From Blastococcus sp. URHD0036 (GTDB taxonomy: Bacteria; Actinomycetota; Actinomycetes; Mycobacteriales; Geodermatophilaceae), in contig NZ_JNIK01000015.1 of NCBI RefSeq assembly GCF_000701365.1, positions 62,001 to 126,000 on the forward strand: 64,000 nt of DNA, in the 5' to 3' direction. Under the pieces are notes generated by a model, which was given only the letters and a program-made list of their open reading frames with translations, did no database searches and was not told where the DNA came from. A program made the position numbers and the translations under genes. Positions 1 to 64,000 of this stretch are shown here, in pieces (the stretch's first letter is position 1; every line of letters begins with the position of its first letter).

Positions 1-1
1 G

Positions 2-760
2 CGGGACAACATGGGCGCCCTCGCCCGGTTCGCCGCGGTCTCCGACGGCGGAGCCCGGCTCAACGCCGAGCCCCCGCTGGTCGTCCCGCTGCGGGACCTG
101 GTGGCCGATCCGGCCGAGGCCAGGGCGTTGGAGGACGGGGTCCGCCACGTCATCACGGCCTACGCGGAGACGCTCGAGCCCGAGCGCCGGGTGCTGCTCG
201 ACCGGTACCGGATGGTGGACATCGCCCGGAAGGTGGTCGGCGTCGGCAGCGTGGGCACGCGCTCCTGGATGATCCTGCTGCTGGAGGACGGCGCGAACCC
301 GCTCTTCCTGCAGGCCAAGGAGGCCGGGCCCTCGGTGCTCGAGGCGTTCGCCGGCGCGAGTGCGTACGACAACTCGGGTCAGCGGGTGGTCGTCGGTCAG
401 CGGCTGATGCAGGCCGTCAGCGACATCTTCCTGGGCTTCGTGCGGGCGACGGGCATCGACGGGGCGACGCGGGACTTCTACGTCCGCCAGTTGCGCGACT
501 GGAAGGGGTCGGCCGTCATCGAGACGATGCGGCCGGAAGGCATGCTGGCCTACGGCGAGATCTGCGGCTGGACCCTCGCCCGCGCCCACGCCCGGTCCGG
601 CGACCGGATCGCCCTGGCCGCCTACCTGGGCGGCGGGTCAGCCTTCGACGAGGCGATCGCCACGTTCGCCGCCGCCTACGCCGACCAGAACGAGCGGGAC
701 CACCGGGCGCTGGTCCAGGCCATCGCCTCGGGCCGGATCGCCGCGGAGTCCGGCGTGTGA
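2..760 (+). CDS. DUF2252 family protein, C-terminal part (5' end outside window)
   Basis: The frame is open from base 2, so this is the last ~252 residues of a gene that starts to the left of the window; the ATG at 11 is probably internal. The sequence resembles the C-terminal half of DUF2252 proteins (full length usually 400-460 residues), an actinobacterial family with a kinase-like fold of unknown substrate. Family-like stretches are RYRMVDIARKVVGVGSVGTR (about residues 66-85 counted from base 11) and the later DWKGS and AHARSGD segments, the latter like the end of an aminoglycoside-phosphotransferase-type lobe. No signal peptide or membrane segment is visible. The family call is fairly firm; no biochemical role can be assigned. 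Confidence 0.8.
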   Translation, partial: RDNMGALARFAAVSDGGARLNAEPPLVVPLRDLVADPAEARALEDGVRHVITAYAETLEPERRVLLDRYRMVDIARKVVGVGSVGTRSWMILLLEDGANPLFLQAKEAGPSVLEAFAGASAYDNSGQRVVVGQRLMQAVSDIFLGFVRATGIDGATRDFYVRQLRDWKGSAVIETMRPEGMLAYGEICGWTLARAHARSGDRIALAAYLGGGSAFDEAIATFAAAYADQNERDHRALVQAIASGRIAAESGV

Positions 761-858
761 GCCGTCGGCCCTGAGCACCGGGAGGGGGAGGGACGCTGAC
801 ACGCCAGGGGATCGCGGCGGTCGTCCGCCGGCTGGAGACGACGTTCGCGGGCCGCTGC

Positions 859-1665
859 GTGACGGACTTCCTCGCGGTGCGCGGCATCGACCGGGCACTG
901 GTCATCGCCTCGCAGGCCTTCACCGCGCTGGTGCCGCTCGTGCTGCTGGTCGCCGCGCTGGCCCCGGAGGACCAGGGCGACGTCGTCGCCGACGCCCTCA
1001 TCGGCCGGTTCCGGCTGACCGGCGACACGGCCGCTTCCATGCGGGAGCTCTTCGCGCACAGCGGCGACGGCGCGACCGGCGTGTTCAGCGTCCTGCTGCT
1101 GCTCTTCTCCGGTCTCTCCCTGACCCGGCGGATGCAGCACCTGTACCAGCAGACCTGGCGCCTGCCCCCGCGGCCGGGGGTGGGGCACACGCTGCACGCC
1201 GCCGCGGGGCTCGGTGCCCTGGTGCTCGGGATCGCCGTCCTCTACCTCGCGCGCGACCTCGTCCAGCCGCTCCCGCTGCCGGGCCTGGGGGTGGTCGTCG
1301 TCTCCGGGATCGCCAGCGCACTGGTCTGGACGGCGGTGCCCTGGTTGCTCCTGGACCGGCGGCTGGAGTGGCGCCGGCTGCTCCCGCTCGGCCTCCTCAC
1401 GGCCGTGTGCACCGGCGCGTACGGGGTCGTGTCGACCGTCTACATGCCGCGGCTGCTCGAGAGCTACAGCCTCCGGTACGGGCTGTTCGGGGTGACCCTC
1501 GCGCTGGTGGGGTGGCTGCTCGCGATCGCGGTGATCGTCGTCGCGTCGTCCGTCATCGCCGCCGAGCTCGACCGGGCACCCGAGCCGTGGGCGCGCCGGT
1601 TCCGTGCGCGGGCCCTGCGCGCCGGCGCCGGGCGGCCGGCGGCCGACGTCCCCCTCGTCCCGTAG
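859..1665 (+). CDS. YihY/BrkB-like multi-pass inner membrane protein
   Basis: A 268-residue protein with about six hydrophobic segments (near residues 15-35, 75-90, 110-130, 140-160, 170-190 and 210-235), matching the size and layout of the YihY/virulence factor BrkB family. Despite an old 'ribonuclease BN' label, family members are membrane proteins of unsettled function. The GTG at 859 is the first standard start, but the frame is open upstream to a CTG at 796 that follows a purine-rich GGGAGGGGGAGGG run (780-792). The reading between them, rich in Arg and aliphatic residues, looks like the usual cytoplasmic N-terminus of this family, so the true start may be near 796. It follows the DUF2252 gene by about 100 bases, possibly as an operon. 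Confidence 0.75.
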   Translation: MTDFLAVRGIDRALVIASQAFTALVPLVLLVAALAPEDQGDVVADALIGRFRLTGDTAASMRELFAHSGDGATGVFSVLLLLFSGLSLTRRMQHLYQQTWRLPPRPGVGHTLHAAAGLGALVLGIAVLYLARDLVQPLPLPGLGVVVVSGIASALVWTAVPWLLLDRRLEWRRLLPLGLLTAVCTGAYGVVSTVYMPRLLESYSLRYGLFGVTLALVGWLLAIAVIVVASSVIAAELDRAPEPWARRFRARALRAGAGRPAADVPLVP

Positions 1666-1771
1666 CCGGCGGCGGGCGCCGCGCATGCGGCGGGCCGCCT
1701 CGGGTACCCCCGTCCGGGAGTCACGCCCAGCCCGCGAGCGTGCCGACGACGCCGGCGAGGGGGATGGCGAC

Positions 1772-2125
1772 GTGGCCGGGAGACCGGAGGACGAGCGTGC
1801 CGCGGCGGTCGCGGCCGCGGTGGAGCCCTACGGATGGCGCGGGCTCACCGCGGTGATGCTGGCGCGGCTGGTGGTCGGCGCCGCCGACCGCCATGCGGTG
1901 CTGACCTTCGTCGCGGGCCTGCCGGAGGCGGCGGTCGGACAGCCGCACGCGGTGGAGGCCGCCGACCGCGGGGACCCGCGCGTCACGCCCCTCGTGCGGT
2001 TGCTCGAGGAGCGCCGATGGCGGTCGTGGTCGCTGGACCGGTTGGCCGCGGACCTGCTGGCCGGGCTGGACGCCTGGCTGGCCGGGCGGTTGTCCGCCGC
2101 AGGGGGCACCCCGGACGACCGCTGA
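1772..2125 (+). CDS. hypothetical protein, ~117 aa
   Basis: No family recognised. The predicted soluble protein is Ala/Leu/Arg rich, has alternating helices and no membrane segment, and contains a VEPYGWRGLTAVMLARLVVG stretch near its N-terminus. The GTG at 1772 is preferred because a GAGGGGGA run lies about 8 bases upstream; the frame is open further to 1604, but that part is low-complexity Arg/Ser/Pro, as expected of non-coding high-GC sequence. It ends 22 bases before the convergent sulfatase gene. Third-position GC is high throughout, supporting coding, but existence is less certain than for its neighbours. Confidence 0.5.
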   Translation: MAGRPEDERAAAVAAAVEPYGWRGLTAVMLARLVVGAADRHAVLTFVAGLPEAAVGQPHAVEAADRGDPRVTPLVRLLEERRWRSWSLDRLAADLLAGLDAWLAGRLSAAGGTPDDR

Positions 2126-2146
2126 CCGGCCGTCCGGGGGACCGGC

Positions 2147-4498
2147 TCACTGCCGGGCCATCGCCAGCCGGATCTCGCTCTCGCTGTCCTGCACGAGGTC
2201 CCCGGACACGTCGACGGTCACGCCGTGCAGCGTGCCGGTGAACCGGAACGGGGGTGCGTACTCCGGCGTCACGGGGGAGCCCGGGTTGGCGCCGCAGGTG
2301 AGCGCCCCGGGGTTGACGATGAACGGTGTCGTCACCGGCGCCTCGGCGTCCGCGACGAGGGTCCCGTCGACGTAGAGCTGCAGGCGCCCGGGGGCGCCCC
2401 GGCCGGCAGCCAGGTCCGCCTCACCCGTGGGCTCGAACTCGAAGCGGAGTTCGTGCGTCCCGGCCGGGACCGGGTCGGGTGAGGAGACGCGGTGCAGGCT
2501 CCGGCCGACGTAGTTGTGCACGTAGTGCAGCGCGCCGTCCTTCAGGAAGAACGAGTAGCCACCGGGCGCACCGCCCTGGGAGAGCAGCACGCCCTCGGCG
2601 CCACCCTCGGGGATGTCGACCGACGCCGTGATGCTGTGTGGCCGGTTGAGCACCTTCGGGCTGGCGAAGAAGGGGACGGACTGGGTGTCCGGGATGTAGC
2701 TGTAGCTGGTTCGCGGGGCGGCCGCCTGCGGCTTCTCGGCGATGATCCGCTGGAGACCGCTGCCGTCGACGGGCATGACGCCGTACCGGCCGGCCTCGAC
2801 GTACCAGGTGGCGATCAGGGCGATCAGCTTGTCCCGGTGGGCCTCGGCGACGTCCTGGTTCTCGGCGAAGTCCTCGTCGAGGTGGTAGAGCTCCCAGCCG
2901 CGGGCGTCGAGCTCGGACAGCTGCTCGGCCGAGATCGGCTGCCCGAAGCCCATGCCGGCCTCGGCGAACGAGGGCCCGGGCCACGGGCAGACCGCGCGCC
3001 AGCCGTCGTGGTAGATCGCCCGGTGGCCCAGCATCTCGAAGTACTGGGTGTGGTGGTCGCTCGGCGCGGCCGCGTCGTCGAAGCTCTTCGCGAAGCTCAC
3101 GCCCTGCAGGGGTGACTGCGTCACGCCCCGGATCGTGGCCGGCGGCTCGATGCCCAGGACGTCGAGGACGGTGGGCACCATGTCGATGATGTGGGCGTAC
3201 TGCGAGCGCACCTCACCCCGGGCCGCGATGCCGGCCGGCCAGCTGACGATGAAGGGATCGGACGCGCCGCCGCGGTAGGTCTCCCGCTTCCACCGCCGGA
3301 ACGGCGTGTTGCCGGCCCAGGTCCAGCCCCAGGGGTAGTGGTTGAAGGTCGTGGGGCCGCCGATCTCGTCGATCCGCGCGAGGCTGTCCTCCAGGGGCTC
3401 CTGGGCGTTGTTGAAGAACTGCGCCTCGTTGGTCGTGCCGGTCGGCCCGCCCTCGGCGCTGGCGCCGTTGTCCGACACGACCATGACGACGGTGTTCTCC
3501 AGGTCGCCGCGCTCCCGGAGGAAGTCCACGAGCCGCCCGATCTGCGCGTCGGTGTGGCTCAGGAAGCCGGCGAACACCTCCATGAAGCGGCTGAACAGCC
3601 GGCGCGACGGCTCGGGCAGGCCGTCCCAGTCGGGGACGTCCGGGTCGTGCCGGGAGAGCACGGTGTCCGCAGGGACGATCCCCATCTCCTTCTGGGCGGC
3701 GAAGACCCGCTCCCGGTAGGCGTCCCAGCCGTCGTCGAACTGCCCGGCGTAGCGGTCGGCCCACTCCTTGGCGACGTGGTGCGGCGCGTGCGCAGCCCCG
3801 AAGCACAGGTGCAGGTAGAAGGGCTTGTCCGGATCGACCTGCTTGGCGTCGGCGATGAACTGCATCGACCTGTCCACCAGGTCCTCGCTCAGGTGGTAGC
3901 CCTCCTCCGGCGTGGCCGGCGGCTCCACCTGGTGGTTGTCGTGGACCAGCTCCGGATACCACTGGCTGGTGTCGCCCCCGAGGAAGCCGTAGAAGCGCTG
4001 GAAGCCCCGCGCCAGCGGCCAGCGGTCGTACGGGCCGGCGGCGGTCTCGTGGTTGCTCGGGGTCAGGTGCCACTTGCCGACCATGTAGGTGTTGTAGCCC
4101 TGCTCGAGGAGCATCTCCGAGAGCATCCCGTTCTCGAACGGGATCACGCCGTTGTACCCGGGGAAGCCCGACGCCAGCTCGGTGATGGCGGCCATGCCGT
4201 TGCTGTGGTGGTTGCGCCCGGTGACGATGCACGACCGGCTCGGCGAGCACAGGGCGGTCGTGTGCATGTTGCTGTAGCGCAGCCCGTTCCCGGCGAGCGC
4301 GTCGATGTGGGGGGTGGCGATCGGGCTGCCGTAGCAGCCCAGCTGGCCGAACCCGGTGTCGTCGAGGACGACGATCAGGACGTTGGGGGAGCCGGGTACC
4401 GGCCGGGCGGGCCGCGGCCAGGCGGGGCTGGACTCGTCGGTGGTCCGGCCGATCACGCCGGGGAACGGTGTTCCGGCGGGGTACTCGGTCAACGCCAT
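2147..4498 (-). CDS. arylsulfatase-family enzyme (783 aa)
   Basis: A cytosolic-type sulfatase (alkaline phosphatase superfamily) expected to hydrolyse sulfate esters. The N-terminal metal motif LDD is at 45-47, and the formylglycine signature C-S-P-S-R begins at Cys84, the residue oxidised to formylglycine. G-K-W-H-L is at 141-145 and the second metal motif S-D-N-G at 342-345, so the active-site set looks complete. The last ~200 residues form a separate beta-rich region, which makes the protein longer than the usual 450-550 residues. There is no signal peptide. The ATG at 4498 is preceded by CCGGAGACC; upstream in-frame codons run antisense through the neighbouring sulfatase and are not real. 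It is divergent from and paralogous to the gene at 4670. The substrate cannot be deduced. Confidence 0.93.
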   Translation of the reverse strand: MALTEYPAGTPFPGVIGRTTDESSPAWPRPARPVPGSPNVLIVVLDDTGFGQLGCYGSPIATPHIDALAGNGLRYSNMHTTALCSPSRSCIVTGRNHHSNGMAAITELASGFPGYNGVIPFENGMLSEMLLEQGYNTYMVGKWHLTPSNHETAAGPYDRWPLARGFQRFYGFLGGDTSQWYPELVHDNHQVEPPATPEEGYHLSEDLVDRSMQFIADAKQVDPDKPFYLHLCFGAAHAPHHVAKEWADRYAGQFDDGWDAYRERVFAAQKEMGIVPADTVLSRHDPDVPDWDGLPEPSRRLFSRFMEVFAGFLSHTDAQIGRLVDFLRERGDLENTVVMVVSDNGASAEGGPTGTTNEAQFFNNAQEPLEDSLARIDEIGGPTTFNHYPWGWTWAGNTPFRRWKRETYRGGASDPFIVSWPAGIAARGEVRSQYAHIIDMVPTVLDVLGIEPPATIRGVTQSPLQGVSFAKSFDDAAAPSDHHTQYFEMLGHRAIYHDGWRAVCPWPGPSFAEAGMGFGQPISAEQLSELDARGWELYHLDEDFAENQDVAEAHRDKLIALIATWYVEAGRYGVMPVDGSGLQRIIAEKPQAAAPRTSYSYIPDTQSVPFFASPKVLNRPHSITASVDIPEGGAEGVLLSQGGAPGGYSFFLKDGALHYVHNYVGRSLHRVSSPDPVPAGTHELRFEFEPTGEADLAAGRGAPGRLQLYVDGTLVADAEAPVTTPFIVNPGALTCGANPGSPVTPEYAPPFRFTGTLHGVTVDVSGDLVQDSESEIRLAMARQ

Positions 4499-4593
4499 GT
4501 CGGTCTCCGGTGGTCGGGCGGGCAGCGGCATGGCCAGGGCACCACCCGCGGAGCCGCCGCGCGCCCCCCGTTCCGGATGACCGCCGACCGGGT

Positions 4594-4638
4594 TCATCCC
4601 GTCGAGGTGAGGCCGGGGCCGCCGCGCCGTCCGACGCT
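4594..4638 (+). promoter_or_regulatory. MalT-box-like dyad and -10 for the sulfatase at 4670
   Basis: TCATCC-CGTCG-AGGTGA (4594-4610) is followed by GACGCT (4633-4638) as an xAnnnT -10 hexamer, 31 bases from the dyad centre. Transcription would begin about 25 bases before the GAGGAG ribosome-binding site and ATG at 4670. On the other strand a weaker copy (4563-4579) faces the divergent sulfatase, but no -10 is seen at the matching distance. Confidence 0.45.
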
Positions 4639-4669
4639 CGGGACAACCCGCCCGAGCTGAGGAGCCGAC

Positions 4670-7027
4670 ATGTCCGAACCGTTCCGTGGTGTGGTCGACC
4701 TCGACATCCGCGACTCGACGCCGGACTGGGCGCCGTTCGCGCAGCCGGTCGCCCCACCCGGGACGCCCAACGTCGTCTACGTGGTGCTCGACGACGTGGG
4801 ATTCGGTGCGCTGGGCTGCTACGGCGGGCTCATCGACACCCCGAACATCGACCGGATCGCCGCCCAGGGCCTGCGCTACACGCAGTGGCACACCACCGCG
4901 CTGTGCTCGCCGACGCGCTCGTGCCTGCTGACCGGGCGCAACCACACGACGAACGGCATGGCCTGCATCACCGAGGCGGCCACCGGCTTCCCGAACGGCA
5001 ACGGACACGTGCCGCCGGAGTGCGCCACGATCGCCGAGGTGCTGGTCGAGCGGGGCGTCAGCACGGCGATGGTGGGCAAGTGGCACCTCTGCGCCCAGGA
5101 CGAGATGAACCTCGCCGCCTCGAAGCGGAACTGGCCGGTCGGCCGGGGGTTCGAGCGTTTTTACGGCTTCCTCGGCGCGGAGACCAACCAGTGGTATCCC
5201 GACCTGGTCCACGACAACCACCCGGTCGAGCCGCCGGGCACCCCGGCCGAGGGCTACCACCTGAGCGTGGACCTCACCGACAAGGCCATCCAGTTCATCG
5301 ACGACGTCAAGACCATCGCCCCCGAGCGGCCGGTGTTCCTCTACTACGCGCTCGGTGCCGCGCACGCCCCGCACCACGTCCCGCGCGAGTGGGCCGACCG
5401 CTACCGGGGCCGCTTCGACATGGGCTACGAGGCGGCGCGCGAGCAGATCCTGGGCCGCCAGAAGGAGCTGGGCATCGTGCCGGCCGACACGGAGCTGCCG
5501 CCGATCAACCCGATCGGGACGCCGGAGACGCGCACGGGTCCGGACGGCAAGCCCTTCCCGCCGCTGGACTACACGAAGCCGTGGGACAGCCTGTCGGCCG
5601 ACGAGCGGCGGCTGTTCGCCCGGATGGCCGAGGTCTACGCCGGCTTCCTCTCCCACGCCGACGACCAGATCGGGCGGTTGCTCGACTACCTGGAGTCCAT
5701 CGACCAGCTGGAGAACACGCTCGTGTTCGTCGTCTCCGACAACGGGGCCAGCGGCGAGGGTGGCCCGGAGGGGTCGGTCAACGAGAACAAGTTCTTCAAC
5801 GGCATCCCCGACGACCTGGCCGCGAACCTCGCCATGCTCGACGAGCTCGGCGGGCCGCAGACGTACAACCACTACCCGACCGGCTGGGCCATGGCCTTCA
5901 ACACCCCGTTCAAGATGTGGAAGCGCTACTCGTTCAACGGGGGCACCGCCGATCCGTGCATCGTCTCGTGGCCGGCCGGCCTCCCCGCCCGCGGCGAGGT
6001 CCGGCACCAGTACCACCACGCCATCGACCTCGTCCCGACGGTGCTCGAGTCGCTGGGGATCGCGGAGCCGCACGAGGTGCGGGGCGTCACGCAAATCCCG
6101 GTCCAGGGCGTGAGCATGTCCTCGAGCTTCGGCTCGGCCGACGCCGCGACCACCAAGCGGACGCAGTTCTACTCGATGCTGGGCACCCGCGGGATCTGGC
6201 ACGACGGGTGGAAGGCGGTCACCACGCACCCGGCGCTGGGCGGCTGGGGCGACTACCAGTCCGACGTGTGGGAGCTGTACCACGTCGAGGTGGACCGGTC
6301 GGAGCTGCACGACCTCGCGCAGCAGGAGCCCGAGAAGCTGGCCGAGCTGATCGGCCTGTGGTTCTACGAGGCGGGTACCAACAACGCCTTCCCGCTCGAC
6401 GACCGCTCCGCGCTGGAGATCATCCTGACGCCGAGGCCGCAGCTCATCCCGCCCCGTGACCGGTACGTCTACCACCCGGGCGCGGCCGAGATCCCGGAAC
6501 ACGTGGCGGTGAACGTCCGCAACCGGGACTTCAGCATCGGGGCGCTGGTCGACCTCGCCGACGGCGGCGCTCAGGGGGTGCTGTTCGCGCACGGCAGCCG
6601 GTTCGGCGGGCACGCCCTCTACGTGAAGGACGGGCGGCTGCACTACGTGAACAACTACGCCGGCGTGATGGAGCAGCGGGTCGACGGCACCGAGGACCTG
6701 CCGCGGGGCGAGAACCTGATCCTCTCGGCGAGCTTCACCAAGACCGGTGAGGAGCCCCCCGGCAGCGCCCGCGGCACGCTGTCGCTCTTCCACGGCGACC
6801 ACAAGGTCGGCGAGGGCGAGATCCGCACCCAGCCGGGCATGTTCTCCCTGGCCGGGGAGGGCCTCACGGTCGGCCGGGACAGCGGGGAGGCGGTCACGGA
6901 GGACTACCCGGGCGAGGCGCCCTGGTCGTTCACCGGCGGCACGGTGCACAAGGTGGCCATCGACGTCTCCGGCACCCCGTACGTCGACATGGAGCGCGAG
7001 GCCGCGGCGATGCTCTCCCGCGAGTGA
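4670..7027 (+). CDS. arylsulfatase-family enzyme (785 aa)
   Basis: A second sulfatase with the same architecture as its divergent neighbour. Its features are L-D-D at 40-42, formylglycine signature C-S-P-T-R at 79-83 (Cys79 modified), G-K-W-H-L at 136-140, S-D-N-G in the middle of the catalytic domain, and a beta-rich C-terminal region of about 200 residues. It differs by an insertion around residues 270-300 (the P-P-I-N-P-I-G-T segment). No signal peptide is present, so a cytosolic location is likely. GAGGAG precedes the ATG by 6 bases. It is followed by two small genes (7063, 7322) that probably share its transcript. No formylglycine-generating enzyme gene lies in this window, so maturation must come from elsewhere in the genome. 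Substrate unknown. Confidence 0.94.
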   Translation: MSEPFRGVVDLDIRDSTPDWAPFAQPVAPPGTPNVVYVVLDDVGFGALGCYGGLIDTPNIDRIAAQGLRYTQWHTTALCSPTRSCLLTGRNHTTNGMACITEAATGFPNGNGHVPPECATIAEVLVERGVSTAMVGKWHLCAQDEMNLAASKRNWPVGRGFERFYGFLGAETNQWYPDLVHDNHPVEPPGTPAEGYHLSVDLTDKAIQFIDDVKTIAPERPVFLYYALGAAHAPHHVPREWADRYRGRFDMGYEAAREQILGRQKELGIVPADTELPPINPIGTPETRTGPDGKPFPPLDYTKPWDSLSADERRLFARMAEVYAGFLSHADDQIGRLLDYLESIDQLENTLVFVVSDNGASGEGGPEGSVNENKFFNGIPDDLAANLAMLDELGGPQTYNHYPTGWAMAFNTPFKMWKRYSFNGGTADPCIVSWPAGLPARGEVRHQYHHAIDLVPTVLESLGIAEPHEVRGVTQIPVQGVSMSSSFGSADAATTKRTQFYSMLGTRGIWHDGWKAVTTHPALGGWGDYQSDVWELYHVEVDRSELHDLAQQEPEKLAELIGLWFYEAGTNNAFPLDDRSALEIILTPRPQLIPPRDRYVYHPGAAEIPEHVAVNVRNRDFSIGALVDLADGGAQGVLFAHGSRFGGHALYVKDGRLHYVNNYAGVMEQRVDGTEDLPRGENLILSASFTKTGEEPPGSARGTLSLFHGDHKVGEGEIRTQPGMFSLAGEGLTVGRDSGEAVTEDYPGEAPWSFTGGTVHKVAIDVSGTPYVDMEREAAAMLSRE

Positions 7028-7062
7028 CACCGGCGCCCATCCCCACGAGAACGGAGGACTCC

Positions 7063-7311
7063 GTGTCCGGTGTCAAGATCGAGCGCAAGGCCGGCATGAG
7101 CCGCCAGGAGGCCGCCCAGTTCCTCGCGGACCTCGCCCAGCAGCTCCGCGGCAAGGGACGGGTCACGATCGGGCTGGCCGACAGCACCGTCGAACTGGAC
7201 GTCCCCGAGCAGCTCCGACTCGAGGCCGAGATCGAGGTCGACGGGGACGAGGTCGAGGTGGAGATCGAACTGAAGTGGCCCACGGCGGCGCGGCCGCAGA
7301 GCGACGGATGA
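7063..7311 (+). CDS. amphi-Trp domain-containing protein
   Basis: An 82-residue protein matching the amphi-Trp domain family: an N-terminal amphipathic helix (SRQEAAQFLADLAQQLRGKG), a short strand segment (TIGLADSTVELDVPEQL) and a C-terminal strand ending in the diagnostic E-I-E-L-K-W. Function in the family is unknown. The GTG at 7063 is chosen because ACGGAGGA lies 6 bases upstream; the frame is open back to 7024, but that part overlaps the previous stop and has no ribosome-binding site. It lies 36 bases after the sulfatase and 11 bases before the next small gene, suggesting one operon. Confidence 0.8.
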   Translation: MSGVKIERKAGMSRQEAAQFLADLAQQLRGKGRVTIGLADSTVELDVPEQLRLEAEIEVDGDEVEVEIELKWPTAARPQSDG

Positions 7312-7321
7312 GGGGCAGGCG

Positions 7322-7537
7322 ATGACGACGGTGCCGTTCGAGTTCCGGGTGGACGGCCGGCTCACCGATCAGGCGCGCGAGGCGTTCTGCGACATGCGCA
7401 TCCAGGAGGACGGCGCCGGCGCCACCCTCCGCGGCGAGGTGATCGACGAGTCGCACATGCTGGGGATCCTGGCGCAGTGCCGGACGCTCGGGCTCGTCGT
7501 CGTGTCCGCCCACCGCGTCCCGTCCGTCCGCCGCTGA
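7322..7537 (+). CDS. small protein, paralogue of the 68-aa protein at 11213-11419
   Basis: A 71-residue soluble protein with no named family that I recognise. It aligns along its whole length with the protein encoded at 11213-11419: both begin with an F-R-V-D/A-G-R-L segment, then an acidic helix, then G-E/V-V-I/H-D/E and an L-G-L-V/H-V-V-S ending. The beta-alpha-beta pattern suggests a small regulatory or ACT-like fold, which is inference from secondary-structure feel only. It is the last gene of the sulfatase transcript; its paralogue heads a MalT-type regulator transcript. Confidence 0.75.
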   Translation: MTTVPFEFRVDGRLTDQAREAFCDMRIQEDGAGATLRGEVIDESHMLGILAQCRTLGLVVVSAHRVPSVRR

Positions 7538-7568
7538 CCCTCAGGCGGGCGGCAGGACCGGCAGGGCG

Positions 7569-8531
7569 TCAGAAGACCGTCGTCCAGTCGTCCTTCATGC
7601 TGACCACCGTCCAGCCCTGCTGGTCGGCGCGCTCGAGGGCCTTCTCCGAGCCGGCGGTGTAGGCGAACTCGCGGTCGCCGTCGTCGTGCAGGAGCAGCAG
7701 CCGGAGGAAGGGCGCGTCGGCCTGCTCGGCGAAGTCGAGCATCGCGCCGTCCCCGTCGCTGTTGCCGGCGGCGAGCAGCGGCCGGCGGCCCACCCGGCTC
7801 CAGATCCGGACCGGCTTCTGCGGGCCGTCGTCGAGGTAGTCGGGCGCGGGGGTGTGCGTGATCGTGCCGCCGCCCTCGCCCGGGACGTAGGCCAGCGTCG
7901 GGGTGCTGCCGACCACGCGCTCCGGCGGGATCCCGTACAGCTCGGCACTGACCGGCCGGACGAAGTCCCGGCCACCGCCCGAGGCGATGTACGAGGTGAA
8001 CCCGTGGGCCGCGAGGAGGTCGAGCAGCTCGACCATCGGGCGGTACGTGCAGCCGAGGTACCCGCGGCCGAGGCTGGGGTGGGCCACCGTGCGCAGGAAG
8101 GTGTCGGCGCGGTCCTGGAACTCCTCGACGTCCATGCCGTCGAACGCCGCCAGGATGCCGGCCATCATGACCTGCGCGCCGCGGTCGTCGCCGGCGTAGT
8201 GGTCGGTGATGACCTGCCCCAGCCACGCGACGTCCTGCTCGACCGCGGCCTTCCACGGCTGCCGGTCGCGCAGCGCCGGGTCGGTGCCGGCCATCTGCAC
8301 CAGTCGCCGGAGGATGAAGTCCAGCTGGATGGGCATCGGCTTCTCGCACCACAGCGTGCCGTCGTTGTCGAAGACGGCCACCCGCTTCTCGGTGGGCACC
8401 GGCGTCGAACCGTCCTGGCCGGTGACGGCGGAGACGAAGGCGAGCACGGCTTCCCGGGCCGGTCCCGGCCGCCAGCACGACAGGGTCCCGTCGGGCGCGG
8501 TGAGGCGGACGGGGCTCTCGCTCTGCGTCAT
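7569..8531 (-). CDS. HAD-family phosphatase (320 aa)
   Basis: A haloacid-dehalogenase superfamily hydrolase. Motif I is F-D-N-D-G-T-L at 54-60 (nucleophile Asp55, acid/base Asp57), motif II lies in S-Y-I-A-S-G-G-G, and motif IV is G-N-S-D-G-D. The layout resembles serine phosphatase-like HADs with a helical cap. No signal peptide or membrane segment is present, so it is probably cytosolic; its substrate is unknown. The ATG at 8531 lacks a Shine-Dalgarno sequence but lies 6 bases after a GATCGT -10 hexamer, so the mRNA is probably leaderless. Codons upstream of 8531 in this frame are low complexity and rejected. Convergent with the 71-aa gene. Confidence 0.88.
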   Translation of the reverse strand: MTQSESPVRLTAPDGTLSCWRPGPAREAVLAFVSAVTGQDGSTPVPTEKRVAVFDNDGTLWCEKPMPIQLDFILRRLVQMAGTDPALRDRQPWKAAVEQDVAWLGQVITDHYAGDDRGAQVMMAGILAAFDGMDVEEFQDRADTFLRTVAHPSLGRGYLGCTYRPMVELLDLLAAHGFTSYIASGGGRDFVRPVSAELYGIPPERVVGSTPTLAYVPGEGGGTITHTPAPDYLDDGPQKPVRIWSRVGRRPLLAAGNSDGDGAMLDFAEQADAPFLRLLLLHDDGDREFAYTAGSEKALERADQQGWTVVSMKDDWTTVF

Positions 8532-8537
8532 GGGAGG

Positions 8538-8582
8538 ACGATCCGCCGGCGGCCGGGCGGCCGGATCACCTCGGGCGGGCGA
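8538..8582 (-). promoter_or_regulatory. dyad plus -10 giving a leaderless transcript of the HAD gene
   Basis: On the minus strand TCGCCC-GCCCG-AGGTGA (8582-8566) precedes GATCGT (8543-8538) by 31 bases centre to first base. The start codon at 8531 begins 7 bases after the hexamer, the expected transcription start. One arm deviates from the GGRTGA consensus. Confidence 0.4.
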
Positions 8583-8607
8583 TCGGGCACCGGGGACGAC
8601 GGTGCCG

Positions 8608-8919
8608 TCAGTCGACCTCACCGTGGTGGTGGGCCGCGAGGAACCGCGCGGCAGCGACGAGGTCGGCGAGCGGCTCACCACCGCGGGGCGTGAGCCCGGC
8701 GCGGGCGCAGATCCGGCAGCAGCCGGTGAAGCGGGCCGCGGAGTAGCCGGTGGCGCCGCGGGTGTGCTCGATGCTCACCTGGCCGTCGTCGGAGGTCCAC
8801 GAGCCGGCGAACGCGAGCGTGCGCCTCAGCTGGTCGCCGTCTGCGCCGGGCAGCGCTCGGTCGTGCACCGGGCCGAGGTCCATGGCGGCAGCCTGGCCGG
8901 GCGGGGGCGGCTCCCGCAT
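8608..8919 (-). CDS. hypothetical protein with a C-C-R-I-C motif
   Basis: A 103-residue predicted protein of unrecognised family. It contains a G-C-C-R-I-C-A-R-A-G segment near residue 68, suggesting metal binding or a redox pair, and a Leu/Ala helix with a His-rich end. An internal ATG at 8883 (91 residues, starting M-D-L-G-P-V) follows an AGG and may be the real start, because the first 12 residues are Pro-rich filler. It sits between the MalT-like regulator stop and the HAD promoter, on the same strand as both. Coding character is moderate. Confidence 0.5.
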   Translation of the reverse strand: MREPPPPGQAAAMDLGPVHDRALPGADGDQLRRTLAFAGSWTSDDGQVSIEHTRGATGYSAARFTGCCRICARAGLTPRGGEPLADLVAAARFLAAHHHGEVD

Positions 8920-8949
8920 CGGACGAATCGGGTGATGTCCGCTCTGCGG

Positions 8950-11151
8950 TCAGGGGGCGAGCAGCCCGAGGTCGCGCGCGCGGCTGACGGCCTCGCTCCG
9001 GGAGTGGACGCCGAGCTTCCGGTAGGTCGCCGACAGCTGGGACTTCACCGTGTGCGGGGAGAGGAACAGCCGGCCGGCGATGCCGGTCAGGGTCAGGTGG
9101 GTCAGCAGGAGGGGGAGGAGCCGCAACTCGGCCGCCGTCAGCGTCGCGCTCTCCGCGACCGGCAGCCGTGCCAGGCGGTCACGCAGTTCCTCGGAGCGGC
9201 TGCCGAGCACGCCCAGGCCGGGACGGCGGCGGAGCACGGACTCGGCGTCCCGGACGAACTGCCGGGCGCCCTGCGGGTCGCCCAGCCCGATGGCCACCTC
9301 GGCCATCTGCAGCAGGACCTCCACGGCGGCCCAGGGGACGGCGTGGGAGAGCAGCGGGCGCAACCGCTGCGCCTCGGCGAGGTGGTCGCGGGCGGTGGCG
9401 ACGTCGCCCCGGTGCACCGCCATCCGGGCCGCCAGGGCGACGACCGGCGCGTTCGTGACGTGGGACGTGGTGTGCCGCAGCCGGGCCGTCGCCAGGGCGC
9501 GGGCGACGAGCGGCTCCGCGCCGGCCCAGTCGCCGCGGTCCAGCCGGAGCAGGGCCTGGTGGGCGAGCACGCTGCAGAACAGCGGCGCCCGGCGGGTCTC
9601 GTCGATCAGCTCGAGGGCGTCGGCGAACCGCGCCTCCGCCCCGTCGGCGTCGCCCCCGAGCATCCGGGCCACCCCGCCGAGGAACAGCCGCACCGGGTAC
9701 TCGGTGTCGGCGGCGGAGCCGGCGCCCGGGAGGGAGGCGGCCTCGGCGTCCTGCTGCATCTGCTCGATGCCGGAACGGCACATGAGCGCGCGGACCACGG
9801 TCAGCCACATCGCGGCACCGTCGTCCACCGACGCCGGGTCCCGCGCGACCCGGCGGTCGACGAGGTCCAGCCAGCGGTCGGCCGCCGCCGGCCGGCCGGT
9901 CAGGGCGCACAGGTAGGCACCGATGGCGCCGACCGCCGGGTACCGCTCGACCGCACCGCGCTGCCCGAGCTCCTCCAGCCAGCCCATCGCCGTCGCCGAC
10001 CGGCCCGCCGCGTACAGGGGCTGGCTGAGCGCGACGGTCAGCTGCGCCATGCGGTCGACGTCCCCAGCGTCCTGCGCGTGGTGCAGCGCGTCCTCGAGCC
10101 GGCCCGCGGCCTGGCAGGCGGCCGCCGCGCGGCGCAGCAGCTCCCGGGCGGTGCCGGGATCGAGGTGCGACCGCAGCAGCCCGCGGAAGAGCGCGTGGTA
10201 GCGGTACTCCTCGCCGGCGCCGTCGAGCGGGACGAGGAAGAGGTTGGCCGCCTGCAGCCGGGCCAGCCGCGCGCGGGAGCCGGTGGTCTCCAGCACAGCG
10301 TCGCAGAGCGGACCGCTGAGCCGGTCCAGCACCGACGTCCGGACCAGGAAGTCGACGTCGGGGGCCGGTAGCCGGGCCAGGAGCTCGGCCTGCAGGTACT
10401 CGGCGGCCAGGCGGTCGTCCCCGCCGCCGGCGTCCCGGGTGCCGGCGAGGGCGGCGAGGTAGAGCCCCGCGGGCCAGCCCTCGGTGCGGCGGGTCAGCTC
10501 GGCGACCCGGGGGTCGGGGAGGTCGGCTCCCGCTGCCCGGAGCAGGCTCCGGGCACCCTGCTGGGTGAACGCGAGGTCCCGGGTGCCGATCTCGGCGACC
10601 CGGCCCTCGGCCCGTGCGCGGGCCAGCGGCACGGGCATCCCGCGGCCGACGAGGGCGAACTGCACGGTGCCCCGCAGGTGCCGCACCAGCGTCACGAGCG
10701 CGTCCAGCGAGGGACCGTCGCCGAGCACGTGCACGTCGTCGAGAACCAGGACGAGCGGCCGGGGCGACCGAGCCAGGGCCGCGCCGAGCCGGGGGGCGAC
10801 CGTGGCCGGGACGGAGACCCCCGCCGTCCGCAGGGCCGAGAAGACCCCCGGCGGCAGGGGGACCACGCGGTCCAGGGCGACGGCGAGGTGGGTCAGCAGC
10901 ACGATCGGGTCGTCGTCGTGCCGGTCCAGCGACAGCCAGGCGAAGGGCCGGTCGTCGGCGGCGGCCCAGAGGGCCAGCAGGGTCGTCTTCCCGTAGCCGG
11001 CGGGGGCGACCACCGAGACCGTCGGCGCGTCCCGGGCGGCGGCGAGCCGGGCCAGCAGCTCCGGGCGCGGGACGACGCCGGGGCGGGTACCGGGCCGGAA
11101 CAGCTTGGCCTCGGTGAGCTCGACCGGCAGGAGGCCGGGGGAGCGCGGCAC
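8950..11151 (-). CDS. MalT-type LuxR-family transcriptional regulator 1
   Basis: A ~733-residue STAND-class ATPase regulator. From the N-terminus it has P-A-G-Y-G-K-T-T (Walker A, about 50-57), a Walker B-like V-L-V-L-D-D-V-H near 140, a winged-helix linker, a long TPR-like sensor of Ala/Leu/Arg helices, and a C-terminal GerE/LuxR helix-turn-helix (SPHTVKSQLSATYRKLGVHS). E. coli MalT, the family type, is activated by ATP and an inducer and oligomerises on DNA. GTG 11151 is chosen because the family domain (LLPVELTEAKLFRPGTR) starts right after it; further upstream the frame only shadows the small gene at 11213. The 61-base gap to that gene implies co-transcription. Inducer unknown. Confidence 0.88.
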   Translation of the reverse strand: MPRSPGLLPVELTEAKLFRPGTRPGVVPRPELLARLAAARDAPTVSVVAPAGYGKTTLLALWAAADDRPFAWLSLDRHDDDPIVLLTHLAVALDRVVPLPPGVFSALRTAGVSVPATVAPRLGAALARSPRPLVLVLDDVHVLGDGPSLDALVTLVRHLRGTVQFALVGRGMPVPLARARAEGRVAEIGTRDLAFTQQGARSLLRAAGADLPDPRVAELTRRTEGWPAGLYLAALAGTRDAGGGDDRLAAEYLQAELLARLPAPDVDFLVRTSVLDRLSGPLCDAVLETTGSRARLARLQAANLFLVPLDGAGEEYRYHALFRGLLRSHLDPGTARELLRRAAAACQAAGRLEDALHHAQDAGDVDRMAQLTVALSQPLYAAGRSATAMGWLEELGQRGAVERYPAVGAIGAYLCALTGRPAAADRWLDLVDRRVARDPASVDDGAAMWLTVVRALMCRSGIEQMQQDAEAASLPGAGSAADTEYPVRLFLGGVARMLGGDADGAEARFADALELIDETRRAPLFCSVLAHQALLRLDRGDWAGAEPLVARALATARLRHTTSHVTNAPVVALAARMAVHRGDVATARDHLAEAQRLRPLLSHAVPWAAVEVLLQMAEVAIGLGDPQGARQFVRDAESVLRRRPGLGVLGSRSEELRDRLARLPVAESATLTAAELRLLPLLLTHLTLTGIAGRLFLSPHTVKSQLSATYRKLGVHSRSEAVSRARDLGLLAP

Positions 11152-11212
11152 CGGTTCCGCGGCCGGCGCGGGCGCGACCGCCGGGGGCGCGGTCAGGGCC
11201 CGGCACCGGACG

Positions 11213-11419
11213 TCAGGGAGCCACCTGCTGGACGGACACGACGTGCAGGCCCAGCGACTGCACCATCGCCAGCAGCGCGTGCAGCTGCTCGTCCTCGTGG
11301 ACCACACCGGAGATGACGGTCTCCGCGGTCACCTCCGCCACATCGAGCTCGGTGAAGGCGTCCCGCACCCGCTCGGACAGCCGTCCGGCGACACGGACCT
11401 CGTAGCGTCGATCCGGCAT
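11213..11419 (-). CDS. small protein, paralogue of the 71-aa protein at 7322-7537
   Basis: A 68-residue soluble protein with a beta-alpha-beta-like pattern (RYEVRVAGRLSERVRDAF, then an acidic middle, then SLGLHVVSVQQVAP). Similarity to the 7322 protein spans the whole length. It is the first gene of a transcript that continues into the MalT-type regulator, so it could be a partner or sensor module; that is inference from position. Its promoter carries the MalT-box-like dyad at 11495-11511. Confidence 0.75.
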   Translation of the reverse strand: MPDRRYEVRVAGRLSERVRDAFTELDVAEVTAETVISGVVHEDEQLHALLAMVQSLGLHVVSVQQVAP

Positions 11420-11465
11420 CCCGACCTCCGTCGCGGCCGCCGGGGCCGGCGCCGTCGTGGGGACC

Positions 11466-11511
11466 AGCGTCGCAGCAGGGCCCGTCGGCCGCCCTCACCC
11501 CGGCCAGGTGA
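11466..11511 (-). promoter_or_regulatory. MalT-box-like dyad and -10 upstream of the regulator operon
   Basis: TCACCC-CGGCC-AGGTGA as read on the plus strand (11495-11511) lies 32 bases, centre to first base, from GACGCT (11471-11466, minus strand). The same -10 hexamer is found before the sulfatase at 4670. The transcript would carry the 68-aa gene and MalT-type regulator 1, so the arrangement allows autoregulation. Confidence 0.45.
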
Positions 11512-11515
11512 ACCG

Positions 11516-14131
11516 TCACGACAGCAGGCCGCGGTCGGCGGCGGCCCGGACCGCCTCGCGGCGGGAGGAGACCCCGAGCTTCGCGTAGATGGACCGGATG
11601 TGGCTCTTCACCGTGTTCACCGACACCGTGAACTCGTCGGCGATCTCGCGGGCGTTCAGCAGCGAGGGCAGCAGGGCCAGGACGGCCAGCTCGCGCTCGC
11701 TCAGCAGGGCGGGCGTCTCCAGGACGACGGCCGCGCCGGCGGCGGCCACCTGCGCGGCGAACGAGCCCCTGCGGGCGGCGGCGGTCTGGCCGGCCAGCAA
11801 CTCCCGCGTACGCGGCCCGGCGAGTGCGAACGGGCGGACGAGGTCCAGCGGCTCGGCCTCGGCGAGGGCCGTCTCGAGCGCGGCCCGGCCGCCGGCCTGC
11901 TCGCCCCGCTGGAGGTCGGCCTCTGCCCGGAGGAGGTGCGCCTCCACCGTCGTCCCGGGCAGGAGCGTCACCGCCCCGGGCTCGAGCACCGGTGCGACGA
12001 TGGCTGCGGCCGCCTCGTACCGTCCGGCGGCGGCCTCCTCCCAGGCGCGGAGGAGCAACGTCTCCCCGGTCGGGCCGACCCGCCCGGCCAGCCAGTCCGC
12101 CACCTGCGCGGCGGCGGCCAGGTTGCCGTTCAGCAGCGTCACCCGGTGCTCCAGCGCCGCCAGCCCGGTGAGCACCGTCGGGGGGACGGGCGCGTCGCCG
12201 AGGGCGGCCCGGGCGGTCCGCAGCTCGACCAGGCCCTCCGTCCGGCGTCCCAGGTCGGCGACGGCGGCACCGTGCACGCCGTGCAGGGTGTACGTCGCCT
12301 CCGGCGGAGCCGACTCCCAGGCGTCGAGCGCGGCCTCGGCCCGCGCGGCGGCCGCCGCGGGAGCCCCGCGCAGCAGGTCGGCGTAGGCCAGCAGCCCGGC
12401 CGGTCCGGCCGTCCAGGCGGAGGGGTGCCGGCCGTCGCGGGTGCCGGCGGCCACGGCATCGGCGGCGGCGGTGGCCATCCCGCGCAGGTCGCCGCGCATC
12501 GTGGCGAGGGTGGCGAGCATCGAGAGGCTCTGCACCTCCAGATAGCCCAGGCCCAGGTCCGCGGCGAGGCCGCGGGCCCGGGTCAGGTGCACCCCGGCGC
12601 GTGCGACGTCGGCGCCGGCCGGGGCGTTGAGCTCCGCGACGCCCTGGCTCAGGCTGAACAGGGCAGCCATGACCGGATCGACGTCCTCGGCCGCGCTGCG
12701 CGGGCGCGGCAGGGACGGGCCGGGGAGGCCCAGGGCGCCGCCGAGGAGCTCCGCGCTCACCCGCAGGGTCTCCAGGGCCGGCCCGGGGGCATCGGGCCAG
12801 GAGCGGCGGGCGTCGGCGAGCTCGGCCGCCGCGGGTGCGAGGGCGCGCTCGTCGAGGTGGGTGATCGCGGCGGTGAGCGCGAGCCACGGGTCGCCCGCGC
12901 GGGCGTCCGGACCGACCGCGGCCAGGGCGCGGCGCAGCGGGCCCAGATCGCCGGCGAGCAGGAGGGTGATCCCGGAGCGGCGGAGCAGCTCCGCGACGAG
13001 GTCCCGGTCCCCGGACTTCTCGGCGTGCCGCAGCGCGTGCACCGGTTCGCCCCGGGCCGACCACCACCGGGCCGCGGTCGCGTGCAGCTCGCGGGCGCGC
13101 CGGGGGTCCTGCCGGGTGAGGTCGGCGACCAGGTACGAGCGCAGCAGCGGGTGGATGCGGTGGTCGCCGCGGGCGGTCCTCTCCACCAGTCCGGTGGAGG
13201 CGTGCACCTCGTCCAGCAGCGACTCCGCCGCGGTCTCGCCGGTGAGCTCCGCGGCCAGCGCCGCCGGCATCGGCGTGCACACGCTGACGGCGCGCAGGAA
13301 GCGCCCGGTCCCCGGGTCCAGGCCGTCGAGGATCTCCCCGGTGAGGTAGTCGGCGACGGTGCGCTCGTCGCCGGAGAAGGAGGCGAGGAAGGCGTCGACG
13401 TCGTCGGTCCGGGAGAGGACCAGCGCGGCCAGGCGCAGTCCGGCCGCCCAGCCGTCGGTCCGCGCGTGCAGCACGGCCACCTGCCGCGGGGTCAGGTCCA
13501 GCCCCGAGGCGGCGAGCAGGGCCGCGGCGTCGTCCCGGCTGAAGCGCAGGGCGTCGGCCCGGACCTCGAACAGCCGCCCCTCCAGCCGCAGCCGGGGCAC
13601 CGAGATCGGCGGGTCGGTGCGGCCGGCGACGACCAGCGAGACGCCGGACGGATCGCGGCGCACCAGTCGCGCGAGGTCGCCCAGCACTCCGGGGTCGGTG
13701 AGCTCGTGCACGTCGTCGAGGACCAGCCGCACCGGGGACGCCAGGTCGTCGAGTGCGTCGGCGAGGTCCTCCACGACGTCGGAGGGGGCAGCGCCGGGCA
13801 GGCGGCCGGCCAGCCGCAGCAGAGCCGGGTCCGCGGCGGCCGGGGGGAGCGTGAGCAGGGCACCCACGACGGCCGACCACAACCGGCGGGGATCGTCGTC
13901 GTCGGAGTCCAGCGAGACCCACGCCGTCGGGAGCCAGTCGCTCTCGCGCACCCAGTCGGCGAGCAGCAGCGTCTTGCCGGAGCCTGCCGGGGCGCTGACC
14001 ACGATCACCTGGTCGGCCGAGGCGGCCTCCAATAGCGTGCGCAGCGCCCGGCGGGGGGTGAACTCGCCGGGTAGTTCCGGGACCGCCGTCTTCCCGGCCG
14101 GTACCCGTGGCGCAGCGGCAGGGCCGCCCAT
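11516..14131 (-). CDS. MalT-type LuxR-family transcriptional regulator 2
   Basis: An 871-residue STAND ATPase regulator. Walker A A-P-A-G-S-G-K-T is at 47-54, a Walker B-like L-V-L-D-D-V-H-E-L near 138, a G-R-T-D-P sensor-like segment near 170, a long TPR-like region, and the C-terminal LuxR helix-turn-helix S-E-R-E-L-A-V-L-A-L-L...NAREIADEFTVSVNTVKSHI. The HTH is more canonical than that of regulator 1. The ATG at 14131 begins M-G-G-P-A and is the first plausible start after the terminator-like hairpin at 14192. It is the middle of three tandem regulators with the same domain order but modest identity, suggesting an old duplication. The inducer is unknown. Confidence 0.92.
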   Translation of the reverse strand: MGGPAAAPRVPAGKTAVPELPGEFTPRRALRTLLEAASADQVIVVSAPAGSGKTLLLADWVRESDWLPTAWVSLDSDDDDPRRLWSAVVGALLTLPPAAADPALLRLAGRLPGAAPSDVVEDLADALDDLASPVRLVLDDVHELTDPGVLGDLARLVRRDPSGVSLVVAGRTDPPISVPRLRLEGRLFEVRADALRFSRDDAAALLAASGLDLTPRQVAVLHARTDGWAAGLRLAALVLSRTDDVDAFLASFSGDERTVADYLTGEILDGLDPGTGRFLRAVSVCTPMPAALAAELTGETAAESLLDEVHASTGLVERTARGDHRIHPLLRSYLVADLTRQDPRRARELHATAARWWSARGEPVHALRHAEKSGDRDLVAELLRRSGITLLLAGDLGPLRRALAAVGPDARAGDPWLALTAAITHLDERALAPAAAELADARRSWPDAPGPALETLRVSAELLGGALGLPGPSLPRPRSAAEDVDPVMAALFSLSQGVAELNAPAGADVARAGVHLTRARGLAADLGLGYLEVQSLSMLATLATMRGDLRGMATAAADAVAAGTRDGRHPSAWTAGPAGLLAYADLLRGAPAAAAARAEAALDAWESAPPEATYTLHGVHGAAVADLGRRTEGLVELRTARAALGDAPVPPTVLTGLAALEHRVTLLNGNLAAAAQVADWLAGRVGPTGETLLLRAWEEAAAGRYEAAAAIVAPVLEPGAVTLLPGTTVEAHLLRAEADLQRGEQAGGRAALETALAEAEPLDLVRPFALAGPRTRELLAGQTAAARRGSFAAQVAAAGAAVVLETPALLSERELAVLALLPSLLNAREIADEFTVSVNTVKSHIRSIYAKLGVSSRREAVRAAADRGLLS

Positions 14132-14191
14132 CCGAGCTCCTCGGCGGTCGTCCCCCGTGGCCGACGTGGCATCCGCCGGCCGGAGGTGCCC

Positions 14192-14210
14192 GGGCCGACG
14201 GGTTCGGCCC
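14192..14210 (-). terminator. hairpin after regulator 3
   Basis: GGGCCGA (14192-14198) and TCGGCCC (14204-14210) form a 7-bp stem with a 5-base loop, 16 bases beyond the stop codon of the regulator ending at 14226. There is no T-run, as is usual in high-GC actinobacteria. Confidence 0.4.
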
Positions 14211-14225
14211 AGGTTGTCACAGGGA

Positions 14226-16796
14226 TCAGGACAGCAGGCCCTGCTCCAGCGCGGTGAGCACGGCGGTCCGCCGGGTGTTCACCCCGAGTTTGCCGTAGAT
14301 CGCCCGCACGTGGCTCTTGATCGTGTTGACCGACACCGCCATGTCCTCGGCGATCTCGCCGAGGTTGCCGAGACCGACCAGATGGGTGAGGACGTCGAGC
14401 TCGCGGTCGCTGAGACCCGGTCCCGGTGCCCGGAGCACCCGCTGGCGCGCCGACAGGCAGCGGAAGGCGAAGGCGGCCGGGTCCCGGGAACCGCCGAGCT
14501 GGTCGACCAGCAGCGCGCGGACGCCCTGCCCGGCGAGGGCGAACGGGCGCAGCAGGTCCAGCGGCTCGGCGTGCGCGAGAGCGGTCTGCAGGCCGCGCCG
14601 CGCCGTCGGCCGGTCGCCGGACCGCAGGGCGCCCCAGACCTCTACCAGCCACGCCTCCACGACCGTGGTCGGCAGGATCTGGAGGAGGCTGCCGTCCAGC
14701 ACCGGGGCCACGGCCGCCCGGGCCGGTCCGGCCGAGCCGGCCGCCGCCATCGTCCAGGCCCTCGTGAGGGCGTGCTCCGCCGTCCCGGCCCCCTCGGCGT
14801 CGAGCCGGCCGGCCGACGTCGCCGCGGCAGCGGCGGAGCCCAGCAGGAGCGCCGCCCGGTGCTCGAGCAGCGCTCCCGCGGCCACCTGCGGGAGGGCGAG
14901 CCGGGTGCGCCCGACCTCGGCCCGGGCCTCCTGGAGCTCGGCCAGCCCCGCGGTCCGGCGGCCCAGGTCGAACAGCGCGCCGCCGCGGGAGCACCGCAGC
15001 GAGAAGCGGATCCCGGGATCGGTGTGCACCGTGTCGATCCGGAGCCCCTCGTCGGCCGCGCGCAGGGCGTGCTGCGGCGCGGCGCGCAGCAGGCAGGCCG
15101 CGGCCAGTGCGGAGTACGCGGTGCCCGTCCACCAGGACTCCTGCCAGCCGTGGGCGGCGGCCGCGGAGACCGCTGCCGCCGCTGCCCCGGCGGCCCGCCC
15201 GGAGTCCCCGGCCACCCAGGCCGCGGTACCGATGAGGGTGAGGCTCTGGACCTCGAGGAACCCGAGGTGCTGGTCGCGTGCGACGGCGAGCGCGCTCTCG
15301 AGGTCGCCGAGCACCACCGCGGACGGAGCCCTCGAGAGGATCCGCGCCGCGCCGCGTCCGGCGCTCACCAGTGCTGCCAGGGCGGGGTCGGTGACCGGGG
15401 TCGCCGGCAGGGACAGGTCCCCGGTCCAGCCGGCGAGCCACTCCGTCGTGGCCCGGAACGAGGCGAGGTCGGCGTCGTCGGGGTGCTCGGCGGCCACCTG
15501 CGCCGCCCGCCGCAGGTGCTCGCGGGCGGTCCGTACGTCCCCGGCGGCGACGGCGAGCTGCGCCGAGACCACCGGCAGCCAGGCATCGGCCGCACCGGTG
15601 CCGTCCAGGGTGGCGACCGCTCCGGCGAGCTCGGCGTGGTCGCCGCGCGCCACGAGCGTGGGCGCCCAGCGACGCAGCAGCGCCGCCATGAGCGCGGGGT
15701 CGGCGGCCTCGGCCGCGTGCCGCAGCGCCAGGAGCGGCTGCCCCTGCCCGGCCCACCAGGAGGCGGCCCGTCCGTGCAGTTCGTCGGCGAGGCCGGGTCC
15801 CTGCCGGGAGAGGTCGGCGGCGAGGTAGCTGCGGGTGAGCTCCTGGACGCGGAACTCGGTGCGGTGCTCGCCGGTGGAGACCACCAGCCCCGTCGTGCGC
15901 TCCAGCGCGCCGAGCACGTCGGCGGCGTCCGGCCGGCCCGACAGCTCGGCGGCCAGCGCCCCGGGCAGCCGGTCGGAGACGCTCGTGCGCCGGAGCAGGT
16001 CGAGCTCGGCGGCGGACAGGTGGGCCAGCACCTCTCCGGCGAGGTAGTCGGCCACGGGGCGGTCGTCCCCGGAGAGGTCGGCGAGGAAGCGGTCGGGATC
16101 GGGGGCGTCCCGCAGCGGCATGGCCGCGAGCCGGATGCCGGCGACCCACCCGTCCGTCCGGTCGTGCAGCACCGCGGTCTGGGCGCAGGTGAGCCGCAGC
16201 CCGCAGGCCCGGGCGAGCGTGGCCGTCTCGTCCAGGGAGAAGCCCAGCTGGGCGCTGCGCACCTCGCAGAGCTGCTGCTCCATCCGCAGCCGGGCAACCG
16301 GCAGCGCCGGGTCCAGCCGGCTGGCCAGGACCAGCCGGAGCCCGGCGGGCCGGTGGCGCAGCAGGAGGTGCAGGCCGTGCACGACCTCGGGGCTGCGCAG
16401 GTGGTGGGCGTCGTCGAGGACGAGGCGGACGGGCCCGTCGAGGTCGGCGAGCGCGTCGAGCAGTTCCAGCACGAAGTCCACGCCGACGCTGGTCCGGGGG
16501 ACGACGAGCCCGTTCACCCGGCCGGTGGCGGGGACCGCGGGGCAGGTGGAGAGCGCGGCCAGCACCGAGGTCCAGAAGTGCCGCGGGTCGTCGTCGTGCT
16601 CGTCCAGGGTCACCCACGCGCAGGCGGGGCCCCCGCGGTGGACCCACTCCGCGAGCACCAGGGTCTTGCCGTAGCCGGGAGGGGCGGAGACCAGCGTGAG
16701 GGCGCGACCCTCGCCGCGGTCCAGGGCGTCCAGCAGCGCCGGGCGCGGCACGTGGTCGTGCGGGAGCCGCGGCACCGTCGTCTTCGACCGCCACAC
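14226..16796 (-). CDS. MalT-type LuxR-family transcriptional regulator 3
   Basis: A ~856-residue STAND ATPase regulator with Walker A A-P-P-G-Y-G-K-T about 40 residues in, a Walker B-like R-L-V-L-D-D-A-H-H, a TPR-like middle, and a C-terminal LuxR helix-turn-helix (NLGEIAEDMAVSVNTIKSHV). The domain begins with K-T-T-V-P-R-L-P, so the GTG at 16796 is preferred; an ATG at 16871 would add 25 low-complexity residues. It lies divergently from the AI-2E family gene. In its HTH and the N-x-R-R/S-S-R-R-x-A-V end it is closer to regulator 2 than to regulator 1. Confidence 0.9.
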   Translation of the reverse strand: MWRSKTTVPRLPHDHVPRPALLDALDRGEGRALTLVSAPPGYGKTLVLAEWVHRGGPACAWVTLDEHDDDPRHFWTSVLAALSTCPAVPATGRVNGLVVPRTSVGVDFVLELLDALADLDGPVRLVLDDAHHLRSPEVVHGLHLLLRHRPAGLRLVLASRLDPALPVARLRMEQQLCEVRSAQLGFSLDETATLARACGLRLTCAQTAVLHDRTDGWVAGIRLAAMPLRDAPDPDRFLADLSGDDRPVADYLAGEVLAHLSAAELDLLRRTSVSDRLPGALAAELSGRPDAADVLGALERTTGLVVSTGEHRTEFRVQELTRSYLAADLSRQGPGLADELHGRAASWWAGQGQPLLALRHAAEAADPALMAALLRRWAPTLVARGDHAELAGAVATLDGTGAADAWLPVVSAQLAVAAGDVRTAREHLRRAAQVAAEHPDDADLASFRATTEWLAGWTGDLSLPATPVTDPALAALVSAGRGAARILSRAPSAVVLGDLESALAVARDQHLGFLEVQSLTLIGTAAWVAGDSGRAAGAAAAAVSAAAAHGWQESWWTGTAYSALAAACLLRAAPQHALRAADEGLRIDTVHTDPGIRFSLRCSRGGALFDLGRRTAGLAELQEARAEVGRTRLALPQVAAGALLEHRAALLLGSAAAAATSAGRLDAEGAGTAEHALTRAWTMAAAGSAGPARAAVAPVLDGSLLQILPTTVVEAWLVEVWGALRSGDRPTARRGLQTALAHAEPLDLLRPFALAGQGVRALLVDQLGGSRDPAAFAFRCLSARQRVLRAPGPGLSDRELDVLTHLVGLGNLGEIAEDMAVSVNTIKSHVRAIYGKLGVNTRRTAVLTALEQGLLS

Positions 16797-16917
16797 CGGC
16801 CGCCACCGCCCTCTTCTCGGGCCCCGAGCTCCCAACCCTTCCGGGTCCCGGAGCAGCGACAAAGGGCACAAGGGCCCTGGTCGAGCCTTCGCGAGGCGGG
16901 TCCGGAGCTCCGCGCGA

Positions 16918-16963
16918 CCACCACGGGCGGGTGAGCCGGGCGGTGGTCCCGCGCTCCTACGGT
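16918..16963 (+). promoter_or_regulatory. dyad and -10 for a leaderless AI-2E family transcript
   Basis: CCACCA-CGGGC-GGGTGA (16918-16934) has one perfect arm. TACGGT (16958-16963) lies 32 bases from its centre, and the ATG at 16970 is 7 bases after the hexamer, exactly where transcription should start. No Shine-Dalgarno precedes the gene, consistent with a leaderless mRNA. Confidence 0.45.
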
Positions 16964-16969
16964 CCCGGC

Positions 16970-18256
16970 ATGACGACCCCTCGGGTGGACGGTTCGACCC
17001 ACGGAACGGCGGTTCCGCCCACGGACCCCGGTCCCGCTCCCGGCGCCGGGCCGGCTCCCGGCGCCGGGCCGGCGGAGGCGCGCCGCTCGGCGCTCCCGCG
17101 GTCGATGATCATCCTGCTCGGCGCGGGAGCGGCCGTGCTGGTCCTCGCCGGGATCCGCTCGGTGGCCTGGCTGGTCGGGCCCATCTTCCTCGCGCTCATC
17201 ATCGTGATCGCGCTCAAGCCGGTGCAGACGTGGCTGCTCCGGCGGGGGTGGCCGGCCTGGGCGACCACGCTGGTCCTCGTGGTCCTCGTGACCGGTGTCC
17301 TCGTGGTCCTCGCGCTGGTCTTCGTCGTCTCCGTCGCGCGCCTCGCCGCACTGATCCCGCAGTACGCCGACCGTGGGGACGACCTCAAGGCCTCGCTGTC
17401 CTCCAGCCTCGAGGGGCTGGGCGTGTCGTCGAGCCAGCTGCAGGACGCCGTCGGCGACATCGACCCGGCGCGGATCGTGACCCTCGCCGCGGCGATCCTG
17501 TCCGACCTCTCGGGGCTGGTCGTCGGCCTGGTCTTCCTGCTCTGCCTGATGCTCTTCCTCAGCGTCGAGGCAGGCGGCATCGACCGGCGCCTGGCCGCCG
17601 TGGCCACCGACCGCCCCCAGCTCGCCGATGCCCTGCGCTCGTTCGCCCAGGGGACTCGCAGCTACCTGATCGTCACGACGGTCTTCGGACTCATCGTGGC
17701 CGTCCTCGACGGCGCCGCGCTGGCGATCATCGGCGTCCCGCTGCCGCTGCTGTGGGCGCTGCTGGCCTTCGTCACCAACTACGTCCCGAACATCGGCTTC
17801 GTCATCGGCGTCATCCCACCCGCGCTGCTGGCGCTGCTGACCTCCGGCGTGGGGCAGATGCTGCTGGTGATCGCGGTCTACAGCGTCCTGAACTTCGTCA
17901 TCCAGACCCTGATCCAGCCGCGCTTCGTGGGCGACTCGGTCGGCCTGGCGATGACGACGACGTTCGTCGCGCTGGTCTTCTGGGCCTGGCTGCTCGGGCC
18001 GCTGGGCGCCCTGCTGGCGATCCCCCTGACCCTGCTGGCCAAGGCGCTGCTCGTCGACGTCGACCCGTCCGCGGGCTGGGCCACCGCACTGGCCGGCAGC
18101 CTGGCGCGGGAGCCGAAGCCCCCGCGCGCCGGGCGGCGGGCCCGCCGGGCGGTCGCCGCCCCGGCTCCGTCCGCCCCTGCTCCGTCCGCCCCTGCTCCGC
18201 CCGCCACGGACGGAGCCGCCACGGACGGAGCCGCTGCCGGCTCAGCGGCCGTCTGA
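16970..18256 (+). CDS. AI-2E family (TqsA/PerM-like) transporter
   Basis: A 428-residue membrane protein with the AI-2E transporter layout: paired hydrophobic segments near 45-75 and 90-120, a soluble stretch to about 175, then five further segments including the family-typical VTNYVPNIGFVIGVIPPALLA and a late IQTLIQPRFVGDSVGL region. Family members export small molecules or ions; the AI-2 role is not general, so the substrate is open. Both ends are low complexity: an N-terminal P-A-P-G-A-G duplication (an exact 18-base repeat at 17036-17071) and a C-terminal A-P-S-A-P / A-T-D-G-A tail. The 3' end overlaps the convergent aquaporin gene by 15 bases. Confidence 0.9.
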   Translation: MTTPRVDGSTHGTAVPPTDPGPAPGAGPAPGAGPAEARRSALPRSMIILLGAGAAVLVLAGIRSVAWLVGPIFLALIIVIALKPVQTWLLRRGWPAWATTLVLVVLVTGVLVVLALVFVVSVARLAALIPQYADRGDDLKASLSSSLEGLGVSSSQLQDAVGDIDPARIVTLAAAILSDLSGLVVGLVFLLCLMLFLSVEAGGIDRRLAAVATDRPQLADALRSFAQGTRSYLIVTTVFGLIVAVLDGAALAIIGVPLPLLWALLAFVTNYVPNIGFVIGVIPPALLALLTSGVGQMLLVIAVYSVLNFVIQTLIQPRFVGDSVGLAMTTTFVALVFWAWLLGPLGALLAIPLTLLAKALLVDVDPSAGWATALAGSLAREPKPPRAGRRARRAVAAPAPSAPAPSAPAPPATDGAATDGAAAGSAAV

Positions 18257-19177
18257 CGCCGGCCCGTGAGCGGAGGCCGGGTCCGACGGGGCGGGCGGCG
18301 CGGCCGGCGCGGCCGGTGCGGTCGGTGCCGGCCCGCCGTCGATCCGGCCGGGCTGCCACCTCTCGCCCAGCGTCCCCTGCGCGGCGTCCCGGCCGCTGCG
18401 CCCGCCCCCGGTGCCGCGGAGCACGAAGGCGAAGCCGACGGCGATCATGCCGCCGAGCACCGGGCCCAGGAGGTAGGCCCACCAGGACGTCCAGTCGCCG
18501 AGGGCGAGGGCCGGGCCCAGCGAGCGCGCCGGGTTCATCGAGGCCCCGCTGACCGGCGAACCCCACAGGCCGGCGAGGGCGATGTAGCTGCCGACGCCGA
18601 TCGCGGCGATCGGGCCGAGCTGCTGGGCGCCGGACGACACCCCGAGGATGGTGCTCACCAGGCCGGCCGTGAGCACCACCTCCCACAGCAGGGCCGTGGT
18701 GGTCGAGATGCCGGCGCCGGGGAGGGTGAGCCCCGCGTCGCCCTGCTCCCCGATGAGGGCCCGCAGCAGCAGCGTGGCCAGCACGGCCCCGACGAACTGG
18801 GCGACGACGTAGGCGGGGACGCGCTTCCACGGGAAGTCCCCCCGCAGCGCGAACGCGATGCTGACGGCCGGGTTCAGGTGCGCCCCGGAGACCGCGCCCA
18901 TGAACAGGATGACCGCCGCGACCATGAGCGCGGGGGAGACGACCTGGGCGCCGTAGGGGACGGCGCTGCCGCCGAACCGGGCGTTCACCTGGCCGCCGCC
19001 GACGGCGACCAGGACGAGGAGGAACGTGCCCAACAGTTCGGAGAAGAGCCGCCGACCCTCGTAGCGGCCGTCCCAGAAGTCGAACTCGTCGAGCATCGAG
19101 TTGGGGGTGCCGATCGAGCGCAGGAGCTGCCGGCGATCGGCATCCCTGTGCGTGGATGCCGTTGCGTCGTCGAGCAT
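18242..19177 (-). CDS. MIP family aquaporin / glycerol facilitator
   Basis: A 311-residue channel of the major intrinsic protein family. It has six hydrophobic helices and two half-helix NPA motifs: G-A-H-L-N-P-A-V at about 98-105 and G-A-S-M-N-P-A-R-S at 211-219, the second followed by the conserved selectivity-filter Arg. It should conduct water and perhaps small neutral solutes across the inner membrane. The N-terminal ~40 residues are hydrophilic and the C-terminal ~60 are Gly/Ala/Pro-rich and probably disordered; both are longer than usual. CGGAGG precedes the ATG at 19177. It is divergent from the GAP protein gene and shares a symmetric regulatory dyad with it. Confidence 0.92.
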   Translation of the reverse strand: MLDDATASTHRDADRRQLLRSIGTPNSMLDEFDFWDGRYEGRRLFSELLGTFLLVLVAVGGGQVNARFGGSAVPYGAQVVSPALMVAAVILFMGAVSGAHLNPAVSIAFALRGDFPWKRVPAYVVAQFVGAVLATLLLRALIGEQGDAGLTLPGAGISTTTALLWEVVLTAGLVSTILGVSSGAQQLGPIAAIGVGSYIALAGLWGSPVSGASMNPARSLGPALALGDWTSWWAYLLGPVLGGMIAVGFAFVLRGTGGGRSGRDAAQGTLGERWQPGRIDGGPAPTAPAAPAAPPAPSDPASAHGPASDGR

Positions 19178-19209
19178 GGTCGCCTCCGGTCCTGGGTCCT
19201 GACCCTCGG

Positions 19210-19282
19210 ACGGTGGAGCGCCGGGCCCCCAGCCACCTCACCCCCGTGGGATGACCGCCCGGAGCCGCCCCGTGCCGAGGAT
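19210..19282. promoter_or_regulatory. bidirectional promoter with central MalT-box-like dyad
   Basis: TCACCC-CCGTG-GGATGA (19238-19254) has two perfect arms. On the minus strand CACCGT (19215-19210) lies 31 bases from the dyad centre, facing the aquaporin. On the plus strand GAGGAT (19277-19282) lies 31 bases away on the other side, facing the GAP gene. The symmetry is the clearest case in the window for this element acting on a -10 at fixed distance. Confidence 0.5.
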
Positions 19283-19288
19283 GCCGCC

Positions 19289-19324
19289 ATGACGTCCGCG
19301 GCGAGACCACCGGCCGCGCCGTGA
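19289..19324 (+). CDS. 11-codon leaderless micro-ORF upstream of a GAP family gene
   Basis: ATG at 19289 follows GAGGAT by 6 bases, so it would be the first codon of a leaderless mRNA. It encodes MTSAARPPAAP and its TGA overlaps the downstream GTG at 19321 (GTGA). This geometry suggests translational coupling rather than a functional peptide. A chance ORF cannot be excluded. Confidence 0.35.
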   Translation: MTSAARPPAAP

Positions 19325-19965
19325 GCACGCAGGCGCTGCTCCTCGCTGCGGTGAGCATCGTCCGGCCGACGACCGCCGCCGCCGTCTGGGCGATGCTGGT
19401 CGGCGCCCGGCCCCGCCGGTTGCTGGCCTGCTACCTGGCCGCCGGCATGGCGCTCAGTCTCACCGTCGGCGCCGGCGTGGTGCTCTTCGTCAGCGGGGTG
19501 CTGTCGCCCCGGGACGTGTCCGCCGGGCGCCCGGTGCTGCTGCTGGCCCTCGGTGCCGTGGCGCTGGTGCTCGGGCTCGCGTGCGCCCTCGGCTGGGTGG
19601 GCGAGCCCCGGACGGACCGGCCACGGCGGGCCACGCGGACCCACCGCCTGACACCGCTGGGTGCCGCGACCGCCGGCGTGCTGACCCACCTCCCCGGCGT
19701 CTTCTACCTGGCCGGGCTGAGCGCGATCACGGCGACCGGCGCCGGCGCCGGCGGAGCCGTCCTGCAGGTGGTCGTCTACAACCTCGTCTGGTTCTCGCCG
19801 GCCATCGTCGCCCTCGGCATCTGCCTGACCGGGACCGCACCCCGGCCCGACCGCCTGGAGGCGCCCCTCGCCTGGGGCCGGGCGCACCAGGCGGCACTGC
19901 TGGCCGCGATCTCCTCGCTGGTCGGCGTGTGGCTCGTCGTCGAGGGGGTCGCCGACCTCGGCTGA
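19321..19965 (+). CDS. GAP/Sap family membrane protein (LysE-like)
   Basis: A 214-residue protein with six predicted membrane helices (about 2-25, 35-58, 70-92, 112-135, 145-165 and 185-210) and a short cytoplasmic loop rich in Arg/Thr between helices 3 and 4. It resembles the actinobacterial GAP (GPL addressing protein)/Sap group within the LysE exporter superfamily, known from mycobacterial surface glycolipid transport. It is more divergent than the two other members in this window (25779-26444, 34505-35179). The GTG start overlaps the micro-ORF stop and no clear ribosome-binding site is seen, so its translation may depend on coupling. Confidence 0.65.
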   Translation: MSTQALLLAAVSIVRPTTAAAVWAMLVGARPRRLLACYLAAGMALSLTVGAGVVLFVSGVLSPRDVSAGRPVLLLALGAVALVLGLACALGWVGEPRTDRPRRATRTHRLTPLGAATAGVLTHLPGVFYLAGLSAITATGAGAGGAVLQVVVYNLVWFSPAIVALGICLTGTAPRPDRLEAPLAWGRAHQAALLAAISSLVGVWLVVEGVADLG

Positions 19966-19971
19966 CGCCGA

Positions 19972-20016
19972 TCACCCGGTCCGGATGATGGCCGCAGCCG
20001 CCGGCGGGCGGACCGT
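19972..20016 (+). promoter_or_regulatory. MalT-box-like dyad and -10 for the Nudix gene
   Basis: TCACCC-GGTCC-GGATGA (19972-19988) has two perfect arms and starts 6 bases after the GAP stop codon. GACCGT (20011-20016) is 31 bases from the centre. The predicted start near 20023 leaves a short leader containing AGGTGG before the GTG at 20049. Confidence 0.5.
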
Positions 20017-20048
20017 GACCACCCGAGTCCCCGAGACCAGGTGGCACG

Positions 20049-20546
20049 GTGATGACGACCAACCGCGCGGCAGCTCTGCGGCAGGTGTACTTCCACGACC
20101 CGGCGGCCCCGGTCGCCGGCGCCGTCGTCCCGTCGGTGTTCGTCGCGGTGCACAGCGGCGACGGGCGGCTGCTGCTGGTGCGGCGTTGCGACAGCGGCGC
20201 CTGGGAGCTGCCAGGGGGCCGGGTCGACGTCGGGGAGGCGGCGCTGCAGACCGCCGTCCGCGAGGTGGCCGAGGAGTCCGGCCTGCAGGTGGTCGTCACC
20301 GGCCTCGCGGGGGTCTTCACCGATCCGGGGCACGTCGTCTCCGCCTCGACCGGTGAGGTCCGGCAGCAGTTCGTGCTCGTCTACCGGGCCCGGGTGGTCG
20401 GCGGCTTCCTCCGGGCCGACCACCGGGAGACCTGCGAGGTGGCCTGGGTGGCGCCCGCCGAGATCCCGGCGCTGCGGATGGAGCCGGCGGTGCAGGTCTG
20501 GGTGGAGCACGTGCTCGACGGCGCGGCGCCGCTGCACCTGGGCTGA
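20049..20546 (+). CDS. Nudix hydrolase
   Basis: A 165-residue protein with a complete 23-residue Nudix box starting at Gly57: G-x5-E63-x7-R71-E72-V-x-E75-E76-x-G-L. It should cleave a nucleoside-diphosphate-linked compound with Mg2+ bound by the R-E-x-x-E-E glutamates; the substrate cannot be told from sequence. It is a stand-alone domain with an N-terminal Y-F-H-D segment, like many actinobacterial stress-related Nudix proteins. The start is GTG 20049 or the adjacent ATG 20052, both behind AGGTGG. Cytosolic. Confidence 0.92.
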   Translation: MMTTNRAAALRQVYFHDPAAPVAGAVVPSVFVAVHSGDGRLLLVRRCDSGAWELPGGRVDVGEAALQTAVREVAEESGLQVVVTGLAGVFTDPGHVVSASTGEVRQQFVLVYRARVVGGFLRADHRETCEVAWVAPAEIPALRMEPAVQVWVEHVLDGAAPLHLG

Positions 20547-20548
20547 GG

Positions 20549-20594
20549 TCATGCGCTGCGGGTGGTGCCGGCCGGAGCGCGGCGGCCCTACCGT
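20549..20594 (+). promoter_or_regulatory. weak dyad and -10 upstream of the 216-aa gene
   Basis: TCATGC-GCTGC-GGGTGG (20549-20565) matches the dyad consensus with one mismatch per arm. TACCGT (20589-20594) is 32 bases from its centre. A leader of about 20 bases with GGAGAGGGGAG follows before the ATG at 20620. Confidence 0.35.
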
Positions 20595-20619
20595 CGGCGG
20601 CCGGAGAGGGGAGAACGCC

Positions 20620-21270
20620 ATGGCGCAGCTCGGTTCCGCTCGCGGAGGTCCCGGCCGGACGGGGGAGGGCCCGGACGTCGCGCACGTGCCCGACGGCCTG
20701 CCCCGGCTGGGGGCCGGCGCGCACCTGTTCCCGGAGGCGGGTGCCTGCCTCATGGAGTACGTGTCGGTCCTGGCGGGGGAGCGGTTCGGTGACTCACCGC
20801 CCTGCACCGACCCGGCGCTGGCCATGGTGGCCCGTCTGGTCAACGACGCGAGCACCGATGCCGGTCGCCCCGCCCTCGCCCGGCTCGCCCCCGCGCTGGC
20901 CGGTGCCCCGCCGGCCGGGCCGGTGGGGGGCGCCGCGGTCGCGCTGGCCGCGCTCACCGCGGCGTGCGGGTCGGCGGGCGAGCCGGCGGTCCTGGTCCGC
21001 TACCGGGAGCGCGCCCGGCGCCGCCTCGAGCGGGTGACCCGCTCCGGGTCGCGCGCCGCCCTCGCGCGGTGGACGGACCCGCTGTACCGGCTCGGCCCGG
21101 CCCAGCACCGCCTCGGGACGGCGGCCCTGCTGCTGCGCGCGCTGCCCCTGGAACGCCGCGATCCGGCACTGCACGGGATGCTCGCCGCGGCGTTGACCGC
21201 GCTGCCCGTCGCGCCGGTCGCCCCGGGCGTGCAGCTCCCCGCCGGGCGGGCGATCACCCGGACCGGATGA
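20620..21270 (+). CDS. conserved actinobacterial hypothetical protein (216 aa)
   Basis: I recognise this as a conserved type but know no assigned function. The diagnostic stretch is GAGAHLFPEAGACLMEYVSV at about residues 31-50, then LAGERFGDSPPCTDPALAMV, followed by an Ala-rich helical body ending around residue 210. The two conserved Cys residues and a conserved E-Y pair suggest a binding site. No membrane segment or signal peptide is present. A strong GGAGAGGGGAG ribosome-binding site precedes the ATG. The last codons overlap an orphan copy of the dyad (21254-21270). Confidence 0.75.
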   Translation: MAQLGSARGGPGRTGEGPDVAHVPDGLPRLGAGAHLFPEAGACLMEYVSVLAGERFGDSPPCTDPALAMVARLVNDASTDAGRPALARLAPALAGAPPAGPVGGAAVALAALTAACGSAGEPAVLVRYRERARRRLERVTRSGSRAALARWTDPLYRLGPAQHRLGTAALLLRALPLERRDPALHGMLAAALTALPVAPVAPGVQLPAGRAITRTG

Positions 21271-21288
21271 CCCCGCCGGGCGCGGCGG

Positions 21289-21477
21289 TCAGCGCGGCCC
21301 GGCCGGTCCGGGAGGGCGCCGCAGGTGCGCGCGGGCGAGGTCCAGCGGCACCGGGCAGCCGCCGGTGCAGTCGAACTCGACGACGGCCTCCCCGGCGACC
21401 TCCGGCGACCAGCCCACGGCGGCGCGCCCGCCGCACCGCGGGCAGGCGGTCCAGGTGACCCGGTCGCTGGCGCTCAC
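21289..21477 (-). CDS. small zinc-ribbon-like protein (62 aa)
   Basis: A 62-residue protein with four well-placed cysteines: C-P-R-C (Cys12, Cys15) and C-T-G-G-C (Cys37, Cys41), separated by 21 residues, as expected of a zinc ribbon. The GTG at 21477 is chosen because the sequence upstream in this frame is Arg/Pro low complexity; the ribosome-binding site is weak (GGGG). It is convergent with the 216-aa gene and divergent from the AraC gene. Function unknown; a nucleic-acid or chaperone-type zinc finger is possible. Confidence 0.55.
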   Translation of the reverse strand: MSASDRVTWTACPRCGGRAAVGWSPEVAGEAVVEFDCTGGCPVPLDLARAHLRRPPGPAGPR

Positions 21478-21620
21478 CGGGACCCCGGGCAGGCGTCGGG
21501 AGCGGGGGAGATGCGGCGCGGGGACAACGAGGCGGCTCCGTACGAGGTGTCGGGGGTGACCGCGACGGTGCCACCTGTCGCGCTCGGCCGCTGTACCGCC
21601 GCGGTCGGTCCGCTTGCCCG

Positions 21621-22670
21621 ATGGGGACCGGGGTGGTGCTGATCCCGTACATCCGCTCCGCCGCCCTCGACGGCTACGCACAGCTGGCCCGCTCGCTCGG
21701 CCTGGACGCGGAGCGGCAGGTGACCGCGGCCGGGCTGGACCCGGCGGACCTCGACGCACCGGACCGGTGGGTGCCCGCGGCAGCGGCGGCCCGCCTCCTC
21801 GAGACCTCCGCGGTGGCGTCGGGCGCCGAGGACCTCGGCCTCCGGCTGTCGGAGTGGCGGCGGCTGGCCACTTTGGGGCCGCTGAGCGTGGTGCTGCGCG
21901 AGGAGCCGGACCTGCGCAGCGCGCTGGAGCTGCTGATCCGGCACGAGCGCAGCTACAACGAGGCCGTGTCCGTGCAGCTGACCGAGGCCGCCGGGCTTGC
22001 CACCCTCCGCATCTCGCTGGGGTTCGGGGCACCGGCGCCGACCCGTCAGGCGCTCGAGCTCGCGGTGGCGGCCTACCACGGGATCGTCCGCGACCTGCGG
22101 GGGAACGGCTGGCACGCCGAGCAGGTCTGCTTCCCGCATCCGGCGCCGGAACGGCTCGCCACGCATCGGCGGCTCTTCGGGCCCGGGGTCCGGTTCGGCT
22201 GCGGGTTCGCCGGTCTGGTGTTCCGCTCCCGCGACCTGGCCTCGGTCAACGTGCTGGCCGATCCGCTGATGCGGCCCTACCTCCCGCAGTTGATGCGGGT
22301 GCTCCCCGAGGTCCCCGCCCGGGCGCTGCCGGACCGGGTCCGGGAGCTGGTCGAGACGCTCCTGCCGGTCGGCCGCGCCTCGATGCGCCAGGTCGCGCGC
22401 GCCCTGGGCACGACGCCGCGCACGCTGCGCCGGCGGCTCGAGCGCGACGGCGCGGGCTTCACGTCGATCGTCGACGACGTACGGGCCACGAACGCCGAGC
22501 GATACCTCGCCGACGCCGGCCTCTCCCTGACCGACGTCGGCCGGCAGCTCGGCTTCACCGCGCCGAGCGCGTTCTCCCGGTGGTTCCGGCGCAGGTTCGG
22601 CATGAGCCCCACCGCGTGGCGGCGGGCGGCCTCCGCCACGCGGCGGCCCGGGGGCGCACTCAGGCGATGA
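21621..22670 (+). CDS. AraC family transcriptional regulator (OruR/ArgR-like)
   Basis: A 349-residue regulator. Residues ~20-210 match the arabinose-binding-like sensor domain seen in OruR/virulence AraC regulators (Y-A-Q-L-A-R-S-L-G-L-D, then the G-P-L-S-V-V-L-R-E segment). Residues ~250-335 carry the two helix-turn-helix AraC DNA-binding domain, including RQVARALGTTPRTLRRRLER and the second helix of the S-L-T-D-V-G-R-Q-L-G-F / F-S-R-W-F-R-R signature. A ligand-responsive DNA-binding role in the cytoplasm is expected; target and ligand are unknown. An alternative GTG start at 21633 would shorten it by 4 residues. Its end overlaps the convergent 73-aa gene by 11 bases. Confidence 0.88.
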   Translation: MGTGVVLIPYIRSAALDGYAQLARSLGLDAERQVTAAGLDPADLDAPDRWVPAAAAARLLETSAVASGAEDLGLRLSEWRRLATLGPLSVVLREEPDLRSALELLIRHERSYNEAVSVQLTEAAGLATLRISLGFGAPAPTRQALELAVAAYHGIVRDLRGNGWHAEQVCFPHPAPERLATHRRLFGPGVRFGCGFAGLVFRSRDLASVNVLADPLMRPYLPQLMRVLPEVPARALPDRVRELVETLLPVGRASMRQVARALGTTPRTLRRRLERDGAGFTSIVDDVRATNAERYLADAGLSLTDVGRQLGFTAPSAFSRWFRRRFGMSPTAWRRAASATRRPGGALRR

Positions 22671-22881
22671 TCAGGTGGACGCCGTAGCCGACGAGCAGGG
22701 CCGCGGCGAGCAGGCAGAGCCCGGCGACCGCCGTACCGCCGGGGGTGCGTCCCCCGGCCGCCGGGTCCCCGGCCCGCGACGACGACGCGACGAGCGCGAG
22801 GGACACGAGCAGGACGACGGACACGGCGGCGGCGGCCGCGACGACGGCGATGGCGCCCAGGGTCTCCCAGTCCACGTGCAT
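22660..22881 (-). CDS. small two-helix membrane protein downstream of the PiT transporter
   Basis: A 73-residue protein with two hydrophobic helices (about 8-33 and 51-72) joined by a Gly/Pro-rich loop, starting M-H-V-D-W-E-T-L-G. It begins 17 bases after the phosphate transporter stop, so it is probably its operon partner and may be an accessory subunit; that is inference from position. No named family recognised. Confidence 0.7.
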   Translation of the reverse strand: MHVDWETLGAIAVVAAAAAVSVVLLVSLALVASSSRAGDPAAGGRTPGGTAVAGLCLLAAALLVGYGVHLIIA

Positions 22882-22898
22882 GGCGGCGTCCTCTCCGG

Positions 22899-24053
22899 TC
22901 AGGCCGCGACGTCGCTGCCGGCGGGAGCGGCCGGGACGTCGGCGGGTGGGGGCTGGGGCAGGTCGGTGACGTTGTCGGCGGTGACCTGGTCGCGCCGGGA
23001 GGCGGCGTAGATCCCGGCGGACAGCGCGATCCCGCCGACCGCCACGACGACGACGCCCCCGGTCCCGGTCGCGGCCAGCCACGACGCCGCGGCACCGACG
23101 ACGGCGGCCGAGGGCAGGGTGAAGGCCCAGGCCAGGGCGATCCGCCCCGCGACACCCCAGTGCACCGAGGCCAGCCGGCGGCCGGCGCCCGCGCCGAAGA
23201 TCGAGCCGGTGCACACCTGCGTGGTCGACAGCGGCAGCCCGAGGTGGCTGGAGGCGAGGATGACCGCGGTGCTCGTGGTCTCCGCGCTGAAGCCCTGGGT
23301 CGAGTGGAGGTCGCTGACCCGCGTGCCCAGGGTCCGGATGATCCGCCAGCCGCCCATGTAGGTGCCCAGTCCGATCGCCAGGCCGGCGGTGAGCACCACC
23401 CAGAACGGCGGGCCGGACCCCGGTGCGAGGGTGCCCGCGGTGATGAGGGTCAGCGTGATGACGCCCATCGTCTTCTGGGCGTCGTTGGTGCCGTGGGCGA
23501 GGGCGAGCATGGAGGAGGAGATCCGCTGACCGTGCCGGAAGCCGCGCGAGACCTCGCCGGGCTCGGACCGGGCGGTCACCCGGTAGGCGAGGTACGTCGC
23601 TGTCAGCGCGATGAGCGCGGCGAGCACGGGCGCGAGGACGGCCGGCAGGACGATCTTGTTGAGCACCGCGTCGAAGTCGATCGCCCCGGCACCCCCGGCC
23701 ACCCAGGTCGCCCCGATGAGGCCGCCGAACAGGGCGTGGGAGGAGCTCGAGGGCAGCCCGAGGTACCAGGTCACCAGGTTCCACAGGATCGCCCCGACGA
23801 GGCCGGCGAAGATCACGACCGGGCTGATGAGGGCCTCGTCCACCAGTCCGCCGGAGATGGTGCGGGCCACCTCGACGGACAGGAAGGCGCCGACGACGTT
23901 GAGGCACGCCGCGATGGTCACGGCGGTCCGGGGCCGGAATGCGCCGGTCGCGATGGACGTCGCCATCGCGTTCGCCGTGTCGTGGAACCCGTTCGTGAAG
24001 TCGAAGATCAAGGCGGTGATGACGACCACCACCACGATGAGCGATGCGTCCAC
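22899..24053 (-). CDS. pit: inorganic phosphate transporter, PiT family
   Basis: A 384-residue membrane protein with the two PiT repeats: F-D-F-T-N-G-F-H-D-T-A-N-A at about residues 16-28 and the second half A-L-A-H-G-T-N-D-A-Q-K-T-M-G. It imports metal-phosphate with protons through the inner membrane at low affinity. About ten hydrophobic helices are visible and the C-terminal ~35 residues are hydrophilic. The GTG at 24053 follows AGGGAGGGG, a good ribosome-binding site; codons upstream of it are Arg/Pro filler. No PhoU gene lies next to it; instead a 73-aa membrane protein follows. Confidence 0.93.
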   Translation of the reverse strand: MDASLIVVVVVITALIFDFTNGFHDTANAMATSIATGAFRPRTAVTIAACLNVVGAFLSVEVARTISGGLVDEALISPVVIFAGLVGAILWNLVTWYLGLPSSSSHALFGGLIGATWVAGGAGAIDFDAVLNKIVLPAVLAPVLAALIALTATYLAYRVTARSEPGEVSRGFRHGQRISSSMLALAHGTNDAQKTMGVITLTLITAGTLAPGSGPPFWVVLTAGLAIGLGTYMGGWRIIRTLGTRVSDLHSTQGFSAETTSTAVILASSHLGLPLSTTQVCTGSIFGAGAGRRLASVHWGVAGRIALAWAFTLPSAAVVGAAASWLAATGTGGVVVVAVGGIALSAGIYAASRRDQVTADNVTDLPQPPPADVPAAPAGSDVAA

Positions 24054-24207
24054 GGACCCCTCCCTGCGTCGTCGACGACCCCGTCGGGCCCGGCCGAGGT
24101 GAGGCGGGGGCCGGCGACGGGTCGAGCCGGGGAGCTCCGCATGTCGTGGGTGCAGGGTCGGGCCGGGGGAGGGGAGCGGCATCACCCGCCGAGGACGATC
24201 GGCGCCG

Positions 24208-24786
24208 TCAGCCCCGGGGGTGGCCGGACCGCGGGTGCCGCCCGTGGCCCGAGCGGCGGATGCTGAGGGGCAGCACGTACCAGGTCACCACGCCGATCAG
24301 GGCCGTGGCGGTGCTGCCGACGATGGCCTGCCACCGCCCGAGGACGACGTCCAGGATCAGCAGGACGGCGCTGCTGATGGCCGGCACGAGCAGGGCGATC
24401 CCCACCGAGAGCATCCGGTCGGCCACCGCGACCAGGGCGATCTTCTGCCCGCGACGGAAGACGATGCGGTGGAACGACACGGGGGCCAGCAGCACCATCG
24501 TCGCGGACGCGGTGGTCAGCAGCGCGACGGTGTAGACGGTGATGCCGAAGCCGTCCAGCTCGGTGAAACGCTGCGTGAAGGCCAGGCCCAGCAGGAACGC
24601 GAACATGATCTGGACCCCGGTGAACGCCACCCGGAGTTCCTGCAGCAGCTCGTTGAGGTTGCGGTCCAGGACCTGGTCGAGGGTCTCCCCGCGCGACTCC
24701 GCGGTGCGCAGCGCGCGCGCGGGATCGAACCGCTGCCGGTCCGGCTGGGGAGCGTCGGCACCGGCGGGTGGTCCCTGCGTGTCCAT
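24208..24786 (-). CDS. DUF6328 family membrane protein
   Basis: A 192-residue protein with four hydrophobic segments, preceded by the family-typical amphipathic stretch L-N-E-L-L-Q-E-L-R-V-A-F-T-G-V-Q-I-M-F-A-F-L, which identifies DUF6328. Function is unknown. The N-terminal ~40 residues and a short basic His/Arg/Gly-rich tail face the cytoplasm by the positive-inside rule. AGGGG precedes the ATG at 24786. Its promoter carries a dyad with a perfect 15-bp palindromic core. It lies between PiT and DUF4239 on the same strand but with its own promoter. Confidence 0.82.
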   Translation of the reverse strand: MDTQGPPAGADAPQPDRQRFDPARALRTAESRGETLDQVLDRNLNELLQELRVAFTGVQIMFAFLLGLAFTQRFTELDGFGITVYTVALLTTASATMVLLAPVSFHRIVFRRGQKIALVAVADRMLSVGIALLVPAISSAVLLILDVVLGRWQAIVGSTATALIGVVTWYVLPLSIRRSGHGRHPRSGHPRG

Positions 24787-24817
24787 CCACGACCCCTGAC
24801 TCCGGCAGCGCGCGGCG

Positions 24818-24863
24818 ATCCTCGGGCCGACGGCGGTCCGGGGACATCATCCCGCCGGGATGG
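24818..24863 (-). promoter_or_regulatory. MalT-box-like dyad and -10 for the DUF6328 gene
   Basis: The core CATCCCG-C-CGGGATG (24848-24862) is a perfect palindrome and forms TCATCC-N5-GGATGG with the flanks. GAGGAT (24823-24818, minus strand) lies 32 bases from the centre; the same hexamer faces the GAP gene at 19321. Confidence 0.45.
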
Positions 24864-24877
24864 CGGCGGCGCACCGC

Positions 24878-25678
24878 TCACGGCCGCCGGGGTGCCTCGG
24901 CCGCGGGGGGCCCGGCCATGGTGGCGGCCACCGCGGACAGGGCTGCGTCGGGCACCTGGATCAGCCCGCGCGTCGGCCGGTCCAGGTCGAAGGAGACGAC
25001 CAGCAGCAGCGTCACCAGCCCGGCGGCGACCAGCACCGTCGCCACGCCCCGGCCGTACGTGCCCAGGTGCAGCGCCAGGACGGCGAGCGCCACGGCCGCC
25101 GCGACCACCTGCAGCAGCACGACGGGGGACGGCACACGGTTGCCCAGGCCGGCCACCCGCCTCGTCTGCGCGTCGAACATGTCGTTGACCGACTCGACGT
25201 ACAGCCTGGGCGCGGAGTCGGTGGGGGCGGCGTCGAGGGCCTGCGCGGCCAGGCTCCACAGCCCGCGCTGGATCTCGGAGCTCTCGTCCACGTCGTCGCG
25301 CTGGGCGTCGCTGCCGGGCACGTGGTCGGCGATGCCGATGCTCACGTCGGTGTAGACGCGCAGCAGGGCCAGCGAGTGCGAGCGGAACGGCTCGGACAGG
25401 GTCTGGGCGCGCAGGTACGTCGTGCCGATGGCGTTCGCCTCGTCGACGACGTCGGCGCGCCGGTTCTCGTAGCGGCCCACGGCCAGGCTCAGCGCGAACG
25501 CCAGGATCAAGCCCATGAAGCCGACGAGGGCGCCCTGCAGGACGCCCAGCGGCTCCCGGTGCTGGTCCGAGCGCCTCGCCAGGATCCGCCCGACGACCAG
25601 GCCGAGCACGGTCGCGCCGGCCATCGTGACCGCGAGCACCAGGGCCAGGACCCACGTGGACAGCCCGAAGAACAGCAC
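24878..25678 (-). CDS. DUF4239 / bestrophin-like domain membrane protein
   Basis: A 266-residue protein with two N-terminal membrane helices (about 6-30 and 45-66, the second L-V-G-F-M-G-L-I-L-A-F-A-L), a soluble helical domain (about 67-185) and two C-terminal helices (about 186-235). This is the DUF4239 'bestrophin-like' arrangement. By analogy with bestrophins an ion-channel role is possible but unproven. The segment E-N-R-R-A-D-V-V-D-E-A-N-A-I-G-T-T is family typical. GTG 25678 follows GGAGGAG. The dyad/-10 at 25721-25765 is upstream. Confidence 0.82.
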   Translation of the reverse strand: MLFFGLSTWVLALVLAVTMAGATVLGLVVGRILARRSDQHREPLGVLQGALVGFMGLILAFALSLAVGRYENRRADVVDEANAIGTTYLRAQTLSEPFRSHSLALLRVYTDVSIGIADHVPGSDAQRDDVDESSEIQRGLWSLAAQALDAAPTDSAPRLYVESVNDMFDAQTRRVAGLGNRVPSPVVLLQVVAAAVALAVLALHLGTYGRGVATVLVAAGLVTLLLVVSFDLDRPTRGLIQVPDAALSAVAATMAGPPAAEAPRRP

Positions 25679-25720
25679 GACTGCGCTCCTCCGGTCCTCG
25701 GCCCGGTGTCCTGGAGAGCG

Positions 25721-25765
25721 ATCGTGGCGGGCCTCGCCGGCGCGGGCATCATCCGACCGGGAGGA
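25721..25765 (-). promoter_or_regulatory. MalT-box-like dyad and -10 for the DUF4239 gene
   Basis: TCATCC-GACCG-GGAGGA (25749-25765, plus-strand reading): both arms fit the E. coli MalT hexamer GGA(T/G)GA or its complement. CACGAT (25726-25721, minus strand) lies exactly 31 bases from the centre. Confidence 0.5.
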
Positions 25766-25778
25766 GCGGGGCGGCCGG

Positions 25779-26444
25779 TCAGCGCAGCCCGCGGAGCCCC
25801 TGAGCGACCAGCACCCCGCCGACCAGGACCAGCAGCCCCGCCGTGACCGCCGCGTCGTGGGCGGTCAACCAGCCGCGCAGGGCCCGGAGCGGCCCGGCCA
25901 CCCGGTCGCCCCCGACCGCGGAGGCCAGCACCGGCACCGCCACCGTGCTCGCCGCGACCGCCGTGAAGACGACGACGGACCAGGTGGCCTGGGCGCCCGA
26001 GAGGTCGCCGTCGGCGATGGCCACGCCGGCGGCGACGCAGACGACGAGCGCCTTGGGGTTGAGCGCGGCCAGCGCCAGGCCCAGCGCGCCGGCGCGCACG
26101 GCGGTGAACCGGTCGATCGCCGCCGCCCACCGCGGGACCGGGGCCGGCTCGCCCGGACCCGGCCGGGACCGCCAGCGCCGGACGCCCAGCAGGACGAGCG
26201 CCGCGCCGACGACGAGCGCGGCCCACGCGGCGGCGGAGGGACCCCCACCGTCGCGGCGCGGGCCCGACAGCTGCAGGACCGCGGTGGTCACCCCGGCGAT
26301 GCCGACGACCCACCCGGCCAGGAAGCCGGGGCCCGTGCGGGCCGCGCGCGCCGCGAGCAGCATGAGGACGGCGGCGAGGACCGGGAGCGGGGAGACGGCG
26401 ACGACCGCCGCGAGGGGGAGCAGCGCACCGACGACGTCTCCCAC
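25779..26444 (-). CDS. GAP family membrane protein (LysE-like)
   Basis: A 221-residue six-helix membrane protein, clearly paralogous to that at 34505-35179: both open V/M-G-D/Q-V-V-G-A/E-L-L-P-L-A, and share S-P-L/V-P-V/I, the S/A-x-I-D-R-F-T-A-V segment after the long loop, N-P-K-A/N-L after it, and the W-S-V-V-V-F-T helix. The GAP (GPL addressing protein) family includes mycobacterial proteins needed for surface glycolipid export, so a transport role for a lipid or small metabolite is the best guess. GTG 26444 is preceded by GGAGGGATCACC. It is divergent from the SDR gene at 26542. Confidence 0.82.
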   Translation of the reverse strand: MGDVVGALLPLAAVVAVSPLPVLAAVLMLLAARAARTGPGFLAGWVVGIAGVTTAVLQLSGPRRDGGGPSAAAWAALVVGAALVLLGVRRWRSRPGPGEPAPVPRWAAAIDRFTAVRAGALGLALAALNPKALVVCVAAGVAIADGDLSGAQATWSVVVFTAVAASTVAVPVLASAVGGDRVAGPLRALRGWLTAHDAAVTAGLLVLVGGVLVAQGLRGLR

Positions 26445-26541
26445 GGTGATCCCTCCGGGCCGGCGTGCTGGCGTGCCGGAGTTCTACTCCTCCGGGGCCC
26501 GCGCCGGGCGCCGTCCGGGATCCGCGGGCAAGGTGGACGGC

Positions 26542-27453
26542 ATGACCGCCCCGACCTCCCCCGTCGTCGTCGTGACCGGTGCGAACGGACTGGTGGGTGC
26601 CGCGGTGTGCCGGGCGCTGGTGCAGCGGTCGGCGTCCGTGCGCGCCGTCGTCCGCCGGGTCGGCAGCGCGCCCGCGCTACCCGGGGTCACCGAGGTCGTC
26701 GGCGACTTCGCCGACGCCGAGCTCGCCCGCCGGGTGGCAGCGGGCGCCGACGCGGTGGTCACGACGGTCCACCCGATGGGCTCGCCCCGCGAGGAGCAAC
26801 TCCGGGTGGGCGCCGAGGGTACGACGGTCCTCGCCCGCGCCGCGCGCGACGCCGGCGTCGACCGGCTCGTGCACGTGTCGACGGCGGGGGTCTACGACCG
26901 CTCGGCCGGCGTCGGGGACATCGCGGAGGACGGCGCCCTGCTGCCCGACGGCAGCGGCGCCTACCCCGACACCAAGAACGCCGCCGACGACGCACTGGCG
27001 CGGGTCGACGGCCTGACGACCGTGCTGGTCCGGCCGCCGGCCATCATCGGCGTTGGCGAGACGTCGGTGTGGAACACGCTGCGGCCGCGGGCGATCGGCG
27101 ACGGCGACCGCCGGGGGAACCCCGCGCAGACCTGGTCCTGGGTGCACGTCGAGGACCTGGCCGCCTTCCTCGCCGACGTCGCCACCGGTGCCGTCGCGAC
27201 CGCGGACGACCCCGAGCGGGGCCCGGTGCCCGGGCGCGCGACCCCGGTCCTCGTCGCCGGGGAGCCCGCGACGTGGCGGGACTACCTCGGCACGGTGACC
27301 GACGCGCTGGGCGTCGCCCCGGAGTGGACCGACGAGCCTGTCTGGACCGGCCGGCTGCTGACCGACCGCGCGCGGACCTGGGGCTGGACGCCGCGGGTGG
27401 GGCTCGCGCAGGCGCTGGACGAGCTGCGGCAGGGCCTGACCCCCCGCGGGTGA
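26542..27453 (+). CDS. atypical NAD(P)-dependent epimerase/dehydratase (SDR)
   Basis: A 303-residue extended SDR. The dinucleotide motif T-G-A-N-G-L-V-G is at 12-19, D-F-A-D near 55, the strand motif H-V-S-T-A-G-V-Y at 111-118 and the catalytic Y-P-D-T-K at 141-145. A substrate region W-S-W-V-H-V-E-D-L lies near 200 and a W-T-D-E-P segment near the end. It probably acts on a nucleotide sugar or steroid/isoprenoid-like alcohol; the substrate is not deducible. The ATG at 26542 follows AAGGTGG. It precedes a second Rossmann protein by about 70 bases. Confidence 0.85.
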   Translation: MTAPTSPVVVVTGANGLVGAAVCRALVQRSASVRAVVRRVGSAPALPGVTEVVGDFADAELARRVAAGADAVVTTVHPMGSPREEQLRVGAEGTTVLARAARDAGVDRLVHVSTAGVYDRSAGVGDIAEDGALLPDGSGAYPDTKNAADDALARVDGLTTVLVRPPAIIGVGETSVWNTLRPRAIGDGDRRGNPAQTWSWVHVEDLAAFLADVATGAVATADDPERGPVPGRATPVLVAGEPATWRDYLGTVTDALGVAPEWTDEPVWTGRLLTDRARTWGWTPRVGLAQALDELRQGLTPRG

Positions 27454-27509
27454 CCGGCGCGGCCGGGCCGCGATTCGCGCCCGCGGCCGATCCGGGCCAC
27501 CCTGGGCCG

Positions 27510-27530
27510 GTGAGAGTGCTGGTCGCATGA
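27510..27530 (+). CDS. 6-codon leaderless micro-ORF upstream of an NAD(P)-binding protein gene
   Basis: GTG at 27510 lies 6 bases after a CACCCT hexamer (27498-27503) that fits xAnnnT, and encodes V-R-V-L-V-A before a TGA overlapping the ATG at 27527 (ATGA). The bases resemble the real gene start (M-K-V-L-V-T), so it may be a partial duplication of the initiation region. Very short; possibly chance. Confidence 0.3.
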   Translation: MRVLVA

Positions 27531-28468
27531 AGGTCCTGGTCACCGGCGCATCGGGTTTCGTGGGCGGCCGGCTGGCCGCCGCCCTCGAGGAGGCCGGCCA
27601 CGAGGTCGCGGCCATGACCCGCCGGCCGGAGAGCTACGAGGGGGCCGGCACCCCCGTCGCCGGCGACGTCGGCGACGAGGACTCGCTGCGGTCGGCGCTC
27701 ACCGGCTGCGCGGCGGCCTACTACCTCGTGCACTCCCTGGGCGACGAGGACTTCGAGCGCAAGGACGCCGACGCGGCGCGCGCCTTCGCCCGGGCCGCCG
27801 CCGCGGCCGGGGTGGGCCGGATCGTCTACCTCGGCGGCCTGGGGCGTGACGGCGACCAGCTCTCCCGGCACCTGCGCAGCCGCCGCGAGGTCGAGCGGCT
27901 GCTGGGGGAGACCGGGGTGCCGGTCACGGTGCTGCGGGCGGGGATCGTGGTCGGCCACGGCGGGGTGTCGTGGGAGATGACCCGCCAGCTCGTCGCGCAC
28001 CTGCCCGCCATGGTCACGCCCCGGTGGGTGCACACGCGGACCCAGCCGATCGCCGTCGCCGACGTCGTCCGCTACCTGGTGGGCGTCCTCGACGCGCCGG
28101 AGGCCGAGGGCCGGGTCTTCGAGGTGGGCGGCCCGGAGGTGCTCACCTACCTGCAGATGCTCAGCCGGGTGGCCGACATCCAGAACCGGCACCTGTTCGT
28201 CGTCCCCGTGCCGCTGCTGACCCCGCAGCTGTCCTCGCGCTGGCTGGCCCTGGTCACCGACGTCGACGTGACCACCGGCCGCTCGCTGATCGACTCCATG
28301 AGCATCGAGGTGGTGGTCACCGACGACGCCATCCGCTCGGTCGTCCCCTTCGAGCCGATGGACTACGACGAGATGGTGATGACCGCCCTGGTGGAACGGG
28401 CGCGGGACCGCCGCGACCAGGACCGGCAGCGGCGCGGTGGCTGGCTGAGCCGGGGAGCCCGGCGGTGA
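27527..28468 (+). CDS. NAD(P)H-binding atypical SDR (NmrA/DUF2867-like)
   Basis: A 313-residue Rossmann-fold protein: T-G-A-S-G-F-V-G at 6-13, G-D-V-G-D-E-D-S near 45, Y-Y-L-V-H-S-L near 66 and Y-L-G-G-L-G near 101. This pattern is that of atypical SDRs annotated as NAD(P)H-binding or NmrA-like, often with a lipid- or quinone-related substrate. It lacks the Y-x-x-x-K catalytic pair at the usual place, so it may be a redox sensor or chaperone-like factor. The stop overlaps the next start (GTGA), so translation is coupled with the CPBP protease gene. Cytosolic. Confidence 0.85.
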   Translation: MKVLVTGASGFVGGRLAAALEEAGHEVAAMTRRPESYEGAGTPVAGDVGDEDSLRSALTGCAAAYYLVHSLGDEDFERKDADAARAFARAAAAAGVGRIVYLGGLGRDGDQLSRHLRSRREVERLLGETGVPVTVLRAGIVVGHGGVSWEMTRQLVAHLPAMVTPRWVHTRTQPIAVADVVRYLVGVLDAPEAEGRVFEVGGPEVLTYLQMLSRVADIQNRHLFVVPVPLLTPQLSSRWLALVTDVDVTTGRSLIDSMSIEVVVTDDAIRSVVPFEPMDYDEMVMTALVERARDRRDQDRQRRGGWLSRGARR

Positions 28469-29217
28469 CCCGGAGTGCGAGATTGCGCGGCGCGGTCGTC
28501 CGGGTCGCCGGGCCGCTGCTGCGCAGCGTGCCGCGCGACCACTGGGAGAGCGACGAGGTCTTCCGGCGCCGCCGCCGGGTCACCGGCGCCGTGGCGGTGA
28601 CCGGCGCCTCGCTGTTGGGGGTGTCGCTGTCCACCCCGCCCGGCTCCCCGCGGTTCTACGGGCTGACCCTCGGGGTCGCCGGCACCTGGGTGGCCGGGGG
28701 ACTGGCCTCCGGGCCGCTGCACCTGGGCCGGATGTTCGGCCAGGGGGACCGGCTGCGCCGCCCGGTGGTCACGCCGGTCGTCTCCGGGGTCGCCATCTTC
28801 GGGGCCTTCTACGCCGCGGCGCTCGTGGCCCGGCGGATCCCGGTGCTGGCGCGGGCGATCGGTTCGGTGCTGAGCTACGCCGACCAGGGGTCGCCCCCGC
28901 TGGTGCTCACCACCACCCTGGCCAACGGCATGGCGGAGGAGGTCTTCTTCCGCGGCGCGCTCTACGCGGCGGCGGGCGCCGAACGACCCGTGCTCGTGTC
29001 GACCTCGGTCTACGCGCTGGCGACCGTCGCGACACGGAACCCGGCGCTGGTGCTCGCCAGCGTCCCGATGGGCCTGCTCTTCGCGCTGCAGCGCCGGATC
29101 ACCGGCGGCATCCAGGCCCCGATGATCACGCACGTCGTCTGGTCGGCCCTGATGCTGCGCTACCTGCCGCCGCTGTTCGCCGACCGCCTCGCCGCGGAGC
29201 GCGTGCTCCCGAGCTGA
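28465..29217 (+). CDS. CPBP family intramembrane glutamic-type protease
   Basis: A 250-residue membrane protein with the CPBP (CAAX protease and bacteriocin-processing, Abi) signature. E158-E159-V-F-F-R163 holds the catalytic glutamates and arginine, and I-T-H223-V-V-W supplies a late histidine; the second F-x-x-x-H-type motif is not obvious. About six hydrophobic helices are present. The family cleaves membrane or prenylated substrates; partners are unknown. GTG 28465 overlaps the preceding stop. The N-terminal ~40 residues are basic and cytoplasmic. Confidence 0.85.
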   Translation: MTRSARLRGAVVRVAGPLLRSVPRDHWESDEVFRRRRRVTGAVAVTGASLLGVSLSTPPGSPRFYGLTLGVAGTWVAGGLASGPLHLGRMFGQGDRLRRPVVTPVVSGVAIFGAFYAAALVARRIPVLARAIGSVLSYADQGSPPLVLTTTLANGMAEEVFFRGALYAAAGAERPVLVSTSVYALATVATRNPALVLASVPMGLLFALQRRITGGIQAPMITHVVWSALMLRYLPPLFADRLAAERVLPS

Positions 29218-29227
29218 CTGCAGGGAC

Positions 29228-29293
29228 CACGGGCGATGTGCGCTCACTGCCCGTTCCGGGTCCGGACCGGTCCGTGGACGCACACTGCCCGTG
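29228..29293. terminator. imperfect stem-loop between convergent genes
   Basis: CACGGGCGATGTGCG (29228-29242) pairs with CGCACACTGCCCGTG (29279-29293), 13 of 15 positions. The loop itself contains the palindrome GGTCCGGACC (29259-29268). It fills the space between the stops at 29217 and 29294. Confidence 0.4.
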
Positions 29294-29746
29294 TCAGCCG
29301 CCGGCCGGTCTTCCGGCGTGACGGCGGCGGAGCAGCGCGGTCCCGAGCAGGGCGACGGCAGCCCCCGCCACGAGCAGGGGACGGCCGCGGCGGGCGGCGA
29401 TCACCACGACCGCGGCGCGCGGACGCACCCGCCGGGTGCCCAGCAGCACCGCCCCGGCGGCCGAGTCCACGCCGGCACCCGCGACCGCCACCCGGCGGGT
29501 GGGGGACTCCAGGTGCGCGGTGATCCCGTGCGCGGCCAGCGTCTCGGCCAGCCCGCCGAGATCACGCCGGCCCGGCGCCACCCCGGTCCGGGCGGTCGCA
29601 GCCGCCCGGACCGAGGCGACGAACGCGCCGACGTCGTCGGCGACGATCCGCAGGTCCGCGCCGTCGGCGTGCACCTGCACGCCCGCCCCGTCCACCTCCA
29701 GCGAGAGCTCGCCGGACAGGTGCAGGGGGCCGCGCGGGTCGGTCAT
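29294..29746 (-). CDS. hypothetical protein with C-terminal membrane anchor
   Basis: A 150-residue protein of unknown family: an N-terminal beta-rich half (L-H-L-S-G-E-L-S-L-E-V-D-G-A), a helical middle with A-E-T-L-A-A-H-G-I-T-A, and a hydrophobic C-terminal segment (about 108-138) flanked by Arg, probably a membrane anchor. The ATG at 29746 overlaps the stop of the upstream 82-aa gene (ATGA), so both are translated together. Confidence 0.65.
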   Translation of the reverse strand: MTDPRGPLHLSGELSLEVDGAGVQVHADGADLRIVADDVGAFVASVRAAATARTGVAPGRRDLGGLAETLAAHGITAHLESPTRRVAVAGAGVDSAAGAVLLGTRRVRPRAAVVVIAARRGRPLLVAGAAVALLGTALLRRRHAGRPAGG

Positions 29747-29991
29747 CCCCGGCTGGCGTTCTCGGCGGTCGTGATGCGCAGCGTGCCGTTGAGCTTCCAC
29801 ACGGCGCGGGGGGCGTCCGCGCCGGTCTCGCGCGGCACCTCGACGGTCATGTCGACGAACTCGTAGTTGATGGCGGCGCCCTTGCCGGTGAGGTAGGCCC
29901 ACATCTCCTTGCCGAGGTCGGCGAAGCTGGTGGACGAGTGGCTCTTGATGTCCCGGGCGCCGGTCGCGGCGTCGTTGTTCGTCGTGCTCAT
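29743..29991 (-). CDS. hypothetical small soluble protein (82 aa)
   Basis: No family recognised. The protein has an N-terminal Asn/Thr/Ser-rich stretch, then F-A-D-L-G-K-E-M-W-A-Y-L-T-G-K-G and two strands (INYEFVDMTVEVPRE; AVWKLNGTLRITTAE), suggesting a small alpha+beta domain. It starts at ATG 29991 behind GAGGAG, and shares a transcript with the 150-aa gene through a 4-base overlap. Divergent from the Cys-repeat gene. Confidence 0.7.
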   Translation of the reverse strand: MSTTNNDAATGARDIKSHSSTSFADLGKEMWAYLTGKGAAINYEFVDMTVEVPRETGADAPRAVWKLNGTLRITTAENASRG

Positions 29992-30116
29992 GGGTGCGAT
30001 CTCCTCGCGCGTGTGGGCCGCCGGCGGTGCGGCGGCCGGTCGTGCGTCCCTGATGCCCCCTCTTCCGGCCGGGGAGCCCTCCAGGATGCGGTCGGGCCCG
30101 TCGGCGTGCCCGGCCG

Positions 30117-30146
30117 TTGACGCCGCCGGGACCGACCGTCGAGGGT
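30117..30146 (+). promoter_or_regulatory. sigma-70-type promoter of the Cys-repeat gene
   Basis: TTGACG (30117-30122), an 18-base spacer, and GAGGGT (30141-30146). The predicted start near 30153 gives a leader of about 42 bases that carries AGGAGG. Confidence 0.4.
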
Positions 30147-30194
30147 GGCCGGCACGCGGCCCGTCCCGGATCCGCCGGCCCAGGAGGTACCGCC

Positions 30195-30617
30195 ATGTCC
30201 CAGCGACGCGTCCCGCCCCGTGCGACCGCGGGTGCACGGGCACCGGAGGGCGACGTCGCGACCGTCGCGAGCGAGGCCGTCGTCGGCAGCGCGGGCACCG
30301 CCCACAGCGGAGCCGTGGTGGGCAGCTCCGCCACCAGCCACAGCGCGGCGGTCGTGGGCAGTGCGGCCACGGTGGGGGGCGCCGCCGTGGGGCTGAGCGC
30401 GGGCGTGGCCGGGAGCGCCGGGGTGGTCGGCAGCGCCGGGGTCGCGCTGAGCGCGGGCGTCGTCGGCAGCGCCGGGATCCTCGCCGGCCTGGGCAACGTC
30501 GGCTGCCGGGCGTGCGTGGCCTGCGTCGCGTGCGTGGACTGCGTGGGGTGCGTCGGCTGCGTGGGGTGCGTCGGCCTGCGCGGTGCGGTCGGTGCCGTCG
30601 GGGTGTGCGCCTGGTGA
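30195..30617 (+). CDS. repeat protein with Cys-x-x triplet array (140 aa)
   Basis: Unrecognised and unusual. Residues 26-103 are hexad repeats of the type S-A-G-V-V-G / S-A-A-x-x-x, pairing into ~12-residue units. Residues 104-127 are eight consecutive C-x-x triplets (Cys at 104, 107, 110, 113, 116, 119, 122, 125), ending in V-G-L-R-G-A-V-G-A-V-G-V-C-A-W with a ninth Cys at 138. An optimal AGGAGG ribosome-binding site 8 bases upstream and a good promoter argue for strong expression. No signal peptide or classical membrane helix is visible. A beta-solenoid with a Cys ladder, a metal-binding tail or a modified peptide precursor are possible; none is shown. Convergent with the response regulator gene. 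Confidence 0.75.
   Translation: MSQRRVPPRATAGARAPEGDVATVASEAVVGSAGTAHSGAVVGSSATSHSAAVVGSAATVGGAAVGLSAGVAGSAGVVGSAGVALSAGVVGSAGILAGLGNVGCRACVACVACVDCVGCVGCVGCVGLRGAVGAVGVCAW
30270..30575 (+). repeat. coding hexad and Cys-triplet repeats
   Basis: 30270-30503 encodes hexads (units such as S-A-A-V-V-G, S-A-G-V-V-G and A-V-V-G-S-A), degenerate at DNA level. 30504-30575 encodes eight C-x-x triplets (C-R-A, C-V-A twice, C-V-D, C-V-G four times). The DNA of the triplets uses tgcgt/tgcgg variants, so the pattern is conserved more strongly in protein than in DNA. Confidence 0.7.
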
Positions 30618-30629
30618 CGGCCGAGGTGC

Positions 30630-31277
30630 TCAGGCGGTCATGAAGCCGCTCTCGTAGGCGGCGATGACCGCCTGCGTGCGGTCCCGGGCGCGCAGCTTGA
30701 GCAGCACGCTGCTGACGTGGGTCTTCACGGTCTCGCGGGCCAGGACCAGCTCGGCGGCGATCTCGGCGTTGGACAGGCCGCCGGCGACCAGGCGCAGCAC
30801 GTCGGCCTCCCGGCCGGTCAGCTCGGGCAGCGCCGCCGCCCCGCGGGCTCGCGACGGCGCGTGCGAGGCGATCAGCCGGCGGGTGAGGTCGGGCAGCACC
30901 AGTGAGGTGCCCCGGGCGACCACGCGGATGGCGTCGACCAGCTCGTCGGGGTCCGACCGCTTGAGCGCGAACCCGCTCGCCCCGGCCTGCAGCGAGCGGA
31001 ACAGGTAGTCGTCGTCCTCGAAGGTGGTCAGCACGAGCACCCGGGGCCGCAGCGGGTCCCGGGCGACCAGCGCCGCGGTGGCCGCGATGCCGTCCATGTC
31101 GGGCATCCGCACGTCCATGAGGACGACGTCCGGATCGGTCCGGCCGGTCACCTCCAGGGCCTCCCCGCCGGTGCCGGCCTCACCCACCACCGTCAGGTCG
31201 GGCTCGCTCTCCAGGATCACCCGCAGCCCCGAGCGCACCAGCACGTCGTCGTCGACCAGGACCAGCCGCAGGGTCAC
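30630..31277 (-). CDS. NarL/FixJ-type response regulator
   Basis: A 215-residue two-domain regulator. The receiver domain has acidic D-D-D (about 9-11), phospho-acceptor Asp55 in L-M-D-V-R-M-P-D, a conserved T-T (about 84-85) and K-R (about 105). The C-terminal LuxR helix-turn-helix runs from ELTGREADVLRLVAGG to ETVKTHVSSVLLKL. It pairs with the histidine kinase at 31274 (ATGA overlap) and probably controls the divergent ABC exporter. It is convergent with the Cys-repeat gene. Confidence 0.93.
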   Translation of the reverse strand: MTLRLVLVDDDVLVRSGLRVILESEPDLTVVGEAGTGGEALEVTGRTDPDVVLMDVRMPDMDGIAATAALVARDPLRPRVLVLTTFEDDDYLFRSLQAGASGFALKRSDPDELVDAIRVVARGTSLVLPDLTRRLIASHAPSRARGAAALPELTGREADVLRLVAGGLSNAEIAAELVLARETVKTHVSSVLLKLRARDRTQAVIAAYESGFMTA

Positions 31278-32557
31278 GCGGCACCGGCCAGCGGGAGGAC
31301 GACGAGCAGCTCGAAGCCGCCCGACGGGGTCGGCTCGGCGCCGAGCGAGCCGCCGAGCGCCGCGGTGCGCTCACGCAGCCCGGCCAGGCCGCGCCCGCCC
31401 CCGGGGCCGGGGCGGCTGTCCAGCTGGGAGGCCCGCTCGTTGGTGACGCGGACGGCGAGCACGCGGTCGTCGCGCAGCACCTGGGCGACCGTCAGCGGGG
31501 TGCCGGCGTGCCGCAGCACGTTCGTCGTGCCCTCCTGCACCACCCGGTAGGCGAGCTCCTGCAGGGCAGGCGGGACGTCGTCGACCTCGCCGTCGACGAC
31601 GAGCGCGACCGGGAGACCGCCGTCGCGCAGGCCGGCGAGGAGGTCCTCGAGGTCGGCGAGGGTGGGCGCGGCGAACGGGGCGGGGTCACGGCCGTCGTCC
31701 TCGGCGCGGAGCACGGTGAGCACCCGGTCGAGCTCGGCCAGCGCGGCGCGGGTGTTGGTCTCGATGTGCTGGAGCGCCTGGCGGGCGAACTCCGGCTGCA
31801 GCGGCCGGTCGTCGGCCGGGCTGAGGGTGCGGCGGGCGGCCGTGGCCTGCAGCAGGCTCGCGGTGAGCGCGTGCCCGATGGTGTCGTGCAGGTCGCGGGC
31901 GAGCCGGTTGCGGTCGGCCAGCCGGCGGCTGCTGTGCTGCAGCGCGGCGATCTGCTGCTCGGCGCCCGGCCCGAGCAGGCGCGGCGCGGCCGCGGCGGCC
32001 ACCCGCACGACCAGGTCGAGCAGCAGCAGCGCGATGACGACGACGAGTGCCATCAGCGCGAGCACGGGAAGGGTGTTCAGCACGTCCCAGCGGACGCCGA
32101 AGCGGAGCCCGATGCACAGCACCGTGGCGAAGAAGACGACGGCGAGGGTGGCCGCGCCCAGCAGCACCCGCGCACCGAGCCAGCCGACGGCGCGCCACGT
32201 GCTGCTGGAGGCCACCAGCCGGCGGACCTTGACCAGCCGGCCGGGGAGCGACCGCACCCGCTCGCCGGGAGGGATGTCGATCCCCAGCAGGGTGCGGGCG
32301 AGCTCCCGTTCGAACCCGGCGAACCCGCGGATGGTCGCGAGCACGAGCATCACCAGCAGCAGGCCGATTCCGTAGATGACGGCGACGACCGAACCGAACA
32401 GCGCGAAGTACAGCGCGAGGCTCAGCGCGCCGAGCGGCAGGCCGGCGAGGGCGTAGAGCAGGCGTCCGGGCCAGCCCGGACCCGCGGCGCTCCGGAGCAC
32501 CCGGCGCAGCCCGTCGGCGAGCTCGGCCGAGGACCGGGGGAACGTCGAGGTGGACAC
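31274..32557 (-). CDS. NarL-type sensor histidine kinase
   Basis: A 427-residue membrane sensor. Four or five hydrophobic segments (near 35-55, 58-78, 125-150, 160-185) precede a HisKA_3 dimerisation region with the phospho-acceptor His224 in R-D-L-H-D-T-I-G-H-A, then an HATPase_c domain with V-V-Q-E-G-T-T-N-V-L-R-H-A (N box) and G-G-R-G-L-A-G-L-R-E-R (G boxes). It autophosphorylates and passes phosphate to the response regulator whose start overlaps its stop. The sensing region is within or close to the membrane, as in bacitracin/antibiotic-sensing kinases. GTG 32557 follows AGGATCG. Confidence 0.9.
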   Translation of the reverse strand: MSTSTFPRSSAELADGLRRVLRSAAGPGWPGRLLYALAGLPLGALSLALYFALFGSVVAVIYGIGLLLVMLVLATIRGFAGFERELARTLLGIDIPPGERVRSLPGRLVKVRRLVASSSTWRAVGWLGARVLLGAATLAVVFFATVLCIGLRFGVRWDVLNTLPVLALMALVVVIALLLLDLVVRVAAAAAPRLLGPGAEQQIAALQHSSRRLADRNRLARDLHDTIGHALTASLLQATAARRTLSPADDRPLQPEFARQALQHIETNTRAALAELDRVLTVLRAEDDGRDPAPFAAPTLADLEDLLAGLRDGGLPVALVVDGEVDDVPPALQELAYRVVQEGTTNVLRHAGTPLTVAQVLRDDRVLAVRVTNERASQLDSRPGPGGGRGLAGLRERTAALGGSLGAEPTPSGGFELLVVLPLAGAA

Positions 32558-32614
32558 GGGTCGATCCTGGCGGGCCGGGCGCCCGGGCGATTCCCCCGCG
32601 GGTGCGCTTCGCGC

Positions 32615-32632
32615 CTCCCCCGCGTGGGGGAG
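32615..32632. promoter_or_regulatory. dyad in the kinase/ABC divergent region
   Basis: CTCCCCC-GCGT-GGGGGAG (32615-32632) is a perfect 7-bp inverted repeat with 4-base spacing; a related TTCCCCCGCGGG lies ~25 bases away at 32591. Its place between the kinase start (32557) and the ABC gene (32720) makes it a candidate binding site for the response regulator. Confidence 0.4.
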
Positions 32633-32690
32633 CGAGGTCGGCGCCGCGGGGGGATCCGCCGGTACACCGCCGCCGGACAGGCTCGCTGCC

Positions 32691-32723
32691 ATGACCCCAT
32701 CCCTGTTCCGGAGCCCCGCATGA
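32691..32723 (+). CDS. 10-codon micro-ORF overlapping the ABC ATPase start
   Basis: ATG 32691 follows CAGGCT (32678-32683, xAnnnT) by 7 bases and encodes MTPSLFRSPA; its TGA overlaps the ATG at 32720 (ATGA). The ABC gene has only a weak CGGAG behind it, so translation may be coupled to this leader. May be chance. Confidence 0.35.
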   Translation: MTPSLFRSPA

Positions 32724-33649
32724 TCGAGGTGCGGGGGCTCACCAAGCAGTACGGCACGGTCCGCGCCGTCGACGACCTGACCTTCGACGTGCAGCCGGGC
32801 AAGGTGACCGGCTTCCTCGGCCCGAACGGCGCGGGCAAGTCCACCACGATGCGCATGGTGCTCGGCCTGGACCGGCCGACCGCGGGCACGGCGCTGGTCG
32901 CCGGCCGGCCGTTCGCCCGGCTCGGCCAGCCGCTCCGGGTGGCGGGCGCGCTGCTCGACGCGCAGGCGGTGCACCCGGGCCGCAGCGGCCGCGACCACCT
33001 GCGGGTGGCCGCCGGCGCGACCGGCCTCCCGCCCCGGCACGTGGACGACGTCCTCGACCAGGTCGGCCTCGGCCCGGCCGCGAAGCGCCGGGTCGCGGGC
33101 TACTCGCTCGGCATGCGCCAGCGGCTCGGCGTCGCCGCCGCGCTGCTCGGCGACCCGGCCGTGCTGCTGTTCGACGAGCCCATGAACGGCCTGGACCTCG
33201 ACGGCGTCCGCTGGGTGCGCGCGCTGGTCCGCCGGCTGGCCGACGAGGGCCGCACGGTCCTGCTGTCGAGCCACCTCATGAGCGAGATGGAGCAGACCGC
33301 CGACCACCTGGTGATCATCGGCCGCGGCCGGCTGATCGCCGACGCCCCGATCACCGAGGTGATGGGCGGGCGGCACGCGAACCGGCGGGTGCGGGTGCGG
33401 ACGACGGCCCCCGACGACCTGGCCGGTGCCCTGCTGCGACGGGGCCTGCGCGTGCACCCGGCCGACGACGGCGACCTGCTCGTCGAGGGTGCCCCGGCCG
33501 AGACGGTCGGCGACGTCGCGCTCGAGCTCGGGATCGCCGTGCACCGGCTGGCGGAGCAGACCTCGTCGCTGGAGGAGGTCTACCTGGGCCTCACCGGCGA
33601 CAGCGTCCAGTACGGGGCCGCCGCGCTGACCGGGCAGGCCGTCCGATGA
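32720..33649 (+). CDS. ABC transporter ATP-binding protein (drug/antibiotic-type)
   Basis: A 309-residue ATPase: Walker A G-P-N-G-A-G-K-S-T at 34-42, Q-loop near 82 (D-A-Q), signature S-L-G-M-R-Q-R-L-G from 129, Walker B L-L-F-D-E-P at 149-154 with Glu153, and H-loop S-S-H-L-M. The R-G-L-T-K-Q-Y-G start and the ~85-residue C-terminal extension are typical of BcrA/DrrA-like exporters. It couples ATP hydrolysis to the permease encoded by the next gene (ATGA overlap). Divergent from the histidine kinase. Confidence 0.93.
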   Translation: MIEVRGLTKQYGTVRAVDDLTFDVQPGKVTGFLGPNGAGKSTTMRMVLGLDRPTAGTALVAGRPFARLGQPLRVAGALLDAQAVHPGRSGRDHLRVAAGATGLPPRHVDDVLDQVGLGPAAKRRVAGYSLGMRQRLGVAAALLGDPAVLLFDEPMNGLDLDGVRWVRALVRRLADEGRTVLLSSHLMSEMEQTADHLVIIGRGRLIADAPITEVMGGRHANRRVRVRTTAPDDLAGALLRRGLRVHPADDGDLLVEGAPAETVGDVALELGIAVHRLAEQTSSLEEVYLGLTGDSVQYGAAALTGQAVR

Positions 33650-34440
33650 CCGCCGCGACGGTCCCGCCGCGCCCGGCCGAGCCCGGCACGGCGGCGGTGT
33701 TCGCGCGCGCTGCGGGCGCCGAGTGGGTGCGGCTGCGCACGGTGCGGACGACGTGGTGGTGCCTGCTGGCCGCGACCGTGACCATCGTCGGGATGGGCGC
33801 CATCGCCGCGGCCGACGAGGCCGAGGGGACGGCGACCGCGGCCGATCCGATCGCGTCGACGTTCGCCGGCGAGTACGGCGTGCTGCTCGGCCAGTTCGGG
33901 CTGCTGGTGCTGGTGCTGCTGGCGGTCACCTCGGAGTACGCCACCGGGTCGATCGGGCCGACGCTGCAGTGGACGCCCCGCCGCGGGGTGCTGCTGGCCG
34001 CACGGGTCGCCGTCCCGGCCGCGGTCGCCGTCGCCGCCGGGGTGCTGCTGGCGCTGGTCGCCGACCTGCTCGCCCTCGGGATCGACCCGGACCTCACGCT
34101 GACCCTCGGCGAGGCGGCCGGCGGTCTGGCGCGGATCGCCGTCGTCCTGGCCGCCGGGTCCGTGCTCGCCGTCGGGCTGGGCCTGCTGCTGCGGTCGACG
34201 GCGGGTGCCCTGGCGACGGTCTTCCTGCTGCAGCTGGTGCTGCCCTTCCTCATGCAGTCGTTCAACGTGGGGTGGCTGGCCGACCTCGCCGAGTGGTTGC
34301 CGGGGACGGGCGCGGTGCGCACCCTGCTCCGGGAGCCGGACTCCCTGTCCGCGGGCGGGGCGCTGGCACTGCAGGTCTGCTGGGCGGCCGCCGCCCTGGC
34401 CGCCGGCGGGCGGCGGCTGCTGCGCCGCGACGCCGGCTGA
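33646..34440 (+). CDS. ABC transporter permease (ABC-2 type, exporter)
   Basis: A 264-residue membrane protein with six hydrophobic segments (near 38-60, 80-100, 118-142, 160-180, 188-208, 235-252) and a hydrophilic N-terminus, E-W-V-R-L-R-T-V-R-T-T-W-W, typical of ABC-2 permeases that partner BcrA-type ATPases. It probably exports a lipid-like or antibiotic compound. The start overlaps the ATPase stop. Substrate unknown. Confidence 0.88.
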   Translation: MTAATVPPRPAEPGTAAVFARAAGAEWVRLRTVRTTWWCLLAATVTIVGMGAIAAADEAEGTATAADPIASTFAGEYGVLLGQFGLLVLVLLAVTSEYATGSIGPTLQWTPRRGVLLAARVAVPAAVAVAAGVLLALVADLLALGIDPDLTLTLGEAAGGLARIAVVLAAGSVLAVGLGLLLRSTAGALATVFLLQLVLPFLMQSFNVGWLADLAEWLPGTGAVRTLLREPDSLSAGGALALQVCWAAAALAAGGRRLLRRDAG

Positions 34441-34451
34441 GGGGCGGGGGC

Positions 34452-34497
34452 TCATCCGTCGGGGGCGATGCCCGCCGACGAGCCCGCAGGCGAGGGT
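34452..34497 (+). promoter_or_regulatory. dyad and -10 for a leaderless GAP transcript
   Basis: TCATCC-GTCGG-GGGCGA (34452-34468) has one perfect arm and one with a single mismatch. GAGGGT (34492-34497) lies 32 bases from the centre. The ATG at 34505 follows 7 bases later, so the mRNA would be leaderless. Confidence 0.4.
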
Positions 34498-34504
34498 CGG
34501 ACCC

Positions 34505-35179
34505 ATGGGACAGGTCGTCGGCGAACTCCTGCCGCTCGCGGTCGGAGTGGCGATCTCGCCCGTTCCGATCATCGCGGTCATCCTCATGCTGCTGGCGCCG
34601 AAGGCGGGCGGCACCAGCGCCGGGTTTGCCGTCGGCTGGGTGCTCGGCATCGCCGGCGCCACGACCGTCTTCCTGCTGCTGGCCGGCACCCTCGACCAGG
34701 GCAGCGACGCGGAGCCGTCCACGACGGTGTCCTGGATCAAGCTCGTCCTGGGCGTGCTGCTCCTCGTGCTCGCCGTCGGCCAGTGGCGCGGGCGGCCGGC
34801 CCCGGGGGAGGAGCCGGCGATGCCCTCCTGGATGTCGGCGATCGACCGGTTCACCGCCGTCAAGGCCCTCGGGCTCGGGATCCTGCTGTCGGCGGTCAAC
34901 CCGAAGAACCTGCTGATGTGCGTCGCCGCGGGGACCACGATCGGCGGTGCCGGGCTCTCCGGCGGCCAGGACGTCTGGTCGGTCGTGGTCTTCACCGTCC
35001 TCGCCGCGAGCACCGTGGCGATCCCGGTGGTCGGCTACGCGGTGGCCCGCACGCGGATGGCCGGACCACTGGAGCACCTGCGCGGCTGGCTGACCACGCA
35101 CAGCGCCGCCGTTATGGCCACCCTGCTGCTGGTCATCGGCGTCCTGCTCCTGGGCAAGGGGCTGGGCGGCCTGCTGTGA
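34505..35179 (+). CDS. GAP family membrane protein (LysE-like)
   Basis: A 224-residue six-helix membrane protein and close paralogue of that at 25779-26444. The shared A-x-S-P-V-P-I-I-A-V-I-L-M-L-L-A-P helix, the long loop ending S-A-I-D-R-F-T-A-V-K-A, and the N-P-K-N-L-L-M-C-V-A-A-G segment identify it. A lipid or small-metabolite export role is inferred from mycobacterial relatives. No Shine-Dalgarno is visible, in line with a leaderless transcript. It follows the ABC permease gene by 64 bases but has its own promoter. Confidence 0.85.
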   Translation: MGQVVGELLPLAVGVAISPVPIIAVILMLLAPKAGGTSAGFAVGWVLGIAGATTVFLLLAGTLDQGSDAEPSTTVSWIKLVLGVLLLVLAVGQWRGRPAPGEEPAMPSWMSAIDRFTAVKALGLGILLSAVNPKNLLMCVAAGTTIGGAGLSGGQDVWSVVVFTVLAASTVAIPVVGYAVARTRMAGPLEHLRGWLTTHSAAVMATLLLVIGVLLLGKGLGGLL

Positions 35180-35195
35180 GCGGCCCTCGGCCGCT
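35179..35195. terminator. hairpin between convergent GAP and DUF1254 genes
   Basis: AGCGGCC (35179-35185) and GGCCGCT (35189-35195) form a perfect 7-bp stem with a 3-base loop that begins on the last base of the GAP stop codon. Confidence 0.45.
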
Positions 35196-35230
35196 GTTCG
35201 CCAGCTCGGCGACCGCGGCGCTCGGCGGGA

Positions 35231-36565
35231 TCAGGCGCGGGTGATCGCGGCGAGCTCGTACCCCCCGTCCAGGACGGCGGCGTCGGGCTCGTACATGCGC
35301 AGGACCGGCCGGAAGTCCCCGGCGGGACTGGGCAGCCAGTTGGCGGCCTCCTTCGCGCCCGCCGGCCGCTCGGAGCTGATCGCGATCGTCAGGGCGCCGT
35401 CGTCGTCGAGGACGACGCCGGGGGTGCGGTCGCCGATCGAGTAGCGGTGGATGGGGTTCTCGACGAGGAAGAAGTCGGGGACCGAGTACATCGTCAGCGA
35501 CCAGAAGGCCCCGACCGGTGGGGTCGGGTGCAGCCGCAGGGTGTACGTGCGCTCGCCGGTCAGCTGCTCGCCGCGGTCGTCGACGTAGGTCATGACGTAG
35601 GCCGCCTCGTAGGGGTGGTTGCCCCACAGCCCGCCGAGGGCGGCGGCGGCCCGTTCCACGATGCGCAGCCGCGGGTCGGCGATCTGGAACCGCTCGTCGT
35701 CGAGCGCGCCGACCTCGAAGAAGTCGAGGTTGTAGTCGAAGGCGTGGAACGTGAGCTTCCAGCCGTGGACCTCCGGACTGGAGCCGGACACGAGCGCCCG
35801 GTGCAGCGCCGCCTCGCCGGCGGCGAGACCCGCGGCGAGCGATGCCCGCTCCGGAGAGGGCAGCGCCGGGTAGGGCGACGGACCGGTCGCGGTGGTGCCC
35901 AGGTCCGCGAGGCCGGCCTGTAGCTCCACGTCCCGCGGAGCCGGCGGGAACTGCTGCGACCACACGCGGAACTGCTCCAGGAATCCCAGCTCCGGTGGCA
36001 CGGCGGGGTCGGGGACGGCGAGCCCCACCGGCGTCGCCGCGGCGTCGAGCGGGGTGAGGGTGGCCGCGTCCTGCAGCGCGTGCACCACAGGGAGGTCGTC
36101 GTCGCCGGAGACCGCCCAGCGCCCGACGATCGAGGCGACCGTGGTCGGGAAGCGGATGACGGTGGCGCCGGCGGGCCCGGTGCCCGACCAGCCGGGCGGG
36201 ACGAGGAGGAAGTCGCCCTCGGCCGTCCCGGTCGCGCGGTGGCCGACGTAGGCGAAGTTGTTCGTCCAGGCGTCGACGAACTGCAGCACGTAGTAGCGGC
36301 CGGCGGTGTCCGGCACGTGCAGGGCGACGGGCCCGACGGAGAGGTCCAGCTGCGCCATCGAGTACAGCGTGTCGTTGTTGATCGTCACGAAGGTGTCGGC
36401 CGGGCCGGCCAGCGTCCGTGCGTGGCTGAAGGTGTTGAACGGCGCGGCCGGGTTGGCACCGACCCCGTCGGTGACGTAGCGGGTCACCTGGCGCAGGTTG
36501 AACACCAGCGGGAAGCCGTACAGGTAGGCCTCGGTGATGTGCTCGGACCTGGTCGTGGACTCCAC
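35231..36565 (-). CDS. DUF1254/DUF1214 domain protein
   Basis: A 444-residue protein carrying an N-terminal DUF1254 domain (A-Y-L-Y-G-F-P-L-V at 11-19, then N-T-F-S-H-A-R, N-N-D-T-L-Y-S and F-V-D-A-W-T-N-N-F) and a C-terminal DUF1214 domain ([14 protein letters not shown] and G-A-F-W-S-L-T-M-Y). Such two-domain proteins are widespread and of unknown function; the domains form beta folds. No signal peptide is visible here, although many relatives are secreted. GTG 36565 follows GAGGTGGGGG; codons further upstream are filler. Convergent with the GAP gene. Confidence 0.9.
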
Positions 36566-36823
36566 GGGACCCCCACCTCGTCGCTCGGGCACGGCGGGCG
36601 AGCTCCCGCCGCGCCTGCTCACACTCCGTCGGGTCCCCGCACGCAGTGGTCCTCCGGAGCGGGTGATTCAGGGCCGCTCGACGTCAGCGGAAGCTCAGGC
36701 GACCGCACCTGCGCCCGGCCGGCCGGCCCCCTACAGGTGGCCGCCGTGCGACGGACACCTCCGTGTCACCTCGCGCTGATAGATCCCTGCACGTACGAAC
36801 GTCCGATCCACCGGAGGCCCACC

Positions 36824-37648
36824 ATGAGCACCATCACGACCAGCGACGGCACCGAGATCTACTACAAGGACTGGGGTTCCGGGCAGCCGATCGTCTTCAG
36901 CCACGGATGGCCCCTGTCGTCCGACGACTGGGACGCGCAGATGCTGTTCTTCCTCGGGCACGGCTACCGGGTCATCGCCCACGACCGGCGGGGGCACGGC
37001 CGCTCCGCACAGGTCGGCGACGGACACGACATGGACCACTACGCCGACGACCTGGCGGCGCTGACCAGCCACCTCGACCTCTCCGACGCGGTCCACGTCG
37101 GCCACTCGACCGGTGGCGGCGAGGTCGCGCACTACATCGCCCGGCACGGCCAGGACCGGGTCGCCAAGGCCGTGCTCATCAGCGCGGTGCCCCCGATCAT
37201 GGTGCAGACCGACGCCAACCCCGGCGGACTGCCCAAGAGCGTCTTCGACGGCATCCAGGAGCAGGTGGCCACCAACCGGTCGGCGTTCTACCGGGAGCTG
37301 CCCGCCACGGCGTTCTACGGGTTCAACCGGCCGGGCGTTGAGCCGGTCGAGGCGATCATCCAGAACTGGTGGCGGCAGGGGATGACCGGCAGCGCCAAGG
37401 CGCACTACGACGGTGTCGTCGCGTTCTCCCAGACCGACTTCACCGAGGACCTGAAGAAGATCACCGTGCCCGTGCTCGTGATGCACGGCGACGACGACCA
37501 GGTCGTCCCCTACGCCGACTCCGGCCCGCTCTCGGCCGAGCTGCTGCCGAACGGGACGCTGAAGACCTATGCGGGCTTCCCGCACGGGATGCCGACCACG
37601 CAGGCGGAGACGATCAACGCCGACCTGCTGGAGTTCATCCGGTCCTGA
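36824..37648 (+). CDS. alpha/beta hydrolase, non-haem chloroperoxidase-like
   Basis: A 274-residue alpha/beta hydrolase: oxyanion-hole region F-S-H-G-W-P at about 25-30, nucleophile elbow G-H-S95-T-G-G, acid in the H-G-D-D-D-Q segment (223-225) and His254 in G-F-P-H-G. This is the pattern of the cofactor-free bromo/chloroperoxidase and esterase group; perhydrolase activity is a side reaction of such esterases. Cytosolic, no signal peptide. CCGGAGG precedes the ATG. The 260-base region before it (36566-36823) contains a TGATAGAT that could be a -10, but no other clear signal. It ends at a strong terminator. Confidence 0.92.
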
Positions 37649-37663
37649 TCCCCATTCCACGAA

Positions 37664-37698
37664 CGGACCCCGGGCGCCTGCGTGGCGCCCGGGGTCCG
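37664..37698. terminator. strong bidirectional hairpin terminator
   Basis: CGGACCCCGGGCGCC (37664-37678) and its exact reverse complement (37684-37698) form a 15-bp stem with a 5-base TGCGT loop, between the convergent hydrolase and SIP stops. Confidence 0.75.
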
Positions 37699-37711
37699 AC
37701 TGCCCACGGCG

Positions 37712-38842
37712 TCAGCGCGCGGCGTTCCAGTAGCCGGTCAGCCGGACACGGTCGCGGGCGAGGCCGGTCTCCCGGCGCAGCGCGGTGCGCAGCTCGCGCA
37801 TGCGGGCGGCCTCCCCGGCGCCGAACACGAACAGCCCGTCGAGGTCGGCGAGGACCGGGCACTCGGCCAGTGCCGCCCGCACGCCGTCGAGCAGCGCCGA
37901 CGTCGTCCCCGGCGCCGCTCCGGACCGGTGCACCCAGCGCAGCTCGACACCGGGCCGCTCCGGGAGCGCCGGCCGGATGCCGGCGCCGCCCGTCTCGGCC
38001 ACGACGACCGCCCGCTCGCCGTCGGCCAGGCCGTCGACGACGGCGGCGACGGCTCCCAGCGCCGTCTCGTCGCACACCAGCAGCTGGGTCCGGGTGCCCT
38101 CCGGCGGGTCGTAGCTGCGGCGGGTGCCCCACACGGCCACCGGCGCGCCCGGCTCGGCGGCGGCCAGGCGGCTGCTCACCGCGCCCTCGTCGCCGTGCAG
38201 CACGAGCCACACGTCGGCCTCGCCGGCCGCGGGGCGACGGGCGCGCAGCGTGTACGTGGCCCGGGGCGCGGTCTCGAGGGGTACCCCGGCCAGGTCGGAG
38301 ACGCTGAAACCGGGGCGGAGCACCTCGTCCGGCGGATCGGGCATGAGGACGACGTACTCGTCTCCGCCGTGCAGCGGCACCGGCGCGAGCCCCGCGAGGG
38401 TGACCTCGAGCAGACCGGGGGCGAGCAGGCGGCGGGCGGAGACCGTCGCGGCGACGGTCGTCATGCCCTGGTCCTCGAGGAACTCGGCCTCGATGGAGGT
38501 GAGCGGCTCGCTGTCGCCGACCACCCCACGCGCCGCGGCGACCAGCCCCATGAGCGCGCCGTAGATCTCCAGGGACGTGCGCGCCGGCGAGGCGAAGGGG
38601 ACCTGCACCGGCCACACGGAGCCGTCGGCCGCCGAGACGCCGAGCCGGAGACCGTCGGCGCTCACGCCCAGGATCTCGACCGACCGCGCGTCCGGCTGGT
38701 CGCCCAGCGCCCGGGCGACCAGGAGCACGGTGTCGGCGTGCTCGTCGCCCACGTGGTCCAGGCCCTCGGCGAGCTCGGCGGCCTCCTCCGGCGGGAGGTC
38801 GACCTCGACGACGGGCAGGACCGGTGCCGTGGTGGCGGTCAT
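37712..38842 (-). CDS. DUF2470-SIP fusion: siderophore-interacting ferric reductase
   Basis: A 376-residue fusion. Residues ~18-105 resemble DUF2470 (H-V-G-D-E-H-A-D-T-V-L-L-V-A-R-A, then V-E-I-L-G-V-S-A-D-G-L-R-L), the domain found at the C-terminus of HugZ-type haem-utilisation proteins. Residues ~125-376 form a SIP reductase: an FAD-binding barrel with R-x-Y/T-Y-T-L-R and G-D-E-Y-V-V-L segments, then an NAD(P)H-binding domain with L-V-C-D-E-T-A-L-G-A and V-F-G-A-G-E-A-A-x-M. Known SIP family members release iron from siderophores by reduction. The promoter carries an iron box (38925-38941), so repression by iron-loaded DtxR/IdeR is expected. Confidence 0.88.
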   Translation of the reverse strand: MTATTAPVLPVVEVDLPPEEAAELAEGLDHVGDEHADTVLLVARALGDQPDARSVEILGVSADGLRLGVSAADGSVWPVQVPFASPARTSLEIYGALMGLVAAARGVVGDSEPLTSIEAEFLEDQGMTTVAATVSARRLLAPGLLEVTLAGLAPVPLHGGDEYVVLMPDPPDEVLRPGFSVSDLAGVPLETAPRATYTLRARRPAAGEADVWLVLHGDEGAVSSRLAAAEPGAPVAVWGTRRSYDPPEGTRTQLLVCDETALGAVAAVVDGLADGERAVVVAETGGAGIRPALPERPGVELRWVHRSGAAPGTTSALLDGVRAALAECPVLADLDGLFVFGAGEAARMRELRTALRRETGLARDRVRLTGYWNAAR

Positions 38843-38924
38843 CGGGGGCTCCCGGCGGTGGTCGGGGTCTGGGGCGTCGTGCTCGCGGGCATGGCGGTCT
38901 TCCGGTCGGGGGCGTTAGGCCGAC

Positions 38925-38941
38925 TTAGGTTAGCCTCACCT
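38925..38941. promoter_or_regulatory. IdeR/DtxR-type iron box
   Basis: TTAGGTTAGCCTCACCT (38925-38941) matches the 19-bp consensus TTAGGTTAGGCTAACCTAA at 15 of 17 aligned positions. It lies 82 bases upstream of the SIP start codon, in a locally AT-rich spot that stands out from the flanking GC. Confidence 0.7.
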
Positions 38942-38989
38942 CCGCGTCCTGGGGAGGCCTTCAGCCGGGCACCGGACCGGCTGCTGTCG

Positions 38990-39787
38990 TCAGGGCGGGG
39001 CCACCCGGAAGACCGGCCAGCCGATCTCGGTCCGCCAGGCGCCCGGGTCGGCCGTGTCGCGCGGGCCGACCAGGTAGGTCTCGCGCACCGGCCCGGCCAC
39101 CGCCAGCGCGTTGGCGACGACCCAGGAGCCCAGCTGGCCGTAGGTGACGCCGATGTCGTCGTGCGCTCCGACGTGGGCCGTGACGACCAGCTCGACCGCC
39201 GGCAGGGTCACCGGGTGCACGCGTCCGCTGCGCGGGGGATCGGTGGTGGGCCGGTACACGAGGACGTGCCCGGAGCCGCTCTCGAACAGCGCGTTGTCGT
39301 ACAGGCCGCCGGGGACGCCGGTGGGCTCGCCCACCACGGCGTCGAGCTCGGCCGTGGCGCCGGCGTACCAGGCGAGGACGTCGTCCAGGGCCACGTCGTC
39401 CTCGATCGCGGCGACCGTCGCCGCCGGGACGGCGCGCAGCTCGACGTCCAGCGGCGGCTGCTCAGGCTGCAGCAGCCGGCGCAGCGACGCGACCGCGGAC
39501 CGCGTGCGGTCCAGCTCGGATTCCAGCCGCTGCAGGTGGTCGGCCACCAGCGCGGCCCGGGTGCCGGGGTCGGGGGAGCGCAGGATCCGCTGGACGTCGG
39601 ACAGCGGCACGTCGAGCTCGCGCAACCGGTGGATCACCTGGGCGGCCGGGATCTGGTCGGCGCTGTAGTAGCGGTAGCCGGTGGCGCCGTCCACGATCGC
39701 CGGCTCGAGCAGCCGGGCGTCGTGGTAGCGGCGGAGCGTGCGCACGCTGAGGTGCGTCAGCCGGGAGAACTCACCGATGGCCAGCAC
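38990..39787 (-). CDS. MerR family regulator with GyrI-like effector domain
   Basis: A 265-residue regulator. The N-terminal MerR helix-turn-helix is I-G-E-F-S-R-L-T-H-L-S-V-R-T-L-R-R-Y-H, with the wing G-Y-R-Y-Y. A coiled-coil dimerisation helix lies at about 80-108, and residues ~115-260 form a GyrI/AraC-type small-molecule-binding domain (E-L-R-A-V-P-A-A-T-V-A, then P-A-V-E-L-V-V-T-A-H-V-G). Such TipAL/BmrR-like proteins activate promoters with 19-bp spacers when a hydrophobic compound binds. GTG 39787 lies 6 bases after its own -10, so its mRNA is probably leaderless. The ligand is unknown. Confidence 0.9.
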   Translation of the reverse strand: MLAIGEFSRLTHLSVRTLRRYHDARLLEPAIVDGATGYRYYSADQIPAAQVIHRLRELDVPLSDVQRILRSPDPGTRAALVADHLQRLESELDRTRSAVASLRRLLQPEQPPLDVELRAVPAATVAAIEDDVALDDVLAWYAGATAELDAVVGEPTGVPGGLYDNALFESGSGHVLVYRPTTDPPRSGRVHPVTLPAVELVVTAHVGAHDDIGVTYGQLGSWVVANALAVAGPVRETYLVGPRDTADPGAWRTEIGWPVFRVAPP

Positions 39788-39793
39788 CCCGCC

Positions 39794-39824
39794 ACGATGC
39801 ACCCTCCCCCCGGGGGAGGGTCCA
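39794..39824 (-). promoter_or_regulatory. MerR-type promoter with 19-bp spacer, facing the MerR gene
   Basis: On the minus strand TGGACC (39824-39819), a 19-base spacer CTCCCCCGGGGGGAGGGTG that contains an inverted repeat, and CATCGT (39799-39794); the GTG at 39787 follows 6 bases later. The 19-base spacing is characteristic of MerR-controlled promoters. Confidence 0.6.
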
Positions 39825-39828
39825 CCGG

Positions 39829-39859
39829 TTGACCCTCCCGCGCCGGGAGGCGCCACGGT
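39829..39859 (+). promoter_or_regulatory. MerR-type promoter with 19-bp spacer, facing the SnoaL gene
   Basis: TTGACC (39829-39834), the 19-base spacer CTCCCGCGCCGGGAGGCGC with an inverted CTCCCG/CGGGAG, and CACGGT (39854-39859); the ATG at 39866 begins 6 bases later. It is a mirror image of the promoter facing the MerR gene. Confidence 0.6.
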
Positions 39860-39865
39860 GGGGCC

Positions 39866-40219
39866 ATGACCGCAGCGACCGCCATCACCCCCGCCCAGCT
39901 CCCCGCGGTGATCCGCGGCTATCTCGCCGCCCACGAGGCGCACGACACCGACGCCGCGCTCGCCGCCTTCACGCCCACCGCCGTCGTCGTGGACGACGGC
40001 AGTACCCACCGGGGCACCGAGGAGGTCCGCCGCTTCCTGTGGACGGCCGGCGCGCAGTTCACGTACACCACGACCCTCGTCTCGGCCGGGCGTTGCGACG
40101 ACGGGCAGTGGGTCGTCACCAACCGCCTGGAGGGGGACTTCCCGGGCGGCGTCGTCGACCTCCGCTACCGCTTCCGGCTGGACGCCGGTCTGATCGCGGA
40201 GCTCGTCATCGCCCCCTGA
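39866..40219 (+). CDS. SnoaL/NTF2-like domain protein
   Basis: A 117-residue single-domain cone-fold protein: helix V-I-R-G-Y-L-A-A-H-E-A-H-D-T-D-A-A-L, strand F-T-P-T-A-V-V-V-D-D-G, then H-R-G-T-E-E-V and four C-terminal strands ending Y-R-F-R-L-D-A-G-L-I-A-E-L-V-I. The polyketide-cyclase/NTF2-like superfamily binds small hydrophobic ligands or catalyses isomerisation; this one is the presumed target of the adjacent MerR regulator, which suggests a role towards the same compound. Leaderless mRNA likely. Its end overlaps the convergent MFS gene by 14 bases. Confidence 0.85.
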   Translation: MTAATAITPAQLPAVIRGYLAAHEAHDTDAALAAFTPTAVVVDDGSTHRGTEEVRRFLWTAGAQFTYTTTLVSAGRCDDGQWVVTNRLEGDFPGGVVDLRYRFRLDAGLIAELVIAP

Positions 40220-41903
40220 GGTCCGGGCTGCCGGGCGCGTCGGGTGGCGGTTCCGCCTGCCGCTGACCGTCCTCGGTGAGATAGCCGCCGACGACCTGCT
40301 CGGCGGTCGCGGAGGTGGCCGCGAAGCCGGTGACGGCGGCGACGAAGTCGGGCCCGGCGAGGGTGGCCAGCTCGGTGTCCTCGACGGCACGGACGGTCGC
40401 CGTCCGTGGCGCCGAGCGGAGCAGCGCGATCTCGCCGAAGGAGTCGCCGGGCCCCAGCCGGCGGATCTCGCGCCCGTCGTCGAGCACGGCTACGCGACCG
40501 GACCCGACGACGTAGAACAGGTCGCCCGGGTCGCCCTGGGCGAACACGTCGGTGCCCGCCGCGACGCTCGACCGGCCCAGCCGCATCGCCAGGCCCTCGA
40601 TGACCGGGACGGGCAGGAGGCGGAACATGCCGACCCGGCGCAGCAGCACGATCCGGTCCTTCCGGACGGCGATGTCGGCGTCGATCGCCCGGAGCGCCGT
40701 CCAGCGCAGCCCGACCGCCAGCGGCAGGACACAGCCCACGGCGACGAGCGCGCCGGTGTCGCCGAGCCCGGAGAGGACGGCGGGGATCACGAGCGACCCG
40801 AGCGCCAGGGCGAGCGAGAACACCGCCTCCGTCAGGGCCAGGACGCGCGCCAGCGTCCGGTCGGGGACCAGCCGCTGCAGCAGCGTGAACCCGGTGACGT
40901 CGACGATCGCGTTGGCGGCGCCGATGACGGCGAACGCACCGACCGCGACCGGGCTGCCCGTCGCCAGGCCGATGAGGACGATCGGCACCCCCCACATCGC
41001 GATGCCGGCCCCGAACAGGGTGCCCAGACGGGCGCTCCCGGCGGCGCCGATCGAGGCCATCGCCGCGACGAACCCGCCGACCCCGAACGCCGCCCAGAGG
41101 ACCCCGACGCCGGGCCGGCCCAGGTCGGTGACCTCCACGGCGACCACCACGGCGAGCACGGTCAGTGCCCCGCGGACGAGGCACTGGGCGCCGCCGAGCA
41201 CGATCACGTCCAGTGCCCGGGGACGGCGGCGCAGCTCGCGCAGCCCGTCGACGACGTCGGCGACCACACCCGGCCGGCCGGCCGGCTCGGGGTCTGCGGC
41301 GGGGCGCGGCGACTCGAAGCGCAGCCGGGCCGCGAGCAGGCCGGCGACAGCGGCCAGCACGGCCACGGCGGCGAAGGCCACCGCCGGGTCGTACGCCGCG
41401 AGCAGCGCGGCCGCGGCCAGCGGACCGACGAGCGCGGCCACTCCGTCGAGGATGGCCCGGACGGCGTTGACCCCGGCCAGCTCCTCCGGCGTGGTGCACA
41501 GCGTCGGGAAGAGGGCGGCCAGCACCGGCCGGTAGGCGGCGTGGCAGACCGTGGACAGGGTCAGCAGCGCGTACACCGCCGCCGGCGAGGCCACCGCGGC
41601 CGCGGCTCCGGCGGCGGTGGCCGCCCGCAGCGCGCAGGAGACCACCAGCAGCTGCCGGCGCGAGACGCGGTCGGCCAGGGCGCCCAGCCAGGGCAGCGCG
41701 ACCGTGGCCGGCAGCACCCGCAGGAACCCGACCAGGCCCACGCCCGCCGCGCCGTCCTGGTCGAAGGCGTAGACCGTCATCGCGGAGAGGAAGAGGAACT
41801 CACCCGTCCAGGCCGACAGGGACGACAGCTGCGCGAACCGGAGGTTGCGGTTGCGGGTCACCGATGCCCACGCCTCGCGGTAGGAGCCGGGCACGGCGCG
41901 CAC
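40206..41903 (-). CDS. MFS transporter with C-terminal cyclic-nucleotide-binding domain
   Basis: A ~565-residue fusion. The first ~410 residues are a 12-helix major facilitator (N-L-R-F-A-Q-L-S-S-L start, A-D-R-V-S-R-R-Q-L-L motif A in loop 2-3). Residues ~430-545 are a cNMP-binding domain with F-A-Q-G-D-P-G-D-L-F-Y-V-V and the phosphate-binding cassette F-G-E-I-A-L-L-x-S-A-P-R-T-A-T-V, containing the conserved Glu and Arg. Transport activity could be gated by cAMP/cGMP or a related nucleotide. GTG 41903 or 41894 is the start; TAGCGT (41907-41902) 7 bases before 41894 favours the latter as a leaderless start. It is divergent from a second cNMP-domain gene. Confidence 0.88.
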   Translation of the reverse strand: MRAVPGSYREAWASVTRNRNLRFAQLSSLSAWTGEFLFLSAMTVYAFDQDGAAGVGLVGFLRVLPATVALPWLGALADRVSRRQLLVVSCALRAATAAGAAAAVASPAAVYALLTLSTVCHAAYRPVLAALFPTLCTTPEELAGVNAVRAILDGVAALVGPLAAAALLAAYDPAVAFAAVAVLAAVAGLLAARLRFESPRPAADPEPAGRPGVVADVVDGLRELRRRPRALDVIVLGGAQCLVRGALTVLAVVVAVEVTDLGRPGVGVLWAAFGVGGFVAAMASIGAAGSARLGTLFGAGIAMWGVPIVLIGLATGSPVAVGAFAVIGAANAIVDVTGFTLLQRLVPDRTLARVLALTEAVFSLALALGSLVIPAVLSGLGDTGALVAVGCVLPLAVGLRWTALRAIDADIAVRKDRIVLLRRVGMFRLLPVPVIEGLAMRLGRSSVAAGTDVFAQGDPGDLFYVVGSGRVAVLDDGREIRRLGPGDSFGEIALLRSAPRTATVRAVEDTELATLAGPDFVAAVTGFAATSATAEQVVGGYLTEDGQRQAEPPPDAPGSPDLRGR

Positions 41904-42027
41904 GCTAACAGCGCGGACGCCGGACAGGCGCCCCACCAGCGCCGTGGTCGGGCGTACGCGCCGGGAGGTACCGGACGCACGGCCGGTCCCCGTACGTTGG
42001 CCCCACCAGCGAGCGGGAGATTCGACG

Positions 42028-43215
42028 GTGATCCGGTTGGCGCACGACCCGGTGTCGGGCACCCCCGACGCGCGACCCCCGCGCGTGCTGGGCGTCTTCG
42101 CGCACCCCGACGACGAGACGGTCTGCGCCGGCGGCACCCTCGCCAAGTACGCGAGTGCCGGCGCGGAGGTCAGCGTGGTCTCGCTGACCCGGGGCGGCGC
42201 CGGCCAGATCCGCGACGCCGCCGTCGCCACCCGCGCCACGCTGTGCGCCGTCCGGGAGGGCGAGCTCGACGCGGCCGGCAAGGAGCTCGGACTCACCACG
42301 GTGCGGTGCCTCGACCACCCCGACGGCGGCCTGCACCGGATCGATCCGGGGGTCCTGTTCGAGCTGGCGGCGGAGCTGCTCGACGAGTTCGACCCCGACG
42401 TGGTCATCACGTTCGGGCCCGACGGCTTCTCCAGCCACCCCGACCACGTGGCCGTGGGCGCGGCGGTGACCGCGGCGTGCTTCGCCCGGCGGGAGACCTC
42501 GCCGGTCCGGCTGTTCCACTGCCACCTGCCGCGGAGCCGGATGCTGCTGCGGGACCGGCTGGCCGGGTGGGTCGTCGAGCTGACCACCCGCTTCAAGGGC
42601 ACCAAGGACTTCGTCCGCGCCCTGTCGGTGTTCTCCCGCGAGACGACGGCGCTCGGGTACGCGGCCGACTTCGTCAGCGTCGAGTGGTTCCCCGCCGGCT
42701 CCTACCTCGTCGAGCAGGGCGAGGAGGCGACGTCGATGTACTTCCTCCTCTCCGGCGAGGTCGAGATCCGGCGGGAGGGCGAGGACGGGCAGGTGCGCGT
42801 GGTCGACCGGTCCGGGCCCGGGGAGTTCATCGGCGAGGCGGGCATCGCCACCGGCCGGCCGCGCAACGCGCACGTCGTCGCCCTGGACGACGTCACCAGC
42901 CTGACGTTCCTGGCCTCCGAGCCGATCACCGTCGACCGGCACCGGGACGAACCCGGACCGCTGCTGACCAGGGCCCTCGCCTCCGGCGACCTGATCGACG
43001 CCCGGGTGAGCGCCTGCATCGACGTCACCGACTTCGTCGGCGCGAAGATCCGCGCCACGGCCGCGCACCGCTCGCAGTACCCGATCGACCCGGCGATGTT
43101 CCCCGAGTCGATCCTCCGGGAGATGTTCGGCGTCGAGTACTTCGTCCAGGTCCTGCCGGAGCGGGAACTGGACACGTCACTCCTGCGCGAGGGGTCCTCA
43201 GCCCGCGGCGAGTGA
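42028..43215 (+). CDS. PIG-L deacetylase with cyclic-nucleotide-binding domain inserted
   Basis: A 395-residue fusion. Residues ~20-215 form a PIG-L/MshB-like N-deacetylase: A-H-P-D-D-E at 25-30 (zinc ligands His26, Asp29) and H-P-D-H at 137-140, the third metal ligand. Residues ~220-300 form a cNMP-binding domain with E-Q-G-E-E-A-T-S-M-Y-F-L-L-S-G-E-V and the cassette G-E-A-G-I-A-T-G-R-P-R-N-A. The chain then returns to a PIG-L-like tail (V-T-D-F-V-G-A-K-I-R-A-T-A-A-H-R-S-Q; F-P-E-S-I-L-R-E-M-F-G-V-E-Y-F). The substrate, perhaps an N-acetylglucosaminyl compound, is unknown. GTG 42028 follows GCGGGAG; TACGTT (41993-41998) may be the -10. Confidence 0.88.
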   Translation: MIRLAHDPVSGTPDARPPRVLGVFAHPDDETVCAGGTLAKYASAGAEVSVVSLTRGGAGQIRDAAVATRATLCAVREGELDAAGKELGLTTVRCLDHPDGGLHRIDPGVLFELAAELLDEFDPDVVITFGPDGFSSHPDHVAVGAAVTAACFARRETSPVRLFHCHLPRSRMLLRDRLAGWVVELTTRFKGTKDFVRALSVFSRETTALGYAADFVSVEWFPAGSYLVEQGEEATSMYFLLSGEVEIRREGEDGQVRVVDRSGPGEFIGEAGIATGRPRNAHVVALDDVTSLTFLASEPITVDRHRDEPGPLLTRALASGDLIDARVSACIDVTDFVGAKIRATAAHRSQYPIDPAMFPESILREMFGVEYFVQVLPERELDTSLLREGSSARGE

Positions 43216-43914
43216 CCGGGCGCGGCGGCGCGGGATCACGTGGGGGAGACCCCGGCCGACCATGTCGAGGGTCGCGCCGATGCGCACGAGGAACGACGGC
43301 TCCGAGGCCGGGGCGAGCGGTGCGGCGATGTCCTCGACGTCGACGTAGAAGGTCTGCACGGGTCCGATGCCCTCGAGGTCCTGGGCGATCTCGTGGATGG
43401 CCAGCTCGGCGGAGGCGGCCCCGCCGTTGCGGAACAGGTCGTCGGTGACCAGGAGGTACTCCGGCACCGTGACCGGGTTCTTGAGCATGCGGTGCACGTA
43501 GATGACGTCCATGCCGACGAGCTTCTTCCGGCGGCGGATCGTCTGGGTCGCGACGTCCCCGACGTGCGCGACGAACTTCAGCTTCAGGCCGCTGGTCTTC
43601 GTGCAGCTCCCGCAGGGGCACATGTTGAGCTCGATCAGCCGGCGCTGGTCGTGGAAGGCCCGGTGCATCGCGACGGCCGCCCGCGTGACGGCGGACAGTG
43701 TCGCCGCGCCGTCCAGCCCCTCGGCGTCGCGGGACAGGAAGGCGGCGTCGCCCTCGATCTCGATCAGCTCGAAGCCGCGCGCCGCGCCGACCACCTTGTC
43801 GAGCAGGCGCCGCGTCGCCGCCTCCGCGTGGCCGAGCATGCTGCGGTGGAACTGCATGTACTCGGTGTAGCCGCCGATGTCGGCGATCAGCAGCACCGCA
43901 CGCCGGGTCGCCAT
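43198..43914 (-). CDS. DUF2652 protein with class III cyclase-like features
   Basis: A 238-residue protein of the DUF2652 family. The start L-L-I-A-D12-I-G-G-Y-T and later I-E-G-D56-A-A-F are the two metal-aspartate positions of class III adenylate/guanylate cyclases, and V-A-H-V-G-D-V matches the strand after them, so a nucleotide cyclase-like fold is probable. A C-P-C-G-S-C cluster near residue 99 is unusual for cyclases and might bind metal or sense redox. The substrate-specifying and transition-state residues are not clearly conserved, so activity is open. It overlaps the convergent PIG-L/cNMP gene by 18 bases. Confidence 0.82.
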   Translation of the reverse strand: MATRRAVLLIADIGGYTEYMQFHRSMLGHAEAATRRLLDKVVGAARGFELIEIEGDAAFLSRDAEGLDGAATLSAVTRAAVAMHRAFHDQRRLIELNMCPCGSCTKTSGLKLKFVAHVGDVATQTIRRRKKLVGMDVIYVHRMLKNPVTVPEYLLVTDDLFRNGGAASAELAIHEIAQDLEGIGPVQTFYVDVEDIAAPLAPASEPSFLVRIGATLDMVGRGLPHVIPRRRARSLAAG

Positions 43915-43987
43915 GCGCGGGACAGTAGCGCTGCGCGGCCGCTCCCGGGGGGCGCGAGCCCGCGCCGGCGTCGTCGCCGGTCCGCGC

Positions 43988-44206
43988 TCAGACCAGCCCC
44001 TCGTTGTGCGGCTCGATGCTGGCCGAGGGGTCCACGCCCTCGTCCGCGGCGGGCTGGACGGGGCCCTCGCCCGGTTCCGAGCCCGAGCCGGCGGCGGTGT
44101 TCCGGGAGGACCGCTCGGGATCGGTCACGTCCGTCGTCGTCGGCGCCTGGCCGATGCGCCGGGCGGCCTCTCCGGTCCCCGTCTCCTCGAGTCCTCGTTC
44201 GCTCAT
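43988..44206 (-). CDS. small acidic disordered protein (72 aa)
   Basis: A 72-residue, Glu/Gly/Ser/Thr/Pro-rich protein without predicted structure (M-S-E-R-G-L-E-E-T-G-T-G-E). It resembles small hydrophilic stress proteins of soil actinobacteria only in composition. A strong GGAGGGG ribosome-binding site precedes the ATG at 44206, which is the main argument that it is a gene. Divergent from the 79-aa gene; the dyad at 44263 lies between them. Confidence 0.7.
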   Translation of the reverse strand: MSERGLEETGTGEAARRIGQAPTTTDVTDPERSSRNTAAGSGSEPGEGPVQPAADEGVDPSASIEPHNEGLV

Positions 44207-44262
44207 GACCCCTCCGATCGCGTCCGTGCCCCCCACGCTGCGGCAGGCCGGCCGGGCCGGCC

Positions 44263-44280
44263 ATCGGCAGATCTGCCCAT
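44263..44280. promoter_or_regulatory. 18-bp dyad ATCGGYM-N4-TGCCSAT (site 1)
   Basis: ATCGGCA-GATC-TGCCCAT at 44263-44280, one mismatch from a perfect inverted repeat. A second ATCTGCC follows at 44279-44285. The site ends 82 bases before the ATG at 44363; GGGTAC (44315-44320) lies between. Confidence 0.5.
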
Positions 44281-44362
44281 CTGCCGGTGCGATCCGGGTG
44301 CCGGCCCGTCGGGTGGGTACGCCGCGGGACGACACCGGAGGACGCCGTTCGGGAGGACCACC

Positions 44363-44602
44363 ATGCGGGTCGAGGAGCTGTCAGGGGACGACGCCACGGT
44401 GTACCGGGCCGTGGCCGAGGCGGAGACCGCCACCGGCGCACCGCACCTGCAGGACGTCGCCCGCCGTGCGGGGCTGGACCTCGACCGGACGCGGGCCGCC
44501 GTCCACCGCCTGCTGCATACCGAGCCCAAGATCCTGCACGAGGTCCCGGACACCGACCCTCCCGATCTGGGGCCGGTGTACGAGCTCGCGCCGCGGACCT
44601 GA
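44363..44602 (+). CDS. small winged-helix-like protein (79 aa)
   Basis: A 79-residue protein with a helix-turn-helix-like core: A-T-V-Y-R-A-V-A-E-A-E-T, then L-Q-D-V-A-R-R-A-G-L-D-L-D-R-T-R-A-A-V-H-R-L-L, resembling the DNA-binding part of MarR/GntR-like winged helices. The acidic C-terminus is short. It may be a DNA-binding regulator or anti-regulator. The ribosome-binding site GGGAGGA is good. A copy of the 18-bp dyad lies upstream. Confidence 0.65.
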   Translation: MRVEELSGDDATVYRAVAEAETATGAPHLQDVARRAGLDLDRTRAAVHRLLHTEPKILHEVPDTDPPDLGPVYELAPRT

Positions 44603-44619
44603 GCCCGGCACCCGCGGAG

Positions 44620-45669
44620 CTAGGGACTGCCCGTCGCGGCACCGGACGTGTGACGGGGCCGCCGGCAGGAGGGGAGCGGGACGTAGACACCGTCGCGCTC
44701 CGCACGAACCGCGGCCAGGGTCCTCGTCGGTGCCTCCAGCTTCACGAGGATGTGCTCGAGGTGGGCGGCGACGGTCCGCGGGGCGACGACGAGGGTGCGG
44801 GCGATGTCCTGGTTGGAGCACCCCTCGACCAGGAGGCCGAGCACCTCCAGCTCGCGCGGGGTCAGCCCGTGCAGGTCGGTCACCGGCGACAGCAGCACCA
44901 GGCCGGTCAGCGCGGGCGGCACGTCGTCGGGCGCCCCGAGGACGGTGACCCGCACGTGCCCTCCGGGCGCGTGCGCACCCCCCAGCGGCCAGAGGAACGA
45001 CGAATAGACCTCGCCGTCCCCGATCCGCTCGCGCGCGGTGGCCAGGACGGCGGACCGGGGGACCAGCAGCGCGTCGTCCGGCATGCCGGGCAGCGCCTGG
45101 CAGCCGCCGTCGGCGCAGAGCACCACGCCGGCCGTGGCGTGGCGGACCAGCCGGGCCGCGGTGATCAGCGAGTGCATCGGGTCGATGCCGCGCGCCAGCA
45201 CCGGCGCCACCCCGGCGAGCCGTCGACGTGCCGCCGCGCTGGGGACCTGACGGTCCCCGGAGAGCACGGCGACGTGCCCGACGTGCCGCCCTCCGGGCGC
45301 GAACAGACCCATGCCCAGGCCCTCGTACAGACCGGACGGGAGCAGGCACTCGGCCCACGTCGGCAGCTCGTCGACCGGGTAGGGGAGATCCGAGGGGCCC
45401 AGCGGCGGGCGCGCCCGATCGGTGCCGGTGGCCTCGATGTCCCGTGCCACCTGGGGTCCGGCGAGGAACTGCACGACCGGGCCGTCCAGGTCGAGGGTCG
45501 CCACGGAGTGGTATCCGCGGCCCAGCGGGTCGGCGAACGCGAGGAAGGCGCCGTCGAAGGGGAGGACGTGGCGGAGTGCCTCCAGCATCGCGTGCGCGCG
45601 GTCGGCGGCCGGGCCGGCGGCGGCGGCGGTCTCGGCCAGCAGCAGTTCACCGGTCGTCTGCGAACTCAT
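44620..45669 (-). CDS. GAF-like sensor / LuxR HTH regulator A
   Basis: A 349-residue regulator. Residues ~15-175 look like a GAF-type sensor (L-P-F-D-G-A-F-L-A-F-A-D-P, G-R-G-Y-H-S-V-A-T, H-V-G-H-V-A-V-L). A linker follows, and the C-terminal LuxR helix-turn-helix is canonical (LTPRELEVLGLLVEGCSNQD, then I-A-R-T-L-V-V-A-P-R-T-V-A-A-H-L-E-H-I-L-V-K-L). It is paralogous to the protein at 50995-52038, whose HTH is degenerate. Between them lie LysR and a dehydrogenase operon. The ATG at 45669 has no clear Shine-Dalgarno; the region upstream (45670-45874) shows a C-tract and a poor half-match to the 18-bp dyad at 45723. Confidence 0.82.
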   Translation of the reverse strand: MSSQTTGELLLAETAAAAGPAADRAHAMLEALRHVLPFDGAFLAFADPLGRGYHSVATLDLDGPVVQFLAGPQVARDIEATGTDRARPPLGPSDLPYPVDELPTWAECLLPSGLYEGLGMGLFAPGGRHVGHVAVLSGDRQVPSAAARRRLAGVAPVLARGIDPMHSLITAARLVRHATAGVVLCADGGCQALPGMPDDALLVPRSAVLATARERIGDGEVYSSFLWPLGGAHAPGGHVRVTVLGAPDDVPPALTGLVLLSPVTDLHGLTPRELEVLGLLVEGCSNQDIARTLVVAPRTVAAHLEHILVKLEAPTRTLAAVRAERDGVYVPLPSCRRPRHTSGAATGSP

Positions 45670-45874
45670 GTGCCCCCCCCCGGGGGATCCAGCGGTCGCG
45701 GGTCTGCGGCTGCCACGACCGGATCGGCTGCTGCGACCGGCAGGGGGAGATCCCGACGACCTACTCATACCGCACGACGGGCCGCTCCACCCGGCGGGGC
45801 ATGACGTAGAACCACAGGGATGGAAGTCCAGGCCTAACGCCCGCGTGAGCCGGCCTCCGGGGCTAGCGTGGTGC

Positions 45875-46801
45875 GTGGATCTGCGCCGCCTCAGGTACTT
45901 CCTCGCCGTGGCCGAGGAGGGACGCTTCGCCACGGCCGCGCGCCGGTTGCACGTCGCCGCTCCGTCGCTGTCCCAGCAGATCCGTGCGCTGGAACAGGAC
46001 CTGCGCGTCACCCTCTTCGACCGCACGTCGCGCGGGGCCGAGTTGACGCCCGCGGGACACGTCCTCGCCGAGCGGGCGCGGGTGATCCTGGCCGAGGTGG
46101 AACGGGCCCGCCAGGACGTGCGATCCGCCGAGCCCGACCGTCGCGAGCAGGTCGCCCTGCGGATCTGCACCATGGCCGAGCGGGTCCTCGACGGCCCGCT
46201 GCGGCTCGTCGGCGCGGCCATCACCGGCGTCGAGGTCGTCGTCACGTCCAGCCCGGGGGACGACGCGGTGGAGGCCGTCCGGCAGGGGCGGGCCGACGCC
46301 GCGGTCGTGTGGAACCGGCCGCCCGAGCACCGCGACCTCGACGGGATCGTGCTGGGCTCGGTCGAGTTCGGGATCGTCCTGCCCGAGGGGCACCCGCTCG
46401 CCGCACGCGCCGGGGTCCCGGTCGCCGAGCTCGGGTCGGAGAACGCGGTGATGTTCCCGTGGTCGCCGTTCGCCGGCATCTGGCAGCGGACCGTGGACCA
46501 CCTGCTGCCGGGCGGGGTGCGGCCGGGGCAGGTCGTCGTCGAGCCCGACCTCATCAACAGCCCGGAGGCCATGGTGCGGGCGGTCGCCGCGGGCACCGGG
46601 ATCGCCCCCGGGATCCTGGGGGTCGCCGAGCACATGGAGGTCGGTGGCATCGTCGTCCGGCCGCTCGAGCCCCCGTTGTGCCTCGACCTCGAGGTGGTCT
46701 GGCGCCGGCCGGCCCGCCCCGCCGTCCGGCGCCTCGTGGATCACCTGGTGGAGACCGTCGACGATCCCGGCGTCCTGGTCTCGCCTGCTCCTCGTCGCTA
46801 G
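45875..46801 (+). CDS. LysR family transcriptional regulator
   Basis: A 308-residue LysR protein. The N-terminal winged helix-turn-helix is L-R-R-L-R-Y-F-L-A-V-A-E-E-G-R-F-A-T-A-A-R-R-L-H-V-A-A-P-S-L-S-Q-Q-I and the effector-binding domain fills residues ~90-295. It is expected to control a neighbouring gene in response to a small molecule; the dehydrogenase operon starting 112 bases downstream is the obvious candidate. GTG 45875 lies 5 bases after TAGCGT (45864-45869), suggesting a leaderless mRNA; no Shine-Dalgarno is seen. Confidence 0.92.
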   Translation: MDLRRLRYFLAVAEEGRFATAARRLHVAAPSLSQQIRALEQDLRVTLFDRTSRGAELTPAGHVLAERARVILAEVERARQDVRSAEPDRREQVALRICTMAERVLDGPLRLVGAAITGVEVVVTSSPGDDAVEAVRQGRADAAVVWNRPPEHRDLDGIVLGSVEFGIVLPEGHPLAARAGVPVAELGSENAVMFPWSPFAGIWQRTVDHLLPGGVRPGQVVVEPDLINSPEAMVRAVAAGTGIAPGILGVAEHMEVGGIVVRPLEPPLCLDLEVVWRRPARPAVRRLVDHLVETVDDPGVLVSPAPRR

Positions 46802-46815
46802 CCGCGGCAGCCGGG

Positions 46816-46833
46816 ATCGGCATGTCTGCCGAT
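46816..46833. promoter_or_regulatory. 18-bp dyad ATCGGYM-N4-TGCCSAT (site 2)
   Basis: ATCGGCA-TGTC-TGCCGAT at 46816-46833, a perfect 7-bp inverted repeat with 4-base spacing. It begins 15 bases after the LysR stop and ends 80 bases before the GTG of the dehydrogenase at 46914. Confidence 0.6.
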
Positions 46834-46913
46834 ACCCGGCCGACCACTGCCCTGGGTGCAATCGGGTCCCGACCCGAGCCCGGGCGGAGGACGCACGCGG
46901 ACGAGGAGGCAGT

Positions 46914-48068
<1,155 letters not shown>

Positions 48069-48069
48069 C

Positions 48070-48645
48070 ATGGCCGGCGAACTGAACGGACGACGGGTGG
48101 CGATCCTCGCGGCCGACGGAGTCGAGCGGGTGGAGCTCGAGCAGCCGCGGCAGGCGCTTGAGAATGCGGGGGCACGCACGGACGTGCTGTCGATCCACGA
48201 CGGGGAGATCGCGGCGCGGAACAACGACCTGGAGGACGCCGGCACCTTCGGAGTCGATCGGCTGGTCGGCTCGGCGTCGGTGGACGAGTACGACGCGCTG
48301 CTGCTCCCCGGCGGCACGGTGAACCCCGACCAGCTGCGGATGCAGCCGCCTGCGGTGAAGTTCGTGCGGGACTTCGTCGAGTCGGGCAAGCCGGTCGCCT
48401 CGATCTGCCACGGCCCGTGGAACTTCGTCGAGGCCGACGTCGCCCGCGGCCGGCGGTTGACCTCGTTCCCGAGCATCCGCACCGACCTGCGCAACGCCGG
48501 GGCCGAGGTGGTCGACCAGGAGGTCGTCACCGACGGCAACATCACCACGAGCCGGTCGCCGGACGACCTCCCGGCGTTCTGCGAACGGATCGTCCAGGAG
48601 TTCGCGCGGGCCCCGCAGCCTGCCGGCGCGGGAGGCCGGGCATGA
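48070..48645 (+). CDS. DJ-1/PfpI family protein
   Basis: A 191-residue class I glutamine-amidotransferase-like protein: nucleophile elbow S-I-C113-H114-G-P-W, E-R-V-E in the A-A-D-G-V-E-R-V-E-L segment, and L-L-L-P-G-G-T-V-N-P-D. PfpI/DJ-1/YhbO-like proteins act as glyoxalase or general stress factors that deal with reactive aldehydes, in keeping with its place between two dehydrogenases. It starts 1 base after the previous stop. Cytosolic. Confidence 0.92.
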   Translation: MAGELNGRRVAILAADGVERVELEQPRQALENAGARTDVLSIHDGEIAARNNDLEDAGTFGVDRLVGSASVDEYDALLLPGGTVNPDQLRMQPPAVKFVRDFVESGKPVASICHGPWNFVEADVARGRRLTSFPSIRTDLRNAGAEVVDQEVVTDGNITTSRSPDDLPAFCERIVQEFARAPQPAGAGGRA

Positions 48646-49127
48646 CCAACGCGATCGGGAACGTGGCATCACTGGCCGCCCGCGCCGGCGGGAGCGTCGT
48701 CCGCCAGGTCCGGTCGGCGGTCGACCCGTCGGCCGCCCGTCCGGCGGACGCCGGCCAGGCAGCATCGGGGTGGCTGGCCGTCACCGTGTTCCGCGAGCCG
48801 GCGGAGATCGATCCCGCGCAGCTGCCCGCGCCCCTGGCCGAGTTCGGCGACCGGATCGAGGTCCGCGTCCGCCCGGCCCCGGGTGGCAAGGGGACCGAGC
48901 TGGCGGCCCGGTTGCGCGACCGGCCGTCCGGCTCGGCCGCTCAGCGGCTGAGCGGCAAGGACCCGCAGGCGGACCTGCGGTCGGCACTGCGCAAGGCCAA
49001 GCAGCTCATCGAGGTCGGTGAGGTGCTCGCCGTGGACCCGGCACCGCACGGCAAGCGGTCGGCGACGCCCGGCGGGGCGCTCCTGGAGGCGTGGACCAAG
49101 GTCGCGCCGAAGGCGGGTGTGCGATGA
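48642..49127 (+). CDS. hypothetical protein in the dehydrogenase operon (161 aa)
   Basis: No family recognised. The N-terminal ~40 residues form an Ala/Gly/Arg-rich amphipathic helix (N-V-A-S-L-A-A-R-A-G-G-S-V-V-R-Q-V-R-S-A-V). The core has W-L-A-V-T-V-F-R-E-P, R-I-E-V-R-V-R-P-A-P-G-G-K-G-T-E-L and a C-terminal A-L-R-K-A-K-Q-L-I-E-V-G-E. The G-G-K-G-T-E-L strand recalls SRPBCC-type ligand-binding proteins, but this is uncertain. Start and stop overlap the flanking genes by 4 bases each, so coupling is firm. Confidence 0.8.
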   Translation: MTNAIGNVASLAARAGGSVVRQVRSAVDPSAARPADAGQAASGWLAVTVFREPAEIDPAQLPAPLAEFGDRIEVRVRPAPGGKGTELAARLRDRPSGSAAQRLSGKDPQADLRSALRKAKQLIEVGEVLAVDPAPHGKRSATPGGALLEAWTKVAPKAGVR

Positions 49128-50299
49128 AGGCCGTCACGTGGCGCGGGGTGAACGAGATCGGTGTCGAGGACGTCCCCGAACCGAAGATCCTCAACGACCA
49201 CGACATGATCCTCCAGGTGGGGCTGACCGCGACCTGCGGCTCGGACCTGCACCTCATGGGCGGCTACATCCCCGCGATGCGGGCCGGCGACGTGCTCGGG
49301 CACGAGTTCATGGGCACGGTCGCGGAGGTCGGCCCCGCCGTGACCAAGCACAGGGTGGGCGACCGCGTGGTGGTGGTCTCGTTCACCAGTTGCGGGCAGT
49401 GCTGGTACTGCAAGCAGGGGCTGTGGTCGTTGTGCGACAACGGCAACCCCAACCCCGGGATCACCGAGGCGCTGTGGGGCCAGGCCATCGGCGGCTGCTA
49501 CGGGTACTCCCACGCGTTGGGCGGCTATGCGGGCAGTCACGCGCCCTACATCCGCGTCCCCTACGCCGACCAGGGGGCGTTCGCGATCCCCGACGGCGTC
49601 TCGGACGAGCGGGCGCTGTTCGCCTCAGACGCCGCACCCACTGGCTGGACCGGAGCGCACCAGGCGGAGGTCCGGCCGGGCGACGTCGTCGCGGTCTGGG
49701 GAGCCGGCGGCGTGGGGCAGATGGCCGCCCGCGCGGCCATGCTCATGGGCGCCGAGCGGGTCGTCGTCATCGACCGGTTCGAGAACCGGCTCCAGCAGGT
49801 CCGTACGCACATCGGGGCGGAGACGCTGGACTACGAGCAGTCCGACGTCCCCGGCGAGCTGCGGGAGATGACCGGCGGGCGGGGGCCGGACGTCTGCATC
49901 GAGGCGGTGGGGATGGAGGCGCACCACCCGGGCCCGTCGTACCTGTACGACCAGGTCAAGCAGCAGATGCGGCTGCAGAGCGACCGGCCCACCGCGGTCC
50001 GGGAGGCGATCTACGCCTGCCGCAAGGGAGGGACGGTGTTCACCCTCGGCGTCTTCGGCGGCCTGGTGGACAAGTTCCCCCTCGGCGCGGTGATGAACAA
50101 GGCGCTCACCCTGCGCGGGGCCCAGCAGCACGGGCACCGCTACATCCCGGAGATCCTCGAGCGGATGAGCCGCGACGAGGTGCGTACCGAGCACCTCGCC
50201 ACGCACGTGATGTCGCTGGACGACGGGCCGAAGGGATATCGGATGTTCAAGGAGAAGGAGGACGGGTGCGTCCGCGCCGTGTTCCGTCCGGGTGCCTGA
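49124..50299 (+). CDS. zinc-dependent alcohol dehydrogenase 2
   Basis: A 391-residue medium-chain dehydrogenase. Catalytic Cys38 (T-C-G-S-D) and His60-Glu61, structural Cys90, Cys93, Cys96, Cys104, and a Rossmann motif W-G-A-G-G-V-G-Q. It resembles the enzyme at 56354 more than that at 46914. It probably oxidises a primary alcohol or aldehyde hydrate with NAD. The ATG overlaps the preceding stop. An upstream in-frame ATG at 49091 lies inside the previous gene and is rejected. Confidence 0.92.
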   Translation: MKAVTWRGVNEIGVEDVPEPKILNDHDMILQVGLTATCGSDLHLMGGYIPAMRAGDVLGHEFMGTVAEVGPAVTKHRVGDRVVVVSFTSCGQCWYCKQGLWSLCDNGNPNPGITEALWGQAIGGCYGYSHALGGYAGSHAPYIRVPYADQGAFAIPDGVSDERALFASDAAPTGWTGAHQAEVRPGDVVAVWGAGGVGQMAARAAMLMGAERVVVIDRFENRLQQVRTHIGAETLDYEQSDVPGELREMTGGRGPDVCIEAVGMEAHHPGPSYLYDQVKQQMRLQSDRPTAVREAIYACRKGGTVFTLGVFGGLVDKFPLGAVMNKALTLRGAQQHGHRYIPEILERMSRDEVRTEHLATHVMSLDDGPKGYRMFKEKEDGCVRAVFRPGA

Positions 50300-50990
50300 G
50301 GCGCCGACGGGCGGCCGGGTGAGCGTCGCCTGTGCCGAGGCGGTGCGGGCGGGCAACGGCACGACGATCCTGTCGTGGCGACGCCTGCTGGTCTGCTTCG
50401 GCGCGGGCCTCCTCGCCGCCGCCCTGGTCACGGTCGCCGGGATCCCCGAGATGTCGGTCCTCCTCGGCTGGAGCGTCGCCGCCGCCGGCCTGCTGGTTTG
50501 GGTGTGGCGGATCAGCTGGCCGCGCGACGCGCCGGGCACCAAGCGGCTGGCCGAGGAGGAGGGGCGGACCCGGGTCACGGACACGGTCGTGCTGTGCGCG
50601 GCGGTGGCGAGTCTCGCCGCCGTGGTGGAGGCGCTCGTCCGCTCGCAGACCCAGGACGCCGTCAGCATCGCCACCGTGGTGCTCGGCGTCCTGGTCGTGA
50701 TCCTGTCGTGGGCGCTGGTGAACACGGTCTTCGCCCTGAAGTACGCCCGTGGCTACTACTCGGGCGGCGACGGCGGCATCGACTTCGGCCAGGACGACCC
50801 ACCGGCCTACAGCGACTTCGCCTACCTCGCGTTCACCGTGGGGATGAGCTTCGCGGCCCCGGACACCCAGCTCGCCGACAGGTCGGTCCGGAAGGTCGCC
50901 CTCGGGCATGCCCTGCTGTCCTACCTCTTCGGCACCGTGGTGATCGCCGTGGCGGTGAACCTGGTGACCAACCTGGGCCAGTCGTCCTGA
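50292..50990 (+). CDS. DUF1345 membrane protein
   Basis: A 232-residue protein with five hydrophobic segments and the DUF1345 signature Y-S-D-F-A-Y-L-A-F-T-V-G-M-S-F near residue 175, which identifies the family (function unknown; some relatives lie near ion-channel genes). GTG 50292 overlaps the dehydrogenase end by 8 bases; GTG 50319 is an alternative. It ends 4 bases before the convergent regulator gene. Confidence 0.85.
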   Translation: MPEAPTGGRVSVACAEAVRAGNGTTILSWRRLLVCFGAGLLAAALVTVAGIPEMSVLLGWSVAAAGLLVWVWRISWPRDAPGTKRLAEEEGRTRVTDTVVLCAAVASLAAVVEALVRSQTQDAVSIATVVLGVLVVILSWALVNTVFALKYARGYYSGGDGGIDFGQDDPPAYSDFAYLAFTVGMSFAAPDTQLADRSVRKVALGHALLSYLFGTVVIAVAVNLVTNLGQSS

Positions 50991-50994
50991 GGAG

Positions 50995-52038
50995 TCACCG
51001 GCGCCCTGTCCCTGGCGGTCCGCCGAGCGCCGGCGGGATGCGCAGCCCGGTACGCACGGCGCGGGTGGCGGTGGCGGCGGGACCGGGCACGTCGAGGGCG
51101 AGCTGCGCCCGGCGGAGGGACACGGTCGCCGTGCGCGGGTCCACCCCCACCGCCGCGGCCAGCGCCGGGACCTGCGTCGTACCGGCCACCAGGTGCCCCA
51201 GGAGCCGGAGATCCAGACAGGTGAGGCCGCGCAGGTCGCCCGGGGAGGACAGCAGCACCGCACCCGACAGGTGGTCGAGCTCGGGCATCGCGCAGTCCAG
51301 CGCCGTGACCCGCCGCAGTCCCTCGCCGTCCGCGCCCGGCACCGGCACGAGGAACGCGGCGTAGGGGCCGCCGGCGGCCAGCTCGCGGGCCACGGCGGCG
51401 AGGACCGGCGAGCCGGGGGCGAGCAGGGGGTCGTCGGGCAGGCCGGGCAGGGGGAGGGGCGTGCCGCCGCGGGTGACCACCACCCCGGCCTCGGCGGTCC
51501 CGACGATCTTCGCGGTCGCGGCGATCTCCCGCGTCCGGTCCAGGTCGTCGGCGATCACCCGGGTGACGGCGGCGAGGACGTCCCGGTCTGCCGGGCCGGG
51601 CCGCGCCGGGTCCGCGCCGAGGAGGCTGAGGAAGCCCACGTGCCGTCCGGTGGAGGCGAACAGCGCACCGGCGACCCCGCCCCGGAACCCGGCCGGGATC
51701 AGGTACTCGCCCCAGGCGCGGATCTCCGGGAGGGGTGTCGGCAGCTCGCCGGCGAGCACCGGCGGCTGGAGGCTGTTGAGCCCGAGCAGGTCGAGCTCGA
51801 CGTCGGCCTCGGGAGTGGAGAAGTAGCGGTGCAGGGCCTCGGCCGGGCCCGTGGTCGCCAGGGCGACGTGGCGATGTCGCTCCGGATCCCGGACGGCGAT
51901 CCACGCGGAGTCGAAGCGGAGCTCCCGGCGCAGCACCTCGAGGACGTCCGCGGCTCGCTGCTCCACGCCCGTCGCCATGGTGCCGATGTCGGCCAGCTCG
52001 TCCTGCAGGCGCACGAGCGCCGGGTCGTCGTCCCTCAC
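50995..52038 (-). CDS. GAF-like sensor / degenerate LuxR HTH regulator B
   Basis: A 347-residue protein paralogous to the regulator at 44620. It has an N-terminal helix (R-L-Q-D-E-L-A-D-I-G-T-M-A-T), a GAF-like sensor (L-R-F-D-S-A-W-I-A-V-R-D-P; R-H-V-G-F-L-S-L-L-G) and a C-terminal helix-turn-helix in which L-T-x-R-E-x-E-V-L is replaced by L-T-C-L-D-L-R-L-L and the recognition helix by V-D-P-R-T-A-T-V-S-L. It may bind DNA weakly, act through a partner, or be a sensor only. GTG 52038 follows GGGGGGAGG. The 18-bp dyad at 52126 lies 87 bases upstream, allowing feedback. Confidence 0.75.
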   Translation of the reverse strand: MRDDDPALVRLQDELADIGTMATGVEQRAADVLEVLRRELRFDSAWIAVRDPERHRHVALATTGPAEALHRYFSTPEADVELDLLGLNSLQPPVLAGELPTPLPEIRAWGEYLIPAGFRGGVAGALFASTGRHVGFLSLLGADPARPGPADRDVLAAVTRVIADDLDRTREIAATAKIVGTAEAGVVVTRGGTPLPLPGLPDDPLLAPGSPVLAAVARELAAGGPYAAFLVPVPGADGEGLRRVTALDCAMPELDHLSGAVLLSSPGDLRGLTCLDLRLLGHLVAGTTQVPALAAAVGVDPRTATVSLRRAQLALDVPGPAATATRAVRTGLRIPPALGGPPGTGRR

Positions 52039-52125
52039 CGTGCCTCCCCCCGAGCGGGCCCCTCCCGGCACCGCTGTTCCGGTCGATCGGCGTCCCACTG
52101 TGGCAGCGCAGGGCGGGGCCGGCCC

Positions 52126-52143
52126 ATCGGCAGCTCGACCGAT
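52126..52143. promoter_or_regulatory. 18-bp dyad ATCGGYM-N4-TGCCSAT (site 3)
   Basis: Read towards regulator B (minus strand) this is ATCGGTC-GAGC-TGCCGAT. It matches site 4 at 15 of 18 bases and ends 87 bases before GTG 52038. Confidence 0.5.
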
Positions 52144-52178
52144 CCGCGGGCGCGGGGCGTGGCTGAGGCGGCGTGCTC

Positions 52179-53546
52179 CTACCCGGGGATGCGGGCGCCG
52201 TGCCGCGCGCCGTCGTGCCGGGTGGCCTGGTCGGTCCCGTCGAGGCGCACCGTGGTGGTGACGTCGGCGCCGGACCCGATGCCCTCGGTGTCGGGCGTGA
52301 GCGCGGCGACGACGTCCTCCTCGTCGTCGTAGGTCCGGTGGACGGCGGCGGTGAGCAACCGCAGCTGGCGGTCCAACGGTGCCTGACGGTCGGGCGGGGC
52401 GACGCCCTTGAGGTCGTGCAGGGCCGCGCACAGGCGGCGGGTCACCTGTGGCGAGGCCGCGCCGGCCAGCCGGATCTCGTCGAAGGCGAGCCGCACGTGG
52501 CCCTCCCAGGAGAGCGTGCGCTCGACCAGCCGGACCACGCCGTCCGCGTCCCGGTGCTCGCCCGGCGGCAGCGGCCGCACGGCCAGCTGGCGCAACAGGT
52601 CGTGCAGGCGGTGCAGCGCCTGGAGCGTCGTCGTCGGGTCGTCGAAGGGCTGGGCGATCGACCGCTCCGCGACGTCGACCAGCTTGCGGATGCCGTAGGA
52701 CGCGTCGTCGCCGTGCACGCGCTCGGGGCCCACGAGGACCAGCCGCGCCACCTCGTCGGCGTCCAGCCGTGCACCCGGCGCGCCGTCCTGCGCCCGCTGT
52801 GGACCGGGGTGCACGCGGAACAGGGGCGCGCCGCCGGGCACGAAGTCGCCGACCACCGGGACCAGTTCGAGGACGCAGTCGGCGCGGCGCGCGGCGGCGA
52901 CCAGCGCGGCCCGATCCACCCGGACGACGTTGCCGGGCTCCCGCGCGGGCACCACGGACGGGCCGGTCTCCGACCCGTCCGCCGGTGGGGACGCGGCGGG
53001 GAAGGACGACTCGATGAGGTCGCGGGTGCGGTCGCCGACCAGGTCGATCAGGCCGGTCGCCCGCATGGTCTGCCCGGAGTGGTGCACGAACAGGATCAGC
53101 GTTCCGAGGCTGGCCGCCATCAGCAGGTAGGCCAGCAGGACCGACAGGCCGGGGACGCTGCCGGTGTCGGACCCGCGGATCTCCCGGATGGTGAGGACGG
53201 CGACGACGAAGGTGGCTCCGAACAGGCCGATCGCGAACTGGCTGAACCGGTCGGTCAGCAGCGCCGCGACGATCCGCGGGGAGAACTGCCCCATCGCCAG
53301 CTGGACCACGACCAGCGTCACCGTGAGCACGAGGGTGGTCAGCGAGAGCATCCCGGAGGCGAAGACCGACAGGATCGTCGAGGCGTCGCTCGGCGTCCCC
53401 GTCACGCTCTGGGGGACGAGCGTGTAGTCCGACCGGCGATCCAGCCAGAGCGTGCCGAGGGCCACCAGCACGCCGGCGAGGACGCACAGCAGGGGGATCA
53501 GCCAGAGGCTGGTCCGGATCGCGTGCACGAGACGGGCGAGGCGCAT
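52179..53546 (-). CDS. DUF2254 family membrane protein
   Basis: A 455-residue protein with four N-terminal membrane helices (about 12-33, 55-85, 98-120, 132-152) followed by a large soluble domain: the DUF2254 layout, with the family-typical L-T-L-V-V-V-Q-L-A-M-G-Q-F-S-P-R segment and a D-S-R/G-x-T-x-A-x-x-A-L-x-x-L-like helix near 275. Function unknown; a stress-related envelope role is suggested for relatives. GGGGAG precedes ATG 53546; an in-frame ATG at 53603 would add Pro/Ser-rich residues. Divergent from the Clp gene. Confidence 0.88.
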   Translation of the reverse strand: MRLARLVHAIRTSLWLIPLLCVLAGVLVALGTLWLDRRSDYTLVPQSVTGTPSDASTILSVFASGMLSLTTLVLTVTLVVVQLAMGQFSPRIVAALLTDRFSQFAIGLFGATFVVAVLTIREIRGSDTGSVPGLSVLLAYLLMAASLGTLILFVHHSGQTMRATGLIDLVGDRTRDLIESSFPAASPPADGSETGPSVVPAREPGNVVRVDRAALVAAARRADCVLELVPVVGDFVPGGAPLFRVHPGPQRAQDGAPGARLDADEVARLVLVGPERVHGDDASYGIRKLVDVAERSIAQPFDDPTTTLQALHRLHDLLRQLAVRPLPPGEHRDADGVVRLVERTLSWEGHVRLAFDEIRLAGAASPQVTRRLCAALHDLKGVAPPDRQAPLDRQLRLLTAAVHRTYDDEEDVVAALTPDTEGIGSGADVTTTVRLDGTDQATRHDGARHGARIPG

Positions 53547-53710
53547 CGGGCTCCCCGGGGCTCGGGCCGGCCGGGAGGGCGGCGCGGCGGACGGTCCTCC
53601 CATCTCACCCTCCGTCCCGCCCCGCGCGCCTCGGCAGGATGACCGATGGTGATTGCGGGCCGGGGCGAGTAGGGCAGGAGGGGACAACGCCAACCCGGGA
53701 CGGACGAGCG

Positions 53711-56230
<2,520 letters not shown>

Positions 56231-56256
56231 GGCGTCGCGGCCGGTGGCCGACGGAT

Positions 56257-56274
56257 ATCGGTCGTTCTGCCGAT
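56257..56274. promoter_or_regulatory. 18-bp dyad ATCGGYM-N4-TGCCSAT (site 4)
   Basis: ATCGGTC-GTTC-TGCCGAT at 56257-56274, ending 79 bases before the ATG at 56354. GTGGGTACGC (56292-56301) also occurs downstream of site 1. Confidence 0.55.
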
Positions 56275-56353
56275 ACGCCGGCGGAAGCGGCGTGGGTACG
56301 CACGAGGGGGACGGCGCGGGTGCCGCGGCCGGCGAGCCTGAGAGGGGTGTGCG

Positions 56354-57502
56354 ATGCGAGCGATGGTGTACCGGGGGCCGTACAAGGTCAGGATGGAGGA
56401 GAAGGAGCGGCCGGCGATCGAGCATCCCAACGACGCGATCGTCCGGGTGCAGTTGGCCGCGATCTGCGGCTCCGACCTGCACCTCTACCACGGGATGATG
56501 CCGGACACCCGGATCGGTCACACGTTCGGCCACGAGTTCATCGGGGTGGTCGACGAGGTCGGGTCGTCGGTGCGCAACGTCGCCGTCGGCGACCGGGTCA
56601 TGGTCCCGTTCAACATCTTCTGCGGCACCTGCTGGTACTGCGCGCGGGGCCTGTACTCCAACTGCCACAACGTGAACCCGAACGCGACGGCGGTCGGAGG
56701 CATCTACGGCTACTCGCACACCACCGGCGGTTACGACGGCGGCCAGTCCGAGTTCGTCCGGGTGCCGTTCGCCGACGTGGGCCCGTCGAAGATCCCGGAC
56801 TGGATGAGCGACGAGGACGCCGTCCTGCTGACCGACATGACGGCGACCGGCTACTTCGGGGCGCAGCTGGGCGACATCGTCGAGGGGGACGTCGTCGTCG
56901 TCTTCGGCGCCGGGCCGGTCGGGCTGATCGCGGCGAAGTCGGCCTGGCTCATGGGCGCCGGCCGGGTCATCGTCATCGACCACCTGGAGCACCGGCTGGA
57001 GAAGGCGCGCACCTTCGCCCACGCCGAGACCTACAACTTCACCGAGTACGGCGACATCGTGCTCGAGATGAAGAAGGCCACCGACTGGCTGGGGGCCGAC
57101 GTCGCCATCGACTGCGTGGGCGCCGAGGCGGACGGCAACTTCCTCCAGCACGTCACCTCGGCCAAGCTCAAGCTGCAGGGCGGCTCCCCGGTCGCGCTGA
57201 ACTGGGCCATCGACTCGGTCCGCAAGGGCGCGACGATCTCGGTGATGGGCGCCTACGGCCCGCTCTTCAGCGCCGTCAAGTTCGGCGACGCCATGAACAA
57301 GGGGCTGACCATCCGGACCAACCAGTGCCCGGTCAAGCGGCAGTGGCCCCGGCTGTTCGAACACGTGCGCAACGGCTACCTCAAGCCCAGCGAGCTGGTC
57401 ACCCACCGCGTGCCGCTCGAGCACATCGCGGAGGGCTACCACATGTTCTCGGCCAAGCTCGACGGCTGCATCAAGCCCCTCGTCGTCCCCACCGCGGCCT
57501 GA
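56354..57502 (+). CDS. zinc-dependent alcohol dehydrogenase 3
   Basis: A 382-residue medium-chain dehydrogenase. Catalytic Cys38 (I-C-G-S-D) and His60-Glu61, structural Cys90, Cys93, Cys96, Cys104, Rossmann motif F-G-A-G-P-V-G-L, and the aldehyde-dehydrogenase-like P-F-N-I-F-C-G-T-C segment. It is closest to the enzyme at 49124. It starts about 120 bases after the Clp gene and is followed 16 bases later by a 200-aa protein. The weak GAGAGG lies 7 bases upstream of the ATG. Confidence 0.93.
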   Translation: MRAMVYRGPYKVRMEEKERPAIEHPNDAIVRVQLAAICGSDLHLYHGMMPDTRIGHTFGHEFIGVVDEVGSSVRNVAVGDRVMVPFNIFCGTCWYCARGLYSNCHNVNPNATAVGGIYGYSHTTGGYDGGQSEFVRVPFADVGPSKIPDWMSDEDAVLLTDMTATGYFGAQLGDIVEGDVVVVFGAGPVGLIAAKSAWLMGAGRVIVIDHLEHRLEKARTFAHAETYNFTEYGDIVLEMKKATDWLGADVAIDCVGAEADGNFLQHVTSAKLKLQGGSPVALNWAIDSVRKGATISVMGAYGPLFSAVKFGDAMNKGLTIRTNQCPVKRQWPRLFEHVRNGYLKPSELVTHRVPLEHIAEGYHMFSAKLDGCIKPLVVPTAA

Positions 57503-57518
57503 GCACGGGAGACATCCG

Positions 57519-58121
57519 ATGACCTACACACCGCACAAGCCCCCGATCGCGGAGTCGCCGGAGCAGCTGAGGGCGCGGATCCCCGGCTGGGGCGTCGACC
57601 TCGACCCGGCCGACCGCCCGTCGGTGCCGAAGCTGAAGTTCCAGGAGGACCTCACCGGCGCGCACTGGGAGTTCCCCGAGCGGCAGCCGGAGACGTACCC
57701 GCGGGAGCGCTCGGTCGAGCACGGGATGCTGACCCCGGTGTTCGGTACCGCCCAGCCGCTCTCGGGCGTCTCCGGTGCCATCCGCCGCTACGCCTACCGC
57801 TACAGCGAGGGCCGGACGGCGCACTGGCTGCTGCTGATCCTCGGCGACCGGGTGGACGCGTGGGAGAACCACCTGAAGTCGTTCCTCACGCTGCACCCGG
57901 ACAACCCGATCACCGAGACCGGTGTGAAGGCGGAGTTCACCCGGCACGGCCTGAAGTCGCGGCTCGGCCAGAACCGCGCGGACCTCAAGCACCAGCCGCT
58001 GGACCCGGTGATCGTCGCCGGCCCGTGGGTCGCGGCGGCGGGCGTCGTCTACGCCGGCGTCCGGGGCGTGACGAGGTCGCTGGCCCACGCGGGGGCCGAC
58101 GGGCACCGGCCGGTGCACTGA
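57519..58121 (+). CDS. conserved hypothetical protein paired with dehydrogenase 3 (200 aa)
   Basis: No family recognised. Tyr/Pro/Arg-rich N-terminus with E-S-P-E-Q-L-R-A-R-I-P-G-W-G-V-D-L-D-P-A-D, conserved-looking W-E-F-P-E-R-Q-P and G-V-S-G-A-I-R-R-Y-A-Y-R-Y-S-E-G segments, and a hydrophobic stretch near 165-180 (V-A-A-A-G-V-V-Y-A-G-V) that may be a single membrane helix. The spacing to the dehydrogenase (16 bases, GGGAG upstream) implies co-transcription. Confidence 0.78.
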   Translation: MTYTPHKPPIAESPEQLRARIPGWGVDLDPADRPSVPKLKFQEDLTGAHWEFPERQPETYPRERSVEHGMLTPVFGTAQPLSGVSGAIRRYAYRYSEGRTAHWLLLILGDRVDAWENHLKSFLTLHPDNPITETGVKAEFTRHGLKSRLGQNRADLKHQPLDPVIVAGPWVAAAGVVYAGVRGVTRSLAHAGADGHRPVH

Positions 58122-58148
58122 GCGGCCGCCGGCTCACCCGCTGAGGCC

Positions 58149-58193
58149 TCACCCTCGGCGGGTGAGCCCGGTCGCGTCGCCGTCCGGTGGAGT
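58149..58193 (+). promoter_or_regulatory. MalT-box-like dyad upstream of the DUF4203 gene
   Basis: TCACCC-TCGGC-GGGTGA (58149-58165) has perfect complementary arms. The hexamer at the usual 31-base distance, TGGAGT (58188-58193), is a poor -10, so the promoter call is weaker than the dyad call. Confidence 0.4.
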
Positions 58194-58230
58194 GGGTGCG
58201 ACGACCCACTGCGGCGAGAGGGGCCACACC

Positions 58231-58902
58231 GTGCCCGACGTGCTCCTGGGCCTCCTCGCGATCGGCGTCGGCAGCCTCTTCTGCTTCCGCGGCTACCTGA
58301 CGATGCGGGTCGTGATCCCGATCTGGGGTGCCTTCACCGGGTTCCTGCTGGGCGCCGGCATCGTCGACGGGTGGAGCGGCGACGGGTTCCTGTCCGGCGC
58401 GCTGGCCTGGGTCGTCGGATTCGCCGTGGCCCTCCTCTTCGGTCTGCTCGCGTACACGTACTACGAGGTCTGCGTGGTGCTGGCGATGGCGGCGGTGGGG
58501 TTCGTGCTCGGTTCGGGCCTGATGGTCGCGCTGGACGTCCGGTGGTCGTGGACGGTGGTCCTGGCCGGGGTGCTGGCGGGCCTGGCGCTGGCCGTGCTGG
58601 CGGTCGTCGGCCGGCTGCCGATGGTGGTGCTCACCGTGCTGACCGGGCTGGCCGGGGCGGCCACGATCGTCGCCGGGATCATGCTCCTCACCGGCGCCCT
58701 CGATGCGGACGACCTGGACTCGGAGGCGGTCGTGGCGCGGATCGACGACTCGGCCGGCTGGTGGGTGCTGTACGCCGTGCTGGCCGTGACCGGGATCGTG
58801 CTGCAGCTGCGCGTACTCGGGGACGTGCGGCGCAGCGTGCGTGCGCAGTGGGCCGCGGACGGCGGGCGGGAGCTGTCGCACCGGGAGGGCACCGTCCGGT
58901 GA
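58231..58902 (+). CDS. DUF4203-like multi-pass membrane protein
   Basis: A 223-residue protein with seven or eight hydrophobic segments. F-R-G-Y-L-T-M-R-V-V-I-P-I-W-G-A-F-T-G-F and G-W-W-V-L-Y-A-V-L-A-V-T-G-I-V-L-Q are the distinctive parts. It resembles DUF4203 membrane proteins of unknown function. GTG 58231 follows GAGAGGGG; a longer start at GTG 58162 (adding 23 residues) is possible but overlaps the dyad. Confidence 0.75.
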   Translation: MPDVLLGLLAIGVGSLFCFRGYLTMRVVIPIWGAFTGFLLGAGIVDGWSGDGFLSGALAWVVGFAVALLFGLLAYTYYEVCVVLAMAAVGFVLGSGLMVALDVRWSWTVVLAGVLAGLALAVLAVVGRLPMVVLTVLTGLAGAATIVAGIMLLTGALDADDLDSEAVVARIDDSAGWWVLYAVLAVTGIVLQLRVLGDVRRSVRAQWAADGGRELSHREGTVR

Positions 58903-58917
58903 GCGACGGTCGGGCGA

Positions 58918-58950
58918 CTCGGACCGGCGCCCGTCCGGCGCCGGTCCGAG
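58918..58950. terminator. strong bidirectional hairpin terminator
   Basis: CTCGGACCGGCGCC (58918-58931) and its exact reverse complement (58937-58950), a 14-bp stem with a CGTCC loop, between convergent stops at 58902 and 58961. Confidence 0.75.
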
Positions 58951-58960
58951 GTCGAGCGGC

Positions 58961-60205
58961 TCAGTTGATGCGCTCACCACAGGCCGGCGAGGCGCCCTCG
59001 ACCGGCACGAACTCCTCGCCCTCCAGCGTCACGTAGTACAGGCACGACTGCTCCTGGTCGGCGACGGTGAAGTCGATCGGCTGCCCGTAGAGCCCGCTGG
59101 CGTCGAAGGTGTCGTCCTGGTTCAGGGCGTCGATGAACTCCTGCTGGCTGGCGTCGCAGCCGGCGACCTCCAGGCCGTGCAGCAGCAGGTCGGCGTTCAG
59201 CCAGCCCGAGGACATCGCGTAGCCAGGGATCCCGGACTCGACGCCCTGGTCCTGCACCGCGCTCTTGAGGCGGTCGGTCGCCTCGGTGCCCAGCGACACG
59301 GGGGCGTAGCCGACGGAGAAGCTGACCCCCTGGGCTGCTTCGACGGCGACGGGGTTGTCGAGCAGGTCGGCGCCGTAGCCGGTGGCGGCGAGGATGGCCT
59401 TGGTCTCGACGCCCTCCTGCTCGAGCCCCTGGACGATGGCGAGCGAGGTGTCGAAGGTGATCGGCAGGTAGACCCCGTCGGTGCCGGAGTCCCTGATGCC
59501 GAGCACGATCGGGCCGACGTCGGTGCTGCCGAACTGCAGGTTGTCGTTGAGGTAGCCCACGTCCAGGCCGGCGGCCTCGGCCGAGTCGGCGGCCGAGCGC
59601 AGGGCGTTCTGCGAGGCGGGCACGGAGAAGGCGACCCCGCCGAACGTGGTGGCGCCGGTGGCGGCGAAGAAGTCGCCGGTGTTCGCGTAGACCGCCTCGG
59701 GGTCGGGGACCGGCTGGGCGAGGAACAGGTTGTTGCCGGGCTCGCGCCACTCCGGGCTCTGGTCGGTGCCGTCACTCAGCATCGGGACATCGGACGCCTG
59801 GGTGAGGGCGAACTGGGTGGCACCGAAGAAGTTCGGGCTGCTGGAGAGGACCGCGTAGACGTCGTCCTGCTGGACCAGCTTCTGGACGGCGGTGAGGGCG
59901 CCGGCGGGGCTGGAGGTGTCGTCGGCGTCGACGATCTCGAAGTCGTTGTCGGCGCACTCGCCGCCCTCTTCCTGATAGGCGTCGAGGCGTGCCTGGACGC
60001 CGGCGTGCGCGTTCTCGCCGTAGGTCGCCGCCGCCGGTCCGGACGTGGGGGTGATGACGCCGACCTTGATCGTCTGCGACCCGCCGCCTCCACTCGAGGC
60101 AGCGCTGTCGCCGCCGTCGTCCTTCTCGTCGTCGGTGCCGCAGGCGGTCAGTGCGAGGAGCAGCGCGCAGGTCACGCCGGCCGCCCTCCGGGTCGTCGTC
60201 CTCAT
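58961..60205 (-). CDS. ABC transporter substrate-binding lipoprotein (branched-chain amino acid type)
   Basis: A 414-residue lipoprotein: signal peptide ~1-21 with lipobox L-T-A-C22, then an acidic Gly/Ser linker and a periplasmic-binding-protein type I (Leu/Ile/Val-type) domain, starting T-I-K-V-G-V-I-T-P-T-S-G-P-A-A and including V-Y-A-V-L-S-S-S-P-N-F-F and V-G-Y-L-N-D-N-L-Q. No permease or ATPase gene is adjacent. Divergence from the acyl-CoA dehydrogenase operon suggests a ligand fed into that pathway, such as an acyl or sterol-like acid rather than an amino acid. GAGGAG precedes ATG 60205. Confidence 0.9.
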   Translation of the reverse strand: MRTTTRRAAGVTCALLLALTACGTDDEKDDGGDSAASSGGGGSQTIKVGVITPTSGPAAATYGENAHAGVQARLDAYQEEGGECADNDFEIVDADDTSSPAGALTAVQKLVQQDDVYAVLSSSPNFFGATQFALTQASDVPMLSDGTDQSPEWREPGNNLFLAQPVPDPEAVYANTGDFFAATGATTFGGVAFSVPASQNALRSAADSAEAAGLDVGYLNDNLQFGSTDVGPIVLGIRDSGTDGVYLPITFDTSLAIVQGLEQEGVETKAILAATGYGADLLDNPVAVEAAQGVSFSVGYAPVSLGTEATDRLKSAVQDQGVESGIPGYAMSSGWLNADLLLHGLEVAGCDASQQEFIDALNQDDTFDASGLYGQPIDFTVADQEQSCLYYVTLEGEEFVPVEGASPACGERIN

Positions 60206-60240
60206 GTCCGGGTGTCTCCTCGACGCAGCAGTGGGTGGCG

Positions 60241-60286
60241 TTGACAGCCGGCGCGCACGGTATCTAGGTTCTGACGTCGAAATCAA
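60241..60286. promoter_or_regulatory. overlapping divergent promoters
   Basis: Plus strand: TTGACA (60241-60246), 18 bases, TAGGTT (60265-60270), facing the dehydrogenase at 60349. Minus strand: TTGATT (60286-60281), 18 bases, TACCGT (60262-60257), facing the lipoprotein. The region is markedly AT-rich for this genome and the two overlap, so a single regulator could control both directions. Confidence 0.5.
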
Positions 60287-60348
60287 TAGTTTGCGGCACG
60301 TGGGAATGTGGTCCGGCGAGCAGGCCCGACCGCGGGACGGAGACAGGA

Positions 60349-62511
60349 GTGCCGACGAGCGTTCCCGACCCCGGGGAGCTGGAGCTGCTGCGTGCCACGG
60401 CACGCGGCGTCCTGGCAACGAGCGGCACGCTCCCCGACCTGGGGCGGCTCGGGCTGCTGGGCCTGCTCACCCCGGAGTCCTCCGGCGGCAGCGGGTGGAA
60501 CGTGGTCGAGGCGGTCGCCGTCGCCACCGAGGCCGGACGGGCGCTGTCGCCGCTGCCCATCGCCGGGAACCTCGTCGCGGCCGCGGCGCTGGCCGGCTTC
60601 CCGGGCGGGGAGCCCCTGGCCGCCCGGCTCGTGGAGGGCACGGCCGGCGCGGCCTTCGTCGAGCGGCCGGGGTCGACCCCGGCCGACGGGGGATGGCGCG
60701 TCTCGGGCGCCTACGCCGTGCCGGGCACCGGGTCGCCGGACGTGCTGGTGCTCGCGTCCCCGGGGCGGCCGCTGGTCGCCGTGGACCGGGCGGACCTCTC
60801 GTGCCGGCTGCAGCCCGACGCCCTGGACAGCAGCCGCGGCACCGTCCTCCTCACCGCCGACGACGCCCCCGCCCGGGCGCTGCCCGGCGCCGACCGCGAC
60901 ACGCTCGCCGACGCCGCGGTCCTCCTCGCGTGCGCGGACACGCTGGGCGCACTCGCGGTCACCGTGGAGCGGGTCACCCGTCACCTGTCGGACCGGGACG
61001 CGTTCGGGCAGCCCCTGGCCGCCTTCCAGGTGCTGCAGCACCGCCTCGTCGACCTCGACGTCCTCGTCGTCACGACCGGGTCGCTGGTGTCCGCAGCCGC
61101 CACGGCGCTGGCCGACCGCGCGCCGCACGCGGCGGCCCTCGTCCGTGCCGCGCACACCTTCCTGGCCGAGCGGGCCCCCGCGGCGCTCGACGACTGCGTC
61201 CAGCTCTCCGGGGGCCTCGGCGTCACCTGGGAGTGGCCGGTGCACCACGCCGTCCGCCGGGCCGTCGTCGACGCCGCCGTCCGGCCGTCGGCGGTGCCGT
61301 CCGCCGACGAGATGCGGACCGCGCTCGAGGTCGAGCGGCCGGCGATCCCGGGGACCGAGGACGTCCGCCGGCACGTCCGGTCGGTGATCGCCGAGAGCGA
61401 CCCGCCGCCGGCCCGCGAGGGGCACCGCGCACCGACGACGCCGGAGCAGGAGGCGCGGCTGCGGGCCTGGTACCGCACCCTCTACGACACCGGCCTGCTC
61501 GGCGGCTGGTGGCCCGAGGAGGAGGGCGGCAGCCCCGGCTTCCGGCCGGCGCACCAGCTCGTCGTCACCGAGGAGCTCATCCGCGCGCGGGCCCCGCGTG
61601 CCATCGACCAGGTGCAGCTGGCCAGCCACGTCCTGCTGGAGTTCGGCACGGCGGAGCAGAAGCAGCGGTACCTGCCGAGGATCCGCAGCGTCGAGGACAT
61701 CTGGTGCCAGCTGTTCAGCGAGCCGGGAGCCGGCAGCGACCTGGCCGGCGTGCGCACGCGGGGCGAGCAGCGGGACGACGGGTCCTGGGTGCTCACCGGG
61801 CAGAAGACCTGGACCACCGACGGGCACTGGGCGCAGCACGGGCTGGCGCTGGTCCGGACGTCCGCGGAGGCGAAGCGGCACGCCGGCCTGACGGTCTTCA
61901 TCGTGCCGATGGACGCCCCCGGCGTCGAGGTCCGGCCGATCCGGATGAACAGCGACGCCGTCGACATCAACGAGACGTTCCTCGACGGTGTCGTCCTCGG
62001 ACCGGAGCAGGTGCTCGGCGACGTGGGGCAGGGCTGGGCCATCGCCATGTCCGGCCTCGAGGTCGAGCGGGTCAACGTCGGCGCCAACGTCGTGCTGCTC
62101 GAACAGCTGCTGTCCGACGTGCTGACCGTGGCCGGCGAGCTCCGGTCCGACGGCGCGCCGCTGGCCGGCGACCCGGTGGTCCGCGGCGGCATCGCCGGGC
62201 TGCTGGCTCGCTTCGAGGCGGCCCGGGCGTTCGTGTCGGGCCACGTCGAGCGGGTGCTCGCCGGCCGGGAGGGCGAGTCCGAGGGGCCGATCGCCAAGCT
62301 GCTCTACACCGAGGCCTACAACGAGATCGCCCGGTACGGCACGCAGCTCGTCGCGACGTACGGGCCCGCCGAGGGCGCCGGCGCCGAGGCCGCGGGCCGG
62401 CTGCAGGACGCGTGGCTGTGGTCGCGGGTCCAGACCATCTCCGGTGGCAGCTCCGAGGTGATGCGGAACATCCTCGCCAAGCGGCGGCTCCGGCTGCCCA
62501 GCGGCCGATGA
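60349..62511 (+). CDS. fused tandem acyl-CoA dehydrogenase
   Basis: A 720-residue protein of two acyl-CoA dehydrogenase units. Unit 1 (~1-330) is degenerate, with a short N-terminal part and a C-terminal helical bundle (L-S-D-R-D-A-F-G-Q-P-L-A-A-F-Q, then C-V-Q-L-S-G-G-L-G-V-T-W-E-W). Unit 2 (~355-720) is complete, with the FAD-binding L-F-S-E-P-G-A-G-S-D-L-A, the W-T-T-D-G strand and a C-terminal I-S-G-G-S-S-E-V-M-R-N-I-L-A-K. In actinobacterial sterol pathways paired FadE subunits form heterotetramers; here the pair is fused, so it may act on a bulky acyl-CoA. GTG 60349 follows GGAGACAGGA. Confidence 0.9.
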   Translation: MPTSVPDPGELELLRATARGVLATSGTLPDLGRLGLLGLLTPESSGGSGWNVVEAVAVATEAGRALSPLPIAGNLVAAAALAGFPGGEPLAARLVEGTAGAAFVERPGSTPADGGWRVSGAYAVPGTGSPDVLVLASPGRPLVAVDRADLSCRLQPDALDSSRGTVLLTADDAPARALPGADRDTLADAAVLLACADTLGALAVTVERVTRHLSDRDAFGQPLAAFQVLQHRLVDLDVLVVTTGSLVSAAATALADRAPHAAALVRAAHTFLAERAPAALDDCVQLSGGLGVTWEWPVHHAVRRAVVDAAVRPSAVPSADEMRTALEVERPAIPGTEDVRRHVRSVIAESDPPPAREGHRAPTTPEQEARLRAWYRTLYDTGLLGGWWPEEEGGSPGFRPAHQLVVTEELIRARAPRAIDQVQLASHVLLEFGTAEQKQRYLPRIRSVEDIWCQLFSEPGAGSDLAGVRTRGEQRDDGSWVLTGQKTWTTDGHWAQHGLALVRTSAEAKRHAGLTVFIVPMDAPGVEVRPIRMNSDAVDINETFLDGVVLGPEQVLGDVGQGWAIAMSGLEVERVNVGANVVLLEQLLSDVLTVAGELRSDGAPLAGDPVVRGGIAGLLARFEAARAFVSGHVERVLAGREGESEGPIAKLLYTEAYNEIARYGTQLVATYGPAEGAGAEAAGRLQDAWLWSRVQTISGGSSEVMRNILAKRRLRLPSGR

Positions 62512-62924
62512 GCGGGGACCTCGAGCGGGCGCTGGCGCTCGCGGACGTCGTGCAGCTCCACGCGGAGTACGCGCGGCTCATCGACGCGCGGGACTTTCCC
62601 GCATGGAGCCTGCTGTTCACCGAGGACGCGACGCTGGTCCTGGCCGCCGGCACGGTCACGGGGAGGGACGAGCTGGTCCGGTTCGCCCGGGAGTCGCCGG
62701 TCGGCGTCCACCTGCCGGCGCTGCCGTCCGTCGAGCCGCAGCCGGACGGCGGCGTGCTGGCGGTGGCTCCCTTCGCGTTCGTCAACGCCGGGGCGCGCAC
62801 GGTCGTCGCCGGTACCTACCGCGACCAGCTGGTCCGCGGCGACTCCGGACTGCGGTTCCGCCGGCGGGAGATCGAGGCCCGCGGCCGGCTCGAGCTCGAC
62901 GTCCCGGGGGAGGCCGACCGATGA
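62508..62924 (+). CDS. SnoaL-like (NTF2 fold) protein
   Basis: A 138-residue cone-fold protein: helix L-A-D-V-V-Q-L-H-A-E-Y-A-R-L-I-D-A-R-D-F, then F-T-E-D-A-T-L and strands with V-A-G-T-Y-R-D-Q-L-V and the R-F-R-R-R-E-I-E-A-R-G-R-L end. The nuclear-transport-factor-2/SnoaL superfamily includes hydratases and isomerases acting on polyketides and steroids; aromatic-dioxygenase small subunits share this fold. The ATG overlaps the dehydrogenase stop. Confidence 0.88.
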   Translation: MSGDLERALALADVVQLHAEYARLIDARDFPAWSLLFTEDATLVLAAGTVTGRDELVRFARESPVGVHLPALPSVEPQPDGGVLAVAPFAFVNAGARTVVAGTYRDQLVRGDSGLRFRRREIEARGRLELDVPGEADR

Positions 62925-63958
62925 AGATCGCGGTGCTGCTGCGGCCCGTGCCCGACCCCCGGGCCGCCGCGCGGCTCGCGCGCGCCTACGAGGACGCCGG
63001 CGTGGACGTGATCGCCACGGGGGAGTCCTACGGCTTCGACGCGGTCAGCTGGCTGGGGTTCCTGGCCGCGGGGACCGAGCGGGTCGAGCTCGCCGCGCAC
63101 ATCCTGTCGATCTACGCGCGGACGCCGGCGACGACCGCCATGACCGCGGCCGGCCTGGACCACCTCAGCGGCGGACGGTTCGTCCTGGGCCTGGGCGCCA
63201 GCGGACCCCAGGTCGTCGAGGGCTGGCACGCCGTCCCCTACGACGCCCCGGTCGCCCGCACCCGGGAGATCGTGGAGATCTGCCGCACGGTGTGGCGCCG
63301 GGAGAAGCTCGAGCACGACGGGCCCCGTCACCCCGTCCCGCTGCCGGCGGACCGCGGCACCGGCGCCGGCAAGCCGCTCAAGCTGATCGACCGCCCGCTG
63401 CGCCCGCGGATCCCGGTCCACCTCGCCGCCCTCGGCCCGGCCAACGTCGAGCTGGCGGCCGAGCTCGCCGAGGGCTGGGTGCCCTACCTCTACGTGCCCG
63501 AGCTCGCGGACCGCGTCTGGGGCGAGCCGCTGGCCCGGGGTCTGGCGAAGCGGGACTCCGCCCTCGGGACGCTCGACGTCACCGCGGCGGTCCCGATGGC
63601 GATCGGGGACGACGTCACCCACCTGCGCGACCGCGACCGTGCCCACCTGGCGCTGTACGTCGGCGGCATGGGCCCCCGGGGCAAGAACTTCTACACGCAG
63701 ATCGTGCAGCGGTACGGCTTCGAGCAGGAGGCCGCGGAGGTGCAGGACCTCTACCTCGAGGGCCGCCGCGAGGAGGCCGCCGCGCGACTGCCCGACGCGC
63801 TGCTGGAGGGGACGTCGCTCATCGGCGACGCGGGCTACGTCCGCGACCGGCTCGCCGCGCACCGGGCGTCGGGTGTGACGGTCCTGCAGGTGGAACCGGT
63901 GGGCGCCGATCCGCTGGGCGACATCCGCCGCCTGCGCGCGCTCGTCGACGAGAGCTGA
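62921..63958 (+). CDS. F420-dependent LLM-class oxidoreductase
   Basis: A 345-residue luciferase-like TIM-barrel oxidoreductase: A-R-A-Y-E-D-A-G-V-D-V-I-A-T-G-E near the start, L-D-H-L-S-G-G-R-F-V-L-G-L-G-A-S-G-P-Q-V-V-E-G at ~79-101, and a barrel helix end near residue 330. The G-x-S-G-P-Q pattern and the absence of FMN-type motifs point to coenzyme F420. It should transfer hydride to a ketone- or enone-type metabolite, completing a likely three-gene degradative operon with the dehydrogenase and SnoaL protein. ATG overlaps the SnoaL stop. Confidence 0.9.
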   Translation: MKIAVLLRPVPDPRAAARLARAYEDAGVDVIATGESYGFDAVSWLGFLAAGTERVELAAHILSIYARTPATTAMTAAGLDHLSGGRFVLGLGASGPQVVEGWHAVPYDAPVARTREIVEICRTVWRREKLEHDGPRHPVPLPADRGTGAGKPLKLIDRPLRPRIPVHLAALGPANVELAAELAEGWVPYLYVPELADRVWGEPLARGLAKRDSALGTLDVTAAVPMAIGDDVTHLRDRDRAHLALYVGGMGPRGKNFYTQIVQRYGFEQEAAEVQDLYLEGRREEAAARLPDALLEGTSLIGDAGYVRDRLAAHRASGVTVLQVEPVGADPLGDIRRLRALVDES

Positions 63959-63970
63959 TCTGCGTCGGGG

Positions 63971-64000
63971 TCAGGGCGTGTACCGGCCCCAGTCGTACGG
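63971..64000 (-). CDS. C-terminal end of a gene continuing beyond the window
   Basis: On the minus strand the last bases read P-Y-D-W-G-R-Y-T-P then TGA, a sensible hydrophilic C-terminus in high-GC codons; only 9 codons are visible, so no family can be named. It would be convergent with the LLM oxidoreductase gene, 12 bases away. Confidence 0.35.
   Translation of the reverse strand, partial: PYDWGRYTP

Follow-up and report, generated by a model that had tools for sequence, protein, structure and literature searches.

The DUF2652 family (PF10851) was proposed as class III cyclase-like by Ramakrishnan et al. 2016 (PMC4886424), and the same paper lists the cNMP neighbours Rv2564 and Rv2565 for the mycobacterial Rv2561. 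MFS transporters fused to cyclic-nucleotide-binding domains (CNBDs) are also known (PMC10710835). In Xanthomonas the class III cyclase XC_0250 is linked to the cNMP-domain effector XC_0249, in a system where cGMP has been shown (PMC3770947), and the Pycsar anti-phage systems likewise join a cyclase to CNBD effectors (PMC11224242). Deacetylases of the PIG-L/LmbE type include MshB, BshB and Mca (PMC4101496).

The window analysed here, a stretch of 64,000 nucleotides from Blastococcus sp. URHD0036, holds a locus resembling each of these in part. Its DUF2652 protein shares family, fold, metal aspartates and an Asn-to-Ile change with the proteins of PMC4886424. The strict pairing with an MFS-cNMP transporter and the presence of a PIG-L::cNMP protein as third member go beyond that paper, the main text of which makes no mention of major facilitator, transporter, PIG-L, Geodermatophil-, Blastococcus or Nocardioid-. 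The transporter has the architecture of the MFS-CNBD fusions, but the part of PMC10710835 drawn on here names no cyclase partner for them. In Xanthomonas the linkage of cyclase and cNMP-domain effector is the same, but XC_0249 is a GGDEF enzyme and XC_0250 is not called DUF2652 in the portion of PMC3770947 cited. The Pycsar systems described in PMC11224242 differ by their pyrimidine cyclases and TIR effectors. The preliminary description of this DNA held that no combination of the three protein types was known; we found neither the three-part module nor the PIG-L::cNMP fusion in the literature searched, but the cyclase-likeness of DUF2652, its cNMP neighbours in M. tuberculosis and the MFS-cNMP fusions had all been reported before.

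All three genes stand where the preliminary description had placed them, and Pfam detects MFS_1, PIG-L, DUF2652 and two cNMP_binding domains. The transporter gene lies at 40206..41936 on the minus strand (start at 41894, 41903 or 41936), the PIG-L gene at 42028..43215 on the plus strand with a GTG start and GGGAG upstream, and the DUF2652 gene at 43198..43914 on the minus strand. If the transporter starts at 41936, the divergent pair is separated by 91 bp (41937..42027); the 3' end of the DUF2652 gene overlaps the end of the PIG-L gene by 18 bp. The TTG start at 42605 given by the ORF finder is too long for the MFS frame, as the alignment of most homologues begins at residue 3-21 counted from a start at 41936. 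A SnoaL gene (39866-40219) shares 14 bp with the stop end of the MFS gene; it was not taken as part of the module, having no counterpart among the genes common to nine relative stretches. Antisense ORFs in the window, at 75% GC, were discarded.

The transporter was correctly read as an MFS protein with a C-terminal cNMP domain (MFS_1 E 3.4e-32, cNMP_binding E 2.2e-20; domain at 40338..40568, minus strand, contig 102338-102568). The nearest MFS families are the 2A0121 H+ antiporter and EntS. Homologues are 77-85% identical in 15 other genomes of the family and 43-45% identical in four more, in one of which (G123) the match stops at residue 472.

In the PIG-L protein the Pfam match to PIG-L covers residues 23-151 (E 1.9e-31) and that to cNMP residues 219-293 (E 2e-20), the nested domain being encoded at 42682..42906 on the plus strand (contig 104682-104906). 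Motifs and fold are both those of a PIG-L/LmbE deacetylase. The HPDDE metal/base motif (H26-E30, 42103..42117, plus strand) is invariant in 15/15 sequences, as are H137, D139 and H140 of the HPDH motif (H137-H140, 42436..42447, plus strand), P138 being nearly so. The model matches MshB 1q74 by Foldseek at E 7.2e-12, with a pLDDT of 71 overall and of 61-94 per ten-residue block at 21-160. Behind the cNMP domain follows a tail (43006..43158, plus strand) with IDVTDF..K..A..AHRSQ and EYF, in which R348, Q350, E370 and F372 are invariant. The best six of the seven PDB matches of the tail profile (A5) are LmbE/PIG-L enzymes, hit past their catalytic core, each match being weak (E 0.013-0.8). The profile scored at most 3.9 bits on four cNMP-free PIG-L frames, and a pairwise alignment of the tail with MshB was not significant (i-Evalue 3500), for which reason the profile matches are what we go by. 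The protein retains the C-terminal element of PIG-L/LmbE enzymes after the catalytic core, in line with the earlier suggestion of a cNMP domain inserted before the tail. Catalytic motifs, fold and C-terminal element are shared with MshB, BshB and Mca as covered in PMC4101496; the nested domain sets it apart, as do its scores against the NCBIfam thiol models BshB2, MshB, BshB1 and Mca (98, 80, 70 and 67 bits versus cut-offs of 195, 224, 183 and 277), and we rejected an assignment as mycothiol or bacillithiol enzyme since all fall under the cut-offs.

The association of the three genes was followed through 112 genomes of the family, a close MFS-cNMP relative being defined at E<1e-100. DUF2652 is present in 21 of these; close MFS-cNMP proteins occur in 20, all within the 21, and PIG-L::cNMP in 11, all within the 20 that have both other genes. 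The hypergeometric p is 3e-21 for MFS-cNMP with DUF2652 and 7e-10 for PIG-L::cNMP, kinship among the 112 genomes being ignored. In a second order PIG-L::cNMP was found in 5 of 293 genomes, all within the 20 that carry DUF2652; beside the DUF2652 match, 19 of those 20 genomes show an MFS-cNMP gene. The linkage is also repeated: pump and DUF2652 are side by side, or separated by PIG-L alone, in 18/20 family genomes, and all three genes lie together in 7/11 with PIG-L::cNMP, the PIG-L gene being on a separate contig in two genomes (G005 and G054) and the pump in two others (G022 and G130). The association is not due to chance and recurs in many actinobacteria, and its core is DUF2652 with the MFS-cNMP transporter, PIG-L::cNMP being optional. 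Conservation of the whole block had been proposed as a check: its presence is patchy, and the two other genomes of the genus examined lack all three genes, but wherever PIG-L::cNMP or the close MFS-cNMP transporter is found, DUF2652 accompanies it, both in the family and in the second order.

The DUF2652 protein scores 137.6 bits in Pfam against a gathering cut-off of 22.1 (E 2.5e-40). Its AF2 model (pLDDT 86.2) has a class III cyclase fold; the best solved match by VIA is CyaC 1wc1 (Z 20.1, rmsd 2.5, 184 aligned residues), and the guanylyl cyclase Cya2 2w01 gives Z 19.5. A sequence search of the PDB gave a single weak cyclase match (E 0.54), and the family profile (A3) aligned with three ordinary cyclase domains over only 68 columns on the N-terminal side at probability 51.5. 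Both metal aspartates of class III cyclases are kept, as had been noticed from the sequence: D12 (43879-43881, minus strand) and D56 (43747..43749, minus strand) are conserved in 49/49 aligned DUF2652 sequences. The transition-state Arg, placed at R142 from PMC4886424 and the motif spacing, is likewise found in 49/49. The transition-state Asn is replaced by Ile in 48/49 and by Val in 1/49, hence activity is not assured. A CxCxxC motif (C99, C101, C104; 43603..43620, minus strand) is invariant in 49/49, and in 12/12 of a broader set.

The residues at the base-recognition positions are E52 (43759..43761, minus strand) and K131 (43522..43524, minus strand), placed by alignment, PMC4886424 and, for E52, PMC4215837. 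According to the parts of these two papers used here, adenylyl cyclases carry Lys at the first and Asp at the second position, and mycobacterial DUF2652 have Glu at the second. The Glu-Lys pair of the window is a charge-swap of the Lys-Glu seen in 29 other loci, mostly mycobacterial and myxobacterial, and Glu stands at the first position in 34/49 aligned sequences. Glu at this position agrees with the guanylyl cyclase rule as given in PMC4215837; K131 falls outside the second-position list (Cys, Ser, Thr, His, Ala or Gly), and for that reason we do not claim membership among guanylyl cyclases. A Glu-Lys/Arg pair was read as guanylate-cyclase-like in PMC4886424, there for Bacteroidetes, whereas here Glu-Lys occurs in Actinomycetota. 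As Glu can serve as acceptor for the N1-H/N2-H of guanine and Lys as donor to its O6, we infer that the pair favours GTP and thus cGMP, but UTP might also be used since the uracil edge resembles that of guanine. A guanine-type product seems likelier than an adenine-type one. A cNMP gene stands in the stretch read at 46 loci with Glu at the first position and is absent at 3, and for Lys the numbers are 0 and 29 (80 loci, two outside the table), but as the Glu-type DUF2652 form a single clade in the tree the table amounts to a single evolutionary contrast, and its Fisher p does not count as replication. It should be noted that 11 of the 29 stretches of Lys type are shorter than 16 kb, the shortest 3.1 kb, and that the published M. 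tuberculosis case, Rv2561, whose locus is outside the sampled DUF2652 loci, is an exception to the Lys-type without a cNMP gene (PMC4886424).

Recognisable phosphate-binding cassettes had been reported for both cNMP domains, and we find them with Glu and Arg kept, FGEIALLRSAPRTATV in the transporter and IGEAGIATGRPRNAHV in the PIG-L protein. The cassettes of the two predicted sensors do not fix the ligand, as the Arg-Ser cassette of Clr serves cAMP and cGMP alike (PMC10127613); for the same reason we dropped an argument for cGMP based on the Thr that follows the Arg of the cassette. The base selector on the C-helix is Glu in XC_0249 and Asn in PycTIR, as given in the part of PMC11224242 cited, and no corresponding position could be assigned in the cNMP domains of the window, including the C-helix of the MFS protein. 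In the PIG-L sensor no C-terminal lid helix is modelled between strand 289-295 and residue 314, with pLDDT <50 at 298-311. The genome further carries three ordinary class III cyclase domains (PF00211), so that the sensors could be reading cAMP made outside the module.

We consider it reasonably probable that these genes form a self-contained cyclic-nucleotide circuit, in which the product of DUF2652 switches the MFS pump and, in a subset of genomes, the PIG-L enzyme; the Xanthomonas pair XC_0250 and XC_0249 offers a precedent. DUF2652 would act as a soluble class III cyclase, probably a homodimer, producing a 3',5'-cyclic nucleotide; the cytosolic C-terminal cNMP domain of the transporter would sense this product and switch the transporter, and the PIG-L amidase/deacetylase, in those genomes that have it, including that of the window, would respond to the same signal through its nested domain. 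That DUF2652 is active and that both sensors bind its product we infer. Most tentatively, the transporter may export a small molecule which the PIG-L enzyme deacylates, and we would guess that the input comes through the invariant CxCxxC, by metal or by thiol/redox. The cyclic-nucleotide module of the preliminary description is the best reading as regards the cyclase fold, metal aspartates and cassettes, but its core is two genes with PIG-L optional, and the transition-state Asn is missing. A more specific version, a dedicated non-cAMP system of Actinomycetota in which the charge-swapped DUF2652 makes cGMP (or cUMP) only for the linked efflux-type pump and PIG-L amidase and this messenger gates both directly, with the invariant CxCxxC as input and no transcription factor, seems to us doubtful.

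The alternative that survives best, but which we find unlikely, is that DUF2652 is a catalytically dead cyclase fold which binds a nucleotide or a metal and acts on its partners through contact, while cAMP made by the cell's ordinary cyclases is what the cNMP domains read. The loss of the Asn throughout the family and the three PF00211 domains elsewhere in the genome speak for it; further, the opposed Glu and Lys could form a salt bridge filling the base pocket, and the literature found consists of a computational cyclase prediction calling for experiments, as its cited portion has it, and a cysteine database. A dead enzyme, however, need not retain the metal Asp pair and the Arg in every sequence, and Rv1900c works with His at the position of the Asn, which is hence not strictly required (PMC4886424, in the part cited). 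Sensing of cAMP only would leave unexplained why close MFS-cNMP proteins are found only in DUF2652 genomes.

Passive co-inheritance, in which the genes moved as a cassette with separate functions, has a still smaller chance of being right. Horizontal spread is in its favour, as is the absence of PIG-L::cNMP from 9/20 family genomes with the pair. The DUF2652 tree mixes families, and the gene occurs in two alphaproteobacterial plasmid records; in the one record inspected there was no cyclic-nucleotide-binding annotation near it, and PIG-L::cNMP gave no match in plasmid records at 1e-30. On the other hand, the genes stay together despite altered order and strand. In the named scan, 47/80 DUF2652 loci have a cNMP-domain gene within the stretch read; 46 loci hold two or all of the three genes, arranged in 13 different ways as regards gene set, order and strand, and pump and DUF2652 occur in every one of the four orientations that they can have to each other. 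In favour of the circuit, too, the distances of the MFS proteins are correlated with those of DUF2652 (r 0.68, 41 loci). Against the circuit, four loci have a Glu-type DUF2652 without MFS-cNMP in the stretch read (L107, L121, L136 and L137), that of L121 being 14.9 kb and the others <9 kb. Speaking against passive co-inheritance, the pair is present in G005 and G054 though PIG-L is on another contig, both partners carry cNMP domains, and some loci include a third cNMP gene beside them.

A Pycsar-like anti-phage system, a patchy, horizontally moved cyclase with cNMP-domain effectors, would suit the varied contexts, the mixed tree, the cyclase and CNBD effector logic of PMC11224242 and the match of both cNMP domains to PycTIR profiles (PADLOC models, E 3e-10). 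That match, however, comes solely from the cNMP domain that they share, and the effectors here, one a transporter and the other a deacetylase, are not TIR proteins. Among the PADLOC families DUF2652 (P0003) has no match up to E 0.1, so that membership in Pycsar was ruled out for lack of a PycC match and a system of this kind is very improbable.

If the circuit reading is right, a cyclic mononucleotide would gate a transporter or a deacetylase directly, an unusual output; what cyclic GMP does in bacteria is, as described in the part of PMC3770947 cited, poorly understood. The module is compact and open to testing, with one small soluble cyclase candidate, from a family to which no function is assigned, and two separately expressible sensor domains, and the partners that it supplies suggest hypotheses for DUF2652 proteins generally.

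The preliminary description placed a transporter, a deacetylase and a cyclase-like protein side by side in the window (G000:C14:62001-126000 of a 5.18 Mb Geodermatophilaceae genome), and Pfam domains and coordinates bear this out. On the minus strand, from 40206 to about 41936, lies an MFS transporter with a C-terminal cNMP domain, hereafter the pump (MFS_1 E 3.4e-32; cNMP_binding E 2.2e-20, residues 457-533). Divergent from it, on the plus strand at 42028-43215, is PIG-L::cNMP, a deacetylase (PIG-L E 1.9e-31, residues 23-151; cNMP_binding E 2e-20, residues 219-293) which retains the HPDDE and HPDH motifs, and convergent with the latter, overlapping it by 18 bp, is the DUF2652 gene (Pfam E 2.5e-40). 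Elsewhere in this genome, at 11715-14584 of locus L169 (G000:C13:425500-440550), we noted a further MFS-cNMP gene with 36% identity to the pump. It diverges from another frame, in which a cNMP domain exceeds the Pfam cut-off, and at a distance of about 10 kb there is a PF00211 domain of an ordinary cyclase.

Among 112 family genomes we detected DUF2652 in 21, the pump at E < 1e-100 in 20, all within the 21, and PIG-L::cNMP in 11, all within the 20. With the relatedness of the genomes ignored, the hypergeometric p was 3e-21 for the pump and 7e-10 for PIG-L::cNMP. The sole family genome with DUF2652 and no pump (G016) carries a distant DUF2652 of Lys-Glu type, and in genome G123 the pump match stops at residue 472, ahead of most of the cNMP domain. 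MFS matches in three genomes without DUF2652 (G117, G011 and G018; E 1e-41 to 1e-66, 31-36% identity) were counted as other MFS-cNMP-like proteins, outside the 20. Judged from coordinates, 18 of the 20 have DUF2652 and the pump next to each other or separated by PIG-L alone; in the exceptions, G022 and G130, the pump is on another contig. Among the 11 PIG-L::cNMP genomes of the family, 7 have the complete trio in one place; in G005 and G054 it is PIG-L that sits on another contig. The expected conservation of the block in relatives holds only in part: the nested co-occurrence in the family speaks for it, but none of the three genes was found in G001 and G002, the two other genomes analysed from this genus.

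In a second search, centred on a Kribbella genome and covering 293 genomes of another order, DUF2652 occurred in 20 and PIG-L::cNMP in 5, all among the 20 (p 9e-7). Inspection of the surroundings (7 + 13) showed the DUF2652 match to be accompanied by an MFS-cNMP gene in 19 of the 20, two of which (G711, G759) have a DUF2652 match split between frames or partial; the remaining genome, G843, has a Lys-Glu type on two small contigs. Among the loci noted, L219 has DUF2652 split between frames and L222 a partial match, each beside a one-frame MFS-cNMP gene.

A named scan found at least 408 relatives, of which 80 loci were kept for analysis, 47 of them with a cNMP-domain gene within the fetched stretch. 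These belong to Geodermatophilaceae, Nocardioidaceae, Kribbellaceae, Microbacteriaceae, Propionibacteriaceae, Cellulomonadaceae, Intrasporangiaceae and Nocardiaceae, with further ones from metagenome bins of Thermoleophilia and Frankiales. A one-frame MFS-cNMP gene was present at 41/80 loci, PIG-L::cNMP at 14/80 and two or all three of the genes at 46/80, with gene set, order and strand combined in 13 different ways, some of which arise only from a gene cut off or missed (L092, L097). The commonest was tandem MFS then DUF2652 (27 loci), and all four mutual orientations of pump and DUF2652 occur. As the linkage persists through gene shuffling, these arrangements argue for selection keeping the genes linked. 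Distances of DUF2652 correlated with those of MFS (r 0.68, 41 loci; a value reached in 0 of 2000 permutations) and PIG-L (r 0.44, 14 loci, p 0.02), and those of MFS with PIG-L (r 0.36, 11 loci; 0 of 2000 permutations). The cassette moves, since flanking genes differ among most carriers compared (G022:C3 and G054:C10 have common flanks) and families are intermixed in the DUF2652 tree.

The two metal aspartates ascribed to DUF2652 were indeed found (D12 and D56 in 49/49 aligned sequences), as was R142 (49/49), and the transition-state Asn position holds Ile in 48/49 and Val in 1/49. For an AlphaFold2 model built from 49 sequences (pLDDT 86.2) the best Foldseek match was the adenylyl cyclase CyaC (E 2.9e-10), and VIA-align gave Z 20.1 against CyaC and 19.5 against the guanylyl cyclase Cya2. 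The predicted fold and the residues agree with the proposal of Ramakrishnan et al. 2016 that the family is class III cyclase-like (PMC4886424), an idea which is therefore not new. A CxCxxC motif (window 43603-43620) is invariant in the 49 sequences and in 12/12 of a broader set, and two distant members (L063, L064) continue into what by eye is a methyltransferase-like stretch.

The two base-recognition positions of the window protein are E52 and K131. Among the 80 loci, Glu at the first position was found at 46 with a cNMP gene and 3 without (L107, L136 and L137, all stretches under 9 kb), Lys at none with and 29 without; the latter are mycobacteria, myxobacteria and one Burkholderiales bin, with 18/29 stretches of at least 16 kb. 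Two loci stand outside this table, L123 (first position not read; with a cNMP gene) and L141 (Gly/Thr; without). Because the Glu type forms one clade (support 98/93), the contrast counts as one event and not as repeated evidence, nor is it absolute, as the available text of PMC4886424 names cNMP neighbours of the DUF2652 gene in M. tuberculosis. The same source gives Lys-Glu in mycobacterial DUF2652 and Glu-Lys/Arg in Bacteroidetes, the latter read as guanylate-cyclase-like. A switch of base from adenine to guanine would, we suggest, call for just such a donor/acceptor swap, but uracil offers a similar edge. We did not file DUF2652 as a guanylyl cyclase, because the residues listed for the second position in the available text of PMC4215837 do not include Lys, as in K131. 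In 47 whole genomes behind the named loci, nearly full-length PIG-L::cNMP was found in 9/36 with Glu-type versus 0/11 with Lys-type DUF2652; one Lys-Glu genome (G587, behind a Mycobacterium gastri locus) has a partial match with two stop codons (model positions 5-244; L185, G587:C122:35214-35951).

We read the cNMP domain as nested within the PIG-L protein rather than appended. A profile of the tail after this domain (15 sequences), run against all PDB sequences, gave 7 matches up to E 10, the best 6 being LmbE/PIG-L deacetylases (E 0.013 to 0.8) matched after their catalytic core; each is weak alone, and the reading relies on 6 of the 7 coming from a single family. Against nesting, four cNMP-free PIG-L frames gave this profile scores no higher than 3.9 bits.

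Both window cNMP domains have, as proposed, phosphate-binding cassettes with Glu and Arg. The pump pattern is FGE(I/V)ALL....RTA(T/S/A)(V/I), and that of PIG-L::cNMP is mostly GE.G(I/V)AT..PRNAHV, with exceptions at L097 (Glu to Gln), L099, L121, L123 (Arg to Ser) and L128. Which nucleotide these predicted sensors would take cannot be deduced from the cassettes. In the PIG-L sensor model no C-terminal lid helix was seen, within a poorly modelled stretch. At L092, L108, L110 (9982-11878) and L123, PIG-L::cNMP is adjoined by a cysteine-synthase-like PALP gene and by a small cNMP gene for which the scanned frames showed no further Pfam domain; at L093 the small gene was present and PALP was not found. 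In G122 (L223 6578-6811), a genome without PIG-L::cNMP, a small cNMP stretch resembling that gene is found on the opposite strand, with DUF2652 to one side and the pump to the other. The cNMP set around DUF2652 is thus larger than two at these loci, though not in the window.

MFS-CNBD fusions are already known (PMC10710835), as is the pairing of a cyclase with a cNMP effector, described likewise for XC_0250/XC_0249 (PMC3770947) and Pycsar (PMC11224242), as far as the available text of these sources goes. In open-licence PubMed Central literature we found neither the PIG-L::cNMP fusion nor the three-part association. Given the homology, fold, residues and linkage observed, we think that the module is a local circuit, in which DUF2652 would make a nucleotide locally and the pump and the PIG-L amidase would read it, such that its binding may gate both.
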